A stretch of DNA of 64,000 nucleotides from positions 3,096,501 to 3,160,500 of the forward strand of contig NZ_CP080269.1 of NCBI RefSeq assembly GCF_019431355.1. Direction: 5' to 3'. Position numbers and translations under genes: made by a program. Positions 1 through 64,000 of the stretch are shown here, piece by piece (within the stretch, counting starts at the first letter, position 1; each line of letters opens with the position of its first letter). Source of the stretch: Paenibacillus sp. R14(2021) (GTDB lineage Bacteria; Bacillota; Bacilli; Paenibacillales; Paenibacillaceae). Below the pieces are notes generated by a model, which was given only the letters and a program-made list of their open reading frames with translations, had not been told where the DNA came from and made no database searches.

Positions 1-860
1 ATATGGCCGACCTGATCATCGAAAAAGATATGCGGTTTGAAAATATCCAGTACCCTCGCCTTGTCCACTCCGCCCAAGAAGAACGCCTCGTCCACGCGAA
101 GATCATATTGGCGAAGCGTCGTAATAACCCGTTCATGCGCAGGCGCATTGCGTGCGGTTGCAATCGCGATTCGGATCTTGGGCTTATAGCCAGGGTTGCT
201 ATGCATCTTCTGGCTCTCGCGCTTCTGGAGCTTGACGATTTCTTTAATGAATCGAATAAGCGGACCCCCGGGAAGCGGCTCGCCCGCATTGCGCTTCTCG
301 TGATCGTGGAAGGTATGCAGCGCCCCTGTCTGAAAAATGCTCTCGGCCGAATCATCGGCAATGATGCCGTCGAAGTCAAGCGCGATCCGCAGCTCCTCGT
401 CGTCCTCATCGTCGATATAATCCGTCGGATAGATGCACCCCGCGGGGTAACCGTACTCGACCGCTTCCTTCACGTCCGTCAAATTGCCGGATAGAAATAA
501 ACAGGCGTTGAAGGCATCCATGTATAGAAACGGATTGCTGCCGGCGACAAACACCGCGCGGCTGATCGGAAGACCGTAGTGCTCAATGGATTTGAACACG
601 CGCAGCCCCGTATCCGGGTCATTGCGGGATAGCAGCACGACCTCGACCGGCTGATCTTCGGACGAAGCGAAAATACGCAGCAGCCGCTTGATAAGCGGGA
701 AGGCGACACCCGTTCCTAGAATGCTGTTCTCATGCTGCCGCTGGAAGAGCCGGTACTCATCCTCGCCCTTCTCGCGGAAGACGGAATCCGACTCGGAGAG
801 ATCGAATAAGGCGCTCGATGCGACGGCGATTACAAATTTATTCTCGATGGGATAAGGCAT
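1..860 (-). CDS. Cytosolic 5'-nucleotidase family protein (partial)
   Basis: The start is ATG at 858-860, 13 bases after an AAAGGAG ribosome binding site. About 286 codons are visible before the gene runs off the left edge of the window, so the C-terminus is missing. The translation shows the features of the 5'-nucleotidase family PF06189: an N-terminal VIAVASSALFD segment (about residues 9-19), the GTGVAFPLIKRLL segment (about 48-60), an aspartate-rich RIALDFDGIIADDSAE motif in the middle (HAD-like nucleophile region) and an FFDDQ motif close to the visible end. The family dephosphorylates nucleoside monophosphates in the cytoplasm. The family call rests on recognition of these motifs, not on a search. 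No operon partner is visible; the next gene (RDD protein) lies 60 bases upstream on the same strand. Confidence 0.8.
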   Translation of the reverse strand, partial: MPYPIENKFVIAVASSALFDLSESDSVFREKGEDEYRLFQRQHENSILGTGVAFPLIKRLLRIFASSEDQPVEVVLLSRNDPDTGLRVFKSIEHYGLPISRAVFVAGSNPFLYMDAFNACLFLSGNLTDVKEAVEYGYPAGCIYPTDYIDDEDDEELRIALDFDGIIADDSAESIFQTGALHTFHDHEKRNAGEPLPGGPLIRFIKEIVKLQKRESQKMHSNPGYKPKIRIAIATARNAPAHERVITTLRQYDLRVDEAFFLGGVDKARVLDIFKPHIFFDDQVGH

Positions 861-920
861 TGGGGTTGGATAGCTCCTTTGGCTGGAATCTGGGACTTAC
901 GGTTCGATATGACACCTCGA

Positions 921-1514
921 TCACAAACGAAACGGCAAAATGCTGAAATCAATGACCCGCAGCACAATAAAGCCGACAATAAGCAGGAAACAAACGAACC
1001 TGCGAATCAGGCCATGATCCCCGTGAACGACGGTAAACCTATGCTTGTCCCAACGCGTCGTCCCTTCTGTTCGAAGCCGGTATTGCGCCCTGGACATGCA
1101 CAATAGCATAATAACCGGCATTTGCAGCCCCATCCCATAGTAGAGCATGCTTAAATTGCGCCGCCATGCTTCCTTGAATGTCAGCCTGCCCCCGCTCGCG
1201 CTGCGCACCACGACGCGAAAGACAGCTTTGCCCGCAGTTGTTCCAAGTCCAGCCATCAGCAGCGCGTCAATAACCGCATAGCAGAGCAACCACGCCAACG
1301 TCGTAAGCAGGAGCAAGCCGAGATTTCCTTTATAATCAAACCCAATAACAGCACTCGCTAGCAGCGAACCGATCATGAAAAACAAATAAATATCCATCAT
1401 GCGCGCCCAAAACCGCTGCCACGGCTTCACGGGATAGACCCGCTGCTGGACCGGGGGGTTTGCGATTCCCGGCTGTACGAATAAGACCTTCTCCTGCTCC
1501 GTTTGTCCGTTCAT
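921..1514 (-). CDS. RDD family membrane protein
   Basis: A 197-residue protein with an AGGAGG ribosome binding site four bases before ATG. After a hydrophilic N-terminus, the sequence WQRFWARMMDIYLF (about residues 32-45) carries the Arg-Asp-type signature that starts an RDD domain. Hydrophobic segments follow at about residues 40-58, 65-90, 128-140 and 170-190. RDD proteins are small multi-pass membrane proteins; some are proposed to act in ion transport, but the family has no general function. The last helix (about 170-190) is followed by only a few residues. It may be co-transcribed with the downstream 5'-nucleotidase. Its physiological role cannot be read from the sequence. Confidence 0.8.
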   Translation of the reverse strand: MNGQTEQEKVLFVQPGIANPPVQQRVYPVKPWQRFWARMMDIYLFFMIGSLLASAVIGFDYKGNLGLLLLTTLAWLLCYAVIDALLMAGLGTTAGKAVFRVVVRSASGGRLTFKEAWRRNLSMLYYGMGLQMPVIMLLCMSRAQYRLRTEGTTRWDKHRFTVVHGDHGLIRRFVCFLLIVGFIVLRVIDFSILPFRL

Positions 1515-1695
1515 AGAGCCTCCTTGTCAGCTGCTTGCTTTTGCATGTATTATACCAGTCATCCTTATATTCCCACATCCATTTTTTGTATCCGCCCCCC
1601 CACTCCCCCAGCCACATTAAGGCTTCCGCACAGGGACAACATGCTTTCAAGGCTCATAAACTATCAAGTAACCACTTCATTCATAGAAGGGAGCC

Positions 1696-2631
1696 GTGAA
1701 GAACTTGCAAGCGAGAAGCCCAAGTCACTTAAAGGTCATTGATGTTTCGCATCATCAGGGCACGATCGATTGGGAAAAGGTGCGTTCTGATGGTGTCGTG
1801 GGGACGTTGATCAAGGCAACGGAAGGAACGACCTATACGGATCCGAACATGGCCGTTAATGCGGATGGCGCGCTGAAAGCCGGGCTGCATATCGGCTTCT
1901 ATCATTATGCGCATCCGGAGAGGAACGACGCTCTGTCCGAAGCGGCACAGTTTGTCTCTGTCATTCAAGGCCGCAAATCCGAATTCCCCCATACGCTGGA
2001 TGTGGAGGGCGATGCAGCCAATGTACCGTCCTCGAAGCTGACAGATTGGTGCGTGCAATGGCTGAAGGAAGTCGAACGATTGACGGGACAGAAGACGATG
2101 ATTTATACGGGAGCCAGCTTCGCGAAGACCTACCTTGGGAAGAAGCTCGGTCAGTGGCCGCTCTGGGTCGCCCACTACGGCACGAATAAACCGATGGATA
2201 ACGGCATCTGGGACACCTGGTCGGTGTTTCAATATACGTCCAGCGGCAAGGTGAAGGGCATCGGAGGGAACGTCGATATCAACGCAATGGAGGAAGCCTT
2301 CTACAAGCAATATACCGCCCCTAAGATCGTGACTCCCTTGAGTGACACCGATACGATCAAGGTCGTCATCAACGATATGCTCGCCGCATATGGCCGCAAC
2401 GTGAACGGGTCCATCTACGCCCCGTTAAGACAGCTTGGTGATGCGCTCGGCGCGGCAATAACCTGGGATACCGCGACCCGAACGCCTTTCGTAAGCGGCA
2501 AAGTAATCACGAATTACATGCTCATCGACAGCGTTACCTATGTCAGTGTCAGAGCCACAGGCGAGTACCTTGGCGGTACCGTGACATGGGACAGCAAGAC
2601 GCAGAAGGTTTATATTTATTACAAGGCCTGA
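1696..2631 (+). CDS. GH25 lysozyme (N-acetylmuramidase) with copper-amine-oxidase-like tail
   Basis: The 311-residue protein starts with a GTG; a GAAGGGAG sequence sits only two bases before it, so a TTG nine bases later is a possible alternative start. Residues about 13-205 form a GH25 domain: VIDVSHHQG with the first catalytic Asp, LDVEGD with the acidic pair, YTGASF, and the terminal VDINAMEE motif. Residues about 215-311 match the copper amine oxidase N-terminal-like domain common in Paenibacillus surface proteins (two repeats around TWDTATRT and TWDSKTQKVYI). The enzyme should cleave the glycan of peptidoglycan. No signal peptide is visible, which is also typical of phage endolysins, but no other phage gene is nearby. 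Confidence 0.88.
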   Translation: MKNLQARSPSHLKVIDVSHHQGTIDWEKVRSDGVVGTLIKATEGTTYTDPNMAVNADGALKAGLHIGFYHYAHPERNDALSEAAQFVSVIQGRKSEFPHTLDVEGDAANVPSSKLTDWCVQWLKEVERLTGQKTMIYTGASFAKTYLGKKLGQWPLWVAHYGTNKPMDNGIWDTWSVFQYTSSGKVKGIGGNVDINAMEEAFYKQYTAPKIVTPLSDTDTIKVVINDMLAAYGRNVNGSIYAPLRQLGDALGAAITWDTATRTPFVSGKVITNYMLIDSVTYVSVRATGEYLGGTVTWDSKTQKVYIYYKA

Positions 2632-2764
2632 TTATGGAAATCTGCATGGCTGCCTTTAATAAAAACCGCAGTCCGTAAGATGGACACGTTGTTACCACGT
2701 GCCCCTCTTGCGGGTCATTTGCGCTGAATCTAGCGAAGCGAATGCGGCTGAATGTCCGCAGCAC

Positions 2765-2823
2765 AAAAACACGCCATCCCTTCTACGGTTTAACGGACTC
2801 CATAGAAAAGACGGCGTGTTTTT
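2765..2823 (-). terminator. Intrinsic terminator of the epoxide hydrolase gene
   Basis: Long hairpin with outer arms AAAACACGCC and GGCGTGTTTT, ending in T5 on the minus strand. Mismatches in the inner stem are A-C on the plus strand but become G-U pairs in the minus-strand RNA, so it should act on the minus strand. Confidence 0.75.
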
Positions 2824-2878
2824 CGTTTTTTGGGTCATCCCTGTTGTAATTCGCTTGTTCGAAAGTTCCTGCTTCCGG

Positions 2879-4213
2879 CTAGCGCAGCGACTGGAAGGCC
2901 ATGCGGAGTTCTTGGGCGAATAGCATCGGCTGCTCCCACGCCGCAAAGTGTCCGCCCTTGTTCACCTTGTGGTAATACATAAGCTTCGGATAGGCCTGCT
3001 TCGTCCAGCTCCGCGGCGCCTCGTACAGCTCGTCGGGGAAGACGCTGACGGCCACCGGAACTTTGACGCCCCTGACGGCGAAGAAGGGAGCGCCCTTGTT
3101 CTCCCAGTAGAGACGCGACGAGGAAACCCCCGTATTCGTCAGCCAGTAGAGCGTGATGTTGTCCAGCACATCGTCTCTCGAGAGGCCCCCGGGCTGCCCG
3201 GCAAATGCCTTCGAGATCAGCTTCAGGCTCTTCGCGTCATGATCAAGCATAAAGGCAGCGAGCCCGACGGGCGAATCCGCAAGCGCGGTCAGCGTCTGCG
3301 GCCGTGTCCCCATCATTTCGGCATAGCCGACGTGCTTGTACAAGAAAGCCAGTTCCTTCCACGCAGTCTTCTCGTCGGCCGTAAGGCCGGCAGGCATCGG
3401 CTCTCCATTATTGATCGCCTTATCGATCGATGCCGGTACCGCGCCGGGCATGTTGGTATGAATGCCGACCAGTCCCGCAGGGGCATGAGCGCCCATATGA
3501 TCCGTAATAATCGCGCCCCAATCGCCGCCCTGCGCCGCATACTTCGAATAGCCGAGGCGTTTCATCAGCACCGCCCAAGCGTTAGCGATATGGTCAGGGG
3601 TCCATCCGGTTGTAATCGGCTTACCCGAAAACCCGTAGCCCGGTATCGATGGAATAACCAGATCGAACGCGTCAGTCGCCTTCCCGCCATAGGCTGTGGG
3701 ATTCGTAAGCGGTCCAACGATCTTCATCTGCTCGGCGACCGAGCCCGGCCATCCATGCGTAACGAGGAGCGGCAATGCATTCGCGTGCTTCGAGCGAACG
3801 TGAATAAAATGAATATCCACGCCGTCGATATTGGTGGTGTACTGCGGCAGGGCGTTCAGCTTCGCCTCGAACTTGCGCCAATCGTAATCCGTCGCCCAAT
3901 AGCGCGCGAGCGCCTGAATCGTCGCAAGCGGTACGCCCTGCGATTGATCCGGGACCGTTTCCCGGTCCGGCCATCTCGTCGCCTTGATGCGATTGCGCAA
4001 GTCGGCGAGCTGCACGTCCGAAGCCGTGAAATGAAATGGACGGATCACGCTCTTGTCTGTAGACTTCACATCGATCGGCTGCTGATTTGTACTGAATTTG
4101 CGGAGATTGGCTTGCGGATTCTCACCGCTGCTATTGGCATTAGAGGCGCAGGCCGTCAATCCGAGGGACAAGGCCAGAACAACAGGCAAACAAAGCCGGT
4201 ATCTCATGCTCAT
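2879..4213 (-). CDS. Epoxide hydrolase (EHN + alpha/beta hydrolase), predicted lipoprotein
   Basis: A 444-residue protein. The N-terminus has a hydrophobic signal ending in the lipobox LTAC (Cys about 22), so it is predicted to be anchored outside the membrane, unusual for this enzyme family. Residues about 60-160 form the EHN domain (DLRNRIKATRWPD). The alpha/beta hydrolase fold follows with the oxyanion motif HGWPGS, the nucleophile elbow QGGDWGA (Asp nucleophile) and a C-terminal GGHFAAWEQP that supplies the catalytic His. The reaction would be hydrolysis of an epoxide to a diol through an ester intermediate. Two start codons lie three codons apart (4213 and 4207) with only a weak GGAG upstream. 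The gene appears monocistronic, with its own terminator 55 bases downstream. Confidence 0.85.
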   Translation of the reverse strand: MSMRYRLCLPVVLALSLGLTACASNANSSGENPQANLRKFSTNQQPIDVKSTDKSVIRPFHFTASDVQLADLRNRIKATRWPDRETVPDQSQGVPLATIQALARYWATDYDWRKFEAKLNALPQYTTNIDGVDIHFIHVRSKHANALPLLVTHGWPGSVAEQMKIVGPLTNPTAYGGKATDAFDLVIPSIPGYGFSGKPITTGWTPDHIANAWAVLMKRLGYSKYAAQGGDWGAIITDHMGAHAPAGLVGIHTNMPGAVPASIDKAINNGEPMPAGLTADEKTAWKELAFLYKHVGYAEMMGTRPQTLTALADSPVGLAAFMLDHDAKSLKLISKAFAGQPGGLSRDDVLDNITLYWLTNTGVSSSRLYWENKGAPFFAVRGVKVPVAVSVFPDELYEAPRSWTKQAYPKLMYYHKVNKGGHFAAWEQPMLFAQELRMAFQSLR

Positions 4214-4328
4214 AAGTTAGTCGTTACGCTCCAATCGGAATGGGTTTAAGGGTATTTTGCTTAGGGATACCTTTCCTCATAGGTTCCATCCGAAGTGCGT
4301 TTCTTATCCATCGCTATTCTTCTTACTT

Positions 4329-5294
4329 TCACCCGTACAGCACTTTGATCGCCCGTTCGATCGGTACTTCCTCGATCGCCATATCTACAATCACCGTGCT
4401 CGCGCTGCAATTCTGCAAAAACGCGTTCAGCGATACGACCGCGGTGTCGATCTCGAGCTTCACCTCATGGCTCGACTTCTGCTCCAAGAGCGCAACGCCC
4501 GGGCCGAGCGCATCCGCAAGCGGCGATGCCGCGACGAGGCGCACGATTTTCTTGTCGCCGAGCATTCCCTTGAGCGCGCCGATGCCGTCGTCGAATATAA
4601 TTTCGCCATGATTCACGACCATGACTCGCTTCGCCAGCTGCTCCACGTCGCCAAGGTCATGCGTCGTCAGCACGAACGTGACGCCCTGCTCGTTCATACG
4701 CTTGATGAAGGAGCGGATGTTTTCCTTCGCGATGACGTCGAGTCCGATCGTCGGCTCGTCTAGAAAAACAATCTCCGGCCGGTGCAGCATGGCCATGATG
4801 AACTCGCATTTCATCCGCTCGCCGAGTGACAGCTGGCGAGTTGGCTTGCGCATGACCGCGCCGACGTCCAGCAAATCCACGAGATCGTTCAAGGCAGTGC
4901 GGAAGTCGGCTTCCGTGAGCCCGTAGATCGCCTTGTTCATATGAAACGCATCCAGCGGCGGAATATCCCAGAGCAGCTGCGATTTCTGGCCGAAGACGGC
5001 GCCGATGCGGGCGACGTAGGATTTGCGCTGCTTCCACGGCACATAGCCGAGCACCCGGGCTTCGCCTGAGGTGGGGTGAAGAACGCCCGTCAGCATTTTG
5101 AGCGTGGTCGACTTTCCTGCGCCGTTCGGCCCGAGAAATCCGATCATTTCCCCCTGCTCCACCCGAAACGAGAGCCCTTTGACCGCTTCGACCTCCACCT
5201 CTTTGCGGTGAACGAGGCTCTTCACGGCATCGAGCAGCGTATGGCCGCGCTCGTAGGTCGTATACGTTTTGCGTAAATCGTTAACTTCGATCAT
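4329..5294 (-). CDS. ABC-2 type exporter ATP-binding protein (COG4586 type)
   Basis: A 321-residue ATPase starting at ATG 5292-5294, five bases downstream of the preceding permease stop. It has Walker A GPNGAGKST (about residues 60-68), the signature LSLGERMKCE, Walker B IVFLDEPTIGLD and switch LTTHD. The LSLGERM form of the signature and the length are typical of the COG4586 subfamily that pairs with two DUF990/ABC-2_2 permeases, which is what lies directly upstream. It should energise export of an unidentified substrate. It is the last gene of a five-gene minus-strand operon that begins with two beta-lactamase-fold hydrolases. Confidence 0.9.
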   Translation of the reverse strand: MIEVNDLRKTYTTYERGHTLLDAVKSLVHRKEVEVEAVKGLSFRVEQGEMIGFLGPNGAGKSTTLKMLTGVLHPTSGEARVLGYVPWKQRKSYVARIGAVFGQKSQLLWDIPPLDAFHMNKAIYGLTEADFRTALNDLVDLLDVGAVMRKPTRQLSLGERMKCEFIMAMLHRPEIVFLDEPTIGLDVIAKENIRSFIKRMNEQGVTFVLTTHDLGDVEQLAKRVMVVNHGEIIFDDGIGALKGMLGDKKIVRLVAASPLADALGPGVALLEQKSSHEVKLEIDTAVVSLNAFLQNCSASTVIVDMAIEEVPIERAIKVLYG

Positions 5295-5299
5295 CGTTG

Positions 5300-6082
5300 T
5301 CACCCGCCTGCACTGGAGTATTTGCGCAGCATGCCGTGCCAGAACAGCAGACCAGCCGCCAAGAAAACGACGCTGAACGCGATGGCGCCCGCAAGTCCGG
5401 CATTGGCTCGTCCCAGAAGCGTCGATGCCGGCAGGAATGCGATCATGGCGACCGGCAGCACATAGGTCAAGATCCATTGCAGCGGCTTCGCGTAGATCGT
5501 CCGCGGATACCGCCCGAATGCCGTGATCGAATCATGAATCTCGTATACCCGGCTGCTGCCGACCCAATGGAACAGCATGCCGGACATGAAGAGCGCCGAG
5601 GCGAACAGGATGCAGACCGACATGACCATGAGCATGATAAAGCCCAGCCACGCCGCAGCACCAGGCACATGCACGCCGGTCAGTGCGATGAGAAACAGCG
5701 CAAGCCCGCCGAGCAGCCGCCCGAGGCCGTCGATGGAGAATCCTGTCACCAGCGTCATGAACAGCGCCGACCGCGGCTTCAGCAGCAGCACGTCGAAGGT
5801 GCCGTCCTGCACCCGGTCCAGCGTGTTGTAGACCATGCCGAAGAAGAACGGGTAGGCTAGCCCTTTGGCCAGCATGAATACCGCTTGGATCAGCATCACT
5901 TCGCTGAGACTCCATCCGGGGAAGGAAGCACCCGACCGGTAGATCAGCAGCGTAATAAGCGGAAGCACCGTCTCGCCCAGCAGCGTCACCAGCATGCTGA
6001 AATAGAGGTCGCCGCGGTAGGCCAGCCGGCTGGCCACGACGGTTCGCATCACGGACAGGAAGGCAGCAATGGAGCCCCTCAT
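5300..6082 (-). CDS. ABC-2 family exporter permease (COG3694/4587 type), second subunit
   Basis: A 260-residue protein with about six hydrophobic segments. The ATG at 6080-6082 overlaps the stop of the upstream permease as ATGA, a sign of translational coupling. The sequence carries the loop characteristic of these permeases (FDVLLLKPRS, about residues 95-104), which is parallel to MTFLLRPMS in the upstream subunit. Together with the neighbouring permease and the LSLGERM-type ATPase it forms a complete exporter. The substrate is unknown. A longer reading frame runs upstream of this ATG inside the previous gene, but the overlap geometry and the start of the hydrophobic core support the start given here. 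Confidence 0.85.
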   Translation of the reverse strand: MRGSIAAFLSVMRTVVASRLAYRGDLYFSMLVTLLGETVLPLITLLIYRSGASFPGWSLSEVMLIQAVFMLAKGLAYPFFFGMVYNTLDRVQDGTFDVLLLKPRSALFMTLVTGFSIDGLGRLLGGLALFLIALTGVHVPGAAAWLGFIMLMVMSVCILFASALFMSGMLFHWVGSSRVYEIHDSITAFGRYPRTIYAKPLQWILTYVLPVAMIAFLPASTLLGRANAGLAGAIAFSVVFLAAGLLFWHGMLRKYSSAGG

Positions 6083-6885
6083 GCGCCCACCCCCGTGAAC
6101 CGCCGGATGCCGGCGCGCCAGATGAGTTCGGAGACGCCCCACATGACCGCGACGGCCAGTGCCTGCAGACCGACGATCGCCGGAATCGACATCGAATAGC
6201 CGGCCAGCTCGTAATCGCCCAGGAAGACGCGGACCGGCACGTAGGTCATAAACTGAAACGGCAGGAAGAGCAGCACATGCTGCACGGCATCTGGGAAGAA
6301 AGACAGCGGCACGAATACACCAGCGCACAAATCGCGAAGAATAAGGAAAATGCTTCGAATCCCGCCCGTATTCGTCAGCCAGAACGCCGTCATGCCGACG
6401 CAGTAATTGATGAAGAACACCATCATGAAACTGAGCAGTAACGACAGAATCGTCCAGAACAGCCGCTCTGGCACAAGCGAGATGCCGAACGCGAATCGGA
6501 ATATCAGATACACCGGAATGAACTCCAGCAGGAAACCAAGCGTGCGGTGGCCGACCTTCTGCGACAAGGCGAAATACCGGTGCGACATCGGTCGAAGCAG
6601 GAACGTCATGAATTTCCCCGTACGAATGAGCATCTGGAAGTTCCAGTCGGCAAAATCAAAGACGATATAAGTAATGATGGCTGCAATGCCGTAATAGCTC
6701 AGCATCTCCGTTATATGCATGCCGCCGATCGTATCCTGCGTCGCGAAGACCGCCTTCCAGATCGACAGCTGCACGAGAAAATAAACCGGTCCCACAAGCA
6801 AAGTAGCCAGCATATGCGAGCGGTACGCAGCCCATTCCTTGAAGGTGACGAACGCGACCGCCCGCAGGATCCGAAGTGCTTTCAT
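6079..6885 (-). CDS. ABC-2 family exporter permease, first subunit
   Basis: A 268-residue membrane protein. The chosen ATG (6883-6885) is preceded by GGGGGAGC seven bases away. Hydrophobic segments occur at about residues 20-45, 58-80, 110-135, 145-165, 175-200 and 230-255. The internal motif TFLLRPMSHRY is the permease loop seen in the DUF990/ABC-2_2 families. The gene lies 29 bases after the beta-lactamase-fold hydrolase and overlaps the second permease by four bases. The pair and the ATPase are sufficient for a heterodimeric exporter; no binding protein is present, in line with export rather than uptake. Confidence 0.85.
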   Translation of the reverse strand: MKALRILRAVAFVTFKEWAAYRSHMLATLLVGPVYFLVQLSIWKAVFATQDTIGGMHITEMLSYYGIAAIITYIVFDFADWNFQMLIRTGKFMTFLLRPMSHRYFALSQKVGHRTLGFLLEFIPVYLIFRFAFGISLVPERLFWTILSLLLSFMMVFFINYCVGMTAFWLTNTGGIRSIFLILRDLCAGVFVPLSFFPDAVQHVLLFLPFQFMTYVPVRVFLGDYELAGYSMSIPAIVGLQALAVAVMWGVSELIWRAGIRRFTGVGA

Positions 6886-6914
6886 GATGTTGCTCCCCCC
6901 GCCCTGCAGGACCG

Positions 6915-8111
6915 CTATTGCAGCCCGGACCAAATCATATTGCGCACGTTGATGATAGCTTCCGGCACCCAGCCTTCCGCCGTTGGCACGAAAATGACCG
7001 CGACGAACTGCTCGGCAGGATCGATCACAAGCATGCTCATGCCCGCGCCTTCATGCAAGAAAGCGGACGGGCCATGCAGATCGACCGGCGTCGGCACCGT
7101 GCAACTGAGACCGAAGTGATGATGCCGCTCTTCCGCACCCCAGTTGAAGCCGGGAATGCCCTGTGGAAACTGGTCGCGCTGCAGCAGCTCCACCGATTTG
7201 CGGCTCAGCATGCGCTTGCCGTCCAGCGTGCCCGTCATGAGCATCGTGCCGAAGCGGTTCAAATCCGCCAGCGTGGAGTACAGCCCTCCGCCGGCGCGCG
7301 GCGGCGAGATTTCGCGGTCACCGCCGCGCGTCAGCCGCGAAAGATCCCAGTCGTCGGTCACGGCGACTTCGTCCTGCAGTTCATCCGGCACCGCGAAGAA
7401 GGTCCGCTTCAAGCTGAGCGGCTCGATAATGGCGGTGCGCACGTAATCTTCGTAATGCATGCCGGATACGCGGGTGATAACTTCACCCAAAATGGCAAAC
7501 CCTGCCGAGGAGTAGCGCCATTCTTTACCCGGCTCCGATACGGGGTATGCCGCGAGAATGGATTTGATCCACTGCGATTTGCGGAACGCGGTCTCCTCCT
7601 CGGGCGAACGGTCCGGCTCGGAGCCGGGTCTGTCGTCGAACGTGAAGTCAATGTCCCACCAGCCCAGCATGTACGGCTCCAGATGGAAGCCGGGGTCGGG
7701 TACCAGACCCGATGTATGCGTCAGCAGATGATGGATCGTAATTCGCTCGTAGACGGGATGCTGAAATTCGGGCAGCCAATCCTTGACCGCCTGATGCAGG
7801 TAAAGCTTGCCTTCCTCCATCAGCTTCAGCAGGCTGACGAGCGTGAATAATTTCGTAATGGAAGCGACTCTGCGGATGGAATCAGGAAGCAGGCCTCCCG
7901 CTTCTTCATTGTGCCGAAGCTTGCCCGCCGCACCGATTGCGAATGCTTGTCCGTTCTTGGACAGCAGGTATGAGGCACCCTGCAGCTTTCCTTCCTTAAC
8001 TAGCTGCTGCAGGTAGACTTCCAGGCCTTCCAAAGCGGCCGTGCGATAACCGGCTTCCGCCGGGGTAAGCGCCGTTTCTGCGGTATGTATGCCAAGCAGA
8101 TTCAAATTCAT
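6915..8111 (-). CDS. Serine beta-lactamase-fold hydrolase, copy 2
   Basis: A 398-residue protein; ATG 8109-8111 follows GAAGGAAGG, so a longer in-frame start twelve codons upstream is less likely. The beta-lactamase/penicillin-binding fold is shown by the SxxK motif SITK (about residue 85), HLLTHTSGL, the second motif YSSAGF (Ser in place of the usual Asn) and HEGAG near the C-terminus. No signal peptide is visible, so it is expected in the cytoplasm. The family includes esterases, D-amino-acid peptidases and transacylases; the exact reaction cannot be told. It shares many blocks with the gene directly upstream (for example GKLQGASYL and RVSGM), indicating tandem duplication. Confidence 0.85.
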   Translation of the reverse strand: MNLNLLGIHTAETALTPAEAGYRTAALEGLEVYLQQLVKEGKLQGASYLLSKNGQAFAIGAAGKLRHNEEAGGLLPDSIRRVASITKLFTLVSLLKLMEEGKLYLHQAVKDWLPEFQHPVYERITIHHLLTHTSGLVPDPGFHLEPYMLGWWDIDFTFDDRPGSEPDRSPEEETAFRKSQWIKSILAAYPVSEPGKEWRYSSAGFAILGEVITRVSGMHYEDYVRTAIIEPLSLKRTFFAVPDELQDEVAVTDDWDLSRLTRGGDREISPPRAGGGLYSTLADLNRFGTMLMTGTLDGKRMLSRKSVELLQRDQFPQGIPGFNWGAEERHHHFGLSCTVPTPVDLHGPSAFLHEGAGMSMLVIDPAEQFVAVIFVPTAEGWVPEAIINVRNMIWSGLQ

Positions 8112-8159
8112 CCAACCTTCCTTCGTAGGGTAATGTGGCATTAACATTCAAGGCGGATC

Positions 8160-9326
8160 TTACTGCAGCGCGGACCAGATGATCGCGCGCGGGTTAATGA
8201 CGGCTTCCGGCAGCCAGCCTGCCTGATTGGGCACGAGATAGACGACGACGAGCTGCTCCGCCGGATCGATATAGAGGCCCGAATGACCGTAGCCCTCATG
8301 CGAGAACGTCCCCGGCGTGCAAATATCCTGATGATTCAGCGACCAGCCGAGCGCCATCTGGGTATCGGCCACATCGCCGCCCCAGCAGTTGTTCGGTACG
8401 CCGCGCAGCTGGTTGCGTACCATGGCCTCTACGGTGCGCCTGCCGAGCACGACTTCGCCCGTTCCCGGCGCTATGCCGCCATTTAACATCGTTTGGCCGA
8501 ATTTATGCAAATCCTCGAGCGTGGAGTAATAACCGTTTCCGCCTCTTGGCGGCAGCGTCGAAAGGTCGGCCGGCTTAACAATGCCTTGTTCTTCCCACGG
8601 CCCCGTGAAGCAGACTTCTGCCCGCAGATCCTCCGGAACGAGGAATGAGGAACGGCTCATGCCGATGGAATCCGCAATTCGCGTTTGTACATAGGCATCG
8701 AAGGACATGCCGGACACGCGGGCAATGACCTCGGACAGCAGCACGAACCCCGCGGAGCAGTAAGCCCAGCGCTCGCCCGGCTTCGCGCTGAGCGGGCCGC
8801 TGAGAATGATTTTGATCCAATCGGCGCTTTCCCAGGCATCTGCTTTCTCCTTCTTCTCCCTAACCCACCATTCGTACCAAGGCAGCGAATAAGGCTCGAC
8901 ATTGCTGCCGGGGTCCGCGCGCAGGCCGGAGGTATGCGTGAGCAAATGCCAGATCGTGATGGAGCGGTGCAGGTTGGTGTCAAATTCCGGAATAATGCCG
9001 GCAACCGGCTGCTGCAGATACAGTTTGCCCGCCTCGCACAGCTGCATGATGGCGACGGCAACGACGGCCTTCGTAATCGAATATACCTTGCGGACGGAAT
9101 CCGTCCTGAGCTCCGCGCTGTCCGCTTTGTACGTCAGCTTGCCCTGCGCTTTGTTGACGACGATCCGGCCGTAACGGCTGACAAGGTAGCTTGCGCCCTG
9201 CAGCTTGCCTGCTTCAATCAACCGTGCAAAATGTGCATCCAGCAGCTCCAGCCGCTGCGGATCCATGCCTGCCTCTTCGGGCTTCGCATCCACGCTTCCC
9301 TGCTGCAGCGTAAGTAAAGCTGTCAT
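8160..9326 (-). CDS. Serine beta-lactamase-fold hydrolase, copy 1
   Basis: A 388-residue protein; ATG 9324-9326 is preceded by GAGAGGACGTCAT, a good ribosome binding site. Motifs are SITK (about residue 88), HLLTHTSGL, YCSAGF and HEGYGHSG. No signal peptide is visible. It is a paralogue of the next gene and lies 48 bases from it, followed by the three-gene ABC-2 exporter, so all five genes probably form one transcript starting upstream of 9326. A linked hydrolase pair and exporter could make, trim or resist an exported acylated or peptide compound; that is inference only. Confidence 0.85.
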   Translation of the reverse strand: MTALLTLQQGSVDAKPEEAGMDPQRLELLDAHFARLIEAGKLQGASYLVSRYGRIVVNKAQGKLTYKADSAELRTDSVRKVYSITKAVVAVAIMQLCEAGKLYLQQPVAGIIPEFDTNLHRSITIWHLLTHTSGLRADPGSNVEPYSLPWYEWWVREKKEKADAWESADWIKIILSGPLSAKPGERWAYCSAGFVLLSEVIARVSGMSFDAYVQTRIADSIGMSRSSFLVPEDLRAEVCFTGPWEEQGIVKPADLSTLPPRGGNGYYSTLEDLHKFGQTMLNGGIAPGTGEVVLGRRTVEAMVRNQLRGVPNNCWGGDVADTQMALGWSLNHQDICTPGTFSHEGYGHSGLYIDPAEQLVVVYLVPNQAGWLPEAVINPRAIIWSALQ

Positions 9327-9412
9327 ATGACGTCCTCTCCCTCTCTGCGACGAATAGAATGTAAACCCTTTCAATAATAAGAATAACGCTTGCTGTTCAT
9401 AAGGGTTTTTCC

Positions 9413-9418
9413 ATTATA
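9413..9418 (-). promoter_or_regulatory. Possible -10 box (TATAAT) of the hydrolase/exporter operon
   Basis: A perfect TATAAT on the minus strand about 87 bases upstream of the first gene of the five-gene operon. No good -35 hexamer is seen at 16-18 bases. The leader between them contains an AAACCCTT/AAGGGTTT inverted repeat with a long loop. Confidence 0.35.
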
Positions 9419-9508
9419 GCCCGTATCCATATACTGGAATAGGGGACATTTGAGAAAAAAAGGTACATCTGGGGATACAAATGGGGAAAAATAGCGGGAT
9501 ATACGAAA

Positions 9509-9564
9509 GCGCAAAAAAGCCAGACGGAACGCTCCGGGAGCGTATTCCATCTGGCTTTTTGCGC
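9509..9564 (-). terminator. Intrinsic terminator downstream of glpD
   Basis: Long hairpin with arms built on GCCAGATGGAA and its complement and a central GCTCC/GGAGC stem, followed on the minus strand by T6. The one imperfect position is a G-U pair in the minus-strand RNA. Confidence 0.85.
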
Positions 9565-9646
9565 CATCGGCGGACGATGAAGAGGTCGTTCATCGCCTTC
9601 GTATTTTCGCGCATCTCGCTTGTCTTCAGGCGATCAGCTTCTACCC

Positions 9647-11335
9647 TTATTCCGGCTTCGGATTCACGGCCTCGCCAAGCTTCGCTTCTACCTCGGCCGC
9701 GTAAGCCAGCTGCTGCTCGCCGCTCCAGCCGCTTCGTTCCGCCATCGCCGCGATCACCGCGTCCTTCCATCTGCGAACGTCCGCGATCCGGAAGAACATG
9801 TCGCCCGTCCGGCGAATGAGGAAATCAACCGGCTTCGCCGACATTTCCGACTCCATCGCATAGCGCAGCTGTACGCCAATGACAAGCGGCAGCCCGTGCT
9901 TCGCCGCCCACGGCTTTGTCGATTCCGCCAGCTCGAACAGCTCCGGCGCGTTAGAGCCGTATCGCTGCGCGAGGAACTTCGCCTCGTCAGCCGTAAACCC
10001 GCGTCGCATGCCTTCGCCTGTCTTCGTCCGCACATACGACGCATAGTTGCCGGACCCGCCGACGTCGCCGCCGGATATCGTCACCGTCTTCGTCCCGCTC
10101 GCGGGCAGCGCCCGCTTGCCTTCCTGCCTGCGCAGCTCGGCAATCTTGTTCACGACCGTCTCCGCCATTTTGCGGTAGCCGGTCAACTTGCCTCCGGCAA
10201 TCGAGACCAATCCAGACGCCGATACGAAGATTTCGTCGCGGCGCGACACCTCCGACGGCGACTTGCCCTCCTGCTGAATCAGCGGCCGAAGCCCCGCCCA
10301 GCTGGATTCCACGTCGCTTTCCGTCAGCTTCAAGCTCGGAAACATGGAGTTGGCCGCCTTCAGCAAATAGCTGCGGTCCTCATAGGACATCGTCGGGTTT
10401 TGCGTGTCCTTCGCATAGTTGGTATCCGTCGTGCCGAAATACGTCTTGCCCTCCCGCGGAATGGCGAACACCATCCGGCCGTCCGGCGTATCGAAATACA
10501 CCGCCTGCTGCAGCGGGAACCGTCCCCCGTCGAACACGAGATGGACGCCCTTCGTCAGGCGAAGCGTCTTGCCCTGCTTCGAACGGTCCATATCCCGCAG
10601 ATCGTCCACCCAAGGCCCTGTCGCGTTCACGATGTTGTCCGCCGTGATCGTATACGTGCCGCCGCCGATCATATCCCGAACGACGGCACCCGTCAGCCTT
10701 CCTTCTTCTCCGTACACGAAGCTGTCTACCTTCGCATAGTTGACCGCATGAGCGCCGAGCCGAACGGCCTTCTTCATGACTTCGATCGTCAGCCGCGCAT
10801 CGTCCGTCCGGTATTCCACATAATAGCCGCCGCCCTTCAAGCCCTCGCGCTTCAGCAGCGGTTCCTTGGCTAAGGTCTGCTTCGCGCTCAGCATCTCGCG
10901 CCGCTCGCCCCGTTTGACCCCCGCCAAGAAATCATACACGCGCAGCCCGATGCTCGTGGACAGCTTGCCGAACGATCCGCCCGCATACAGCGGCAGCAGC
11001 ATCCATTCCGGCGTCGTCACATGCGGCCCGTTCTCGTACACGATGGCCCGCTCCTTGCCGACCTCGGCTACGACGCCGATCTCCAGCTGCTTCAAATAAC
11101 GCAGCCCCCCGTGCACCAATTTGGTGGAGCGGCTCGAAGTGCCCCCTGCAAAATCCTGCATCTCCACGACGGCCGTACGGAGGCCTCGCGATGCAGCGTC
11201 GAGCGCAATGCCCGCCCCCGTTATGCCGCCGCCGATGATGAGCACATCAACCGGCCGCTGAGCCATGCCTTCCAATATCGATAAACGGTTCCCCGCCGAA
11301 AATGCACCTGTCCCCGCTGCTTGTACCATTGCCAA
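9647..11335 (-). CDS. glpD: Aerobic glycerol-3-phosphate dehydrogenase
   Basis: A 562-residue flavoenzyme. The Rossmann FAD-binding motif VDVLIIGGGITGAGIALDAASRG begins near residue 29 (dinucleotide-binding GGGITG), followed by the family motifs GGTSSRSTKLVHGGLRYL and GTTDTNY, and GGKLTGYRKMAE before the C-terminal domain. It oxidises sn-glycerol 3-phosphate to dihydroxyacetone phosphate at the inner face of the membrane, passing electrons to quinone. The reading frame opens with TTG at 11335 (six bases after GAAGGG) and an ATG two codons later; both are possible. The gene has its own promoter and a leader terminator upstream, separate from glpP-glpK. Confidence 0.95.
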   Translation of the reverse strand: MAMVQAAGTGAFSAGNRLSILEGMAQRPVDVLIIGGGITGAGIALDAASRGLRTAVVEMQDFAGGTSSRSTKLVHGGLRYLKQLEIGVVAEVGKERAIVYENGPHVTTPEWMLLPLYAGGSFGKLSTSIGLRVYDFLAGVKRGERREMLSAKQTLAKEPLLKREGLKGGGYYVEYRTDDARLTIEVMKKAVRLGAHAVNYAKVDSFVYGEEGRLTGAVVRDMIGGGTYTITADNIVNATGPWVDDLRDMDRSKQGKTLRLTKGVHLVFDGGRFPLQQAVYFDTPDGRMVFAIPREGKTYFGTTDTNYAKDTQNPTMSYEDRSYLLKAANSMFPSLKLTESDVESSWAGLRPLIQQEGKSPSEVSRRDEIFVSASGLVSIAGGKLTGYRKMAETVVNKIAELRRQEGKRALPASGTKTVTISGGDVGGSGNYASYVRTKTGEGMRRGFTADEAKFLAQRYGSNAPELFELAESTKPWAAKHGLPLVIGVQLRYAMESEMSAKPVDFLIRRTGDMFFRIADVRRWKDAVIAAMAERSGWSGEQQLAYAAEVEAKLGEAVNPKPE

Positions 11336-11403
11336 CGCCTGCCCTTCTCCACTCTAATGTACGCGGAACCCGCAATGAATGCGCCTTTCGCTTGCCCGCC
11401 AAC

Positions 11404-11475
11404 AAAAAAACCACGAAAAACTGCTGATTTCGTCCGCCCGCGCAAGGCAAATCGAATCAGCAATCTTCGTGGTTT
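11404..11475 (-). promoter_or_regulatory. glpD leader terminator, probable GlpP antitermination target
   Basis: In the minus-strand RNA a two-part stem (AACCACGAA with TTCGTGGTT, and TGCTGATT with AATCAGCA) is followed by T7, ending about 70 bases before the glpD start. An intrinsic terminator at this place is the known target of GlpP with glycerol 3-phosphate in Bacillus subtilis glpD. The glpP gene lies two genes upstream here. The hairpin is seen; the GlpP control is inferred. Confidence 0.8.
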
Positions 11476-11510
11476 CTCCATATCTCCAACCATGTTATTA
11501 ACTTATCGGT

Positions 11511-11519
11511 AGTATAGCA
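11511..11519 (-). promoter_or_regulatory. Extended -10 promoter element for glpD
   Basis: TGCTATACT on the minus strand, just after the glpK stop: a TGn extension plus TATACT. No convincing -35. It would give a leader of about 165 bases that contains the terminator at 11404-11475. Confidence 0.5.
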
Positions 11520-11522
11520 TAC

Positions 11523-13629
<2,107 letters not shown>

Positions 13630-13650
13630 AGCCCTTCTCCTTCCTAATAA

Positions 13651-14724
<1,074 letters not shown>

Positions 14725-14792
14725 TTAGCCGTTTGCCAAGGAGGACGCCCGAGTGAGCCCGAAACTGCAGCCCCAAGCCGATTCCAGTCGAC

Positions 14793-15110
14793 TTACAGAA
14801 CTTCAGCCTCTACGATTCCGCTCTCATATGGCGCTAACTCCCGGCCTCTAAACGTATTCGGCGTCTCCATATGATTCAGCAGAAACCACATGTTACGGCC
14901 TGATGCTTCATCCTGCCGAAGCGTGACTTCGACGCCCTTGTCACTTTCAATATGCCAGATTTCCCGATCATTGACAATAGATCGGGCAAGCTCCTCCAGC
15001 ACGTCCTCCCCGATGTCCCTGATGGCCCCAAGACCAGCGACGCCTTCGATATCCTCATTTATCAGCTCAACCGGCCAATGCTCCGGATAATAATCTACGC
15101 CAAGATACAT
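14793..15110 (-). pseudogene. GH42 beta-galactosidase remnant with a large in-frame internal deletion
   Basis: The open frame encodes about 105 residues. The first 15 or so (MYLGVDYYPEHWP) are the conserved N-terminus of GH42 beta-galactosidases such as GanA/LacA. Soon after, the sequence jumps to a stretch that looks like the family's C-terminal domain (GVEVTLRQ, then WFLLNHMETPNTF, then ELAPYESGIVEAEVL). GH42 enzymes are usually about 670-690 residues, so the catalytic barrel with both glutamates is missing. The reading frame, the AGGTGAG ribosome binding site and the operon position are kept. It cannot be active. An upstream GTG at 15120-15122 is an alternative start. Confidence 0.75.
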
Positions 15111-15185
15111 CTTGTTTCTCACCTATCCATGAATAGGAGGATTACGATCATCCGTATAGGTCTTCGTCGGTGAACCGCATCACGT

Positions 15186-16013
15186 TCAACCCTTAACCGC
15201 CGAACCCAGCATGCCGGATATAAAATGGCGTTGAAGCAGCAAGAAGAATACGATAACCGGCGCCGTCGCGATCGTAACCCCGGCCATGACCTGACCATAG
15301 TCGATCCGGGATAAGCCGAACAAGCTGGACAAGGCAACGGGCAACGTATACATTTCTTTGTTCTGCACCGCGATCAGCGGCCACAGGAAGCTATTCCATT
15401 GAAACATGAACAAGAAAATCGCAGTCGCGGCGAGCGCTGGTTTGACGGATGGCAGAATAATGCGCGTGAACAGGCCCCACTCGGATACGCCGTCAATGCG
15501 CCCCGCTTCCATCATCCCATCCGGTACGGCAAGCATGTTCTGCCGCATGAGGAAGATAGCGAACGGATAAGCCAGATTCGGCAAAATGAGCGCTTGATAC
15601 GTATTTAGCCATCCCCACGCCGCCATCATTTTGAACAAAGGGATGACAAGCGCGTGATACGGAACCATCATCGACAGCAGGAACACCGCAAACATGGCAT
15701 TGCGCCCGAGAAATGTAAACTTCGCGAATGCGTAACCGGCCATCGTGCAGATCAGCAGGCTGAGCACCGTATAAATAACGACGACGTATATCGAATTGAA
15801 CAGAACGCGTCCTATGCCGATGGCATCGTTCAAATGGACAACGTTTGCAATAAGCTTGCTGCCCGGTACCAGAACGGGCGGTTTGGCGAACACCTTGCCG
15901 CTTTCATTGGTGGCCGCAATCGCAGCCCAATAGAACGGAAATAAGGAAACGGCCGCGCCGATCAGCATAGCTAGATATAGAATCAGGGATCGAATTGCAG
16001 ATGATGTACGCAT
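15186..16013 (-). CDS. CUT1 sugar ABC transporter permease, MalG type
   Basis: A 275-residue inner-membrane protein with about six hydrophobic segments. The EAA loop reads EAGRIDGVSEWGLFTRIILP (about residues 185-204), the coupling helix to the ATPase. Its ATG overlaps the stop of the MalF-type gene by one base, so the two are co-translated. It forms the translocation pore with that permease. The ATPase is not encoded here; CUT1 importers in Firmicutes often share an MsmX/MalK ATPase encoded elsewhere. Context (GH42 remnant, GanR-like repressor) suggests beta-galactosides as substrate, which the permease sequence alone cannot show. Confidence 0.88.
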   Translation of the reverse strand: MRTSSAIRSLILYLAMLIGAAVSLFPFYWAAIAATNESGKVFAKPPVLVPGSKLIANVVHLNDAIGIGRVLFNSIYVVVIYTVLSLLICTMAGYAFAKFTFLGRNAMFAVFLLSMMVPYHALVIPLFKMMAAWGWLNTYQALILPNLAYPFAIFLMRQNMLAVPDGMMEAGRIDGVSEWGLFTRIILPSVKPALAATAIFLFMFQWNSFLWPLIAVQNKEMYTLPVALSSLFGLSRIDYGQVMAGVTIATAPVIVFFLLLQRHFISGMLGSAVKG

Positions 16014-16864
16014 TATTCCTCATCCCCCGTTACTTTGAATTGAATGAAGGACAGCACCGCGATCAGCACGACAATGACGTAAGCCAGCGTCGATGCATAA
16101 CCGAAATCGTAGAAACGGAAGCCCGTTTGGTACAAATACATCCCGATGGTGAGCGTTGCATCGCTCGGCCCGCCTTTTGTCAGCGTATACGGCTCATCGA
16201 ACAACTGCAGCGTGCCGATCGTGGACAAAATTGCCGTAAAGAGTATGACCGGCTTCAGCTGCGGAATCGTGATGGAGAAGAACTGCCGTACTCGGGTTGC
16301 GCCGTCAATGTTCGCCGCTTCATAGAGCGACTCCGATATATTTTGCATGGCAGCCAAATAGATGACCATGTTATAGCCTGTCCACCGCCAGGTCATCGCC
16401 AGGATGAGCGCAGCCTTAGCCCAGATCGGATTGGATAACCAGGGCACCGCTCCTGCGCCTACCGCAGTCAGGAATTGATTGATAATGCCGTCACCCATCA
16501 GCATCAGGGAGAAAATAATGGAATACGCAACAAGCGACGTTACCGCCGGCATGAAGAAGGAGACGCGGAACAAGCCGGTCAGATGCTTGACGCTGTTCAG
16601 GCCTGCCGCCAGCAGAATGGCAAGAAACAGCATCAGCGGCACTTGGATTACCATGATCGCGAACGTGTTCTTCAGCGCGGTCCAAAATAACTCGTCGCTG
16701 AACAAACGATGATAATTAGATAATCCGGTGAACGACATATGCTTGCCCGCTCCCGTTTGGAAGCTGAGCAAGAACGAGTAAATAATCGGATAAGCCATAA
16801 ATACGGCAAACAAACCGAGCGCCGGGGCCAAAAATAAATAAGGGACATACCCTTTTGTGCGCAT
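16013..16864 (-). CDS. CUT1 sugar ABC transporter permease, MalF/LacF type
   Basis: A 283-residue membrane protein starting at ATG 16862-16864 after AGAGGAGGAATATAAGG. The N-terminus PYLFLAPALGLFAVFMAYPI is typical of this subunit, and the EAA loop EAANIDGATRVRQFFSITIP is intact. The length and the absence of the long periplasmic insertion of enteric MalF match LacF-type permeases for oligosaccharides. It lies 95 bases downstream of the binding-protein gene and overlaps the MalG-type gene. Confidence 0.88.
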   Translation of the reverse strand: MRTKGYVPYLFLAPALGLFAVFMAYPIIYSFLLSFQTGAGKHMSFTGLSNYHRLFSDELFWTALKNTFAIMVIQVPLMLFLAILLAAGLNSVKHLTGLFRVSFFMPAVTSLVAYSIIFSLMLMGDGIINQFLTAVGAGAVPWLSNPIWAKAALILAMTWRWTGYNMVIYLAAMQNISESLYEAANIDGATRVRQFFSITIPQLKPVILFTAILSTIGTLQLFDEPYTLTKGGPSDATLTIGMYLYQTGFRFYDFGYASTLAYVIVVLIAVLSFIQFKVTGDEE

Positions 16865-16959
16865 CCTTATATTCCTCCTCTTTATTACAAGGAAAAACGA
16901 GAGAAGATTCAGGCTGTGCTGCCCCGAACCCCCTATCGTTTTTGTTTCTAAGAAATTGA

Positions 16960-18273
16960 TTATTTCACTTCGCGCTTCGTGCGGTCTGCCAAGCGGTCAG
17001 CCGCTGCTTTCAGGGCATCGGCAGGCTTCTTGCCGTTGAAGACGTCGGATTGCGTTTTAACCGCTTCATCCAGCGCTACCGCATAATCCTTCGTGTAGTA
17101 CGGCGTTGGGATGTCTTTCACTTCATCGCCGAATAACTTCCAGATCGGTTGACCGCCGAAGAAATCAACCCCCTTCGTGAATAGATCTGTCTTATACACG
17201 CTTTGGAGGGATGGGAACAGACCGTGCTTCTCCATTGCGTTCTGTTGAACAGCATCCGTTGTCGCGAAATATTCTACGAACGCGTACGCCGCATCTTCAT
17301 GCTTGGAGCCAGAAGGAAGCATCCAGCTGGAACCGCCAAGGTTAGCTGCGCGGTTGCCGCCTTTTTCGAATGCCGGCAGCTGGAATACGCCCCATTTACC
17401 GTTCGTATCCTTTGCTTGGTCAATGATTGTACCGTAATACCATGCACCGAATGGAACAGTTGCCACGGAACCGTCGACGGTCGCTGATACGGTGCCGTCC
17501 CATCCGTTAACGTCCTTCACAAGGCCGGCGTCGCCCATCGCTTTAATCTTATCCAAAGCTTGAACCACTTTTGGGTTATTGAAGTCGATTTTGCCGTCTT
17601 TATCGAAGTAGTACACGCCAAGCTCGTTAAGCATCATGCGGAAGAGGGCATCGTCTTTGAATTTATCGACCGGTACCGCAAATGCGCCGGTTTTATCTTT
17701 GATCGTTTTGGCGGCGGCAATGAAATCATCCCATGTTTGGATACTGTCCGCTTTCACACCAGCCTTGTCGAAAATATCCTTGCGGTAGAACATGCCCGTC
17801 GGACCTGCATCGAACGGGAACGCGTAGAACTTGCTGTCTTTGCTGGCCAGTTCCTTTTTAAACGGCGGGAACAGATCTGCTTTCTTGTCGAATCCCTTGT
17901 CAGAGAGATTAACGAAGCTGTCTGGGAACGCATCGACATACCCTTGAATCCGGTCATCTTCAACGAGAACGATATCGGGTAGACCCGCTCCGCCCGCAGC
18001 AAGCCCTGTGGACAGCTTATCGTAAACGTCCAGGCGGCCGATATCCTCTACTTTGATGCTTACATTCGGGTGGTCTTTCTTGTACATGTCCATCGCATCG
18101 TTTAGCGCGCCGACATTGACGTTCCACGCCCATGCCGTCAATTCGACATTCTCATCTTTGCCGCCTCCGGCATTGGCGCCGTTGCTGCTCTTGTTGCCGC
18201 CGCAAGCGGAAAGCACGGCCGATGCGGCCAAAAGCAAAAGAACCGTTTTGGACATTTTTGATACATTCATCAT
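16960..18273 (-). CDS. CUT1 sugar-binding lipoprotein
   Basis: A 437-residue solute-binding protein. The signal peptide ends in the lipobox LSAC (Cys about 24), followed by a Gly/Asn-rich linker and the start of the binding domain at about residue 42 (ELTAWAWNVNVGAL). The DIVLVEDD segment and the later WMLPSGSKHEDAAYAFVEYF region are typical of the SBP_bac_1 family. It captures sugar outside the membrane for the two permeases downstream. It is the first gene of the importer operon and lies behind a promoter with a palindromic operator and a CcpA-like site. The substrate is probably a beta-galactoside, judged only from the neighbouring GH42 remnant. Confidence 0.88.
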   Translation of the reverse strand: MMNVSKMSKTVLLLLAASAVLSACGGNKSSNGANAGGGKDENVELTAWAWNVNVGALNDAMDMYKKDHPNVSIKVEDIGRLDVYDKLSTGLAAGGAGLPDIVLVEDDRIQGYVDAFPDSFVNLSDKGFDKKADLFPPFKKELASKDSKFYAFPFDAGPTGMFYRKDIFDKAGVKADSIQTWDDFIAAAKTIKDKTGAFAVPVDKFKDDALFRMMLNELGVYYFDKDGKIDFNNPKVVQALDKIKAMGDAGLVKDVNGWDGTVSATVDGSVATVPFGAWYYGTIIDQAKDTNGKWGVFQLPAFEKGGNRAANLGGSSWMLPSGSKHEDAAYAFVEYFATTDAVQQNAMEKHGLFPSLQSVYKTDLFTKGVDFFGGQPIWKLFGDEVKDIPTPYYTKDYAVALDEAVKTQSDVFNGKKPADALKAAADRLADRTKREVK

Positions 18274-18301
18274 TCTGTTCGTCCCCCAGTAAAATAATTT
18301 A

Positions 18302-18315
18302 GGTAAAATTTTACC
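18302..18315 (-). promoter_or_regulatory. Palindromic operator over the importer promoter
   Basis: GGTAAAATTTTACC, a perfect 14-bp palindrome with a central A-T step, the size and symmetry of a LacI-family operator. It covers the -10 box (TAAAAT, 18308-18313) of a promoter whose -35 is TTGTTT at 18332-18337 (spacer 18). The adjacent LacI-family protein is the natural candidate to bind it. Confidence 0.65.
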
Positions 18316-18349
18316 CTAATGAATCCTTGAAAAACAAAAATAATGTTTT

Positions 18350-18363
18350 TGAAAGCGATTACC
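18350..18363 (+). promoter_or_regulatory. CcpA-type cre site
   Basis: TGAAAGCGATTACC matches the cre consensus TGWNANCGNTNWCA at 13 of 14 positions and keeps the central CG. It lies just upstream of the -35 box of the importer promoter, so a role in carbon catabolite control is plausible. Confidence 0.55.
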
Positions 18364-18454
18364 AAAACTACATTTCGAATTTTACTTACTTTTTAACTAA
18401 AAATCAAGCGATATTTTTACCTCTTCAATCATGTGTGATTCGTGCTGCGCTGCC

Positions 18455-18484
18455 GCATAAATTTTTGCTTGCACTCGCATAACT
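18455..18484 (+). promoter_or_regulatory. Possible sigma-G promoter of sspH
   Basis: GCATAA and CATAACT separated by 17 bases, about 60 bases upstream of the sspH start. This resembles the sigma-G pattern (-35 G-ATR, -10 CATNNTA) expected for a forespore SASP gene, with one mismatch in the -10. Confidence 0.3.
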
Positions 18485-18543
18485 TCGGTGAAAATAACAA
18501 AACATGAAGCGTCTAGACACTACATGCTTTGGGAGGACCATAC

Positions 18544-18774
18544 ATGAATACACAGCGCGCACAAGAAATCACAGCTTCGCCCGTCATGGCCAATGTGACC
18601 TGCGACGGCGTTCCGATCTACATTCAGCATGTCGATGCCGATGCCGGCACCGCCCGGATTTACCCGCTGGACCAGCCAGGCGAAGAGCAAACCGTAGCCC
18701 TCAGCAGCTTAACGGAAGTATCTCCGTTCCAGTCGGACGGCATTTCTATGCTCTGCACGCCGCAGCACGAATAA
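18544..18774 (+). CDS. sspH: Small acid-soluble spore protein, H type
   Basis: A 76-residue protein beginning MNTQRAQEITASP. The blocks QRAxEI, ANVTCDGVPIYIQHVDADA and TARIYPL match the H-type SASP family (PF08141). It is made in the forespore and found in the spore core. ATG 18544 is seven bases after GGGAGG; an in-frame ATG five codons upstream (18529) overlaps the ribosome binding site and is less likely. It is longer than the usual H-type protein (about 59 residues) by a short C-terminal tail. It stands alone, divergent from the sugar importer. Confidence 0.9.
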   Translation: MNTQRAQEITASPVMANVTCDGVPIYIQHVDADAGTARIYPLDQPGEEQTVALSSLTEVSPFQSDGISMLCTPQHE

Positions 18775-18781
18775 CTGGCTC

Positions 18782-18818
18782 AAAAAAAAAAAAGACCCGC
18801 AGCAACGGGCCGCGGATC
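18782..18818 (-). terminator. Minus-strand terminator hairpin, copy 1 of a repeated element
   Basis: In minus-strand RNA GATCCGCGGC pairs with GCTGCGGGTC (two G-U pairs) around a CCGTT loop, followed by T12. The preceding GATTGNCTTC and the loop are shared with the hairpin at 20673-20703. Confidence 0.6.
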
Positions 18819-19025
18819 GAAGGCAATCTATATAATAGGGGGTTGATTTCATCATACAGCCTGAACATGAATAGCAGATGAAAACCATATTTCAGTTTTG
18901 TTACAATTCGATATCAATCCCATGTATCGCTGGCAGGCAGTGCGGAAAACCGGGATTTAACGAAAGACCCATACGGATTCAGCGTATGCAACATAAGCTA
19001 TGAGTGCAATTTCACTTCTCTTCCG

Positions 19026-19055
19026 GATCTTCTTTATTGAAGATCTCTTTTTTTT
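19026..19055 (+). terminator. Plus-strand intrinsic terminator
   Basis: GATCTTC and GAAGATC flank a six-base loop, followed by TCT8. It could end sspH read-through or an unannotated short RNA; it faces away from the convergent permease gene. Confidence 0.75.
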
Positions 19056-19071
19056 GGCTAGTCCTCCTCAT

Positions 19072-20403
19072 TTAGAATAACCATGCTACCCAGTAAGACA
19101 ACAGCACCAGCGTAAAGATGACCGTAAGCGGAATAACGACAATCGTTACTCGCAAATACTGACCCCATGTGATTCTCACGCCGCCTTTCCTGACGATATG
19201 CATCCACATCAAGGTCGCGAGCGTTCCGATCGGCAGCAGCAGGGAACCGACATCGCTTCCGATGACGCTGGCCAAGTACGAAATCTTGAGCGTGAGCGGG
19301 TCCAGGCCCATATGCGTGAGCGTGAGCGTTCCGACCATCAGCGCGGGATGATTGTTGAACAGGTTGGACAGCAGGCTCAGCAGCGCGCCCATCAGAACGC
19401 TTGCGTTCAGCAGGCTGCCGGAGACGATCGGGTGCAGCAGCTTAATCAGGTAATCCGTTAGTCCAATATTGTTCAATCCGTAGATAATGACGTACATCCC
19501 GAAGGCAAAAATCAGAATGTACCACGGCGTTTTTTTCAGCATGTCAAGCGGCGTGATCTTCAAGTAGAACCAGCGCCAAAGCAAGAGAGCGGAAGAGCCG
19601 ATCACGGCCATCAAGGAAACGGGAAATCCGATATACGAAGCGGCGAAGAGGCTGACCCTGACGCAGAATACGAAGATGAGCACATTGCGCATGAAGGCGT
19701 TGCTTCTCCCGCTAGCGAACACGCCTTGCAGCGGGTGGCTGCCGGGCATCAGGCTCATGTTCGCACGGATTGGCAGTGTCTTGGGCAGTGTTTTGTAGAA
19801 CGTCAAGTAGAGGAGACCGGTGAGCAGAAGCAGGCCGAGCGAGGCTGGAACGAACATCATGGCCGTATGCAAATAGAGGCTCATGTGTACGATCTTGAGC
19901 GCGATTAAATTGACGATATTGCTTACGCCGATCGGCGCGCTGGATGCCGTTGCGATCAGGGCGCCGGATAGGAGATACGGTATTTTCTGATGGTTTTTGA
20001 GTCCCATGTTTTGCAGCAGCATTAGCAGGATCGGAGTCGTGATCAGAATGCTGCCGTCATTGTTGACGAACAGCGTCATAAGAAAACAAAACAAATTCGT
20101 CAGCCAGAACAGGCGGATGCCGGAGCCTCTGGCCTTCTTCATTAATAGATCCGCGGCCCAATAGAAGAAGCCGAAGCTCTCCAGCACGATCGCCATGACG
20201 ATCGTCGCTATGATCGTAACCGCCGCCCCGCCGATCGTTTCGGTGATTTGGCCCAGATCGGACAGCGAGACGCTGCCGCTCAGCAGAACGATGAGCGCGC
20301 CGACCATAGCCGGGATCGCTTCGTTTACGTTGGGGCGCCAGAACAGATATGCAATCGTAAATAAGAACGTGCAGATCGTAATGACAACCGTTAAATCATG
20401 CAT
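19072..20403 (-). CDS. ArsB-family membrane permease
   Basis: A 443-residue protein with about eleven hydrophobic segments. It shows the pseudo-twofold repeat of the ArsB/NhaD permease superfamily: TLFVNNDGSILITTPILLML in the first half and SNLFNNHPALMVGTLTLTHM in the second, each with an Asn-Asn/Asp re-entrant motif. ArsB exports arsenite, but related members move other anions or ions and no arsR or arsC is nearby, so arsenite is not assured. The start ATG follows AGAGGTCAACGTC. Its leader contains a 21-codon ORF with a strong ribosome binding site and an extensive inverted repeat, suggesting translational or transcriptional control through the RNA. Confidence 0.8.
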   Translation of the reverse strand: MHDLTVVITICTFLFTIAYLFWRPNVNEAIPAMVGALIVLLSGSVSLSDLGQITETIGGAAVTIIATIVMAIVLESFGFFYWAADLLMKKARGSGIRLFWLTNLFCFLMTLFVNNDGSILITTPILLMLLQNMGLKNHQKIPYLLSGALIATASSAPIGVSNIVNLIALKIVHMSLYLHTAMMFVPASLGLLLLTGLLYLTFYKTLPKTLPIRANMSLMPGSHPLQGVFASGRSNAFMRNVLIFVFCVRVSLFAASYIGFPVSLMAVIGSSALLLWRWFYLKITPLDMLKKTPWYILIFAFGMYVIIYGLNNIGLTDYLIKLLHPIVSGSLLNASVLMGALLSLLSNLFNNHPALMVGTLTLTHMGLDPLTLKISYLASVIGSDVGSLLLPIGTLATLMWMHIVRKGGVRITWGQYLRVTIVVIPLTVIFTLVLLSYWVAWLF

Positions 20404-20419
20404 GACGTTGACCTCTCTT

Positions 20420-20485
20420 CTATCCTCGATGTCGTAAGCTGGATATCGTGCAAGCTATTGTCTCTAGTTGCTGTACGGTTTTCAT
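20420..20485 (-). CDS. Short leader ORF (21 codons) upstream of the ArsB-family permease
   Basis: ATG 20483-20485 follows GGGAGGGAATCT, a near-perfect ribosome binding site. The frame runs MKTVQQLETIACTISSL and ends with TAG 16 bases before the permease start. The start codon lies inside the 3' arm of a 12-bp inverted repeat. Position, size and ribosome binding site suggest a leader peptide; no similarity is recognised. Confidence 0.5.
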   Translation of the reverse strand: MKTVQQLETIACTISSLRHRG

Positions 20486-20602
20486 AGATTCCCTCCCATG
20501 TGAAGCCTCATTGAACATGAATATACTGTATTTATACGTGTGGGACATATAGCTCGTACTGGTTGATATACCCAACTCTATGAAAACCATCTCCTATCAA
20601 CT
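20477..20602 (-). promoter_or_regulatory. Structured leader RNA of the ArsB-family permease
   Basis: Two inverted repeats lie in the minus-strand leader. TCTATGAAAACC (20477-20488, containing the leader ORF start codon) can pair perfectly with GGTTTTCATAGA (20577-20588) across an 88-base loop. GTTGATA (595-601) can pair with TATCAAC (562-568) with the first arm of the long helix in its loop. It does not fit the yybP-ykoY, SAM, T-box or other leaders that I know. Confidence 0.5.
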
Positions 20603-20996
20603 GTTGACGTTTATCTCTGCATGACGTCTGCCTGCTAGAGACTCGCGCCTATGCCGTTAGCCGTTTCCACGCAAAAAAAGCCCCGCGGCAACGGGCCGCG
20701 GGGTTGAAGTCAATCCCAAGGAAGACATGGAACATGCCGTATTGATATTGATTTGAATCGGGAACGGAGATCGTCGCCTTTTCCGCTATAACATCGCGTT
20801 CGGCGACAAATACCAGTCTCACATGAAGCTATACCCGCCTTGTACTTAGAAACATCCTGCGGGCTGCTGCAGTTCCCTATAGCTACTCTTTCTCATAATA
20901 TAAATTGAAGCACAACTGTAAGGAATTCTTTCAATAAGCGAGTTATCTTGATGGATCGACCAATCAGTTTTGGGTAAGTCGAGGGGATATCTATGT
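20486..20996. other. Gene-free stretch upstream of the permease and the coiled-coil gene
   Basis: Apart from the leader RNA region and the minus-strand hairpin at 20673-20703, no gene with a ribosome binding site is seen on either strand. The right-hand 150 bases are AT-rich and should hold the promoter of the coiled-coil gene. Confidence 0.5.
20673..20703 (-). terminator. Minus-strand terminator hairpin, copy 2 of a repeated element
   Basis: In minus-strand RNA CCCCGCGGC pairs perfectly with GCCGCGGGG around CCGTT, followed by CT7. The flanking GATTGACTTC matches the element at 18782-18830. No minus-strand gene is recognised directly upstream of it. Confidence 0.7.
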
Positions 20997-21302
20997 ATGG
21001 ATAACAAGATGGATAAGAATAAAAAAAATATAAAACAAAAAAGTGATGTAGTTAGTACCTTAGTTGAAGCCGGAAATAACTTGCCCGATATCCTACAATT
21101 CATTGGACAGCTGCTTACAACAGCCGGAGATGTGATAACGACTGTCGGCCAAACTATTGCACTTGAACAAGCTAAACAAGAACAAATTCAGTCTCAATTG
21201 GAAAAACAAGAACAAGAACGTCAGCAAAAAGAAATACAGATACAAATAGAGGAGATGAAGCACCAAATAAATCAATTACAAAAGCAGATCAATGTAAGAT
21301 AA
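20997..21302 (+). CDS. Small coiled-coil protein of unknown function
   Basis: A 101-residue protein, ATG 20997 about ten bases after GAGGGG. It has a Lys/Asn-rich start (MDNKMDKNKKNIKQK), a central moderately hydrophobic block (residues about 28-55, with LPDILQFIGQLL and VITTVGQTIAL) and a Gln/Glu/Lys-rich C-terminal half with heptad spacing, predicted to be a coiled coil. No family is recognised. The gene is much richer in A and T than its neighbours (many AAA, ATA and CAA codons), which suggests acquisition from elsewhere. A terminator lies about 75 bases downstream, so it is probably monocistronic. Confidence 0.75.
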   Translation: MDNKMDKNKKNIKQKSDVVSTLVEAGNNLPDILQFIGQLLTTAGDVITTVGQTIALEQAKQEQIQSQLEKQEQERQQKEIQIQIEEMKHQINQLQKQINVR

Positions 21303-21377
21303 ATCGGTTTCTCGACCGTGGAGAGGGCGACCGGATGACGATCATCCGTTTAATTATCATAAGGACTTCGTACAGGA

Positions 21378-21406
21378 GGGCCGGTGTTACCGGCTCTTCT
21401 TTTTTT
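21378..21406 (+). terminator. Terminator of the coiled-coil gene
   Basis: GCCGGT and ACCGGC around a GTT loop, followed by a TCTTCT7 run on the plus strand. Confidence 0.85.
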
Positions 21407-21673
21407 GTATCACTGCACGCTGGCTGCAGTAAGCATCTGCAGCACATTTTCGGAGTAAAAACACTTGGCTGTTGGCGTTCGTTTTCACGGTATTAATAAA
21501 CGCACGGACCAGGCGGTATTCGGATTATCAAGAAAACTGCTGTGCCGGTTGGACATTGCCCGTTACAAGTTCGTCATCCACTTGGTCCGAGTACCGCTCG
21601 TTCGCCTGCCGCCCTTACATAAATTCCCTTGCTACTGGTTATGGTAAAACCATGAAGGAGAGGAAATCCCATT
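21407..21673. other. Gene-free stretch before the ger operon
   Basis: Holds a CTGCAG-CTGCAG inverted repeat at about 21424-21442 and GGTTATGGTAAAACC at about 21637-21651 just before the gerA ribosome binding site. The ger promoter (expected sigma-G) was not located with confidence. Confidence 0.3.
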
Positions 21674-23095
21674 ATGAACGCTCTCTCGGCGAGCTTTAGT
21701 GAAAAATTCAACAATGCTCCGGATTTTTTTAAGGGCAGCTTCCAATCAAAAACCGGCGTGGAATTCACCTGTCTGTATCTCTCTTCGCTGACGGACAACA
21801 CGATGGCAGACAACTTTGTTTTCCGGCCGCTCCTGACCTCGATCCCGCCTCCGTCCGCTGCACCGGACGATACCGACTTAAGCCGGCTCTATGCGTGCAT
21901 TCAGCACATGCAAGTCAGGTACTTAACCGGCTTCGCGGCATGCGAGGAAGCCCTGCTCGGAGGCTGCTGCATCATCATGACGCAGGATGACGAACGCGCC
22001 ATCGCGGTCGACTTGTGCAGCTTCGAGCAGCGCAGCGTCTCGGAGCCCGAGATGGAAGCGGCGATCCGCGGCCCCCGGGAAGGTTTCGTAGAAGAATGGT
22101 ACCGCAATCTGTCCCTGATCCGCAAGAAGGTGCGGAGCGGCAATCTTGTCTTCGAAAACATGATCATCGGAACCGAGACGAACACCAGAGTGTGCCTCGT
22201 ATATTTGAAGCATCTGGCGGACAAGAACCTAGTCGACGAATTCCGGCGGCGCCTGCAGGCGATTCAAACCGACAGCATCCTCGAGAGCGCCTATATCGAA
22301 GAATGGATCCAGGATTCCACCTTGACGCCATTCCCGCAGCTGATGGCGACCGAGCGGCCGGATGCTATTGCCGCCAAGCTGCTCGAAGGGAAGGCAGCCG
22401 TTATTACCGACGGAACGCCGATCGTTCTCGCTGGGCCAATCACCTTCTTCGAGCAGTTCGCCGCTCCGGAAGACTACTATCAGCGCGCGGATATCGCAAC
22501 CTTGCTCCGATGGCTGCGCATGTTCTCATTCCTGCTCTCCATCTTCGTGCCGGCCTTATTCGTGTCCGTCATCAGCTTTCACCAGGAGATTCTGCCGGCT
22601 GCCATGCTGGCTAACCTGGCCGCGCAGCGCGAAGGCGTTCCATTCACAGGCTTTCTGGAGACCAGTATGATGATGGTCACCTTCGAAATTCTGCGGGAAG
22701 CTGGTCTTCGGATGCCGAGAATCGCCGGCCAAGCGATCTCGATCGTAGGCGCACTTGTGCTCGGACAATCTGCGGTGGAGGCCGGCATCGTATCCGCCTC
22801 TACCGTTATCGTCGTCTCGCTGACCGCCATTTCCAACTTCGTCGCACCTTCGTACGGCTTTGGCATCGCGCAGCGCATCGTGCAGTTTACGTTCATGTGC
22901 CTCGCCGGCTTGATGGGGCTGTACGGGCTAATATGCGGCGTGTTCATTCTGCTGATCCACTTGGCGTCCCTGCGCTCCTTCGGCGTCCGTTACTTGACCC
23001 CTATCGCGCCTTCGGTTCCATCGTTCTGGAAAGATACGCTCGTCCGTGCCCCGCGGCCCTTCCTAGGGCGCCGCCCGCGAAGGCTGCGACGATAA
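21674..23095 (+). CDS. Spore germinant receptor A subunit (GerA family)
   Basis: A 473-residue protein. The N-terminal soluble half contains the SRLYACIQHMQ, FAACEEALLGGC and SEPEMEAAIRGPREGF motifs of the GerA family (the last at about residues 126-141), then SLIRKKVRSGNL. Hydrophobic segments occupy about residues 275-300, 315-345, 350-370 and 385-430. It sits in the inner spore membrane with GerB- and GerC-type subunits and senses nutrient germinants. Here the GerC gene follows 24 bases later and the GerB gene 12 bases after that, so it is the first gene of the operon. The germinant cannot be predicted. Confidence 0.93.
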   Translation: MNALSASFSEKFNNAPDFFKGSFQSKTGVEFTCLYLSSLTDNTMADNFVFRPLLTSIPPPSAAPDDTDLSRLYACIQHMQVRYLTGFAACEEALLGGCCIIMTQDDERAIAVDLCSFEQRSVSEPEMEAAIRGPREGFVEEWYRNLSLIRKKVRSGNLVFENMIIGTETNTRVCLVYLKHLADKNLVDEFRRRLQAIQTDSILESAYIEEWIQDSTLTPFPQLMATERPDAIAAKLLEGKAAVITDGTPIVLAGPITFFEQFAAPEDYYQRADIATLLRWLRMFSFLLSIFVPALFVSVISFHQEILPAAMLANLAAQREGVPFTGFLETSMMMVTFEILREAGLRMPRIAGQAISIVGALVLGQSAVEAGIVSASTVIVVSLTAISNFVAPSYGFGIAQRIVQFTFMCLAGLMGLYGLICGVFILLIHLASLRSFGVRYLTPIAPSVPSFWKDTLVRAPRPFLGRRPRRLRR

Positions 23096-23119
23096 TCGGT
23101 TAAGAAAGCGAGGAGGACA

Positions 23120-24238
23120 ATGAAACGGATAGCTGCGTTCCTTCTGCTGATGGCGCTGTGCACGGGCTGCTGGGACAAACGGGAAATCAACCAGCTTGCG
23201 CTGGTCGACATGGTTGCGGCAGATCGGGATGATAAAGGTAATCTCCTTACTTACTTTCAGGTGCTTAACCCGTCCAGCATTCAGGCGCGCCAGGTGGGTC
23301 CGGCCAAAGCGGCCGTATACACCTACTTGGTTCAGTCTCGGCACATAGGGGACGTACCCAAAGAGTTCAGCCAAAAGATGTCCAGGCGGGTTTTCACTTC
23401 CCACCTTCAATGCTATGTGCTGTCCGAGCGGAATGCGCGGCACGGTATCATGGCACTCATCAATTATTTGGAGATGAATCCGGAGCGGCGAACAAGCGTC
23501 TATACCGTTGTCACCGATTCATCCGTCTCCGAGCTGACGAAGAACTTCACGCTGCTTGACCGCGTCCCTGGCCGTTACATCCGCCTGATGATGGACTGGC
23601 ACTCCACATCCCTCGGCATGCTGAGAACGCCTTCCCGGATGAAGGACATCCTGAATGGCATTCCGCGCAACAGGCCGGTAATCATCCCGATCATCCACTT
23701 TAACGCGAAGCAGTCTAGGGCGACTTCGGATCGCTTGGAGGACATCGACGCCACGCGGGAAATTTTCAGCATCGACGGTGGAGCCGTGTTTATCCGCGCC
23801 CGCATGGTCGGTAAAATCACTTCCGCGCAGTATGAAATGTATTTTGTGCTCAATCATATTGCCCACCGCTTCTTCACAAATGTGCAGGTTCAGGGGCAGA
23901 CCGTGGGGCTCGTGGCGAGGAATATCCGCGTTAAACGCAAGTGGAATGCTTCCTCCCGGCAGCTGCGCCTGGACGTAAGGGCCGAGCTGCAGCTCATCGA
24001 CAATGAGCAGAAGAGCCCGCTGACGCCGGCGAATCAACGCGAAATCGAGCAAGCCTTCAATGGCCGGTTCCAGCAGCTCGCTGCAGATTTTGTTGCGCAA
24101 AGCAAGGCGCGCAAATGGGACATGCTAGGCATAGGCGACACCTCCTACGGCCGGAAGGAATGGTCAGCATTCGAAGTCAGCTTCAACGTCCAATCGAAAG
24201 TGACGCTGGCGGGAAACACGACAACACCCTACAAATAG
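23120..24238 (+). CDS. Ger(x)C family germination lipoprotein (C subunit)
   Basis: A 372-residue protein. The N-terminus MKRIAAFLLLMALCTGCWDKREINQL is the classical GerC start: a lipoprotein signal with the Cys at about residue 17 and the conserved WD(K/R)REI motif. The rest has the GerC domain layout, with QCYVLSE and GGAVFIRARMVGKI segments. It is anchored on the outer face of the inner spore membrane and needed for receptor function. The ATG follows AAGCGAGGAGGACA. The order A-C-B differs from the gerAA-AB-AC order of B. subtilis but is seen in other Bacillales. Confidence 0.93.
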   Translation: MKRIAAFLLLMALCTGCWDKREINQLALVDMVAADRDDKGNLLTYFQVLNPSSIQARQVGPAKAAVYTYLVQSRHIGDVPKEFSQKMSRRVFTSHLQCYVLSERNARHGIMALINYLEMNPERRTSVYTVVTDSSVSELTKNFTLLDRVPGRYIRLMMDWHSTSLGMLRTPSRMKDILNGIPRNRPVIIPIIHFNAKQSRATSDRLEDIDATREIFSIDGGAVFIRARMVGKITSAQYEMYFVLNHIAHRFFTNVQVQGQTVGLVARNIRVKRKWNASSRQLRLDVRAELQLIDNEQKSPLTPANQREIEQAFNGRFQQLAADFVAQSKARKWDMLGIGDTSYGRKEWSAFEVSFNVQSKVTLAGNTTTPYK

Positions 24239-24250
24239 GAGCTGCCTCTC

Positions 24251-25348
24251 TTGGATACTCTGAAGCTAAGCGCATCGCAAATGTTCTGGATGACCTTCTC
24301 GTTCACGATAGGAACGACCTTGATCCTGCTCCCTTCGGGTCTGATCGCTAGCGCCCACCAATACGCATGGGTCGTTTATCTCTGGAGCTGCGCCTTCGGC
24401 TTGGCTGCCGGCCTGTTCTGGCTCTATATTGCCAAGCTGCATCCCGGGCTGTCCCTTGTGGAAATTTCGAGAAAAGTGCTTGGCAAATATGCCGGCGGCG
24501 CGGTCTCCATCTGCTATATCGTCTTCTTCATTCAAATCGCGTCCTGGGTCACCCGAAACATCTGCGACTATATGCAAATCAATCTGATGCCGAATACGCC
24601 GCTGATTGTATTCAATCTCATGGCGCTGCTGATTTGCGCATACGCCGTCATCCAAGGTGCCGACTCCATCTCGTATGTCAGCGTTTTTATGGCCCCGCTT
24701 CTCACCATTTCGTTCTGGGTGCCGTTCACCGTCATGATTAAGGAGTGGGAGTGGCAGTTCTTCCAATATCCCGCCGTCTTTCAGATATGGCCTACCATGG
24801 TCCAAACCAACTATTCACTCGGCTTCCCCTTCATGGAAAATGTCGCCTTCATGATGGTGTTCCCGATGGTTCAGAGCCGCCTTAGAGCCTCCTACCTCGG
24901 CGGCATTCTAATGGCAGGTATTCTGATGGCAATGGCTACCTTCTTCACAATCGGCATTCTCGGCGTCTACCGCTCGGCGCATCTCACCTACCCGCTACAT
25001 ACGATTTTCCGCGAAATGCAATTCTCAGGCGTTATCGAGCATCTGGAAGCCTTTCTGTCCGTCGCGGCACTGCTGTTCGTATTCTTTAAACTGAGCATTA
25101 TCTTCTATTTCTCGGTGCTGGCCATTTGCCAATTATTCCGCATCCGCAGCCGCGCAGCCGTCGCCTATCCACTCGTCTGGATCATCTCCGCCTATGCCAT
25201 GCTGTTCAGCAGTGTCATGCAGAATGCCGCATGGGTGCAAAAGTATTTGTTCGTGTATTACCTGCCGTTCGGGATCGGGTTTCCGCTGCTGCTGCTCGCA
25301 GCCACCTGGTTGTCCAAGTTGAAGACGAACAAGGAGGAACATGCATGA
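24251..25348 (+). CDS. Endospore germination permease (GerB family)
   Basis: A 365-residue integral membrane protein of the APC superfamily with about ten hydrophobic segments. The start is TTG at 24251, nine bases after GGAG. Family marks are the N-terminal LSASQMFWMTFSFTIGTTL, the PGLSLVEISRKVLGK loop and YPLHTIFREMQFSG. In other receptors the B subunit forms the germinant binding pocket. It overlaps the next small gene by four bases (ATGA). Confidence 0.92.
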   Translation: MDTLKLSASQMFWMTFSFTIGTTLILLPSGLIASAHQYAWVVYLWSCAFGLAAGLFWLYIAKLHPGLSLVEISRKVLGKYAGGAVSICYIVFFIQIASWVTRNICDYMQINLMPNTPLIVFNLMALLICAYAVIQGADSISYVSVFMAPLLTISFWVPFTVMIKEWEWQFFQYPAVFQIWPTMVQTNYSLGFPFMENVAFMMVFPMVQSRLRASYLGGILMAGILMAMATFFTIGILGVYRSAHLTYPLHTIFREMQFSGVIEHLEAFLSVAALLFVFFKLSIIFYFSVLAICQLFRIRSRAAVAYPLVWIISAYAMLFSSVMQNAAWVQKYLFVYYLPFGIGFPLLLLAATWLSKLKTNKEEHA

Positions 25349-25545
25349 CGCTCATGCTAATCGCTTATGCCGCCTTTCTGGTGATCGGCCTTATCACGAT
25401 GAAGCGCAGCAAAGCCGCCCGTAAGGAGAAGGCGGCTTTGTTCACGATTACCTCTATCGGAGCGGTATTGTGGGCCAGCATTCTGCTGGAACACCCGCTG
25501 GACTTAAACCGGCTGATCGGCTGGCTTATCCAGATGATGTTCTGA
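25345..25545 (+). CDS. Small two-helix membrane protein of the ger operon (D-subunit candidate)
   Basis: A 66-residue protein whose ATG (25345-25347) overlaps the stop of the GerB gene, preceded by AAGGAGGAACATGC. It has two hydrophobic helices (about residues 3-18 and 34-48) joined by a basic loop (KRSKAARKEK). Small two-helix proteins encoded within or next to germinant-receptor operons have been described in Bacillus as D subunits that modulate receptor activity. Size, topology and translational coupling fit that class, while sequence identity to a known member cannot be judged here. Confidence 0.75.
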   Translation: MTLMLIAYAAFLVIGLITMKRSKAARKEKAALFTITSIGAVLWASILLEHPLDLNRLIGWLIQMMF

Positions 25546-25558
25546 TTACCTGTCTCAA

Positions 25559-25909
25559 TCAGAGCTTCGGGTTCGGGCCGTACCGGTTCGATCCGGGGTC
25601 GCTGTCCTGGCAGGCAAACACAAGCAGAATAATGCCGCCGACAAAAGGAATAAGGACGAGCAAATACCACCACCCGCTCCTGCCCGTATCATGCAGCCTG
25701 CGGACCATGACTGCGATCGACGGCACAATAACCGCCAAGGAATACAGCATGGACAAGACCCGGTACGTGCCCAGCATATGGTCCACAATCGTCAGTGCAA
25801 TCGACATCAGGATATTGAACAAAATAAACATCCAGAACTCTTTGCGCCTGGCTCTTCCGGTGAAGACCGCATAATTTTGCAGCACCTTCAAATACCAATC
25901 CATTTGCAT
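25559..25909 (-). CDS. DUF805 family membrane protein
   Basis: A 116-residue protein. It starts MDWYLKVLQNYAVFTGRARRKEFWMF, the diagnostic N-terminus of DUF805 (Tyr, then GRARRKEFW), has hydrophobic segments at about residues 27-45, 52-70 and 85-100, and the RRLHDTGRSGWW motif between them. DUF805 proteins are small membrane proteins without an assigned function. It is convergent with the ger operon, with only 13 bases between the stop codons and no clear terminator. Confidence 0.85.
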   Translation of the reverse strand: MQMDWYLKVLQNYAVFTGRARRKEFWMFILFNILMSIALTIVDHMLGTYRVLSMLYSLAVIVPSIAVMVRRLHDTGRSGWWYLLVLIPFVGGIILLVFACQDSDPGSNRYGPNPKL

Positions 25910-26047
25910 CCCGCCTCTGCCGGTTATTTCCCTCCTGTCTAACGTATTGACTTGAATCCCATTCCATGACTATTTGTATATTTATTCCATATACTTGCCG
26001 TTCTATTAGGTAACCGCCCTACATTCCTCCAGAGGAGCTGATCGTAG

Positions 26048-26623
26048 TTGAGTACAAGATCGGCCGTTAGCGACGATGCACCGCAGGTAATTCCCTTGAT
26101 AATGGAAGCCATTGGCTCAATCGCTTACCTTCTCACAGGTACGCCGGACGAGGCGGAGACCACTGCACGGCTGACCGATTTCTTCAAGCAGCCGGGCAAC
26201 CGCATCAGCTATACGCATGTCATCGTGGAAGAACGGGACGGCCGAACTGCGGGCATGCTTGTCGCTTATTCCGGCAATGAGGCGGATAAGCTGGACGAGC
26301 CCTTCCGAAGGCGAATCCTTCGCGATTTCGGGCAGGCACACAGCGGCATCATCCGCGAAGCCAGAGACGGGGAGTTCTACCTGGACGCCCTTGCGGTTGC
26401 GGAAGATTTCCGAGGGCAGGGCATTGCCTCGCTGTTGATGGCAGCCGCCGAGCAGCGCGCATTGGAGCAGGGCTTCAATCGGACGGCATTGATCGTGGAA
26501 TCCGGTAACGAGCGCGCTCACCGGCTGTATGCTAGAAACGGCTATAGGGAGGCAGACATGGTGCGGATCGGAGGCGGTGATTATCGCCGAATGGCGAAGG
26601 AACTGAAGCACCTGCAGCACTAG
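26048..26623 (+). CDS. GNAT family N-acetyltransferase
   Basis: A 191-residue protein starting with TTG at 26048, ten bases after GGAGCTG. The acetyl-CoA binding motif A reads LAVAEDFRGQGIASLLMAA (about residues 117-135, the Arg-Gly-x-Gly-Ile loop), and motif B follows with ALIVESGNERAHRLYARNGY. The substrate is unknown. A terminator follows at 26653. Confidence 0.85.
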   Translation: MSTRSAVSDDAPQVIPLIMEAIGSIAYLLTGTPDEAETTARLTDFFKQPGNRISYTHVIVEERDGRTAGMLVAYSGNEADKLDEPFRRRILRDFGQAHSGIIREARDGEFYLDALAVAEDFRGQGIASLLMAAAEQRALEQGFNRTALIVESGNERAHRLYARNGYREADMVRIGGGDYRRMAKELKHLQH

Positions 26624-26652
26624 GCGGCACGGGGAGCGCTCAATATGAGAAC

Positions 26653-26685
26653 GGACCGATTCCGAAGAAACGGTCCTCCCTTTTT
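26653..26685 (+). terminator. Terminator of the acetyltransferase gene
   Basis: GGACCG and CGGTCC around a 12-base loop, then CTCCCTTTTT. Confidence 0.8.
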
Positions 26686-26708
26686 ATGCTATCGTTTCGA
26701 TCGCGCCT

Positions 26709-27500
26709 CTAGGCCAGCTTCGGCATCAAGCCGCCCTGCAGCTTATCTCCCACCGCTAGTCCGAGGCCGTCCGTGATGGGATGGCCTACGCCGCTGTAGG
26801 TCGTGCCGTCCTCCATGAAGATGATTGCCAGCGCCCGGCGCGGCTTATCCGTTGCATTGGCATGCGCGAAATGAAAGGTCATGCCGTCGTGGAACGTACA
26901 GCTGCCGGCCTTCATCCGGCAGATGACCGCCGTGTTGCGATCCATTTCCTTCGCGCCCTCTTGGGCGAAAATATCTTCCGGCGTCACTAGATCGACGCCT
27001 TTGAGATTGCGGATCTTCTGCGATTTCGGCACGAACATCATGCAGCCGTTGTTCTCGTCGACATCGTCGAGCGCGATCCAGATGGAGAAGGCGTTCAGCG
27101 TCTTCATCTCGTTCATCGGCCAGTACGGACGGTCTTGATGCCATGGCGTCACCTTGGAATCGCCGGGCATCTTGAGCAGCGCGTGATCGTGGAACAGTCG
27201 GATGCCCTCGAAGCCCGTCAGCTGCTTGCCCATATCCGCAAACCGCTCCCCAAGCACGAAGCGCGCCATTCCGCCGTGATCCCGCCAGGTATTCACGCGC
27301 TGATTGAGTACTTTATAATAAGCGCCCCCGGCTTGGTCGGTCTGCAACCCCCGGCCACCCGCATTGTTCATCGTCTCGTCCATATACTCGCGAAGCTCGG
27401 CGAGTTCCTCGGGCGACAGCACGCCGTCAACCTGTACAAAACCATTCTCGCGATAGAACGCCACTTGATCCTCGCTAAGCTGCATTTTTGCATGTACCAT
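26709..27500 (-). CDS. Phytanoyl-CoA dioxygenase (PhyH) family protein
   Basis: A 263-residue Fe(II)/2-oxoglutarate-dependent oxygenase. The iron ligands are visible as WHQDRPYW (His-x-Asp, about residues 124-131) and FHFAHAN (distal His, about 213), followed by an Arg for 2-oxoglutarate within KPRRALAIIF. It starts MVHAKMQLSEDQVAFYRENGFVQ, typical of the bacterial family, with AGGGG eight bases before the ATG. Members hydroxylate small molecules or side chains of natural products. The substrate is not known and no biosynthetic genes are adjacent. Confidence 0.87.
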   Translation of the reverse strand: MVHAKMQLSEDQVAFYRENGFVQVDGVLSPEELAELREYMDETMNNAGGRGLQTDQAGGAYYKVLNQRVNTWRDHGGMARFVLGERFADMGKQLTGFEGIRLFHDHALLKMPGDSKVTPWHQDRPYWPMNEMKTLNAFSIWIALDDVDENNGCMMFVPKSQKIRNLKGVDLVTPEDIFAQEGAKEMDRNTAVICRMKAGSCTFHDGMTFHFAHANATDKPRRALAIIFMEDGTTYSGVGHPITDGLGLAVGDKLQGGLMPKLA

Positions 27501-27686
27501 TTTCGTATCCCCTTTTCTCCATCGAATACGTTCACTTTACATCCGATCGGAGCTATCTTCTTGGACGATACGGGATAAAACGAAGACGATCTGCCAAATC
27601 GCCGCTTCAGGCGCTTATTGCCTGCCGGATGCCCGTGTAATTGAACAGATTTGGAGGTTCTTTCGCATAACTGCTATTGCAATCAC

Positions 27687-28307
27687 TTACTGGAAGCGCA
27701 GCGTAAAAATAAGACCCCACTCGATACCGCTTAGCGACGCCTCTGAGAGATCCGCGGTACGAATCATTCCAGTGCTCGTGGCCTGTATGCCCCACACATG
27801 AACATCTTCATCCGCCTTAAATGTAATCCGTTCAGCAGTCTGGAGCAGTACTCGTGACGTTAACCTTTTATCCCATTTCGCCGTAAAGGTCATCAGGCTT
27901 GAGCCTGTGTCATCAATCGTATTGACTTTAACGATGCGGAGCTCTTCCTTTCCTTCGACGGGAACGGTATCTACAGCGATTATCACTTCGATCTCACGGC
28001 CTCCGCTGCCATCCGAACTGTAAAACAAATCCCCGATAGAGCCGGATGAGGCTGCTTTCTTGCCGTCTTTCCAAATATCGATATCTAACCGTGCATGCGG
28101 CTTATTTCCTTCATAGCGTAATTTAAATGCACCCGACATCACGCCTAGAAACGGCCGGAATTTGGCCCCCTTACCCACGGACAGATCGACTGGCGTCAGC
28201 GTCATCACTGCTGGACCTGCTTCTTGTTCAGGTGCATGAGATTCAAATAATGGCGTGCAGCCTGCGGTTAGCAGCATAAGCATGCCTAGGAGCAGTCCCT
28301 TAATCAT
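27687..28307 (-). CDS. Predicted lipoprotein of unknown function
   Basis: A 206-residue protein. The chosen ATG (28305-28307) lies inside the end of the upstream gene, eight bases overlapping, with GGAGGGCGGCT as ribosome binding site, so the two are translationally coupled. The N-terminus MIKGLLLGMLMLLTAGC is a lipoprotein signal with Cys about 17. The remainder is predicted to be beta-rich with alternating charged and hydrophobic residues (for example RLDIDIWKDGKKA and ERITFKADEDVHVWG), compatible with an extracellular beta-sandwich. No family is recognised. Confidence 0.75.
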   Translation of the reverse strand: MIKGLLLGMLMLLTAGCTPLFESHAPEQEAGPAVMTLTPVDLSVGKGAKFRPFLGVMSGAFKLRYEGNKPHARLDIDIWKDGKKAASSGSIGDLFYSSDGSGGREIEVIIAVDTVPVEGKEELRIVKVNTIDDTGSSLMTFTAKWDKRLTSRVLLQTAERITFKADEDVHVWGIQATSTGMIRTADLSEASLSGIEWGLIFTLRFQ

Positions 28308-28878
28308 AGCCGCCCTCCGCTTCGGGCAAGGCATTATAGGCCTCTTTGTTCTCAACCATTTGTTGAATGAACGTACGTAAGGCTAACAGCTGTTTGGCAT
28401 CCTTCGTCACTTTGCAATGTCGATCGGACCACGTCCATGTGTGTGTTTCTCCATTTACGCGAATTTGCCAGCTATCTTCGTTGTACGGGGTTTGATCGCA
28501 GTTCAGGTTATCAGGAACTAAATCTTGCAAGCCCATGATATTGACCTCTCTCATCTTCGCATAGATGGCACGCTTCTCTTCCAAAGTTAACGCTAGTTGT
28601 GCTGTTGCCGTCCCGCGCGTGATCAGGTCTTTGGTAACCGTACCGTCGTATGTATTAATTTCATTCTTATTGACCTCTCCCACGCCGAAAGTAACCGTGA
28701 AATCGAAATTACTCGGCATTTCGCTTGGCATTGGGTTCTGTACCTTGGCGGCTGTCTTGTTCGGATCAATATTGGAGCCTGCCGGACCGACTTCAGGGCG
28801 GTCCACCTTCCAAACCACATACAGTACGAGAAAAAGGCATGCAAGGCCGGCAAGGATATATCCCTTATATTTGGTCAT
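28300..28878 (-). CDS. Membrane-anchored protein of unknown function
   Basis: A 192-residue protein with one N-terminal transmembrane helix (about residues 7-24) and an outside domain. The domain contains two Cys residues (LNCDQ and HCKV) that may form a disulphide, and the WQIRVNGETHTWTWSD segment. Its layout recalls small secreted proteins that measure or inhibit something at the cell surface, but no family can be named. It is the first gene of a two-gene operon with the lipoprotein downstream. Confidence 0.75.
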   Translation of the reverse strand: MTKYKGYILAGLACLFLVLYVVWKVDRPEVGPAGSNIDPNKTAAKVQNPMPSEMPSNFDFTVTFGVGEVNKNEINTYDGTVTKDLITRGTATAQLALTLEEKRAIYAKMREVNIMGLQDLVPDNLNCDQTPYNEDSWQIRVNGETHTWTWSDRHCKVTKDAKQLLALRTFIQQMVENKEAYNALPEAEGGYD

Positions 28879-29172
28879 GATTTCACTTCCATTTTAATTT
28901 TATCAAACGCTCTATCATTCAAGAGGAAGCACCTCCAAGGCTATTTCGCCCCATTTGGATCGCATCACATCAGGTCGCCTCTCTTCTCATGTTCGGAGAT
29001 GCAGGAGCCCGCATGTTTCATTCCATAGACTCATAGACGTTTCCCCTTTCCTAAATGTTACAGTAATTCCAACTTCATTATGAACAATTGCATCAAGTCC
29101 CCATTCTGCGCGAAACCGTTACAAAGAAAAAAGGAAGCGCACCCGCGCTTCCTTCTCTCCTTGCCAAGCTGC
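28879..29172. other. Intergenic region with a terminator at its right end
   Basis: Nothing coding is seen. It holds the promoter region of the two-gene unit at 27687-28878 (not resolved) and the terminator of the SLH gene at 29124-29152. Confidence 0.4.
29124..29152 (-). terminator. Terminator of the SLH protein gene
   Basis: GGAAGCGC and GCGCTTCC around GGGT on the minus strand, followed by TTTTTTC. Confidence 0.88.
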
Positions 29173-32100
29173 TTATTCGGTTAACCCTAAGTCCAAGCTC
29201 GCATTCAGCGCACGCAGGATGAGGACCACAGCCTCTTCGCGCGTTGCGTTCGCGTTCGGTGCAAAGGTATTTTCCCCTCTGCCTTTCACGACGCCTGCTT
29301 CGGTCAATGCATCGATCGCTTTGGCTGCCCAATGGTTATTCAAATCGGTAAACGTGCTGTTATGAGCGGCTTTGCCAAAGTCGATGACCTTAGCCAGAAT
29401 CGCAACCATTTCTGCACGTGTAATCTGCTGGTTCGGCTTAAAGGATCCGTCGCCGTACCCCTTAATGAAGCCCAGTGCTTCAAGCGCGCTGATCGCGCCA
29501 TGCGCCCAGTTGTTGTCTTTCACATCCGTGAACGAGACCGATGCCGATTCGCTCAGGCCAAGTGCTTTCGCAAGCATCGATGCAAATTCAGCACGCGTCA
29601 CGTTCTTCTTCGGCAGGAACGAGCCGTCCGCATAGCCTTGGACAAACCCGGCCTTCGAGGCCAATTCGATGGCCGAAGCGCTCCAGGAAGTAGACGGAAC
29701 GTCGCTGAACGTAACCGACGTCGGATCTGCCTTCGCTTTGCCGATACGGTCTTTCACCGCTGCACCATCCACGGAAGCGTTCAATACAGGTGTTTCCGGC
29801 GTCGGCGTGACTGGCGCCTGATCCGAAACAGGGTCCGTTACCGGAGGAGTCGGAGGCGTTACAATCGGGCCCGAACCGCCCGTATTGGCCTGCGTAACCG
29901 TAATCGTCAGGTATTCGTTGAAGCCCCAATAGTAAACGCGCAGCTTCGCCGTACCTGGCTTAACGGCGGTGACGAGCCCATCTTCGCTGATGGTAACCAC
30001 GTCTGGATTCTTCGATTCGAACATCGCGAGATCCGTCACGACAGGCTCGCTCAGATCGCTCATCGTAGCCGTTGCCTTCAACTGCTGCGTTCCGCCGACC
30101 GTCATCGATGTCAAATCAGGTGTAATGGTCAAGCCTGTAGCAACCGGCGTCGCATCCGAATAGGTCGAGATGACCGGTACCCTGACCGGGATACCCTTAT
30201 ATTGGCCGACGACGTTGGTTCCGCCTTTACGGTTCGTCCGCATAATTTTGCCGTCCTCCGTGAGGTCGGCAATCGTCGGATCGCCGCTGAACCATGTCAA
30301 ATCCGCATTGTTCAGTGTCTGAACAGTCGCGTCGCTGTAGATGGCTTTGACCACTGGAGCGACCGGCTGATCGTCGGCGTCATCGAACACGTAATACGTC
30401 GGATCTGCGACAAGCGTCATGATTTTCGGCTTGATCGGGTTCTTCGTCACAGTCACGTCGAACGCGATCTCATGGCCGAAGTAATCGCCGGTTACCCGTG
30501 TCGTGCCCTCTTTCGTCCCGGCGACAAAACGAACATAAGGCTGCTCGTCGTACATGGCGACGAGATCAGGATCATCGATCTGCCAATTGACGAACCCGGA
30601 CAGGGGATCGGTATGCGATTGGCCGTCTTTATCCACATACGTTTCTTTCAAGGCGACGAGCGATGAGCCTTGCGGATGAACGTCGACAGAATAGACGCCG
30701 GCCGCTTCGTCCGCATCGGCTGTGATGCCTTGCAGGTCTACGACCTCGAAGTGAAGCGTACGCTTATAGGTCAAGCCGTAACGCTCGTACGTGAACACGG
30801 CATCCGTCTCTCCGGTTCCTAAGGCCTCGAAGCCGCTGTCCACGTTGACATCCACGATGCCCGGCTGCGAGAACGTCCACTGGCCTTCCGCCGGGAAGGT
30901 GTCGCCCGTCGTATCCAACGCGAACGGCTTCAGCTCGTAAGGCGCTTGCCCCTTGTACAGTCTGAAGGACGCGTCGTCGAAGTACCACAAACGTTCGTAA
31001 GTCCGGAAGCCGATGTCGAGCACGTCCGGCTGATCCGGCTGCTCGGTAACGGCCACGTTCACGATCGTCGGCGTAAAATCGCCGTATCCGACGGTAAGCG
31101 TCGTTCTGCCGAACTTCTGATAGCCCGGAAGCGGAATCTCGTTCCCGGTCGATTTTCCGAGGATGCTGACGGCGCCGTTCTCACTCACCACGTCGGCAAT
31201 TTCGGTATCATAGACCGACCATGCTGCTTGGTCGCTCACGTCCTCCGTCGTGCCGTCGCTCTTGACAGCGAGCAGCTGGACGGGGTATTTGGCCCCTTTT
31301 TGCACCAAAATCTTCGTCGTTGACAGAAGCAGCGCGTCAACCGTCGGTTCCGCTGCCGCGCCTTCGTCCGCCACTCTGACGTTGGAGGAGAAGTCGCCTT
31401 CCTTAACTGTTACCCGAACCGCGATGACCGCGCCGTCCAGTACCAGATGCACGCGGGTAGAGCCAGGAGCCACCGGCGTCAAGACGCCGTCCTTGACCGT
31501 CACCACGCCGGCATCCTGCGTCGACCACTTGCCTTGCGCCGTTACGTCCGCGCTCGTGCCGTCACTGTAGGCAGCCTGAACGGTGACCGTGCGAGGACCT
31601 GCCGTAACATCCAGCGTTATTTTTGGATCGCTTACGGTAACACCGGTAATCTGCTTCGGTGTCTCTGTAACCGGCGGCAATCCTTCGGAAGCTGCCACCT
31701 CAATCGTGACTGATTGCTGCTGTCCGCCATACGACACCTCGATGGCTGCCGTTCCTTTGCCGACAGCTGTGATCTCGCCCTTGCGGTTGACGGAGACCAC
31801 CTGCGGGTTGGCCGAGCGGTAGACAGCGGCCTGCGTTTTATCCAGCTTCTCGCCGCCGGACATGACCGCTTCGACCGACAACGCTTCATGCTTGCCGAGC
31901 TGCAAATTCAGAGAGTCGGGGGTCACGGAAAGAGAGACCGCCGTCTTTGGTTCCGCTTGCTTCACGATGACAGGAATAATAGCAATTTCATCCTTGTAGA
32001 TCGCGCCGAGAACGGCCGATCCGACGGATTCGGCAACGATCGTACCGTTGTCGCTGTGGTAGGCTACCGATGCATCGGAAGCGAGCCAGTCGCTGCCCGC

Positions 32101-33588
32101 GATCTTGGACGTGACGTCCTCCACCGTGCCGTCATTGTAAATGGCTTTGATGATTGGCGATTGAACAGGTTTTCCATCCTTAATTTCCACGTAGGTCGGC
32201 TCGGCCACCAAATTCAGCACCTTGTTGGCGGCGGCTGCCTTCGTTACCGTCACGTTGAACGTGAAGGGTTCGAGTGCTAAATAATGGCCCGTAATGGTCG
32301 TCGTGCCTTCCTTGCCGCCTGCAAAAATGCGGCCGGAATCGTTGATGGTCGCGATGGACTTATCCGCTACGGTCCATTCAATATCGCCCGTGACGTCATC
32401 GGCGTTATAGTTTTGGCCTGTCCGAGGATCCTCGGAGTAAACGCCCATGATCGTAATTTCCTGATAGCTCCGAGGCGGGAGCGAAACAGGAGTGTCGAGC
32501 TCCAATTGCGCCATCATGTCCGGCGTAAACCGCTCCAGCTTGAACGGTCCGCCGACGAATACCTGCACGGCATTGACGAGCAGGCCGTCGTCGTAGCCGT
32601 CTTCGCCTTCCGTGCCGGACGGCGCTGTATACTTATACTCGAAATAAATATAGGTCATGCCTTTGCCGACCGGCGTAATAACGCCGTTCTGGTCTACCGT
32701 AGCAATGGATTCGTCTTTCGAATACCATTTGCCCAGATTCGTCACCTCGTAACGATCCTGATCGGGATATTCCAGGTCCGCGTAGATCTTATGCGGCACG
32801 TCGGTCTCCATGATCTTCAGCACGTCTTCCGACATCAGAAGACCGAACAACTGAAACGGAATCGGGTCCTTCTGAACGGTGACCGCGATCGACAGCGTCG
32901 GCATGCTGCCGTATTTCACGCGGATGAATGTCGAAGCGCCGCCCTTAATGCCCTTGATCATGCCGTGTGACACGGTCGCTACCTCGGCATCGTCCGTGCT
33001 CCAGACGGCATCGGCCGTAATATCCCGCGTTGACCCGTCCGTGAACGTTCCATGCAGATGAAGCGGATAGTTCGTGTCCGCCTCGACGAACACGTTCAAC
33101 GTGGACAGCAGGTATGTGACAAGCGTCGGTTCCAAAGGCTCTGCCGCTTCCGGCGCTCCGGCGCCCGCGGTGATCGTAACAGGAACGTTGACGACGGCGT
33201 CGCCGAGATTGAGGCGCACTTCCGTCGTTCCGGCCGCTTTGGCCGTAATGACGCCCCGGTTGACAACGGCGACGGCGGGATTCATAGACATCCAGACGCC
33301 TTGCGTTGTCACGTCTTTCGCCGAACCATCCTTGTACTTCGCTTCGACCGTCACCGGATGGCTTCCCTCCGATAAGGCGAAAGCAACATTTGTCTCGCTT
33401 GGCGTCAGCGTATCGAACTGCGCAGCCGCTGCATTCTGGACGGCCGGTTGTTCATGCGCGGTTCCCGGCTCGACGCCGATACTCGTGCTTGGCGAGGCAG
33501 AAGCCATGCTGCCGAACAACGAACTAATGAGTACGGCTAATACTAGCGATAATGATAGAGCTTTTCTGACAACCTTCCGATGATGCAT
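29173..33588 (-). CDS. Giant S-layer-anchored surface protein with Ig-like (BIG2) repeats
   Basis: A 1471-residue protein. Residues 1-31 form a Sec signal peptide ending ASA. From about residue 50 to 1230 it is a chain of BIG2-like repeats, each with motifs such as YSDGTSADVTAQGKWSTQDA and VTAVKPGTAKLRVYY that recur roughly every 80-100 residues. A Pro/Thr/Val-rich linker follows, and then three SLH domains to the C-terminus (starting FSDVPSTSW, FTDVKDNNW and FTDLNNHW; each with GYADGSF- or GYGDGSF-like and TRAE-like motifs). The SLH domains bind pyruvylated secondary cell wall polymer. The repeats probably form a stalk; no catalytic domain is seen. The start follows GGAGGAAAGTC. Confidence 0.92.
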   Translation of the reverse strand: MHHRKVVRKALSLSLVLAVLISSLFGSMASASPSTSIGVEPGTAHEQPAVQNAAAAQFDTLTPSETNVAFALSEGSHPVTVEAKYKDGSAKDVTTQGVWMSMNPAVAVVNRGVITAKAAGTTEVRLNLGDAVVNVPVTITAGAGAPEAAEPLEPTLVTYLLSTLNVFVEADTNYPLHLHGTFTDGSTRDITADAVWSTDDAEVATVSHGMIKGIKGGASTFIRVKYGSMPTLSIAVTVQKDPIPFQLFGLLMSEDVLKIMETDVPHKIYADLEYPDQDRYEVTNLGKWYSKDESIATVDQNGVITPVGKGMTYIYFEYKYTAPSGTEGEDGYDDGLLVNAVQVFVGGPFKLERFTPDMMAQLELDTPVSLPPRSYQEITIMGVYSEDPRTGQNYNADDVTGDIEWTVADKSIATINDSGRIFAGGKEGTTTITGHYLALEPFTFNVTVTKAAAANKVLNLVAEPTYVEIKDGKPVQSPIIKAIYNDGTVEDVTSKIAGSDWLASDASVAYHSDNGTIVAESVGSAVLGAIYKDEIAIIPVIVKQAEPKTAVSLSVTPDSLNLQLGKHEALSVEAVMSGGEKLDKTQAAVYRSANPQVVSVNRKGEITAVGKGTAAIEVSYGGQQQSVTIEVAASEGLPPVTETPKQITGVTVSDPKITLDVTAGPRTVTVQAAYSDGTSADVTAQGKWSTQDAGVVTVKDGVLTPVAPGSTRVHLVLDGAVIAVRVTVKEGDFSSNVRVADEGAAAEPTVDALLLSTTKILVQKGAKYPVQLLAVKSDGTTEDVSDQAAWSVYDTEIADVVSENGAVSILGKSTGNEIPLPGYQKFGRTTLTVGYGDFTPTIVNVAVTEQPDQPDVLDIGFRTYERLWYFDDASFRLYKGQAPYELKPFALDTTGDTFPAEGQWTFSQPGIVDVNVDSGFEALGTGETDAVFTYERYGLTYKRTLHFEVVDLQGITADADEAAGVYSVDVHPQGSSLVALKETYVDKDGQSHTDPLSGFVNWQIDDPDLVAMYDEQPYVRFVAGTKEGTTRVTGDYFGHEIAFDVTVTKNPIKPKIMTLVADPTYYVFDDADDQPVAPVVKAIYSDATVQTLNNADLTWFSGDPTIADLTEDGKIMRTNRKGGTNVVGQYKGIPVRVPVISTYSDATPVATGLTITPDLTSMTVGGTQQLKATATMSDLSEPVVTDLAMFESKNPDVVTISEDGLVTAVKPGTAKLRVYYWGFNEYLTITVTQANTGGSGPIVTPPTPPVTDPVSDQAPVTPTPETPVLNASVDGAAVKDRIGKAKADPTSVTFSDVPSTSWSASAIELASKAGFVQGYADGSFLPKKNVTRAEFASMLAKALGLSESASVSFTDVKDNNWAHGAISALEALGFIKGYGDGSFKPNQQITRAEMVAILAKVIDFGKAAHNSTFTDLNNHWAAKAIDALTEAGVVKGRGENTFAPNANATREEAVVLILRALNASLDLGLTE

Positions 33589-33740
33589 GACTTTCCTCCT
33601 AAATCAATTTTATATGTAACCCTTTTCAAAGAAAGGTTCATATATACCCAAAAGAACTTCCGTCCTACCTACAAGAAGATAAGTATATTTAATTAAATTA
33701 CACACAAAACACTTAATTTTCTGAATCTTTACTCAGCTAG

Positions 33741-33769
33741 ATAATACCCGAACATTTTCCATTTATCAA
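33741..33769 (-). promoter_or_regulatory. Sigma-A type promoter of the SLH protein gene
   Basis: TTGATA (33764-33769), 17-base spacer, TATTAT (33741-33746) on the minus strand. It gives a leader of about 145 bases containing a hairpin (arms TATATG-AACC and GGTT-CATATA) close to the ribosome binding site. Confidence 0.65.
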
Positions 33770-33904
33770 TCATTTCTTTGCTAAAACTTATCATTTAACT
33801 GCCATAGAACTAGTTTCAACCCCTATTTTAGGTATTTGGATACAACATTATGTCATAATTTATCACATATTGACGTAAGATTACCTCCTCTCCGTGCCTG
33901 ATAA

Positions 33905-33937
33905 GCAGAAAGAGGCAAGGGGAACCCCCTCGCCTCT
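33905..33937 (-). terminator. Terminator-like hairpin downstream of folD
   Basis: AGAGGCGAGGGGG pairs with CCCCTTGCCTCT on the minus strand, followed by a weak TTTCTGC tract. It is nearly the same as the hairpin at 34933-34971. Confidence 0.6.
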
Positions 33938-34050
33938 CATCTATTGCTTTCTGGCTAAGAAACAACGTTTTGATCGTCGTTCATAGGCTGAATTCAAAGC
34001 CTCCGTAGATTGTAATGTCGAGGCTGTACAGCCATTCTGCAAAGTCCTTC

Positions 34051-34899
34051 TCAACCCCCGAACTTCTCCGCCGCATGCACCGTGTGCTTGAGCAGCATCG
34101 CAATCGTAACCGGTCCGACGCCCGCGGGAACCGGGGTGATGGCACTAGCCTTCGCCAAGCAAGCCTCATAATCCGCATCGCCGACATTCCCGGGGTTATA
34201 CCCGGCATCAATCACGACCGCGCCGGGCTTGATCCAGTCGCCCTGCACGAATTTCGGCTTGCCGACGGCCGCGACGACGATATCCGCCAGGCGCACCATC
34301 GCGGCCAAGTTCGAGGTTCGCGAATGGCAGGTCGTGACCGTCGCATCCGCATTCAGCAGCATGGCCGACACCGGCTTGCCGAGGATGGGGCTCCTGCCGA
34401 TAACAACGGCATGCTTGCCCCGAACGGGCAGCTTGTAATATGCCAGAATCGCCATTATGGCCGCAGGCGTGCACGACGGATAATCCGCGAATCCGAACGC
34501 GTTCTGCGCATAGCCGAGCGCCGTTACGCCGTCCACGTCCTTCTCGATCGCGATCGCCTCGAACGCCGCGCGCTCGTCGATGTGGTGCGGAACGGGATGC
34601 TGCAGCAGGATGCCGTGCACGGAACGATCCTCGTTCAGCCCCCGAATGGCGGCGATCAGCGTTTCCGTTGATGTGCTTGCAGGCAGCTCGACGCGCATGG
34701 ACGTAATCCCGAGCCGCTTGCACGCATTGCCTTTCATTCGCACGTAAGTCGCCGACGAAGGATCATCCCCGACCAGAATCGTCGCCAGGCAGGGCGTAAT
34801 GCCGCGCTCCTTCAGCTGCTTGATGCGTTCCTCCAACTGAAGCTTAATGCTGTCTGCAACGGCATTGCCGTCCAAATTCAACTTTTCCCCGTTTACCAT
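34051..34899 (-). CDS. folD: Bifunctional methylenetetrahydrofolate dehydrogenase / cyclohydrolase
   Basis: A 282-residue protein of normal FolD length. Markers are ILVGDDPSSATYVRMKGNACKRLGI (catalytic YxxxK, about residues 42-66), the GILLQHPVP segment, KDVDGVT, the NADP-binding region VVIGRSPILGKP, and C-terminal TPVPAGVGPVTIAMLLKHTV. It interconverts methylene-, methenyl- and formyl-tetrahydrofolate in the cytoplasm. It has its own promoter (35056-35085) and terminator-like hairpins on each side, so it is probably monocistronic. Confidence 0.95.
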   Translation of the reverse strand: MVNGEKLNLDGNAVADSIKLQLEERIKQLKERGITPCLATILVGDDPSSATYVRMKGNACKRLGITSMRVELPASTSTETLIAAIRGLNEDRSVHGILLQHPVPHHIDERAAFEAIAIEKDVDGVTALGYAQNAFGFADYPSCTPAAIMAILAYYKLPVRGKHAVVIGRSPILGKPVSAMLLNADATVTTCHSRTSNLAAMVRLADIVVAAVGKPKFVQGDWIKPGAVVIDAGYNPGNVGDADYEACLAKASAITPVPAGVGPVTIAMLLKHTVHAAEKFGG

Positions 34900-34932
34900 G
34901 TTCGTTCATCCTTCCAGAATGAGATGGTCTCA

Positions 34933-34971
34933 AGAAAACAGAAAGAGGCAAGGGGATCTCCCCTTACCTCT
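34933..34971 (-). terminator. Terminator-like hairpin between coaD and folD
   Basis: AGAGGTAAGGGG pairs with CCCCTTGCCTCT around AGAT on the minus strand, followed by TTCTGTTTTC. It lies between the folD promoter and the folD start, so it may also act as a leader hairpin for folD rather than only as the end of coaD. Confidence 0.5.
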
Positions 34972-35055
34972 GCCCAGGCGTACGGCCGTATGAACGATGT
35001 GCTCCCCCGCGGTTCCCCGCGTTACGCCAGTCACACTCGCTTACCTCTATCGATT

Positions 35056-35085
35056 ATTATAGTCCTGCGGAGGACCGACTATCAA
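35056..35085 (-). promoter_or_regulatory. Strong sigma-A promoter reading toward folD
   Basis: TTGATA (35080-35085), 18-base spacer, perfect TATAAT (35056-35061) on the minus strand, about 155 bases before the folD start. Confidence 0.75.
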
Positions 35086-35131
35086 TCCCGATCTATCCGC
35101 TTCTTCCGGCATAAGCGGGGCTTGCCAGACG

Positions 35132-35608
35132 CTACACCGTATATGTCACCATCTTCGCATACGCATCCGGATGCATATAGGCCTCGGCCTGCTCGATCTT
35201 GTTCGATTGGATAAACATCCGCACGAGCGAGCTGCTCGTCTGAATGTCCTTCGTGTACGGCGAGAGGTAGACGGTATCCGCTTTGGTCGTGCAGCGCATA
35301 TATTGCTCCAGCTGCAGCTCGTATTCGAGATCCGTGGAGTTGCGGATGCCGCGAATGACGGCCTTGACGTCATTCGCGTTCACGTAATCGGCCACGATGC
35401 CTTCGTACGGAACAACTCGCACATTGTCCATACCCGACACGGATAGCTGCACGAGCTCCGTTCGCTGCGCGATATCGAAATCATGCTTTTTGCCCCGATT
35501 GTTCGCGATAATGACATGCACCTCTTCAAACAGGCTTCCCGCCCGCTCGATGACCGAGATATGCCCCAGTGTAATGGGATCGAAGCTTCCTGCGTAAACA
35601 ACTCTCAT
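35132..35608 (-). CDS. coaD: Phosphopantetheine adenylyltransferase
   Basis: A 158-residue enzyme of the standard length. The start ATG overlaps the stop of the phosphoesterase gene (ATGA). It begins MRVVYAGSFDPITLGHISVI with the (T/L)xGH nucleotidyltransferase motif, followed by NKKGKKHDF-like ANNRGKKHDF, ADYVNANDVKAVIRGIRNSTD and the C-terminal SPYTKDIQTSSSLVR. It adds AMP to 4'-phosphopantetheine in coenzyme A synthesis. In many Firmicutes coaD follows an rsmD gene; here it follows a phosphoesterase instead. Confidence 0.95.
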   Translation of the reverse strand: MRVVYAGSFDPITLGHISVIERAGSLFEEVHVIIANNRGKKHDFDIAQRTELVQLSVSGMDNVRVVPYEGIVADYVNANDVKAVIRGIRNSTDLEYELQLEQYMRCTTKADTVYLSPYTKDIQTSSSLVRMFIQSNKIEQAEAYMHPDAYAKMVTYTV

Positions 35609-36117
35609 GCCTGTTCCTCGCTCGGTACGACGGCATCGCGAATTTGCTCGAAGGTAAGCGGCGTATAGTCCCAATGCTCCACGCAGGCGTTGAAATAGTT
35701 GATGCCCGCATACTTCTGCCCATGAATATGGCCGTGTACGTTCACGTACGGCATATGCTTGTTCATATACATCGGCTCATGCGAGAGAAAGAAGAAATCC
35801 TTGTAGATGATCGGATGCTCGCTCACTTCATCGAAGCCGACATCCAGCCACCAGCTGCGTGAACGGCCGCGGTCATGGTTGCCGAGAATAAGATGCTTAT
35901 AACCGTTCAGCCGCTCCACGATCGCCTTCGTCCGCTCTCGGTTCAAGAATGAAAAGTCGCCCAAATGAAACACTTTGTCCTCTTTGCCGACGACCGCATT
36001 CCACTTCTCGATCATCGACTCGTTCATCTCCTCCGCATGCGCGAACGGCCTCGATTCGAAGTCAATGATTGCTTGATGACCAAAGTGATGGTCGGATATG
36101 AAAAACACCTTCTGCAT
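35605..36117 (-). CDS. Calcineurin-like metallophosphoesterase
   Basis: A 170-residue protein; ATG 36115-36117 follows GGAGAGGTGGTCTCACG. It carries the metal-binding motifs of the superfamily: FISDHHFGH (Asp-His...His), KVFHLGDFSF (GD), LILGNHD (GNHD), SHEP and VHGHIHG. The size and spacing match small stand-alone phosphoesterases of unknown substrate. It is translationally coupled to coaD through a four-base overlap, which may mean a nucleotide or phosphate-ester role connected with coenzyme A metabolism; this is inference. Confidence 0.87.
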   Translation of the reverse strand: MQKVFFISDHHFGHQAIIDFESRPFAHAEEMNESMIEKWNAVVGKEDKVFHLGDFSFLNRERTKAIVERLNGYKHLILGNHDRGRSRSWWLDVGFDEVSEHPIIYKDFFFLSHEPMYMNKHMPYVNVHGHIHGQKYAGINYFNACVEHWDYTPLTFEQIRDAVVPSEEQA

Positions 36118-36163
36118 CGTGAGACCACCTCTCCCTACGTAATCGGATTCATCTGCCCCGGTA

Positions 36164-37207
36164 TTAGGACGTGCCTCCCGGAACAAGCAGCACCTTCGAG
36201 ACATGACCCGGTTGATTGAGCAGCTTCTCGAACCAGTACCCGCCTTCGTGCAGGGGCGCTTCCACGACCCCTTCGGACAGCCCCATCCGGCCTTCCGCGA
36301 TCCACTTCAGCGCCGTTTGAAAATTCAAGGACGAATAGGCAAACGCGCCGGTCATCGACACCTCGCTGCGTATCGCAATATTGACCGGCAGCACGGATTC
36401 TTCCTCGTGCAGGCCCGTGAATACGGTGCGTCCGCCGCCTTTGCAGGCCAGCACAGCCTGCTTGCGCGTTAAGCCTGCGCCAACGGCGTCGATTGCAGCG
36501 TTAACGCCTGCTCCGCCCGTCAGACGCTTCACTTCCTCCAGCGTATCGACGGCCGAGGGACAGATCAGATGCTTCGCGCCCAGCGCGCGGGCAATACCGA
36601 GGCGATCCTCGTTCATATCGACGACAATAATCTCTCGCACGCCGTATTGCTGCACGGCTTGCAGCGCAAGCAGGCCGATCGGGCCCATCCCGAGGATGAG
36701 CACCGTATCGGCCGGTTTGGGCGCAGCAAGCTCCGCTGCGCGAATCGCACAGGCGGCAGGCTCCGTCATGGCGGCCTGCCGGAGGGTCACCTCATCCGGC
36801 AGCGCATAGACGAACGCGGCCGGAAGCTTCACGTATTCCGCGTTGCTGCCAGGCAGCGCCGCGGACAATAATTGGCGCGACAAGCACAGCTGCTGCCTGC
36901 CGCTAAGGCAGGGCTCGCAATGCCCGCAGGTAACGAGCGGGTTCGCGGTGACGCGCTGACCGATGCGCCACCTGCCGCCCGCCTCCGCCCGGCCGCCAAT
37001 GGCGGCAATCGTGCCGGAGAATTCGTGGCCGAAGATCATCGGCGGCTTGCGCAGTGTGTTTTTGCCCAGGTATCCGCTCAGCTCCGAACCGCATATGCCG
37101 GAGTACGCGACCCGGATCACGATGTCGTCTTCTCCTGCGGCGGGAAGACCGACTTCCCGGATTTGCATGACTTTAGGACCTTCGTACATGAGTGCCTGCA
37201 TCTGCAT
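36164..37207 (-). CDS. Zinc-dependent medium-chain alcohol dehydrogenase
   Basis: A 347-residue enzyme starting at ATG 37205-37207 behind GGAGAGGAG. It has the catalytic zinc Cys in GICGSE, the GHEFSG motif, the four-Cys structural zinc loop (CGHCEPCLSGRQQLC), and the Rossmann motif GMGPIGLLALQ. It resembles sorbitol or galactitol 1-phosphate/threonine dehydrogenases of the MDR superfamily. The next gene upstream, separated by 54 bases, is a sugar-binding lipoprotein, so the pair may serve the use of a polyol or sugar. Confidence 0.87.
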   Translation of the reverse strand: MQMQALMYEGPKVMQIREVGLPAAGEDDIVIRVAYSGICGSELSGYLGKNTLRKPPMIFGHEFSGTIAAIGGRAEAGGRWRIGQRVTANPLVTCGHCEPCLSGRQQLCLSRQLLSAALPGSNAEYVKLPAAFVYALPDEVTLRQAAMTEPAACAIRAAELAAPKPADTVLILGMGPIGLLALQAVQQYGVREIIVVDMNEDRLGIARALGAKHLICPSAVDTLEEVKRLTGGAGVNAAIDAVGAGLTRKQAVLACKGGGRTVFTGLHEEESVLPVNIAIRSEVSMTGAFAYSSLNFQTALKWIAEGRMGLSEGVVEAPLHEGGYWFEKLLNQPGHVSKVLLVPGGTS

Positions 37208-37261
37208 AATCTCCTCTCCGCTTCTAACGTCGCCCTTTGCCAAGGCTGCTTCGCTTCGATG

Positions 37262-38620
37262 TCAGGGCTTGATTTTGCTGTCGATGCTTGATGCCAGTTC
37301 GTCTACGCTTACCCGCCCGTAGAGAACCGCCGATGCCAATCGGTAGAACTCGCTGCTTGCTTCCCCCGGAATAAGCGTATCGAAGCCGAGACTCGTCCAG
37401 CCCTTGTTGATCCAAGACAACGACTCTTGGGTGATGGCATTGTCGATCTTGGTGAGATCCGCCTTCGTATTCGCGGGGATGTCGCCCGTGTCCTTGTAGT
37501 ATTCCATTTGAAATTCACCGCTCGTGATGAATTCAACGAATTTAACCGCTAGATCCGTATGCTTGGTGAATACAGATACACTAATGTTAGCACCGGGCTG
37601 GGAAACTAGATAGTCCCCAAATGGAGCATTTTTGCTGATCGCCGGGATCTGCATCGTGCCTAAATTGCCGCCCAGCTGACTGATCAAGTCGTTGATCGTC
37701 CAGCTGCCGTTGATCGTCATCGCCGCCCCGCTATCGCCAAACTTCCGCATGGCTTCTTCGCTGCTCAGCGTCACATAGTCGGGGTTCGTGTACTTGTCGT
37801 CGTACACCTGCTTCCATGTTCGAATGGCCTGCTTGAATGAAGGGCTGCTGAATTTCAAGCCCTGCGCGTACAGCTTCGAGAGCCCTTTAGGCCCGAGCAT
37901 ATCCAGCATAAATTCGCTCGTCATCCAAGCCGCCGTATAGCCCTCTTGCTCCCCGACGAAGAGGGGCATAATCCCCTTCGCCTTCAGCTCCGCGCACAAC
38001 GCCAAGAAGTCGTTCCATGTCTTAATTACCGGCGTCTTCATAAACCCTGCTTTCGCGAACACGGCTTTATTATAGAAAATGTTATAGGTCGTTATGTTAT
38101 ACGGCAGCGCCTGAATACGTCCGTTCGGCTGAAAATTCACTCGCCCTATATCAAGGCCCCTGTATGAACCTTTCTCTTCTGCTGTCAAATACCGGTCAAG
38201 CGGCGTTAAAATATCTTGAAAATCATTCGTCGCCCCCCCGGCCCGCTGCCCGATCAGGTCAGGGCCTTTCTTGGAGGCACGCGCCGCTTTAAGCAGCGTC
38301 GTAATTTGATCCGCTTGTAAATTCACCACATGTACGACTACGCCGGGATTTTCCTTCTCGAACTTGTCCACGTACCGATACAGCGCGCTGTCGGCACTCA
38401 CGTCCTTCGTGTTGTCCGTCGAACCGTCCAAGCCTACGTTCCAGAATTCAAGCTGAATCTCCTCGTGCCCTTCATGCGCGGCTTCTTCCTGCGGCGTACT
38501 GTTGAACGGATTCTGGCAGGAGGTAACCGTTTCAACCGCCATCGCGAGGACGGCGGCCAGTGCCGCTCTTCTGAGCATACTTGTTGCTTTAATAGAGAAT
38601 CCCCTCTTCGCCCCGTTCAT
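37262..38620 (-). CDS. Sugar-binding lipoprotein without cognate permeases
   Basis: A 452-residue SBP_bac_1-type protein. The signal sequence ends VTSC (Cys about 35), an acceptable lipobox. The binding domain contains LEFWNVGLDGSTDN, NIFYNKAVFAKAGF and GDSGAAMTINGSWTI, the last being the common SBP_bac_1 motif. No permease or ATPase genes are adjacent, which is unusual. It may be an orphan binding protein or serve permeases elsewhere. It probably shares a transcript with the alcohol dehydrogenase downstream. Confidence 0.85.
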   Translation of the reverse strand: MNGAKRGFSIKATSMLRRAALAAVLAMAVETVTSCQNPFNSTPQEEAAHEGHEEIQLEFWNVGLDGSTDNTKDVSADSALYRYVDKFEKENPGVVVHVVNLQADQITTLLKAARASKKGPDLIGQRAGGATNDFQDILTPLDRYLTAEEKGSYRGLDIGRVNFQPNGRIQALPYNITTYNIFYNKAVFAKAGFMKTPVIKTWNDFLALCAELKAKGIMPLFVGEQEGYTAAWMTSEFMLDMLGPKGLSKLYAQGLKFSSPSFKQAIRTWKQVYDDKYTNPDYVTLSSEEAMRKFGDSGAAMTINGSWTINDLISQLGGNLGTMQIPAISKNAPFGDYLVSQPGANISVSVFTKHTDLAVKFVEFITSGEFQMEYYKDTGDIPANTKADLTKIDNAITQESLSWINKGWTSLGFDTLIPGEASSEFYRLASAVLYGRVSVDELASSIDSKIKP

Positions 38621-38740
38621 GTCCTGTCCATTCGCTTCTGTTGATAGGATGTATCGACATGCCGTTGGCCCCTTTTTAGCCTTTGACGGCTTGATTTACA
38701 CAGACCTATCTTCACGTCCGCGAGCGTCGAGCTGGTGAAG

Positions 38741-39295
38741 TTATTTTGCGCTCGTCAGCTTATATTGCAGATGCAGTTCGCCATCGATCTCAATGCTGCC
38801 AACCAGGCTGAAGCCGCATTTCGCAAGCACCCGATTGGACGCCGCGTTCGCCGGCAATGCGACGGCGTTCAGCACCTCTACCCCGCATTGGTTGAACAGG
38901 TAGCGGATGAGCCCTGCCGCCGCTTGCGTAGCATAGCCGTGTCCGCAATGCGCGCCTGAGATGCCATAGACGATTTCACGGTTCGGCAGCGGAAGCTCGT
39001 CTTTCGGCCCTGTGCATACCCAGCCAATGAAGGCCCCCGTTTCCTTCAAAATCATACCCAGCCGCAGCCGGAGATCGCCGACGTCCCCGCCCTGCGATAA
39101 CGTCTGAAGAAACGCATCATTCTGCACAATCTCGTAATTGGTCAGCCAATCTGCCCGGGTCTCCTTGGATACATTCCAGCCCGGCAGAAACTTCACGATC
39201 TCCGGTTCATGCGTGATGGCGTGAAAGGCGTCCAAGTCCTCCGCCAGGAACGGTCGAAGCGCAATCGCTCCGCAATCAATCAACCATTCGTTCAT
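38741..39295 (-). CDS. GNAT family acetyltransferase (RimJ/RimL type)
   Basis: A 184-residue protein; ATG 39293-39295 is five bases after GGAGG. Features are LRPFLAEDLDAFHAITHEPEIVKFLP near the N-terminus, the acetyl-CoA loop CGHGYATQAAAGLIRYLF (about 122-139) and LPANAASNRVLAKCGF. This layout is that of Acetyltransf_3 proteins, which modify ribosomal proteins, antibiotics or other amines; the substrate is unknown. It is followed by no obvious terminator. Confidence 0.85.
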   Translation of the reverse strand: MNEWLIDCGAIALRPFLAEDLDAFHAITHEPEIVKFLPGWNVSKETRADWLTNYEIVQNDAFLQTLSQGGDVGDLRLRLGMILKETGAFIGWVCTGPKDELPLPNREIVYGISGAHCGHGYATQAAAGLIRYLFNQCGVEVLNAVALPANAASNRVLAKCGFSLVGSIEIDGELHLQYKLTSAK

Positions 39296-39340
39296 ACATT
39301 CCTCCATATATGTCGGCACAGCCTGGACATACCTCTGTAG

Positions 39341-40099
39341 CTACGAGCGGCCTGCGGCCAACAGCTCCTTCAAGCCGACCGCCGGCTCCTGCACCGGGAA
39401 ATATTCAAGCCCCATGTAACCCTTGTAGCCGGCAGCGTCAATGGCTTCGAAGATGCGGCCGTAATGAAGCTCACCCGTGCTGAGCTCATGCCTGCCGGGG
39501 TTCCCTGCGGCATGGAAATGGCCGATAAGCGGTAAATTCGGCAGGATGTTCGCAAGCAGATGCCCTTCCGTAATCTGCTGGTGGTAGATATCGAAAACAA
39601 TCTTCACATGTGCGCTGCCAACCTCGCGCACGATATGAAACGCTTCTTCCGAAGCGGACAAATAATAGCCCTTATGGTCGACCTGCGTATTCAGAGGCTC
39701 CAGCACGAGCGTAATGCCGGCTTCCTCTAGCAGCGGCGCGCACGCCTTAAGTCCTTCGATGATCGACTGCTGCTGAGCTTCTCTCGGCACGCCGGCCAGC
39801 TCCTCGCCCACCTGGGCAATGAGCGCCCGGCACCCGATGGTTTGGGCTGCGGCAATGGATGCCTGCAGTCCGGCGATGAACGCCTCGCGGCGGGACGGGT
39901 CAACCAAGCTTTCGAATTTGGTACAGATCGACGTCACGCTCAAGCTTTTTTCCCGGACCATATCTGCCACCCGCTCCAAATCCTTGTCCCACCACGACCA
40001 GAACTCGATCGCATCATAGCCCAGCTGCACAACCTCTTCTACACTTGCATAGAAATCCTTGCCGTGGTATACGGCGTCAATGCATACGGATAATTTCAC
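39341..40099 (-). CDS. Hydroxypyruvate isomerase-like TIM-barrel protein
   Basis: A 252-residue protein of the AP-endonuclease-2/sugar isomerase barrel family. Metal and substrate residues are visible in LVLEPLN (Glu), IVFDIYHQQ (Asp, His), GHFHAAGNPGRHE (His) and MGLEYFP (Glu). The GNPGRHE motif is a hallmark of hydroxypyruvate isomerase-like proteins. It would interconvert a small hydroxy-carbonyl compound or a sugar. The gene is divergent from the lysophospholipase-like gene. Confidence 0.85.
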   Translation of the reverse strand: MKLSVCIDAVYHGKDFYASVEEVVQLGYDAIEFWSWWDKDLERVADMVREKSLSVTSICTKFESLVDPSRREAFIAGLQASIAAAQTIGCRALIAQVGEELAGVPREAQQQSIIEGLKACAPLLEEAGITLVLEPLNTQVDHKGYYLSASEEAFHIVREVGSAHVKIVFDIYHQQITEGHLLANILPNLPLIGHFHAAGNPGRHELSTGELHYGRIFEAIDAAGYKGYMGLEYFPVQEPAVGLKELLAAGRS

Positions 40100-40296
40100 A
40101 AGCTTGCCCCCTGCTCATCGAGTCAATGAATGATGTCCTGCGCCTCGTTCTTCTCTATCCCAATTCTCCTCCATGCGCGTATCTCCTGCCTTGAACACGG
40201 TAATTAATGAAACCGGCAACATCGAATTTCATAATCGCGGTTCTAGTATGGTAAAGTTTGAATAAGCAATGAAGAGAACGAGGAGGCGACGGAGGA

Positions 40297-41142
40297 ATGG
40301 AAGAACGAATTTTCAAGCTGCGGTGCCAAGACGGATCGCAGCGTTATGCTACGGAATGGAAACCGGCGGAGGAGGCGCCATTCCGAGGTGTCATTGCCAT
40401 TGTGCACGGCATGGGGGAGCATATCGGGCGTTATCGCCACGTGGCTGATATGTTTACGGCTGCGGGCTATGCCGTCTTCGGCTTCGACCAGGTCGGTCAT
40501 GGCCAAACGGAGGGCAAGCGCGGCCATACCGGCTCGTACGACATGCTGCTTGACGGTGTTGATGCCATGCTCGCCGAGGCCAAGCACAGCTATCCGCATG
40601 TACCCGTATTTGTATACGGACACAGCATGGGCGGCAATGTTACCCTGAATTACGTGCTGCGCCGCAAGCCCGACATCGCCGGGGCGATCGTCACGGGGCC
40701 GTGGCTGCGGCTTGCGTTCAATCCGCCGACGCTGCAGCTCGTCATTGCCCGGATCGTCAACCGCTTGTTTCCCGCTTACACGAACAAGAGGCCGATGAAC
40801 GGCGACCACTTAACCTCCGACCCCGTTATGATCAAACGCTACCAGGAGGATCCGCTCGGCCACGGCTCCATCACGGCGCGATACTTCCTCAGCGTGCAAA
40901 GCGCGGGACAGTGGGCGCTGAAGCATGCTTCCGAGTGGCGTGTTCCGCTCCTGCTCATGCACGGCGGGACGGACAAGGTCACCTCTCTTACGGCCAGCAA
41001 ACAGTTCGCCGACATGGTCGGAGCGCCCTGCACCTTCATGGAATGGACCGGACTCAAGCATGAGCTGCACAACGAGCTCGACAGGGATGAAGTGTTCGAC
41101 GTCATGCGGGATTGGCTGAAGGAACGGGCTGCGAACGCCTAA
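40297..41142 (+). CDS. Lysophospholipase / monoacylglycerol lipase-like alpha/beta hydrolase
   Basis: A 281-residue protein with ATG at 40297 after GGAGGCGACGGAGGA. The HGMGEHIGRY oxyanion region (about residues 37-46), the nucleophile elbow YGHSMGGN (Ser about 110), an Asp in HGGTDKVT (about 229) and a His in GLKHELHNE (about 257) give a full Ser-Asp-His triad. This fits the Hydrolase_4 (PldB/monoglyceride lipase) family. No signal peptide is present. It ends with a strong terminator and stands alone. Confidence 0.88.
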   Translation: MEERIFKLRCQDGSQRYATEWKPAEEAPFRGVIAIVHGMGEHIGRYRHVADMFTAAGYAVFGFDQVGHGQTEGKRGHTGSYDMLLDGVDAMLAEAKHSYPHVPVFVYGHSMGGNVTLNYVLRRKPDIAGAIVTGPWLRLAFNPPTLQLVIARIVNRLFPAYTNKRPMNGDHLTSDPVMIKRYQEDPLGHGSITARYFLSVQSAGQWALKHASEWRVPLLLMHGGTDKVTSLTASKQFADMVGAPCTFMEWTGLKHELHNELDRDEVFDVMRDWLKERAANA

Positions 41143-41182
41143 GCGTACAATACCTGGATAGGATTGATATACCCATAACCGA

Positions 41183-41230
41183 GAAGAGCTTCCCCGTCAT
41201 CTGGTATGGGCGGGGAGAGTTCTTCTTTTT
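41183..41230 (+). terminator. Terminator of the lysophospholipase-like gene
   Basis: GAAGA-CT-CCCCG arm and CGGGG-AG-TTCTTC arm, followed by T5. Confidence 0.8.
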
Positions 41231-41246
41231 GCATTTGCCAGTAGGC

Positions 41247-41429
41247 CTATAGAAATTTCAAAACGAAACGTAAGACTTCAAATACGCTCAAACTAAATGC
41301 TGCATATACGACGCACGGAATAAGCACACACTTCAATAGACGGTCATCCGTCCCATGCAACGTGAAGTTTAACAGAGTAAGGACTACCTTCAACCCGCGA
41401 ATGACGCCGATTAATATGAGCTCTGCCAC
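41247..41429 (-). CDS. Small two-helix membrane protein of unknown function
   Basis: A 60-residue protein that starts with GTG (41427-41429), seven bases after AAAGGAGGG, a near-perfect ribosome binding site that supports a real gene. Hydrophobic helices lie at about residues 3-21 and 34-58 with a short polar turn (HGTDDRLLK) between. No family is recognised. Confidence 0.6.
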   Translation of the reverse strand: MAELILIGVIRGLKVVLTLLNFTLHGTDDRLLKCVLIPCVVYAAFSLSVFEVLRFVLKFL

Positions 41430-41477
41430 GCAGATTCCCTCCTTTCCGGCTTATTTTCGCAAGACATCCGCATCCCG

Positions 41478-41530
41478 CAAAAACAAAAAGCATCCCGAAA
41501 CAGGGCCTAGGGCCAGTTCCGAGATGCTTT
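41478..41530 (-). terminator. Minus-strand intrinsic terminator
   Basis: Arms AGCATCTCGGAAC and GTTTCGGGATGCT with G-U pairs in the minus-strand RNA, followed by T5GT5. It directly follows the short frame 41539-41688. Confidence 0.75.
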
Positions 41531-41538
41531 CTCGCGAT

Positions 41539-41688
41539 TTATGCAGCGTCTCCGCATGATGCAGTTATCTCAACCAGAGGACAAGCCTCTGCTAGAAGCT
41601 TAGCTAATTCTAAACGAGGCTGCAACCTCCCGATTTTGGGTAACGAGCCCCACGATGTGTTACGGGCGGCTGCTGCGAAATCGACCAT
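41539..41688 (-). CDS. Possible 49-residue protein between two terminators
   Basis: ATG 41686-41688 follows GGAGGGG by eight bases, and the frame ends nine bases before a strong terminator. It starts MVDFAAAARNTSWGSLPK and has two Cys residues near the C-terminus. No family is recognised. The ribosome binding site lies in the 3' arm of the terC terminator hairpin, so translation would depend on that hairpin being open. It may be chance. Confidence 0.35.
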   Translation of the reverse strand: MVDFAAAARNTSWGSLPKIGRLQPRLELAKLLAEACPLVEITASCGDAA

Positions 41689-41690
41689 AC

Positions 41691-41761
41691 AAAAATCCCC
41701 TCCGCGTCCACTCCCTCCTCATGGAACCATGAAGAAGGCGTGTCAGCGTGAAGGGGATTTT
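41691..41761 (-). terminator. Long hairpin terminator after terC
   Basis: Outer arms AAAATCCCCT and GGGGATTTTT with an inner CTTCATGG/CCATGAGG stem on the minus strand, ending in T5. It also holds the ribosome binding site of the short frame at 41539-41688. Confidence 0.65.
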
Positions 41762-41816
41762 AATCGTCCAGCTAGGGACTTCAAGCTTATTCGTTATGAC
41801 GCCAATACCGGCTTGT

Positions 41817-42488
41817 CTACGCTTCCTGCACCCGCGAGCGCTCTCGCTTCTGGAGCACATAACCGACTGCAATGACAAGCACGCCGCACAGGAACGGGAA
41901 CAGGTTGTCCGCCCACTCCGCGACTTTACGCAGCGCCGACGTAAACGTATCGCTCTCCTCCAGCATTTCGCCTGCGGTATAGCCGAGAATACCGGCGCCG
42001 ATGTAGATGAAAACAGGGAATTTGTGCAGCAGCACCATGATCAGCTGACTGCCCCATACAATAATCGGAATGCTGAGCGCAATGCCGATCGCCATAATCC
42101 AAATATTGTTTTCCGCGATGGACGCGATGGCGAGCACGTTGTCGAGGCTCATGATGAAGTCCGCCATAACGATGACACGGATGGCCTTCCAGAGCGACTG
42201 CGCGCCGACGATGTTCTTGCTTTCTCCGTCATCCTTCAGCAGCGACACGGCGACCCAGAACAACAGAAGCGCGCCGGCGATCTGGATAAACGGCACTTTA
42301 AGCAGGAACACGGCGACCGCCGTCAGCACGATCCGAAGTCCCACTGCAGCAGTCGCGCCCCACCAAACCGCCTTCTGCCGGTTCTCTGCCGGCAAGTTGC
42401 GGCTGGCAAGCGCGATGACGACGGCGTTATCGCCGCTCAGAACGAGATTGACGAGCAAAATCTCCAAAATCAACAGCAACAATTCCAT
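41817..42488 (-). CDS. TerC family integral membrane protein (YjbE-like)
   Basis: A 223-residue protein with about seven hydrophobic helices. The conserved acidic motifs LVLSGDNAVVIAL (about residues 15-27) and MADFIMSLDNVLAIASIAEN (about 108-127) are the TerC signatures. Bacillus members of this family (YjbE and relatives) are linked to manganese or calcium efflux and metalation of exported proteins. No yybP-ykoY manganese riboswitch is seen upstream; instead a cluster of DnaA boxes lies in the upstream intergenic region. The ATG follows AGGGG by eight bases. Confidence 0.88.
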   Translation of the reverse strand: MELLLLILEILLVNLVLSGDNAVVIALASRNLPAENRQKAVWWGATAAVGLRIVLTAVAVFLLKVPFIQIAGALLLFWVAVSLLKDDGESKNIVGAQSLWKAIRVIVMADFIMSLDNVLAIASIAENNIWIMAIGIALSIPIIVWGSQLIMVLLHKFPVFIYIGAGILGYTAGEMLEESDTFTSALRKVAEWADNLFPFLCGVLVIAVGYVLQKRERSRVQEA

Positions 42489-42576
42489 TCTTCTAGCCCC
42501 TAACCTCTGATGCCCATAATTAATCGTAACTCATTATCTCATAGAACAAACGGGATTGTCCATTCGCCTCGAAAAG

Positions 42577-42630
42577 TTATCCACATGATTATGCACATAT
42601 CATCCACAATTCACGCAAAACTGTGGATAA
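42577..42630. promoter_or_regulatory. DnaA-box cluster (four 9-mers)
   Basis: TTATCCACA at 42577-42585 (perfect), TTATGCACA at 42589-42597 (fits the relaxed TTWTNCACA), TCATCCACA at 42600-42608 (8 of 9), and a perfect TTATCCACA on the other strand at 42622-42630. Starts are spaced 12, 11 and 22 bases, close to helical turns. No dnaA, dnaN or AT-rich unwinding element is nearby, so this is not oriC. It resembles the DnaA-box clusters that control initiation or transcription in Bacillus. Confidence 0.75.
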
Positions 42631-42756
42631 CCGTGCAACTTCCGTACGTCGCTTCTTCGCCGCCGAAAGCCAAGACGGATGCAAGCAGCCCATCCGCCCA
42701 TAATGCCTTCGCATGAGCAGGTGCACTCGGTTCAGGCGTTCCCTACCCATTCCCGA

Positions 42757-44595
42757 CTATCCCGCGTGCTTACCCGCTCCTTCACGCTGCCCCTGCGAAT
42801 GACGATACAGCTCCTCGTAATAGCCGCCTTCCGCGAGCAGCTCCCGATGGCTGCCTTCCTCGACGATCTCGCCCTGCCGCATGACGATAATCCGGTCCGC
42901 GCCCATAATCGTGGACAACCGGTGCGCGATAACGAGCGTCGTTCTCCCTTCCGACACGACCGCGAGCGCCTGTTGAATGAGCTGCTCGGAATGGGAATCC
43001 AAATTCGCGGTCGCCTCGTCGAGAATGAGGATACGCGGCTTGAACACGATGATTCTGGCGAACGAAATCAGCTGCCTCTCCCCAGCGGACAATCCGCTGC
43101 CCCGCTCGGATAAAAGCGTTTCGTACCCATCCTTCATGCCCGTGATCAGCACATCCGCTCCGACTAGCCGGCATGCGTCGATGACCTGCTCCCGCGATAC
43201 CGTCTCGTCGAACAGCCGGACATTGTCGATGATGCTGCCGGAATACAGATACGGCTCCTGCTGCACCAGTCCCACCAGTCGGTGCAACCGTTCCTGCGGC
43301 AGGTCGCGGACATCGATGCCATCGATCTCGACGCTGCCTTCTAGCACGTCATAGAACCGGCACAGCAGGCTGATGAGCGAGCTCTTGCCCGCGCCCGTCG
43401 TGCCGACGATGCCAATCATCTCTCCGGGCTGCACATGCAGGTCCAGATGATGAATGACCGGCAAGCCTTCCTTATATGCGAATTTCACGCCGTTAAAGTC
43501 GACCCGGCCCTTGACCGCCTCGTTATCGCTCGCATCCAGCGGCTTATCCTTATCCTGTACCTCCGGCACCGTATCAAATATGCCCCAGATCCGGTTCATC
43601 GACACCGTCGCGGACTGAAGCGTATTCCACTGCTGCGTAATGTTATTGATCGGCTGGAAGAACTGACGGATATACGTAATGAACGCAAACAGCACCCCGA
43701 ACTGAATCGAATGGCCGAGCACCGCATTCCCCCCCAGCCAAGTGACGAACGCCACCGACAAGTTGCCCAGCATATCGAAGGAACGGTTGAACAGCACGTT
43801 CGTGCGGATTTCGCGCAGATTGGAACGGAAGTACGACTGATTGCGCTCGGCAAACTGTTTCTGCTGCTCCTTCTCCTGGTGAAAGATTTGGATGATGTGC
43901 ATGCCGGCCAAATTCTCGGCCACGAAGGCTACGAGACGCGACAAATTCGTCCTCGCCATCTGATAGGTCGTGCGCATATAGGAGCGGAAGGCGATCGCAT
44001 TCAGCGTAATGATCGGCAGCAGAATGAGGCAGTACAGCGTCATGGTCACATCGAGCTTGAACATCAGCACGATAATGAACACGAGCGTCAGCCCGTCGCG
44101 CAGCACGCTCAGCAGCACTTGGCTGAAGAATTGATTAAGCGACTCCGTATCGCTCGATACATGCGTGATCAGGCTGCCGCTAGGTACCCGGTCGAAATAC
44201 GACATCGACTGCTTCGTAATATGGCGGAACAGCTGCTTCCGAATCGCAGCGACAATGCTCTGTCCCGCATATTGGAGCAGATTGTTCTGCAGGTAAGTAA
44301 ACAAGAATCCGCCTAGCGAGAGCAGCAGGTAGATAGCCGAGATCGCAAGCAGCGTTGCGGCATGCCGGTCGCCGGCCATGAGATGATCGTCAATGGCGAT
44401 CTTCACTAAGTACGGCTGCAGCAAATCCGCTGCTATCGCAAGTATAATGCAGCCGAATACGGCCAGAAACGTCCACATATGCGGCTTGGCATAACCGTAC
44501 AGCCCTTTGTACGCGGAGCTGTTCTTGTCCGGGTTCTTCGTCATCGTGATATCGGTCTTGCTGTCCATCTGCCAATTATCGATCGCTTTAGCCAA
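42757..44595 (-). CDS. ABC exporter half-transporter, catalytic-site subunit
   Basis: A 612-residue protein: six-helix membrane domain (about residues 30-330) and nucleotide-binding domain with Walker A GTTGAGKSS, signature LSAGERQLISFAR and a canonical Walker B ILILDEATANLD. The chosen start is TTG 44593-44595, eight bases after GGAGGG and overlapping the stop of the partner gene; an ATG eleven codons later is also possible. The LSAGERQ form is typical of the second subunit of heterodimeric exporters such as BmrD/YfiC. It would export drugs or lipids together with the partner. Confidence 0.88.
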   Translation of the reverse strand: MAKAIDNWQMDSKTDITMTKNPDKNSSAYKGLYGYAKPHMWTFLAVFGCIILAIAADLLQPYLVKIAIDDHLMAGDRHAATLLAISAIYLLLSLGGFLFTYLQNNLLQYAGQSIVAAIRKQLFRHITKQSMSYFDRVPSGSLITHVSSDTESLNQFFSQVLLSVLRDGLTLVFIIVLMFKLDVTMTLYCLILLPIITLNAIAFRSYMRTTYQMARTNLSRLVAFVAENLAGMHIIQIFHQEKEQQKQFAERNQSYFRSNLREIRTNVLFNRSFDMLGNLSVAFVTWLGGNAVLGHSIQFGVLFAFITYIRQFFQPINNITQQWNTLQSATVSMNRIWGIFDTVPEVQDKDKPLDASDNEAVKGRVDFNGVKFAYKEGLPVIHHLDLHVQPGEMIGIVGTTGAGKSSLISLLCRFYDVLEGSVEIDGIDVRDLPQERLHRLVGLVQQEPYLYSGSIIDNVRLFDETVSREQVIDACRLVGADVLITGMKDGYETLLSERGSGLSAGERQLISFARIIVFKPRILILDEATANLDSHSEQLIQQALAVVSEGRTTLVIAHRLSTIMGADRIIVMRQGEIVEEGSHRELLAEGGYYEELYRHSQGQREGAGKHAG

Positions 44596-46336
44596 CGCTG
44601 CTTCCCTCCTCTTGAATGGCGTGCAGCATCGCGTAGATGCCATGCTCCGCGAGGAGCGAATCATGCGTTCCTCGCTGCACGATGCGGCCTTCATCCATAA
44701 CGATGATTTCATCGGCATGCTTGATTGCACTGATTCGATGGGCGATCAGAATCGTCGTTTTGCCCTTGCGCTCGCTGCGAATCGTATCGATGATGCCTGT
44801 CTCCGTGACGGCATCGACGGCGCTGACGCTGTCGTCCAGAATGAGGATCGGCGCGTTCATAAGCAAGCCCCGCGCAAGCGCCGTCCGCTGGCGCTGTCCG
44901 CCGGAGAGGGTTACGCCCCGTTCGCCGAGCTTCGTCTCGAAGCCGTCCGGGAACGACATGATGCTGTCGTGGATCTGGGCGTGCAGCGCCGCTTTCTTCA
45001 CAACGGAGAGCTCCGTGCTTCTGCGGAAGAAGGCGATATTGTCCCGAATCGTCGTACTGAAGAGAAAGCCGTCCTGCGGCACATAGGCGATTCCGCTGCG
45101 CAGGCTCTCGATGGTCACTTCTGTAAGATCCGTGCCGCCGATCTTAACCGTCCCTGCCGGCGCATCGTATACGCGGAGCAGCAGCTTGACGAGCGTTGTT
45201 TTGCCGCTGCCCGTCTTGCCGATGATGCCGAGCGTCTTGCCCGGCTCCAGCGTAAACGAAACCTCTTGCAGCGCTTCCCTGCTTGCGCCTGGATAAGCAA
45301 ACGACAGCTCCTCTACAGCAAGCGTCTTGCGTGCCCAGTCCGCATCGACGGCGGTTTCATGCTCTTCGATCTCCGGCTGCCTCGACATAAGATCATTAAC
45401 GCGTTCGAGTGAGGCGCGGGAGCGTTGAATCGTATTGATGACGTTGCCGATCTGTTGAAGCGGATTCACCATCATCCGGACATAGAGTGTAAGCGCAACA
45501 AAATTGCCCAGGGAGAGCTGTCCCGTAAGCGTCACATACCCGCCGTAGGCGAGCGTAATAATAAGCGACAAGGCACCGAGAAAGGGAATGAGTGCTTGGA
45601 AGAACGAGGACACGCGAACCAGCTTCAGCTGATTGTCCTTGATTCGATCCACCGTATCGCCGAAGCGGCGATTCATGATCGTTTCCACCGCGAATTTCTT
45701 CGTCACCCGGATGCCGCCGAACTGCTCCTCCGCGGCTTCCGTCATTTTGCCCAGCGACTCCTGCACGGCATGCGACCGCTTCCGAATGACCGGGCCCATC
45801 TTCACCACAATCCAAGGAATGGCGAGCAGCGGCGATATACAAATCAGAATGAGCAGCGGCGGAATGGAGCTCACCACCATCATCGCAACGGCCGACACGA
45901 TCAGCATGGTGGCGTTGGCCGTCTGGTTCACGCCCATGGAGATGGACTCCCGCACCGTCGTCACATCGTTCATAACATAGCTGAGCAGCTTGCCGACGCC
46001 GTTCTTGGCATAGAATTGCTCGCCGAGCTTCGTAAAATGCTTAAACAGCCTTTTGCGCGTAAACTTCTCAAACAATCGACCGACGTACATGATATGAAAT
46101 TGCCCAATCCCGCCCAGCACCCCATAAGCGATGCCGATGATGAGCAGCACGAGGCTGGCATGCAGCACCACTTCCTGCGTAAGCCCGTTCTGCTGCAGCT
46201 GGTCCGTAAACGACCCGAGTACCTTCGGGTAGTAGGCTTGAAACAAATTGGCTGCCATCGTGAATGAAATACCGGAGACGTAGATATACCATTTGGAACG
46301 TAAAAAGTCGATGAGTAGTCCGCGTCTGCTTGCCAT
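44588..46336 (-). CDS. ABC exporter half-transporter, degenerate-site subunit
   Basis: A 582-residue protein; ATG 46334-46336 is seven bases after GGAAGGAG. The membrane domain covers about residues 10-310. In the nucleotide-binding domain Walker A is GKTGSGKTT and the signature is LSGGQRQR, but Walker B reads ILILDDSVSAVD, with Asp in place of the catalytic Glu. One degenerate ATP site is the mark of heterodimeric exporters (TM287/288, BmrCD). The partner with the complete Walker B Glu lies directly downstream with an eight-base overlap. Confidence 0.9.
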   Translation of the reverse strand: MASRRGLLIDFLRSKWYIYVSGISFTMAANLFQAYYPKVLGSFTDQLQQNGLTQEVVLHASLVLLIIGIAYGVLGGIGQFHIMYVGRLFEKFTRKRLFKHFTKLGEQFYAKNGVGKLLSYVMNDVTTVRESISMGVNQTANATMLIVSAVAMMVVSSIPPLLILICISPLLAIPWIVVKMGPVIRKRSHAVQESLGKMTEAAEEQFGGIRVTKKFAVETIMNRRFGDTVDRIKDNQLKLVRVSSFFQALIPFLGALSLIITLAYGGYVTLTGQLSLGNFVALTLYVRMMVNPLQQIGNVINTIQRSRASLERVNDLMSRQPEIEEHETAVDADWARKTLAVEELSFAYPGASREALQEVSFTLEPGKTLGIIGKTGSGKTTLVKLLLRVYDAPAGTVKIGGTDLTEVTIESLRSGIAYVPQDGFLFSTTIRDNIAFFRRSTELSVVKKAALHAQIHDSIMSFPDGFETKLGERGVTLSGGQRQRTALARGLLMNAPILILDDSVSAVDAVTETGIIDTIRSERKGKTTILIAHRISAIKHADEIIVMDEGRIVQRGTHDSLLAEHGIYAMLHAIQEEGSSVG

Positions 46337-46422
46337 GGAACAGCTCCTTCCCCAACCCCCAAATTTGCAAATCGTTATGCCATAAGTATTGCGCAGCTGG
46401 AAACAAGGCTTGATAACCGCCG

Positions 46423-46457
46423 AAAAAGCCTCCCGCAATATCACTGATTGCAGGAGG
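46423..46457 (-). terminator. Terminator of the VOC protein gene
   Basis: GCCTCCTGCAAT pairs with ATTGCGGGAGGC, followed by T5 on the minus strand. It separates the VOC gene from the ABC exporter genes. Confidence 0.85.
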
Positions 46458-46482
46458 CGGCCGACTGCCGCAGGGTCTGCCT

Positions 46483-47355
46483 TTAGGCGGAACCGCGGAC
46501 GATCAGATGAATTTGGATGCCGGAAGGGTCATGAACGATGACCGTCCCCCGGTCGGTTTGCAGCGGAACGCTTGCCGCCTGCAGCCTGGCGAAGACGGCC
46601 ATCTGGGCCTCTTCCGACGGCAGCACGATTTCGTAGCGGTCCAAGCCGGGGACATTCGCGGGCGTAAGCTCCGCTCCCACCCCTGCCCAGACGTTCAGCC
46701 CGATATGGTGGTGATACCCGCCTGCCGAAATAAAGAGGGCGGAATTAGCCGACTGCGACGTGATGCTGAAACCAAGCACATCGATATAGAAATGCTCCGA
46801 CGTCGGAAGCTCCGTGACATGAAGGTGAATATGGCCTACCTTCGTGCCGGCAGGCAATCCGTTCCACGGGGCATCTCCCGCTTCTGCCAGCAATCCGTCC
46901 CAGTCGATGGGGTCGACAGCCATGCGGACATAGCCATTCTCATTCCACTGCCACTCCGCTTTCGGACGGTCCCGGTAGATCTCGATGCCGTTATTGTCCG
47001 GGTCCGCGATGTACAGCGCTTCGCTCACGAGATGATCCGCCTGCCCGATATGAATGCCGCTCGCTACAAGATTGCGCAGCGCCAGTCCCAGTGCAAGGCG
47101 GCTCGGCACGAGCAGCGCAAAATGATACAGCCCCGCGCCCGATCTGCGCGGACGAGGCAGCGCGCCTGGTATTTCGCGCAGCTGCAGCAGCGGCTCCGAG
47201 CCCGGTACGCCAAGCTTGGCTTCGCCTTTCGTGCTGGACAGCACCTGTAAGCCTACGACCTCCCGGTAGAAGGCTAGCGACTTCTCTAAATTACTTACCC
47301 GCAAATAGACCGTTCCAATCTCGGTTTGCGCATCAATTTCATTCAACAACCTCAT
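46483..47355 (-). CDS. Two-domain VOC protein, catechol-2,3-dioxygenase (CatE) like
   Basis: About 290 residues made of two glyoxalase-type modules (VYLRVSNLEKSLAFYREVVGL at the start, HIHLHVTELPTSEHFYIDVLGF in the second half). His and Glu metal ligands are present in GHIHLHV and the C-terminal GIQIHLIV region. It resembles the CatE/YfiE extradiol dioxygenase. In B. subtilis yfiB-yfiC (an ABC exporter pair) lies next to catD-catE; the same neighbours here support the call. The frame opens with TTG at 47373; an ATG (47355) is closer to a GAGGTG site and is used here. Confidence 0.75.
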   Translation of the reverse strand: MRLLNEIDAQTEIGTVYLRVSNLEKSLAFYREVVGLQVLSSTKGEAKLGVPGSEPLLQLREIPGALPRPRRSGAGLYHFALLVPSRLALGLALRNLVASGIHIGQADHLVSEALYIADPDNNGIEIYRDRPKAEWQWNENGYVRMAVDPIDWDGLLAEAGDAPWNGLPAGTKVGHIHLHVTELPTSEHFYIDVLGFSITSQSANSALFISAGGYHHHIGLNVWAGVGAELTPANVPGLDRYEIVLPSEEAQMAVFARLQAASVPLQTDRGTVIVHDPSGIQIHLIVRGSA

Positions 47356-47455
47356 CACCTCGTTATCTTGCAAAATGGAATGGCTAAACCCTCTTCCTGC
47401 ATCCTAACATATCGACCGGCAGAACCCAATTTCCAAGAAAACGGTTACGGGTACA

Positions 47456-47485
47456 TTTTCAGGCAATGGGTGCATGTTATATAAT
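47456..47485 (+). promoter_or_regulatory. Sigma-A type promoter of the ParB-like gene
   Basis: TTTTCA (47456-47461), 18-base spacer, perfect TATAAT (47480-47485), 58 bases before the start codon. Confidence 0.6.
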
Positions 47486-47543
47486 ACGGATGACTCATTT
47501 ACGCCGAATTTCGCAGTCTTCTGTATAAGATAGGAGAAATCAT

Positions 47544-48779
47544 ATGGATATTGTTCACATTGACATGTATTTAATCGATGAGGATACGGACCAGCCGCGC
47601 TACCAGTTCGATCAGGAAGCGCTCGAGGAACTCATGAAGAGCATCGAGGAGCTCGGCCTCCTCTCGCCCATTAAGGTGCGGACGACGCCTGACGGACGCT
47701 ACAAAATCATTTATGGCAACCGCCGCTACAAAGCCAGCAAAATGCTGAACAAGCCCACCATTCCCTGCATTGTCTCGACGGCAACGGATGAGATGGACAT
47801 TTATCTGGAGCAGATCGCCGAGAATCTGACGCGGGAAGGCTTCTCCCCGATCGAAGAGGCAGAGGCGTTCCACAAGCTGATGAACGAATCGAAGTTCAAC
47901 AGCTCCTTGAAGTTTCTGGCAGGAAAGCTTGGCAAGCCGGAGAATTACATCAAGAACAAATGCGAGCTGCTGAAATTCGGGAATGCCGTTCGTAAGCTCA
48001 TCGTCAGCGGCACGCATATCCGCAAGGATAAGCTGACGGAAGATCAAGTGCTGCCCATTAAGGATCTGCCGATCGAGTACCGCGATCCGCTTGCGCTGAT
48101 CGTGGCAAGGGACGAAATGCCGGTCAGCGACGTGAAGAAGATCGTGAAGCTGTTCAAGGACAAGGACATCTCGGAGGGCACGAAAGACAAGCTGCTCTAT
48201 AAATCCGGCTACGAGCTGCTCCAAACCTGGTCCACCGTGCAGCAGAACAAGAAGGAACGCGAACGTGCCGCCGAGCTGAAAGCTGAGCAGGAGGAGCGTG
48301 CGGCGGAGGCGAAGGCCGAGAGGGCGCGTCTTGCCGCCGAAGCGGCTGCGGCGGCCGCAGGCGCGGCTGGCGGCGCGAAAGCTGCGGCGGCGCCGGACGG
48401 CCTAGGCAGCGCAGCGCTTGGCGCGGTGCCTGCCAGCGGCGCGGCGAAGCCGGCCGGCTTGGCTGCCGGCGGCGGGCTGCTAGGCGCAGCGGGCGGCGCG
48501 CTCGCGGAGGTTGCCGCGTCGGTGCTCGCCGGAGCGGCGGCGCCAGCCGGCGAAGCTTCGCTCGCGGCAAGCCTGCAGCAGCTGCTGGCTTCGCTGTCCG
48601 CAGCGCAGCCGCTCCCGCAGGAAGCGCTGGACGCCTATGCCGCAGCGCAGCCGCAAGAAGCCGACCACGCGGTCTTCGCTGCCGGCGTGGAAGCGCTCAT
48701 CCATGGGCTTGAGCAGCAGCTCGCCCAGTGGCGCGGCGTTCAATTGATGGCCAAGGCCAAGACGGTCGCTGCCCAATAG
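47544..48779 (+). CDS. ParB/Srx-domain DNA-binding protein with Ala/Gly-rich tail
   Basis: A 411-residue protein. Residues about 1-90 form the ParB nucleotide-binding domain: DQPRYQFDQEALEELMKSI, then IIYGNRRYKASKM (the CTP-binding Arg patch, GNRR instead of GERR), then ENLTREGFSPIEEAEAF. Residues about 110-210 form the KorB-like helix-turn-helix region. After a charged helix (about 228-265, ERERAAELKAEQEERAAEAK-like) comes an Ala/Gly-rich stretch of some 100 residues (about 265-365), and a short helical C-terminus. It is not accompanied by parA, and no canonical parS site is visible. It is probably a ParB paralogue or a plasmid- or phage-derived relative. Confidence 0.85.
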   Translation: MDIVHIDMYLIDEDTDQPRYQFDQEALEELMKSIEELGLLSPIKVRTTPDGRYKIIYGNRRYKASKMLNKPTIPCIVSTATDEMDIYLEQIAENLTREGFSPIEEAEAFHKLMNESKFNSSLKFLAGKLGKPENYIKNKCELLKFGNAVRKLIVSGTHIRKDKLTEDQVLPIKDLPIEYRDPLALIVARDEMPVSDVKKIVKLFKDKDISEGTKDKLLYKSGYELLQTWSTVQQNKKERERAAELKAEQEERAAEAKAERARLAAEAAAAAAGAAGGAKAAAAPDGLGSAALGAVPASGAAKPAGLAAGGGLLGAAGGALAEVAASVLAGAAAPAGEASLAASLQQLLASLSAAQPLPQEALDAYAAAQPQEADHAVFAAGVEALIHGLEQQLAQWRGVQLMAKAKTVAAQ

Positions 48780-48833
48780 CACACCGGAATTAAGCTCGTT
48801 AACCCATCTAATCATTGGAGCGTGATCGCTGAA

Positions 48834-49664
48834 ATGAGTTATCTATCGCTAAGTACATGGAGTCTGCACCGCAATCTCGGACCGCTGCGCTGGACGCAGT
48901 GGGATGCGGAGGCCCGCAAGCATGTGTTCGTCGAAACACCGCAGCCGGAGCTGATGAAGCTCGTCGATCTGCCGGTCTTTCTGGCCAAGGAAGGCTTCGG
49001 CGCGCTGGAAATCGGCCACTTCCATTTCCCTTCCACGGACGACGCCTATTTGGCTGAGCTCAAGGACGCCTTCAAGCGCGCAGGCATTTCGTTCGATACG
49101 ATACTGCTCGATTACGGCGATATCTCAAGCTCCGACGAGACGCGCAGGCAAGCCGACCTCGCTTATATCCGAGAATGGATTGACGTCGCGGCCAAAGCCG
49201 GAGCGAAGAACATCCGCGTCGTCGCCGGCGAAAGCGAGCCTTCGGACGAAGCGGCGCTCGCCCGGGCCATCGATGCGCTTCTGGAGCTGCACGAATACGG
49301 ACAAAGCACCAACGTCCGCGTGATTACGGAGAACTTCAAGCCGCTGACCTCGAAGGCCGTCAACTGCCTGGCCATCGTGAACGCATTCGATGGCAAGCTG
49401 AACCTGATCGACGATTTCGGCAATTTCAAGGGCGAATCCAAATACGAGGAACTCGCCGCCATTATGCCTTACGCCGTATCGATTCACGCCAAGGCCCACT
49501 ATGACGAGAATGGCATGCCGGACTTAGAGGAATACACGCGCTGCCTCGACCTGCTGAAGCAAGGCAATTACGCAGGCGCGGTATCACTCATTTACGACGG
49601 ACCCGGCGATATGTGGGAAGGCATCAACAGAGTGCGCCGCATCGTGGAGCCGTACCTGCAATAG
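48834..49664 (+). CDS. Sugar phosphate isomerase/epimerase family protein
   Basis: A 276-residue AP-endonuclease-2-type TIM barrel. The segments EIGHFHFPSTDD, RVITENFKPL, DDFGNFKGES, SIHAKAHYDENG and SLIYDGPGDMWEG carry the His, Glu and Asp residues expected of the active site. Catalysis would be isomerisation or epimerisation of a sugar or inositol derivative. An in-frame GTG four codons upstream overlaps the GGAG sequence, so the ATG at 48834 is preferred. It lies 54 bases after the ParB-like gene. Confidence 0.8.
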   Translation: MSYLSLSTWSLHRNLGPLRWTQWDAEARKHVFVETPQPELMKLVDLPVFLAKEGFGALEIGHFHFPSTDDAYLAELKDAFKRAGISFDTILLDYGDISSSDETRRQADLAYIREWIDVAAKAGAKNIRVVAGESEPSDEAALARAIDALLELHEYGQSTNVRVITENFKPLTSKAVNCLAIVNAFDGKLNLIDDFGNFKGESKYEELAAIMPYAVSIHAKAHYDENGMPDLEEYTRCLDLLKQGNYAGAVSLIYDGPGDMWEGINRVRRIVEPYLQ

Positions 49665-49847
49665 CAGCGCTGCGAGCCGTAGCGCCGCCGGGCGCGGTGC
49701 TGCAAGGTGCTAAGGCGCGGTGCTGCAAGGCGCGGTGCAGGAAAGTTGCCGCAGCAAGGCGGAATGCGCGCAAAAAACTGTGCCGTGCAAGCCAGCGATG
49801 AAACACCGCAGCACATCCGGCTCGCCTGGCGCGCGGCAAAGCCGCAC

Positions 49848-49895
49848 AAAAAAAGGGTTTTCGTTCGGCACGCTGCCGATCGAAAACCCTTTTTT
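49848..49895. terminator. Bidirectional terminator between convergent operons
   Basis: AAAAAAGGGTTTTCG and CGAAAACCCTTTTTT pair perfectly around a 16-base loop, giving a T-run on both strands. It ends the isomerase gene (plus) and the acyl-CoA operon (minus). The 180 bases to the left contain imperfect direct repeats of GCGCGGTGCTGCAAGG. Confidence 0.92.
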
Positions 49896-49935
49896 GTATG
49901 CTCGCTTACGAATGCACCCGCGAGGCTGGCTTCGC

Positions 49936-50727
49936 TTACCGCCCGTCAGGACCGTACGCAATCAGCGTCAGCCCGCCGTCCACGCCGAGCACCTGCCCCG
50001 TGATGAAGCCGGCCCCTTCGCCGGCCAGGAACAGCGCTGCGTGCGCCACGTCCTCCGGCTGCGTAAGACGACCGAGCGGCGTGCGGCTGATTATGTTCGC
50101 CTTGAAGGTATCGAACGTATCTTTGGCGTAGAAGCGCACGGAGTCCGTTTCGACCACGCCGGGCGAAATGACGTTGCACGTAATGCCCTTCGGGCCGAGC
50201 TCCGCCGCCAAATAGCGCGACATCGATTCCAGCGCCGCCTTGGCGGAGCCGATGTTCGAATAGTTCGGCAGCGCGAACTGGCTGCCGAGACTCGACACCG
50301 TCAAGATACGCCCGGCCCTTCCTTCCATCAGCGGGACCGCCCGCTGCACGGCCTGCAGGACGCTCTTGATCACGACCTGATACGTGCGGTCGAGATGGTA
50401 GTCCTTCGTATCGAGCACCGGCTTGAACGCGGTAGCCGCGGCGTTCGCCATGAAGACGTCCAGCGCGCCCCATTCCTGCGTCAGCTGATCGAACATCGCA
50501 TCGATCTCCGCCGGCGACTCCAGCTCGGCTTTGCAGACGAGCGCCTGCACGCCGAACGCGCGAACCTCGTCCGCCGTCGCCTGAGCAGCCTCCACGTCCC
50601 GGCGATAATGAATCGCCACATCCGCGCCTGCCTTCGCGAAAGCAAGCGCCGTCGCGCGTCCGATGCCGCGAGAGCTCCCGGTAATCAGTACCTTTTTCCC
50701 ATGAAATGCAGCAGACAAAGCGTTCAC
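49936..50727 (-). CDS. SDR enoyl-thioester reductase (FabL/ChcA-like), last gene of the acyl-CoA operon
   Basis: A 263-residue short-chain dehydrogenase. The cofactor motif TGSSRGIG is at residues 16-23 and NAAA at about 95-98. The active-site Tyr156 and Lys163 are spaced Yx6K, the pattern of enoyl reductases (FabI/FabL), not the Yx3K of alcohol-oxidising SDRs. The sequence is closest in style to FabL. ChcA, the 1-cyclohexenylcarbonyl-CoA reductase of ansatrienin biosynthesis, is also an SDR, and this gene takes the expected place in the operon. The start is GTG (50725-50727) close behind AAAGGG; a TTG three codons later is possible. It lies 25 bases from the reductase gene upstream. Confidence 0.85.
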   Translation of the reverse strand: MNALSAAFHGKKVLITGSSRGIGRATALAFAKAGADVAIHYRRDVEAAQATADEVRAFGVQALVCKAELESPAEIDAMFDQLTQEWGALDVFMANAAATAFKPVLDTKDYHLDRTYQVVIKSVLQAVQRAVPLMEGRAGRILTVSSLGSQFALPNYSNIGSAKAALESMSRYLAAELGPKGITCNVISPGVVETDSVRFYAKDTFDTFKANIISRTPLGRLTQPEDVAHAALFLAGEGAGFITGQVLGVDGGLTLIAYGPDGR

Positions 50728-50752
50728 ATCCCTTTCGATTGCTTATTTTCGA

Positions 50753-52735
50753 TTACAGCCCAAGTGCCGCTTCGTACGCCTGCCTAATCGCCCTTGCGGC
50801 ATTGAGCTCCGACGGATCGGCTGCTCCGCCGACCACGTCCGCCGCCGCTTGTTCCATCTTAAGCAGGCCCGGCTCCATGCGTGACCGCTGGCCCGTGCAA
50901 AGCACGACCTGGTCGGCTTCCACGAACAGCCTCTCCGCATCGCTCTCGACCCAGATGCCCTCCGCTGTGATGCCGGTGCAGCGATAGCCCTTCAGCACGC
51001 GGACGCCGCGGCGCTTCAGCTCACCGAGCAGTACCCAGCGGGAGGTCGGACCGACGCCCTTCGCCACCTTCTCCGAACGGGAGACGAGCGTAATTGCGGC
51101 CGGTACCGCAGGCTGTGCTTCCTGTCCGCGCTCGGCGAAGAAGGCGGCTTCTTCCGGCTGCAGACTCATCCGTTCGGCCAAATAATGCGCCACGTCGCTG
51201 CCGATGCCGCCTCCGCCTATGACCGCGATTTTCCTGCCGAACGGCCGCGTTCCCGCGAGCAGCTCGGCATAGGTGCACACATGGGGCAAATCCGCGCCCT
51301 CCAGCAATTCAGGCACATACGGCTGCACGCCGGTTGCCATTATCATTCGGTCGAACCCGGCCAGCTCCTGGGCATCCGGCACGCTCGACATGCGGATGTC
51401 CACGCCAAGCCGATGCAAGGCCACGCGGAAGTAGCGGATCGTCTCGCGAAACGCCCCTTTGCCGGGAATGTGCGACGCGAGTAGAAACTGACCGCCGAGC
51501 CGTGCCGTCTCCTCGTACAGCGTCACCCTGTGACCGCGCTCGGCGGCGGTTTTGGCCGCTTGCAGCCCTGCGACGCCGCCGCCTACGACGGCAACGCTCA
51601 ACGGCACGCCAGCAGGTGACACCTCTTCCGCTTCGCGCCCCGCGCGCGGATTAACCAGGCAGCCGACCGGCTTCGGCGGATGGCCCATCGTATGATCCAG
51701 GCAAACCTGGTTGCAGGAGATGCACAGGTTCAGCCCGTCGAAGTCGCCTGCGGCGATCTTACCAGCGAACGAGGCGTCCGCGAGCCACGGCCGTGCCGGG
51801 GCGATGAAATCCAGGTCGCCCCGCAGCAGCAGCCGCTCCGCGACCTCCGCCGTATGGATGCGGTTCGCGCCGATAACCGGAATATCGACTTCGGCACGGA
51901 TTGTGCCAGCGATGGAGGCGAAAGCGCCCGGCGGCACGATCGCACCGACCGTTGGAATCGCGGATTCATGCCAACCGATGCCGATATTGAGCGCGTCGGC
52001 GCCGCTCTTCGCAAGGCGCCGGGCCAGCTCCAGTGTCTCCTCCCGCGTTGTGCTTCCTTCCATGCAGTCGTCGCCGGACATCCGATAGATGAGAGGAAAA
52101 CCACCGCCGACACGCGCGCGGATGCCTTCGAGGATTTCAAGGCAGAGCTTCATCCGTCCCTCGTGGCCCTGCCCGTATTCGTCGTCCCGCTGGTTCGTTA
52201 GAGGCGAGACGAACTCGTTCAGCAGATAGCCTTCGGAACCCATGATTTCGATCGCTGCGAAGCCTGTGTGCGCTGCGAATGCCGCGCCTTCGGCGAAAGC
52301 TTCCTTCAACCGGGCGATGTCCTCGCGCGTCATCTCCGCTGGCGTCTCCTTCGTCAGCCGCGAAGGGATCGGACTTGGCGCCCACGGCATGAGGCCCGTC
52401 TCCTTACTGCTCGCGTACCTGCCCCGATGGGCCAGCTGAAGCGCCAGCCGCCCCCCGTCGCGCCGGATCGCGTCGGCCAGCTCCGCCAGCTGCGCGCGAT
52501 GATCGGGCTCCGTCAGGTCGAACATGCCGGTTCCCCCGCCTTCGGGCAGCACGGCGACGTTGCCGGTCATGATGAGCTCGGCTCCGCCCCGCACCCGTTC
52601 CCGGTAGAAGGCGATCAGCTGGGGCAGCGATTCCCGGCTTCCTTCAATACCCAGATGCATCGCGCCCATCAAGATGCGATGCTTCGTTGTAAGGGAGCCG
52701 ATGCGCCCCGGCTGCAGCAGCAGTGATCGTTCCAT
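50753..52735 (-). CDS. 2,4-dienoyl-CoA reductase-like FMN/FAD/4Fe-4S oxidoreductase
   Basis: A 660-residue protein; ATG 52733-52735 is eight bases after the previous stop. Residues about 1-340 form an old-yellow-enzyme-type FMN barrel (RILMGAMHLG, LQLAHRGRYAS, NEFVSPLTNQRDDEYG). A CISCNQVC...GCLVNP cluster (about 345-370) binds a 4Fe-4S centre, and the C-terminal half has FAD and NAD(P) motifs (VAVVGGGVAGLQAAKTA, and IAVIGGGGIGSDVAHYLA). This is the domain layout of FadH and related enoate or dienoyl-CoA reductases. In this operon it could reduce a ring double bond of a cyclohexadiene-carboxyl-CoA intermediate. A longer frame opens upstream but runs inside the neighbouring gene. Confidence 0.9.
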   Translation of the reverse strand: MERSLLLQPGRIGSLTTKHRILMGAMHLGIEGSRESLPQLIAFYRERVRGGAELIMTGNVAVLPEGGGTGMFDLTEPDHRAQLAELADAIRRDGGRLALQLAHRGRYASSKETGLMPWAPSPIPSRLTKETPAEMTREDIARLKEAFAEGAAFAAHTGFAAIEIMGSEGYLLNEFVSPLTNQRDDEYGQGHEGRMKLCLEILEGIRARVGGGFPLIYRMSGDDCMEGSTTREETLELARRLAKSGADALNIGIGWHESAIPTVGAIVPPGAFASIAGTIRAEVDIPVIGANRIHTAEVAERLLLRGDLDFIAPARPWLADASFAGKIAAGDFDGLNLCISCNQVCLDHTMGHPPKPVGCLVNPRAGREAEEVSPAGVPLSVAVVGGGVAGLQAAKTAAERGHRVTLYEETARLGGQFLLASHIPGKGAFRETIRYFRVALHRLGVDIRMSSVPDAQELAGFDRMIMATGVQPYVPELLEGADLPHVCTYAELLAGTRPFGRKIAVIGGGGIGSDVAHYLAERMSLQPEEAAFFAERGQEAQPAVPAAITLVSRSEKVAKGVGPTSRWVLLGELKRRGVRVLKGYRCTGITAEGIWVESDAERLFVEADQVVLCTGQRSRMEPGLLKMEQAAADVVGGAADPSELNAARAIRQAYEAALGL

Positions 52736-52743
52736 GCCCGCGC

Positions 52744-53877
52744 TCACCCTCCCGCCAGCACATGCTTGGCGATGACCGCTTTTTGAATCTCCGCCGTGCC
52801 TTCCTCGAACTTCTGCGCCCGCGCGTCGCGGTAGATCCGCTCGATCTCGTAGCCCTTGAAATAACCGATGCCGCCCCAGATTTGCTGCGCCTTGTCCGTA
52901 ACGCGCTGCAGCATCTCGAGCGCGTACAGCTTCGCCATCGAAGCCGGGGGCGGCGTCAGCGTGCCGTCGTCCTTCAAGCGGCCCGCATACATAACCAGCT
53001 GGCGCGCAGCCTCGATATCCGTCGCCATTTCGGCAATCCACGTCTGGACGACCTGCCGCTGGCTGAGGGATTTGCCGAAGGTGACGCGCTCGCGGCTGCG
53101 CGCCACGGCGATGTCGAACGCGCGCTGCGCAAGCCCGACGCAGGTCATACCGACGCAGATCCGGCTTGGATCGAGGAAGCCGTTCAGCGCGCCAGCGAGT
53201 CCTTGTCCGACCTCGCCAAGCAGATGGTCCGCGGGAACGCGTGCATCCTTCAAGACGATGTGGGCATGTCCGGTTCCCGTGAGTCCGAGCGTCGAAGACA
53301 TTTCACGGATCTCCACGCCCGCGGCGGTCCGTGGCACGAGCAAGGCCATTGTGCCCTCGTAGCCCTTAGTCCCTTCCAAGCGCGCGTAGATAAGCAAGTA
53401 ATCGACCGTATCCCCGAAGGTAATCAGCCATTTCTCGCCCGACAGCACATAGGAATCGCCTTCCTTGCGGGCAGATGTTTCAATGTCGGCACCGGAGCCC
53501 GCGTTCGGCTCCGTGAGCGCGAAGGCCGCCGTAATTTCGCCGCGCACGAGCGGCTTCACGAAGCGTTCGCGCTGCGCCTCGTTTGCCAGGAAGTCGACAG
53601 GCCTCCAAATCCCGTTGATGACGTGCACGACCATGCGGATCGAGCCGTGCGATTCCGAGAACAGCTCGAGCAGCTGCAAATATTGCGTGAAGCTGAGACC
53701 GTGGCCGCCGTAGGCTTCCGGTGCGGCAAGACGAAGATAGCCCCGCTCCCGCAGCTCCTGCCAGACGTCCGGCCCGCACTGCCCGGTCTCCTCGATGCGC
53801 ACCGAGAGCTCCCGCAGACGTCCGTCCACGTAGCCTCTGACCTCCGCTTTTAACCGTTGAAATTGCGTATCGTTCAT
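52744..53877 (-). CDS. Acyl-CoA dehydrogenase
   Basis: A 377-residue flavoprotein of normal length. It has FALTEPNAGSGAD (about residues 119-131), the GEKWLITFGD segment and C-terminal IYRDARAQKFEEGTAEIQK, in which the first Glu of EEGT is the position of the catalytic base. ACADs desaturate acyl-CoA thioesters at the alpha-beta carbons. In the operon context the substrate may be a cyclohexane- or cyclohexene-carboxyl-CoA, or a branched or fatty acyl-CoA if the operon is catabolic. It lies 31 bases downstream of the ligase and eight bases before the reductase. Confidence 0.9.
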   Translation of the reverse strand: MNDTQFQRLKAEVRGYVDGRLRELSVRIEETGQCGPDVWQELRERGYLRLAAPEAYGGHGLSFTQYLQLLELFSESHGSIRMVVHVINGIWRPVDFLANEAQRERFVKPLVRGEITAAFALTEPNAGSGADIETSARKEGDSYVLSGEKWLITFGDTVDYLLIYARLEGTKGYEGTMALLVPRTAAGVEIREMSSTLGLTGTGHAHIVLKDARVPADHLLGEVGQGLAGALNGFLDPSRICVGMTCVGLAQRAFDIAVARSRERVTFGKSLSQRQVVQTWIAEMATDIEAARQLVMYAGRLKDDGTLTPPPASMAKLYALEMLQRVTDKAQQIWGGIGYFKGYEIERIYRDARAQKFEEGTAEIQKAVIAKHVLAGG

Positions 53878-53908
53878 TACTCAACCCTCTCCCTCTGAAA
53901 ATGAGCCG

Positions 53909-55498
53909 TCATTCGTTCTGGAGCTTGTCCGCTATCATTTGCCGAAGCAAATACTTCTGAATCTTGCCCGTCGGCGTGCGGGGCATGTCCTTCAAAATCT
54001 CCAGCCGTTCCGGCCAATACGCCTTCGTCACGCCTAGTTCCTGCATATAGGCGGTCACTTCGGTCAGCGTTATTTCCTGCTCCGGATCGATAAGCGTTAC
54101 GTACGCGCAAATCCGCTCATTCAGCCGCTGATCGGGCATCCCGACAACGGCCGCGTCCCGGATCGCGTTCATGCGGTACAGCAGATTCTCGATCTCGGAG
54201 ACCGGAATCTTCATCCCACCCCGGTTGATGATGTCCTTCACGCGGCCGGTCAGATGCAGATTGCCCTGCTCATCGATGATCGCCAGATCCCCGGTATTGA
54301 AGAAACCATCGGCATCGATCACCGAATCGTACCAATCCGGACGATTTAAATACGCGGTAAACATTGCCGGCGTCTTCACCATGAAGATGCCTTCCTGCCC
54401 CGGCGGCAGCGGCCGTCCGTCCGAATCGATGACCTTCATTCGTCTGCCCGAAATCGCCAGCCCGTCCGTATTCCAGGAGCTGTCCGCGTACTGCTTGACC
54501 GATCCGACGCTGATCATGCACGACTCAGTGGAGCCCCAGCCCCCCACGACTTTGCAGTTCAGCCGGTGGCGCGCTTCTTCAGCCAGCTTGCGCGGCACGG
54601 GCGCACCAGTCGCAACGAAAATCTTCAGCCCCTGAGGCGGCCGCTCTTCGCGGGTCAAATCCGCCAGAAACGGCATCGCAGCCTGCACGAACGTCGCTCC
54701 GTGCCGCTCGATCGCGGCACGAGCCGTTTCCATTTCCCAGACGCCTTGGCACACTTGCTTGGCGCCCAAATACATCGCAAGCATCATGCCGTACAGAAAC
54801 CCGGTCTGATGTGCCATCGGCGACGGAATCCATAACGTGTCCTTCGCCGTCAAGCCAAGCTCCTTCACGTGGGCGGCCAGCCCTTCGCTGAGCGTCCGGT
54901 GCGTATGGATGACGCCCTTCGGCTCGCCTGTCGTCCCCGACGTGAACAGCAGCTGGGCCGGCGAATCCGGCCCCGGACGACGGCGCGCGATCAGCTCCCT
55001 GTCGGGCTCGCGGCTTGCGAGCCCCCCCAGGCAGCGCCTAAGATCCGATGGATCGTTGGTATCGATCATAATCACATGGCGCAAACCCGGCATTTCGGAG
55101 CGGATCTTGCGGATCAGCGGGCCGTATTGGAAATTCCGATATTCATCCGGAATGAGCAGCACCTTGCTCTGCGCGCGGCCGACGATAAACGGAATTTCCC
55201 GCTCCCTCAGCACCGGCAGCAGCGGGCAGGCAACGGCGCCGATCTTCCAGACGGCCAATGTAAAGACGACGAATTCCCAGCGGTTCGGCAGCAGATAGGC
55301 TACGTTCTCGCCTTCCTCCACCCCGAGCTCGATCAGCCCTTGCGCGGCACGGTCCGAGAGCGCATCCAGCTCGCCGTAACTGATGCTGACCGGCGACGCG
55401 GCATCTGCCAGGTCCACAATCGCGCCGCTTCCCGGCTTCGCTTGGGACAGCCGGTGCAGGAAGAGCCGTTCCTGTTTGAAGGTCTTGGTTGAGATCAT
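53909..55498 (-). CDS. Acyl-CoA synthetase / ligase (AMP-binding)
   Basis: A 529-residue ANL-superfamily enzyme. The ATP-binding motif LLFTSGTTGEPKG is at about residues 188-200, followed by GWGSTE (A5), DGFFNTGDLA (A7 Asp), GRVKDIINRGG (A8) and PRTPTGKIQKY with the catalytic Lys (A10, near 519). It activates a carboxylic acid as the CoA thioester through an acyl-AMP. It resembles cyclohexanecarboxylate or cyclohexene-carboxylate CoA ligases and medium-chain ligases. The start ATG overlaps the stop of the EPSP-synthase-like gene by four bases (ATGA), a strong sign that both act on the same pathway. Confidence 0.9.
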   Translation of the reverse strand: MISTKTFKQERLFLHRLSQAKPGSGAIVDLADAASPVSISYGELDALSDRAAQGLIELGVEEGENVAYLLPNRWEFVVFTLAVWKIGAVACPLLPVLREREIPFIVGRAQSKVLLIPDEYRNFQYGPLIRKIRSEMPGLRHVIMIDTNDPSDLRRCLGGLASREPDRELIARRRPGPDSPAQLLFTSGTTGEPKGVIHTHRTLSEGLAAHVKELGLTAKDTLWIPSPMAHQTGFLYGMMLAMYLGAKQVCQGVWEMETARAAIERHGATFVQAAMPFLADLTREERPPQGLKIFVATGAPVPRKLAEEARHRLNCKVVGGWGSTESCMISVGSVKQYADSSWNTDGLAISGRRMKVIDSDGRPLPPGQEGIFMVKTPAMFTAYLNRPDWYDSVIDADGFFNTGDLAIIDEQGNLHLTGRVKDIINRGGMKIPVSEIENLLYRMNAIRDAAVVGMPDQRLNERICAYVTLIDPEQEITLTEVTAYMQELGVTKAYWPERLEILKDMPRTPTGKIQKYLLRQMIADKLQNE

Positions 55499-56844
55499 TC
55501 GTTCACGGCCTCCTCATTTGGCTGCTCTTCATCCCACTTGGCCTGCGAGCCGGTGTCTATGCCAAGCTGTGCCAAATGCTCGAAAAATTCCGGGTACGAA
55601 ATCCGGTAGGCATTCGGAAAGGTGAGCTCGGTCGGCTTGCCTTCCCCCCGCAGCGAAGCGAGCGTAAACGCCATTTGAACGCGGTGGTCATTATAGGTGG
55701 AGATGTTGGCGCCGCCGGTCAGCCTGCCGACCCCTTCGATAATCAGGTCATCCTCGACCTCCTTGATGTTGGCGCCCATTTTGGCAAGCTGCAGCATCGC
55801 TTTGACGCGATTCGATTCCTTCATCCGGCCAGGTCCGATATTTTGCAGCACGGTGGTCGTGCCCTCCGATAACGCAGCCGCCACAGACAGCGCAGGGATG
55901 AGATCCGGAATGTGACGCATGTCGATGCAGATGCGTTCGGCCGGCTTGTGCTGCTCGGAACGGCGGACTCTCGTGCCTCCTAGCTGCTCGTCAAAGTCCA
56001 GCGTTACGCCATATTGGCGGATAATGTCCATGATTTGGCCTTCCGGATGCGTTCCTGCATGCTCAAGCCCTTTCAGTATGATGTCAGCCGGAAACAGCGC
56101 GGCCAGCACGAGCAGGAACGCGGCTGAAGACAGATCCGGCTCGATATGAACGACAGCCGGATGGTACGTTTGCTTTGCCGGCACTCGCCACTGCGTGCCT
56201 TCCGCCATTTCCTCGACGCGGATACCGAATTTGCGCAGCATGCTGATTGTTAAATTAACGTAGGTCAGCTCATTGTGTGGCGGCAGCGCTTCAACGATCG
56301 TATCCTGCTCCGCGAACGGCGCAAGAATGAGCAAGCCGGAAATCCACTGGCTGAGCGTCCCTTGAATGCGAATATGCCCGCCCTGCACCTTGCCCGGTCC
56401 AATCGTGACCGGCAGCTTGTGCGCCTCGGCCTGCCACTGGACGCCCATGCTGCCGAGCGCCTCCAAGAGCGGACCGATCGGCCGGTCTCGAAGCGCTTTA
56501 TGCCCGTTAAACGTCGGCGCGAGTCCGCTCGATAGACTTCCAAGCCCAAGCATGAACTGCAGCGTCGAGCCTGAGCTCCCGACACCGATGCGTCCGTTCG
56601 TCGGACGGTAAGCGCCGCCTTTTACCCGGTATCCGTTGTCGATTTCCTGAATTGCGATTCCGAAATCTTGCAAGGCATGAAGCGTATCCTTGATATGCAG
56701 CGCCCCTGATTTACCGTGAATTCGCGTATCTCCCTCGGCAAGTGAGCCGAAGATCAAAGCCCGATGCAAATGGTACTTGGACGGCGGAATCCGAACGGTT
56801 CCTTCGATGCTGCCCTCATGCGGAAAAATCTTTAATCGCTTCAT
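55495..56844 (-). CDS. EPSP synthase-like enzyme with altered substrate motifs
   Basis: A 449-residue enolpyruvyltransferase-fold protein that starts the acyl-CoA operon; ATG follows AGAGGTGAAGGCAG. Conserved AroA features remain: the Lys and Arg of PPSKYHLHRAL (Lys23, Arg28), RDRPIG, SSAAFLL, IPDLIP, RMKESNRV and DHRVQMA. Key sites differ from true AroA: the shikimate-binding Ser after Lys23 is Tyr24, and the PEP-binding GN(A/S)GT...R motif is GSSGSTLQ (residues 89-96, with Asn to Ser, Thr to Ser, Arg to Gln). Divergent AroA homologues belong to shikimate-derived cyclohexanecarboxyl-CoA clusters of Streptomyces as far as I recall. No other aro genes are nearby, so housekeeping AroA is probably elsewhere. 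Confidence 0.87.
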   Translation of the reverse strand: MKRLKIFPHEGSIEGTVRIPPSKYHLHRALIFGSLAEGDTRIHGKSGALHIKDTLHALQDFGIAIQEIDNGYRVKGGAYRPTNGRIGVGSSGSTLQFMLGLGSLSSGLAPTFNGHKALRDRPIGPLLEALGSMGVQWQAEAHKLPVTIGPGKVQGGHIRIQGTLSQWISGLLILAPFAEQDTIVEALPPHNELTYVNLTISMLRKFGIRVEEMAEGTQWRVPAKQTYHPAVVHIEPDLSSAAFLLVLAALFPADIILKGLEHAGTHPEGQIMDIIRQYGVTLDFDEQLGGTRVRRSEQHKPAERICIDMRHIPDLIPALSVAAALSEGTTTVLQNIGPGRMKESNRVKAMLQLAKMGANIKEVEDDLIIEGVGRLTGGANISTYNDHRVQMAFTLASLRGEGKPTELTFPNAYRISYPEFFEHLAQLGIDTGSQAKWDEEQPNEEAVNE

Positions 56845-57312
56845 CTGCCTTCACCTCTTCTGTACTTGTTCATTGGCCCTTGCATTTCGCTGGTCATGTA
56901 CATGGCTCGGATCACGCGCCAATAAAGAAAAAACCGTCTCCTCGATAAGCCTCCGATTTCCAGATGACTCGACAAAAGAACGATCTCAGCCTACTTTTCT
57001 ATCAAAGCATGACGGTCTTCGCATAGACGGACCGCCCGCCACTACTCATTATGACCGGGCAGCAAGCAGAATAAACTTCTCTTGCCGCGCCAGACATGCC
57101 CTGAGAGCTGCGGTATCCAGCCTCCCCCTCCTCTTAACGGCTCCTACGATACCCATATGACGGGCTGTTCAAATTCATGCCTAGCTTTGGCCGCGCATGC
57201 AAGTAAGGAGACTTGCCTCTTCCGAGCGGGAACGGCTGCTCCGCGCACGGACAAGGGCACAAAAAAAGGACCGGTTCCTCTTCGGAACACGATCCTTCTT
57301 GTTGGCTAAACG
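56845..57312. other. Long upstream region of the acyl-CoA operon, no gene seen
   Basis: 467 bases without a supported coding frame. The right end holds the terminator of the acetyltransferase gene; the rest (about 415 bases) must contain the operon promoter and a leader. No clear -35/-10 pair was found; TTTATT and CATAAT spaced 16 bases (about 57052-57079, minus strand) is the best weak candidate. Confidence 0.4.
57261..57295 (-). terminator. Terminator of the acetyltransferase gene
   Basis: GGATCGTGTTCC pairs with GGAACCGGTCC (one bulge) on the minus strand, followed by T7. Confidence 0.85.
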
Positions 57313-57942
57313 TCAATTCATCAGCAGCGCCATAATCGCCACGTCAAGCAGTTTATGCGTCACCTCATGCATCAAATACTGCCGGAGCAAGCCTTCCTGC
57401 TGAAACCCGAGCTTGCTTAGCAGCTTGATGGAGGCTTGATTATCCGGTACCACTTCCGCTTGGATCCGGTTCGGATGGATGTAATGTTTCGTAAAGTCGA
57501 TCACACCGCGAAGCGCCTCCGTCATAATGCCTTTGTTCCATTGATCCGGCCTTAGGTCGTAGCCGAGCGTAAGCGGAAACCGGTGTTCATCGTCAAAAGC
57601 TCCCCGGGTCGGCATTAAAATGACCGTGCCCATGAGTTGCGGCTGCTCCCGCAGCGAGATTCCCCACGGAATCAGTCTTCGCTCCCGGAAGGCTTGATTC
57701 CAGGATTCGATCAGCGTTCCGGAATCCGCCGCCGAAGCCGGCCCATGCCAATCCAGATGCTTCGTGACCTTCTTATTTGCATAGAACGCGTGCAGATCCA
57801 TCGCATCCATCGCTTCCATCTGCCGCAGCATCAGCCGCTCGGTTTCGATTTTAGGAAAGGTGGAGAATAAAGCTTCGATACTCACGTCGACCACTCGCTC
57901 TTCATTCATATTCAAGATCCGTACGTCTATCATATCGGACAA
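57313..57942 (-). CDS. GNAT acetyltransferase (RimJ/RimL type)
   Basis: About 209 residues from the first TTG (57940-57942); ATG codons follow three and eleven codons later and no strong ribosome binding site decides between them. The domain starts FPKIETERLMLRQMEAMDA and shows GYDLRPDQWNKGIMTEALRGVIDF with the acetyl-CoA loop, and the PDNQASIKLLSKLGFQQEGLLRQY motif B. It belongs to the Acetyltransf_3 family, with protein N-terminal Ala or small amine substrates in relatives. Substrate unknown. Confidence 0.83.
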   Translation of the reverse strand: MSDMIDVRILNMNEERVVDVSIEALFSTFPKIETERLMLRQMEAMDAMDLHAFYANKKVTKHLDWHGPASAADSGTLIESWNQAFRERRLIPWGISLREQPQLMGTVILMPTRGAFDDEHRFPLTLGYDLRPDQWNKGIMTEALRGVIDFTKHYIHPNRIQAEVVPDNQASIKLLSKLGFQQEGLLRQYLMHEVTHKLLDVAIMALLMN

Positions 57943-58240
57943 TGCTTAAGCCCAGCTTAATTTTTTTCTAAAAATGAGCTGTTTCGCCGCGGTTACCAAG
58001 AACGCAAAACGGCAGCGCAAGAAGCCGTCAATGTTGCATCGGATCCCCAATTTGGGCGCAAGGGCCGCGGAAAACTGTTAGAAGTCATGCATTTTCAGTC
58101 GGCCCGGCAGCCGTATGGCCGCTGAAGCATGAATACGCTATACGCCGTATGCTAAAGGTCATGTCCGCTCCAATCCATCGTCCCACCACAGCCATTTGGC
58201 TCGCCCTGCACCCGCATGCTATCATCGAATGGAGGTGATG
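57943..58240. other. Divergent intergenic region
   Basis: Contains the promoters of the acetyltransferase and MsrA genes, neither resolved. Nothing else is seen. Confidence 0.3.
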
Positions 58241-58879
58241 ATGATGAACAATAGCCATACCCAATCGATAACACTCGGCATGGGCTGCTACTGGAGCCCC
58301 GACGCTTTATTCGGACAACTGCCCGGCATTACGAGCACGCGCGTAGGGTTCGCCGGAGGAACGACAGATAACCCGAATACCCGGCAAACCGGAGACCATA
58401 CCGAAATGGTCGAAATCGAATTTGATCCGGAGATTATAAGTTTGGAGAGCATCCTGAATGTATTCTGGAGCAGCCATAATCCAGTGAATATCAATAACTA
58501 TCGGGACCGGTTATACCAATCCTTGATCTTGTTCCGTGACCCGGCACAGCAGCATGTCATCCAAGAGGTTATGAAGAGCCGTGAAGAACAAGGAAACGGC
58601 AGACCGGACACCGAGGTGGCGCCTTACGCCGGTTTTTATCCCGCTGAGGATCGAAATCAGAAATTTTATTTGAGACGATTCCCTGATGCGATGGACAAGC
58701 TGAAAGCCCTCTTTGCCACCGAAAATGAACTGATGGGTTCGACTTTGGCTGCACGATTAAACGGACTTGCCAAGGGTCATACCAATTTGGAGAAAATTAT
58801 CGATGAGATTCGAACGTGGCCAATAAGCTCCGAGGAACAGGAAGCGGTCATTCAGCTCATCAAAGGGATCAAATGGTGA
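58241..58879 (+). CDS. msrA: Peptide methionine sulfoxide reductase A
   Basis: A 212-residue enzyme. Three consecutive ATG codons follow GGAGGTG; the second (58241) gives a five-base spacing. The active-site motif GMGCYW (Cys of GCFW with Phe to Tyr) is near residue 16, followed by TSTRVGFAGGTTDNP, HTEMVEIEFDPEIIS and the VAPYAGFYPAEDRNQKFYL region, all typical of MsrA. It repairs the S-epimer of methionine sulfoxide. No MsrB domain is fused. The C-terminal tail is longer than in minimal MsrA and lacks obvious recycling cysteines. Confidence 0.87.
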   Translation: MMNNSHTQSITLGMGCYWSPDALFGQLPGITSTRVGFAGGTTDNPNTRQTGDHTEMVEIEFDPEIISLESILNVFWSSHNPVNINNYRDRLYQSLILFRDPAQQHVIQEVMKSREEQGNGRPDTEVAPYAGFYPAEDRNQKFYLRRFPDAMDKLKALFATENELMGSTLAARLNGLAKGHTNLEKIIDEIRTWPISSEEQEAVIQLIKGIKW

Positions 58880-58900
58880 CGGCGGCGTCCAGCCAACGCC

Positions 58901-58937
58901 AAAAAAACCGCGAACGCATGCAGCGTCCGCGGTTTTT
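58901..58937. terminator. Bidirectional terminator between msrA and the GH2 gene
   Basis: AAACCGCG and CGCGGTTT with an inner ACGC/GCGT stem, A7 on the left and T5 on the right, acting on both convergent genes. Confidence 0.88.
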
Positions 58938-58948
58938 CACAATCATCC

Positions 58949-60712
58949 TTATTTATTTTCCACGATGGCTCTGATCGTCTCGATCGGCAGCTTCGGCACT
59001 CGGTCATAGGTCAGCAGGCCGTTGATCTCCTGCTCTACATCCGTCAGCTGCGTATAGCAGAAGCCCTGCACGACTCCGGACAGGAACATCGGCTGAATGA
59101 CGTCGCGCAGACGCGCGATATAGTCCTCGTCGTTCGTTACGCCGATATAACCCCAGCCTTCCCAGTCGCTTTTCTTGTACGAAATGCCGCCGAATTCGGA
59201 AACGATGATCGGCTGGCCCTCGTACGGATAATCCTTGACGGACAAGACTTTGTTCGCCGGCATCGCCGTAACGGCTTTCTGCGCCGAGCTGTAGCGCTCA
59301 AGGAGCACTTCGCGTCTCCACTCGTAATCGTGGATGGTAAACAGGTCCGTGATCGCAAGCTCCCAGCCGTCGTTGGAAATGACCGGACGCATGCCGTCGA
59401 ACGCTTTGGTCAGATGATAGAGCGATACCGCGTGGTTCTGCTGCTCCTTATCCATCGGAATGTTCGTTACGCCCCAGCTTTCGTTAATCGGCACCCAGGC
59501 GATAATGGACGGATGGTTGTAATCGCGCTCAACGGATGCCATCCATTCCTTCGTAAACCGGCGCACGTAAGCGTCCGAATAATCGTACGCGTTGGCCGCT
59601 TCGCTCCAGACGACAAGGCCTAGCTGATCGCACCAGTACAGGAAGCGCGGATCCTCCAGCTTCTGATGCTTACGGGCGCCGTTGAAGCCCATCGCTTTAG
59701 TCAGCTCCACGTCCTGCCGGATGGCGTCGTCGCTTGGCGGCGTCAGGTTGCCTTCCGGGAAGTACCCTTGGTCCAGCACCATGCGCAGGTAATACGGATG
59801 ATTGTTCAGGCAGAGCTTGCCGTTCTCGATCGATACTTTGCGCATGCCGAAGTAGCTGTCCACCTCGTCCAGCACCGTGCCGCCGTCCAGCAGCGTAAGC
59901 GCGATATCATATAGATGCGGATGCTCCGGGCTCCATAAGCCGCCGCGCCGTCTGTCGTCGAAATCATCGATGCGGATCGAACGGGTTGCCGATGCTGCGC
60001 CTTTTGAAATCGAGAAGATATCCTCGGAAATTTTCTCGCCTTTATATGTGATTTCGGCTTTAACCCGCAGCTGTGTTTTCGATGCAGCAGCACCCTTGAC
60101 GTAAGCCGTTACGCTGATTTCCTTGCGGTCGATGTCCGGCGTCAGCTTCACGCTGTCCACATACGCTTCGGATACGGCCTCCATCCAGACGGTCTGCCAG
60201 ATCCCTGTCGTACCGGTATAGAAGATCGACTCGGACTTCTCTTTCCAGAACTGCTTGCCGCGCGGAATGGTGCGATCCGTGTTGTAATCGACCGCTTGGA
60301 CGACGAGCGTGTTGCCCTGCCCTTGCAGCGCGTGCGTAATGTTCGCCTGGAACGGCGTATGTCCGCCTTCATGGGTTGCGACCAGCACGCCGTTTACCCA
60401 GACCGATGCTTCGTAATCAACGGCGCCGAAATGCAGCAGCACCTGTTTGTTCTCGAAAGCAGCCGGGATCTCAAGCGCCGTACGGTACCAGACGATATCG
60501 TGGAACGTCGACTCATGAATGCCGCTCAGCTTGCTTTGGTAGGCGAAAGGCACCTGGATCCGTTTCGGCAGCTCGGTTTCGCCGGCTTGCCAGTTCAAGG
60601 CGATCCCTTTGTTATCGTCGTCGAACGCGAATTCCCATTCGCCGTTCAGGTTGACCCAGTTGTCTCTCATAAATTGCGGACGCGGATGTTCTGCGCGAAG
60701 CTGTTTAGCCAT
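58949..60712 (-). CDS. Glycoside hydrolase family 2 enzyme
   Basis: A 587-residue protein with the three-domain GH2 layout: sugar-binding jelly roll (about 1-170), Ig-like domain (about 170-275) and TIM barrel (about 275-587). The acid/base Glu is in WVPINESWG (about residue 405) and the nucleophile Glu in IVSEFGG (about 505). Length and motifs resemble short GH2 enzymes of Paenibacillus related to beta-galactosidase or beta-glucuronidase; the sugar is not certain. No signal peptide, so it is cytoplasmic. The start follows TGGAGGAAACAAAACG. It is divergent from a regulator with which it shares two direct repeats. Confidence 0.9.
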   Translation of the reverse strand: MAKQLRAEHPRPQFMRDNWVNLNGEWEFAFDDDNKGIALNWQAGETELPKRIQVPFAYQSKLSGIHESTFHDIVWYRTALEIPAAFENKQVLLHFGAVDYEASVWVNGVLVATHEGGHTPFQANITHALQGQGNTLVVQAVDYNTDRTIPRGKQFWKEKSESIFYTGTTGIWQTVWMEAVSEAYVDSVKLTPDIDRKEISVTAYVKGAAASKTQLRVKAEITYKGEKISEDIFSISKGAASATRSIRIDDFDDRRRGGLWSPEHPHLYDIALTLLDGGTVLDEVDSYFGMRKVSIENGKLCLNNHPYYLRMVLDQGYFPEGNLTPPSDDAIRQDVELTKAMGFNGARKHQKLEDPRFLYWCDQLGLVVWSEAANAYDYSDAYVRRFTKEWMASVERDYNHPSIIAWVPINESWGVTNIPMDKEQQNHAVSLYHLTKAFDGMRPVISNDGWELAITDLFTIHDYEWRREVLLERYSSAQKAVTAMPANKVLSVKDYPYEGQPIIVSEFGGISYKKSDWEGWGYIGVTNDEDYIARLRDVIQPMFLSGVVQGFCYTQLTDVEQEINGLLTYDRVPKLPIETIRAIVENK

Positions 60713-60728
60713 CGTTTTGTTTCCTCCA

Positions 60729-60752
60729 TTAGTTAATTTAAAAGTTAATTAA
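60729..60752 (+). promoter_or_regulatory. Direct repeat, copy 1, in the GH2 promoter region (candidate operator)
   Basis: 24 bp beginning TTAGTTAATTT and ending AAGTTAATTAA; about 19 of 24 positions match the repeat at 60820-60843. It lies just before the GH2 ribosome binding site. Confidence 0.5.
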
Positions 60753-60815
60753 ATAACATATTATGTTAACATAGCCTTATTATGCTCTGAAATAGCGCTT
60801 TGCGTCAATAAAAAG

Positions 60816-60844
60816 TTGATTAGTTAACTTTCAAGTTATATAAT
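60816..60844 (+). promoter_or_regulatory. Promoter of the ArsR-type regulator with overlapping direct repeat, copy 2
   Basis: TTGATT (60816-60821), 17-base spacer, perfect TATAAT (60839-60844). The 24-bp repeat (60820-60843, beginning TTAGTTAACTT) fills the spacer, so binding of the regulator would block its own promoter. Confidence 0.7.
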
Positions 60845-60879
60845 CAGTGAAAATCCGCTCATGCAAAGGACGCCTGTCA

Positions 60880-61782
60880 ATGCACATACAAGTCACTACG
60901 TCGAATATGGGTTTACTTGAATGCTTTTCTTCCGAAACGAGGGTGCGGATCATCGAGCTGCTCGATCAGTCGCCGATGAGCATCAAGGAGCTCGCCGCCG
61001 AGCTTGGCTTGTCCTCCGCCATCGTGACCAAGCATATTCAGAAGCTGGAGCAGGCGGGGTTCGTAGGGACAGAGAGTATCTCGGGTGCACGCGGCCGCCT
61101 GAAGGTCTGCCGCCTCCTGCCGGAATTCGTCACCCTTCAGCTGCGGACGCCCTCCATTCGCAGCGCCAACGTTTATACCGTCTCGATACCCGTCGGCCAA
61201 TACAACGACTTTAAGGTCAGGCCGACTTGCGGCCTCGCCTCGGACGAATCCGTCATCGGCATCGTTGACGATCCTCGCTATTTCTGGGACCCGGACCATG
61301 TGAAGGCGAAGCATATCTGGTTTGGCAGCGGCTATGTGGAATACCGCATCCCGAACTATTTGGTCGGCGAGCAAACGGTGAAGAGCCTGACGCTCTCCTT
61401 CGAAATTTGTTCCGAATCGCCAGGCTACAACGAGAACTGGCCGTCCGATATTTCGTTCTTTCTCAACGGCACGGAGCTTGGCACCTGGACATGCCCCGGC
61501 GATTTCGGTGCTAATCGGGGCGTCTATACGCCGGATTGGTGGATGCACGGGACCCAGCACGGGCTGCTCAAAACCGTAACCATCCGCAAAGACGGCACCT
61601 TCATCGACGGCGTGCAGCTGTCGCGTTTGACCCCAGCCGACCTGAACATCAAGCTGGGCGACGATATCCGCTTTCGCATCGCCTGTCCCGACACCGCCGT
61701 CCATTGCGGCGGCATCAGCCTGTTCGGCAGGCAGTTCGGCAACTACGATCAGGAGATCGAGGTTACCGTGACCTATGAATGA
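60880..61782 (+). CDS. ArsR-type regulator with a C-terminal beta-rich ligand-binding extension
   Basis: A 300-residue protein; ATG 60880 is nine bases after AAAGGA. Residues about 8-80 are an ArsR-like winged helix (ECFSSETRVRIIELLD, MSIKELAAELGLSSAIVTKHIQKLEQAG). Instead of ending at about 100 residues as ArsR proteins do, it goes on with a long domain rich in aromatic and charged beta-strand patterns (ESPGYNENWPSDISFFLNG, GVYTPDWWMHGTQHGLLK). The extension resembles carbohydrate-binding beta-sandwich domains and may sense a sugar. It is divergent from the GH2 gene and probably controls it. Confidence 0.83.
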   Translation: MHIQVTTSNMGLLECFSSETRVRIIELLDQSPMSIKELAAELGLSSAIVTKHIQKLEQAGFVGTESISGARGRLKVCRLLPEFVTLQLRTPSIRSANVYTVSIPVGQYNDFKVRPTCGLASDESVIGIVDDPRYFWDPDHVKAKHIWFGSGYVEYRIPNYLVGEQTVKSLTLSFEICSESPGYNENWPSDISFFLNGTELGTWTCPGDFGANRGVYTPDWWMHGTQHGLLKTVTIRKDGTFIDGVQLSRLTPADLNIKLGDDIRFRIACPDTAVHCGGISLFGRQFGNYDQEIEVTVTYE

Positions 61783-61783
61783 G

Positions 61784-61827
61784 AACAAGCCGGAAGGGGC
61801 AGCGGGTGCTGCCTCGTCCGGCTTGTT
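61784..61827 (+). terminator. Strong hairpin after the regulator gene
   Basis: AACAAGCCGGA and TCCGGCTTGTT with an inner GGGGCAGC/GCTGCCT stem. The T-run after it is poor (GCGTTTC), so it may be a stabilising rather than terminating hairpin. Confidence 0.5.
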
Positions 61828-61849
61828 GCGTTTCGGGGCGGGTGGGCGC

Positions 61850-62204
61850 AGGCAGCCCTCTTGCGCCGATTCGGCCGATTTTCCGGCCATGTAGGCTGCT
61901 GGGCAGCCCTTTTGCGCCGATTCGGCCGATTTTTCGGCCGATTCGCCCGATTTTCCGGCCATGTAGGCTGCTGGGTAGCCTTCTTACGCCGATTCGACCG
62001 ATTTTCCGGCCATGTAGGCTACTGGGTAGCCCTTTTGCACCGATTCGGCCGATTTTCCGCTCATGTAGGCTGCTGGGTAGCCCTCTTGCGCCGATTCGGC
62101 CGATTTTTCGGCCATGTAGGCTGCTGGGTAGCCTTCTTGCGCCGATTCGGCCGATTTTTCGGCCATGTAGGCTACTAGGTAGCCTTCTTGCGCCGATCCG
62201 GCTC
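61850..62204. repeat. 51-bp tandem repeat array between convergent genes
   Basis: Six units starting GCGCCGATTCGG (or close variants) at 61863, 61914, 61986, 62037, 62088 and 62139, then a partial at 62190. Unit length is 51 bp except the second, which is 72 bp because of a 21-bp internal duplication. Each unit has three small inverted repeats (GCCGATTCGGC, GGCCGATTTTCCGGCC and GGCTGCTGGGTAGCC). Because 51 is divisible by three, frames stay open on both strands, but none has a ribosome binding site. The array ends within three bases of the stop codon of the oxidoreductase gene. Confidence 0.85.
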
Positions 62205-62206
62205 CC

Positions 62207-63205
62207 CTACCCCAGCACCCGCACTCGCTTCCCGCTCTCGTAGGACGCGATCGCCGCGTGTGCAAGCTTCAGCGCGCGCATGCCTGCTTCGGCGTGGACC
62301 GGGGGCTGGCCGCCAGCCCGGAACGCCGCGAGGATCGCGCCGAGATGCGCGTCGAAGGTCCGGTGGAATTCGCGGTCGCGGTCGTTGAAATAACCGGCCT
62401 GCCATACGTCCGCCGTCTCGCTGCCGGCCGCTTGGAATTGAAAACGGCGCACCGTGTCCTCGATCAGCACGCGGCCTTTGGTTCCATTAACCTCAAGCCG
62501 CTGCGTATCCGAATAGGCGTAAGAGGAATCGTACGTCCCCAGCAAATTGCCGATGGCGCCGCTCTCGAGCCGGAGCCCGATCGACATCGTGGTGTAGCCT
62601 TTGCCGGTGATGTCCGTCATCTCCGCCGTGACGGATTCGATGCGTCCCATTAGAAACTCCATCGAGTCGAAGCCGTGACACTGGGTTTCGATCAGGTTGC
62701 TGTGCGGCGAAGCATCCGGGCTGCCGCCCTCGCCGCCGAAGCGCCAAGAGCCAAAGACGAGTTCGCCCAGCTTTCCCCCGTCAATTCGCTCCTTCGCGAG
62801 CTGCATCGGCTTAGCATAGCGATGATTGAAATTAATCGCGAAGAACAGTCCCCTCTTCGCCGCTTCCTCCAGCAGCCGGTCCGCCTCCCGCAGATCGAAC
62901 ACGAGCGGCTTCTCCACCAGCAGCGGACAGCCCGCCTCGATCACCTCAAGCGTCGCCGCGTAATGCCCTTCGTTCGGCAGGCATAAGCTGACCAGATCCG
63001 GCTGCTCCCGGTCAAGCATTTCCCTAATATTCGTATAAGCATTGGCCGAATACTGCTCCGCTCTCGCGATCGTCCGTGCGGGATTCCGCCCGACAATCGC
63101 GCACAACTCCACGTCCGGATGCGCCGCCAATACGCGTGCATGCTGCCCGCCCCACCCTCCCGTGCCGATTAACGCCACTTTCGTTTTTCCAGATCGTCCC
63201 GCCAT
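62207..63205 (-). CDS. Gfo/Idh/MocA family oxidoreductase
   Basis: A 332-residue NAD(P)-dependent sugar or inositol oxidoreductase. The N-terminal Rossmann motif VALIGTGGWGGQHARVL is at about residues 10-26, followed by LVEKPLVFDLREAD (the EKP motif, Lys for catalysis) and FNHRY; the C-terminal beta-sheet domain includes HGFDSMEFLMG. Proteins of this family in Paenibacillus usually serve inositol, glucoside or rare sugar breakdown. A partial alcohol dehydrogenase gene lies 58 bases upstream and may be in the same operon. The stop codon directly borders the 51-bp repeat array. Confidence 0.88.
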   Translation of the reverse strand: MAGRSGKTKVALIGTGGWGGQHARVLAAHPDVELCAIVGRNPARTIARAEQYSANAYTNIREMLDREQPDLVSLCLPNEGHYAATLEVIEAGCPLLVEKPLVFDLREADRLLEEAAKRGLFFAINFNHRYAKPMQLAKERIDGGKLGELVFGSWRFGGEGGSPDASPHSNLIETQCHGFDSMEFLMGRIESVTAEMTDITGKGYTTMSIGLRLESGAIGNLLGTYDSSYAYSDTQRLEVNGTKGRVLIEDTVRRFQFQAAGSETADVWQAGYFNDRDREFHRTFDAHLGAILAAFRAGGQPPVHAEAGMRALKLAHAAIASYESGKRVRVLG

Positions 63206-63263
63206 TTCTTCGCCTCCGTTTTTCGTCCCTGTTTAGTTGATTGAACGTTGCCGCTCTTCACCG

Positions 63264-64000
63264 TTACAGCTCCACGACTACTTTGCCGCATTGCCCGCCG
63301 AAGAACAAATCGCACGCTTCCTGCATCTGCGAGAGAGGGAACCGGTGCGTAATGATCTGCGACAGGTACTCACGATGCTTGCGCAGGTAAACCGCGTTGG
63401 TCTTCAGCTCCTGGAACGTAAAATATTCGCTCCCCGTCACCGTCCGCTCCGGTGCGATCAAATCGGGCGATACTTGCAGCGCGACTTCGCCGCCATGGCC
63501 GACGCAGACAAGCACGCCGCTTTTGCCGAGGTGGCGAATGCAAGCCTGCCGGGCGGACGTCTGTCCGCTGGAATCGAACGCCGCATCGACGCTGGACAAG
63601 CCGTCCGCGCTCAGCTGCACGGCCAAATTCTCCGTTCCCGCATGCACCGGAATGCCGCCGAGCTTACTTGCCAGCTCCAGTCGATACTCGTTCATATCCG
63701 TCACATAGACAGGACACTGATCGCCGAGTATGATTTTGACCATGGCCAGAATGCCCAGCCCGATCGGCCCTGCACCCGCGATCAGCACAGATTCGATATC
63801 CTCGCGAACAAGCGAAGCTCTGCGGATCGCATGACCGCCTGTGCCCATAATATCCAGCAGCAGCGTCGCATCCGAGAAGGACAGGTCCGCATCGATCGGG
63901 AAAAAGATATTTTCGCTAATGAGCACATATTCACCGTATCCGCCATCATGCGAGAAGCCGATGTCGGCACGTTTGGCCGTGCACAGATTCGTGCGCCCCT
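63264..64000 (-). CDS. Medium-chain alcohol dehydrogenase (partial, N-terminus outside the window)
   Basis: About 245 residues of the C-terminal part are visible; the gene continues past the right edge. Visible are the end of the structural zinc loop (GRTNLC), GFSHDGGYGEYVLIS, the Rossmann motif IAGAGPIGLGILAMV and the C-terminal FFGGQCGKVVVEL. This is a zinc-dependent MDR enzyme like threonine or sorbitol dehydrogenases. With the neighbouring Gfo/Idh/MocA gene it may form a sugar or polyol oxidation unit. The catalytic zinc Cys and the start cannot be seen. Confidence 0.85.
   Translation of the reverse strand, partial: GRTNLCTAKRADIGFSHDGGYGEYVLISENIFFPIDADLSFSDATLLLDIMGTGGHAIRRASLVREDIESVLIAGAGPIGLGILAMVKIILGDQCPVYVTDMNEYRLELASKLGGIPVHAGTENLAVQLSADGLSSVDAAFDSSGQTSARQACIRHLGKSGVLVCVGHGGEVALQVSPDLIAPERTVTGSEYFTFQELKTNAVYLRKHREYLSQIITHRFPLSQMQEACDLFFGGQCGKVVVEL

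Follow-up and report, generated by a model that had tools for sequence, protein, structure and literature searches.

A candidate shikimate-to-cyclohexanecarboxyl-CoA operon in Paenibacillus sp. R14(2021)

The window, a stretch of 64,000 nucleotides from Paenibacillus sp. R14(2021), contains a five-gene operon that is most probably a cassette converting shikimate to cyclohexanecarboxyl-CoA (CHC-CoA), with substrate, order of steps, product and fate deduced from sequence comparisons. The initial annotation had already proposed this reading, which is supported by the separate clade of its AroA-like protein, by a matching locus of Alicyclobacillus acidocaldarius (L115) and by the gene classes of the phoslactomycin cluster. 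In the proposed route, the AroA-like enzyme would turn unphosphorylated shikimate into a dihydroxycyclohexadiene carboxylate by 1,4-elimination of water, the ligase would form the CoA thioester of this acid, and the three redox enzymes (dehydrogenase-fold protein, dienoyl-CoA reductase and SDR) would reduce double bonds between further dehydrations to yield CHC-CoA. The operon would belong to an already known type of CHC-CoA cassette, and the reaction of its enzyme with the fold of EPSP synthase (EPSPS) is a prediction.

Layout and enzymes of the operon

The operon consists of five minus-strand ORFs (49936-56844), with intergenic gaps of -4, 31, 8 and 25, in the order AroA-like protein, CoA ligase, acyl-CoA dehydrogenase, dienoyl-CoA reductase-like enzyme (OYE) and SDR:

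55495..56844, minus strand: AroA-like protein, 449 aa, EPSPS fold (PF00275, 258 bits; NCBIfam aroA, 304 bits)
53909..55498, minus strand: AMP-forming CoA ligase, 529 aa (PF00501; best NCBIfam TIGR03208)
52744..53877, minus strand: acyl-CoA dehydrogenase-fold protein, 377 aa (best NCBIfam AcrC)
50753..52735, minus strand: 2,4-dienoyl-CoA reductase-like FMN/FAD/4Fe-4S enzyme (FadH/OYE-type), 660 aa (nearest solved structure 1ps9)
49936..50727, minus strand: SDR with Yx6K enoyl-reductase motif, FabL-like, 263 aa (best NCBIfam FabL)

Coordinates and gaps of the operon as first proposed were reproduced, as was the coupling of the AroA-like gene to the ligase by an ATGA overlap (55495-55498). Pfam and NCBIfam concurred with the enzyme labels originally given to the five genes, and the Yx6K motif was present in the SDR as well as in 57/61 SDRs of the homologue set. 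For the OYE the ATG start was taken; the mechanical ORF begins at 53041, and an upstream GTG at 52747 is possible too. A promoter scan of 49600-57400 found none (2.1 expected). GC content was 0.62 in the operon versus 0.56 on either flank, and third-position GC (0.68-0.80) largely overlapped the range of 0.61-0.77 seen in 12 further genes of the window, so that composition allowed no conclusion on a horizontal origin.

Ligase, dehydrogenase, OYE and SDR each stayed below the curated cut-off of the best-matching family. For the ligase this family was cyclohexanecarboxylate-CoA ligase (TIGR03208, 476 bits, cut-off 792), for the SDR FabL (246 bits, cut-off 328), and for the dehydrogenase acryloyl-CoA reductase AcrC (266 bits), followed by cyclohexane-1-carbonyl-CoA dehydrogenase (204 bits, likewise below cut-off). 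The nearest solved relatives were caffeyl-CoA reductase CarC (6fah, 219 bits) and then 5ol2 (218 bits) for the dehydrogenase, 2,4-dienoyl-CoA reductase 1ps9 (454 bits) for the OYE, and 3oic (188 bits) for the SDR. The dehydrogenase-fold protein is possibly an ETF-linked enoyl-CoA reductase, and the SDR is a candidate counterpart of ChcA. All 45 OYE sequences of the homologue set contained CxxCxxxC...C.

The AroA-like protein

The residues of the AroA-like protein and its place in the tree set it apart from ordinary EPSP synthases, and it probably catalyses the first step on shikimate. It did not group with housekeeping AroA, a grouping which the initial annotation had named as evidence against its reading: 35 AroA-like sequences formed one clade (support 100/100) apart from 6 EPSP synthases. 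The genome contains a separate housekeeping AroA, with 30% identity to the AroA-like protein.

S23, S169, R100, K411 and the other positions discussed here are taken to be substrate-site residues of EPSP synthase; a literature search on these residues found no paper. In overlapping sets of 115, 82 and 120 sequences, every member had Y at the position of S23 and no residue at that of S169; one homologue scan pattern contained SKYH, by which Tyr23 was partly built into the 82-sequence set, and a separate hit set was chosen without that pattern. In 82/82 AroA-like sequences Ser169 was lost and both Arg100 and Lys411 were replaced, the latter by I in 119 and by V in 1 of 120 fused proteins. Housekeeping controls kept Ser169 and Arg100 (12/12) as well as Lys411 (11/11 readable), and the S23 position was N in 5/12 of them. 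Likeness to EPSP synthase lies in the fold (AF2 model, pLDDT 92.7; nearest structure an EPSPS with bound shikimate-3-phosphate, TM about 0.85) and in K22, R124, Q171, D313, E341, R344 and R386, which include PEP-site residues, whereas the difference lies in the four altered positions and in the placement outside the AroA group. From these residues, the shikimate-3-phosphate site is altered.

Second copy and related cassettes

A second complete five-gene copy was found in the same genome, with proteins 77-93% identical to those of the window, and beside it, divergently, an IclR regulator and an MFS transporter. Plasmid records held no close relative of the AroA-like protein (best match 33%). 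Neither the second copy nor the lack of an AroA-like gene in classic Alicyclobacillus, described below, had appeared in the initial annotation.

The search for the same set in related genomes, suggested at the outset, recovered all five gene types together in 48/80 related loci kept and, counting complete 9-kb flanks only, in 30/46; the other 16 miss at least one type nearby, in 14 cases the OYE. Conserved-neighbour clustering, which antisense ORFs had obscured where loci were GC-rich, was left out of these counts. Five-type loci occur in Bacillota, Actinomycetota, Gammaproteobacteria and Eremiobacterota. The grouping exceeds chance, because the gene types recur together and are present as a full set twice in this genome. 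For the five proteins, pairwise distances correlate at 0.91-0.97 (41 sets), to which common descent also contributes. AroA-like protein and ligase form one stop-free ORF in 48/80 related loci, and there are at least 120 fused proteins, with both Pfam domains and the clade residues in 120/120 of the matches listed. Fused loci having all five types show the gene order JK-L-chcA-M in 26/28 cases.

The ansatrienin genes ansJKLM/chcA reportedly represent a CHC-CoA cassette of this type. The phoslactomycin cassette consists of plmJK, the dehydrogenase plmL, ChcA and the FMN oxidoreductase plmM, and pnP1 of Streptomyces platensis corresponds to plmJK, according to PMC5852498. Compared by class with Table 2 of that paper, the operon likewise has an acyl-CoA dehydrogenase, an SDR enoyl reductase and an FMN oxidoreductase; its enzyme types equal those of the phoslactomycin/lactomycin cassettes (plmJK, plmL, chcA, plmM; lmP1-P4), which bears out the likeness to Streptomyces clusters first noted from the sequence. 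A fused protein named Streptomyces platensis (P0342), among the matches listed, fits pnP1/plmJK, so that plmJK would be such a fusion; its two halves share 41% (AroA-like) and 43% (ligase) identity with the window proteins. In contrast to the phoslactomycin type as given in that source, AroA-like protein and ligase are encoded here by separate overlapping genes, the order is AroA-Lig-ACD-OYE-SDR instead of JK-L-chcA-M, no ketoacyl synthase lies nearby, and the genome has two copies.

As the initial annotation had stated for polyketide genes in the window, no ketoacyl synthase was found there or beside copy 2, and because no polyketide genes were found at either copy, use of CHC-CoA as a fatty-acid starter, giving omega-cyclohexyl fatty acids, appears the likeliest fate. 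No report of such lipids for Paenibacillus or Cohnella was recognised among the literature matches listed, by titles and abstract openings. Ketoacyl-synthase ORFs occur at the edges of related loci L031, L038 and L083; the one followed up, in L031, is a single-KS protein next to condensation-domain protein, phosphoketolase and FtsH genes. Since this is not a modular PKS, it is the phoslactomycin cluster from the literature, and not these loci, that supports the polyketide link.

In A. acidocaldarius, omega-cyclohexane C17 and C19 make up about 51% and 33% of the acids (PMC3035248). Its locus L115, assigned by gene content as the putative omega-cyclohexyl fatty acid locus, encodes counterparts of ligase, dehydrogenase, OYE and SDR as a co-located set (54-59% identity; dehydrogenase 59%), in agreement with the kinship to Alicyclobacillus expected initially. 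Compared with the proteins of this Paenibacillus genome, the A. acidocaldarius ligase matched the two cassette copies far better than any other (665/658 bits, next 147), as did its SDR (321/315, next 150.5), and the A. acidoterrestris OYE matched the two cassette copies at 716/715.5 and no other at E 1e-150. Unlike the operon, L115 has a DAHP synthase, a second ligase/dehydrogenase pair (Lig2/ACD2) and a divergent layout, and it lacks an AroA-like gene. Of 24 family genomes with a cassette-type OYE, A. acidocaldarius and 18 more lack this gene; therefore the pathway can run without it there, and either these bacteria carry out the first step in another way or the role of the AroA-like protein is misunderstood.

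Lig2/ACD2 was considered as a substitute for the AroA-like protein. The pair lay nearby in 10/10 AroA-less loci opened; ACD2 also occurs in all 5 AroA-like-bearing genomes of the family and in 4/4 Pullulanibacillus/Scopulibacillus genomes with the AroA-like gene, so that exclusivity is unsupported. Tentatively, the AroA-like clade could add another reaction to those of the EPSPS/MurA fold: dehydration of unphosphorylated shikimate, either PEP-assisted (enolpyruvyl-activating) or making use of the PEP site, as entry to the CHC-CoA pathway, with an unrelated enzyme serving the same step in classic Alicyclobacillus.

Alternative readings and meaning

An unlikely alternative, yet the strongest, is that the operon makes another shikimate-derived CoA ester for a metabolite, for example cyclohexene- or hydroxylated cyclohexane-carboxyl-CoA, and neither CHC-CoA nor a membrane lipid. 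It draws on the absence of DAHP synthase (tblastn of the window, L005 and L135) and ketoacyl synthase beside both copies, on the lack of an isomerase gene within the operon by profile search, and on ACD2, which is absent from all seven Paenibacillus and Cohnella genomes tested (best matches in this genome being its two cassette dehydrogenases, 42-43%) as against 23/24 in the A. acidocaldarius family; however, every reductase type of the published CHC cassette is present, including the SDR with its enoyl-reductase motif. Considerably less probable is a catabolic operon, whose ligase would activate an alicyclic or aromatic acid to be oxidised by the dehydrogenase. The families which these two proteins resemble, together with the regulator and transporter beside copy 2, would suit such a role, but profile search found no hydratase, thiolase or ring-opening genes in the operon, the solved structures closest to the three redox proteins are those of reductases, and DAHP synthases adjoin related cassettes (10/82 related loci; 11/12 stretches opened from the A. 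acidocaldarius family), which indicates synthesis rather than catabolism.

That the AroA-like gene is a mere second EPSP synthase, for instance a glyphosate-tolerant one, placed by chance in an acyl-CoA operon, is highly improbable. Its product, at 304 bits, passes the cut-off of 287 bits set by NCBI for the aroA equivalog and has the modelled EPSPS fold, but Ser169, Arg100 and Lys411, kept by the housekeeping controls, are changed in all 82 AroA-like sequences compared, the genome has another AroA, and relatives fuse the protein to the ligase.

The conversion of shikimate to CHC-CoA as the preferred reading would add Paenibacillaceae to the bearers of a starter-unit pathway known from polyketides of actinomycetes and from acidophilic lipid producers. 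It exposes a gap in A. acidocaldarius, which makes cyclohexyl lipids yet has no AroA-like gene for the first shikimate dehydration. The unfused AroA-like enzyme of this Paenibacillus should be easy to assay, and the reading predicts cyclohexyl lipids or metabolites, which can be checked by routine GC-MS.

The operon, its second copy and its occurrence in the genus

The five-gene minus-strand arrangement reported in the initial annotation was found as claimed, with intergenic gaps of -4, 31, 8 and 25 bases in order, and family scans of the Pfam and NCBIfam type agreed with the labels given to the five proteins. The features concerned are:

Window 49936-56844, minus strand: five-gene operon, in transcription order AroA-like protein, AMP-forming CoA ligase, acyl-CoA dehydrogenase-fold protein (ACD), FadH/OYE-type flavoenzyme (OYE) and SDR
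Genome 5844232-5845572: AroA-like gene of the second copy, 79% to the window AroA-like protein
Genome 1775214-1776461: housekeeping-type AroA, 30% to the window AroA-like protein
Second-copy locus L005, 7484-9723: IclR regulator and MFS transporter, adjoining the second copy and divergent from it

The top NCBIfam match of the ligase was cyclohexanecarboxylate-CoA ligase, below the cut-off (476 vs 792 bits), and that of ACD was acryloyl-CoA reductase, followed by cyclohexane-1-carbonyl-CoA dehydrogenase, both below cut-off. The AroA-like protein (P0001) exceeds the cut-off of the aroA equivalog (304 vs 287), and automatic annotation will therefore label it EPSP synthase.

Searched with the AroA-like protein, the genome, a single contig of 5.98 Mb, gave four matches including the window gene, the fourth being weak (22.5 bits). 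The second copy likewise comprises all five genes, in unchanged order, with protein identities to the window of 78% (AroA-like), 77% (ligase), 93% (ACD), 78% (OYE) and 89% (SDR), and the adjoining IclR/MFS pair could be involved in its regulation. In the host's genus the AroA-like gene was present in four of 22 genomes (688-714 bits; other listed matches at most 278), two of which carry two copies; in the tree, the AroA-like gene of the second copy is sister to that of Paenibacillus glycinis, with the window copy as the next branch out, a placement that suggests a Paenibacillus-like host. Elsewhere in the window are a ParB/Noc-like protein whose C-terminal part is rich in alanine (47544-48779), an S-layer-homology protein of 1471 aa with a Big_2 domain (29173-33588), and a tandem repeat of 5.2 copies of a 51-base unit plus a related 72-base unit (61865-62202).

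The AroA-like protein and EPSP synthase

The AroA-like protein proved distinct from housekeeping AroA: in a tree of 41 rows (35 AroA-like, six EPSP synthases) all 35 formed one group apart from the EPSP synthases, fully supported (100/100) and set off by a branch 1.55 changes per column long; the program warned that long branches meet at this point. Residues (E. coli numbering) were checked in 115 sequences longer than 415 aa among the 120 matches listed, query and second copy included, and in an overlapping set of 82 (80 loci, second copy, window). Among the matches listed, Ser23 is Tyr and Ser197 is Glu in all 115, none of which has a residue at Ser169; 111 have Ile at Lys411, and K22, R27, G96, R124, S170, Q171, D242, D313, K340, E341, R344, H385 and R386 are kept throughout; the second set agreed (Tyr23, missing residue 169 and Glu197 in 82/82, Ile411 in 81/82), and Arg100 is replaced in all 82. 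Twelve housekeeping controls kept S169 and R100 without exception, and K411 in 11 of 11 readable sequences. S23 is Asn in five of the controls, the host genome's own AroA among them, and S197 is Gln and K340 His in seven of 12 each, so that these three positions appear less telling than S169, R100 and K411. His at Lys340 together with Gln at Ser197 is seen in seven housekeeping-type AroA of the A. acidocaldarius family (L127-L133).

We take S23, S169 and S197 to help bind shikimate 3-phosphate, and K22, R124, R344, R386 and K411 to bind PEP. From the residue pattern and these presumed roles it is natural to infer that 3-phosphate binding would have been lost and most of the PEP site retained. 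The AlphaFold2 model was a confident EPSPS fold (pLDDT 92.7, pTM 0.90), and the structures closest to it are EPSP synthases with shikimate 3-phosphate bound.

Distribution of the five genes and known relatives

Scanning a collection of species genomes for the AroA-like protein yielded 269 relatives. The five-gene set was sought around the best 80 of these 269, a gene type being scored present at BLAST E < 1e-15: 48 of the 80 loci had all five types, and 14, 11, five and two loci had four, three, two and one, respectively. Where both 9-kb flanks were complete (46 loci), 30 had all five; OYE was missing in 14 of the 16 others. Five-type loci span Cohnella, Paenibacillus, Pullulanibacillus, Scopulibacillus, Alicyclobacillaceae, actinomycetes, a gammaproteobacterial MAG and Eremiobacterota. 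Pairwise distances of the five proteins correlate at 0.91-0.97 in 41 sets with all five full-length (permuted maximum 0.26), which could partly be due to common descent alone.

In 48 of the best 80 loci a single stop-free ORF covers both the AroA-like and the ligase domain. A profile of such fused proteins gave 768 matches, and all 120 listed show the clade's residue pattern (position 411 Ile in 119, Val in one). One Streptomyces platensis protein, P0342 (1003 aa), carries both domains and has 41% identity to the window AroA-like protein and 43% to the ligase. The available text of the lactomycin paper lists the starter genes as lmP1/pnP1/plmJK (AMP-dependent synthetase and ligase), lmP2/plmL (short-chain-CoA dehydrogenase), lmP3/ChcA (cyclohexenylcarbonyl-CoA reductase) and lmP4/plmM (NADH:FMN oxidoreductase), pn names referring to S. 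platensis (PMC5852498). We infer that pnP1 encodes P0342, and also that the letters JK in plmJK refer to the AroA-like/ligase fusion. Of the fused loci, 28 have all five types, and in 26 of these the order is fusion-ACD-SDR-OYE, the starter-gene order of that paper's table (PMC5852498).

The closest named relatives of the OYE profile include Alicyclobacillus acidoterrestris, fodiniaquatilis, fastidiosus, dauci, tolerans, vulcanalis and hesperidum (1014-1030 bits). The A. acidocaldarius locus reads ACD2-Lig2-SDR-OYE / Lig-ACD-DAHP synthase, where ACD2 and Lig2 are an extra dehydrogenase and ligase, and its Lig, ACD, OYE and SDR share 54-59% identity with their window counterparts. The shikimate pathway begins with DAHP synthase, and this enzyme is encoded within the locus in 11 of the 12 opened stretches from the A. 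acidocaldarius family and in 10 of 82 loci searched (three Alicyclobacillaceae, seven Eremiobacterota; Pfam confirmation for three). It was not found in the window or beside the second copy. Omega-cyclohexane C17 and C19 acids are given as about 51% and 33% for A. acidocaldarius in the available part of one source (PMC3035248). Kyrpidia tusciae, whose OYE (852 bits, among the matches listed) is placed among Brevibacillus enzymes, is described as lacking omega-alicyclic acids in the available part of another (PMC3236038).

Proposed chemistry and the absence of the AroA-like gene from classic Alicyclobacillus

The closest solved structures are, for ACD, caffeyl-CoA reductase CarC, narrowly ahead of the acyl-CoA dehydrogenase 5ol2; for OYE, 2,4-dienoyl-CoA reductase; and for SDR, enoyl-ACP reductase 3oic. 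On the way from shikimate to cyclohexanecarboxylate, three molecules of water have to be eliminated and four double bonds reduced, beginning with a 1,4-elimination. Judged by these structural relatives, the operon would fit an initial dehydration of shikimate followed by CoA ligation and then by three enoyl-CoA reductases. D313, E341 and the PEP-phosphate residues are kept, a sign that the AroA-like protein probably still binds PEP or a comparable anion; at its boldest, an interpretation in keeping with these residues would be a PEP-activated elimination.

The window had been described as free of polyketide genes, and no ketoacyl synthase was found in it or beside the second copy, where downstream genes were judged by eye only. 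An NRPS query of both matched solely the cassette ligases, and the remaining window genes that were family-scanned were ordinary; for these reasons a fatty-acid starter would be the likeliest use of cyclohexanecarboxyl-CoA, at perhaps an even chance. This kind of pathway is already known from actinomycetes and Alicyclobacillus, and omega-alicyclic genes were identified in Sulfobacillus, according to the available part of its genome paper (PMC4378227); no report of such an operon in Paenibacillaceae was recognised in the open-licence literature, mostly at the level of titles and abstract openings.

In the A. acidocaldarius family the cassette-type OYE occurs in 24 of 41 genomes (12 of these loci opened), and the AroA-like gene in only five, all among the 24. 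In A. acidocaldarius and A. acidoterrestris, the latter reported with omega-alicyclic acids in the available part of PMC9713406, the one AroA match scores like a housekeeping enzyme (240 and 253 bits, respectively), and neither has the AroA-like gene. Because of this disparity, either classic Alicyclobacillus uses another enzyme for the first dehydration, or the pathway does not depend on what the AroA-like protein does. ACD2, found in 25 of the 41 genomes and in 23 of the 24 with cassette-type OYE, was rejected as a simple substitute, since it also occurs in all five AroA-like-bearing genomes; it was not found in seven Paenibacillus and Cohnella genomes tested. In all ten opened AroA-less cassettes (L110-L117, L119, L120) the SDR adjoins a further CoA ligase (27-29%) and a further acyl-CoA dehydrogenase (41-44%). 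The points of interest are the AroA-like clade itself and its absence from classic Alicyclobacillus.
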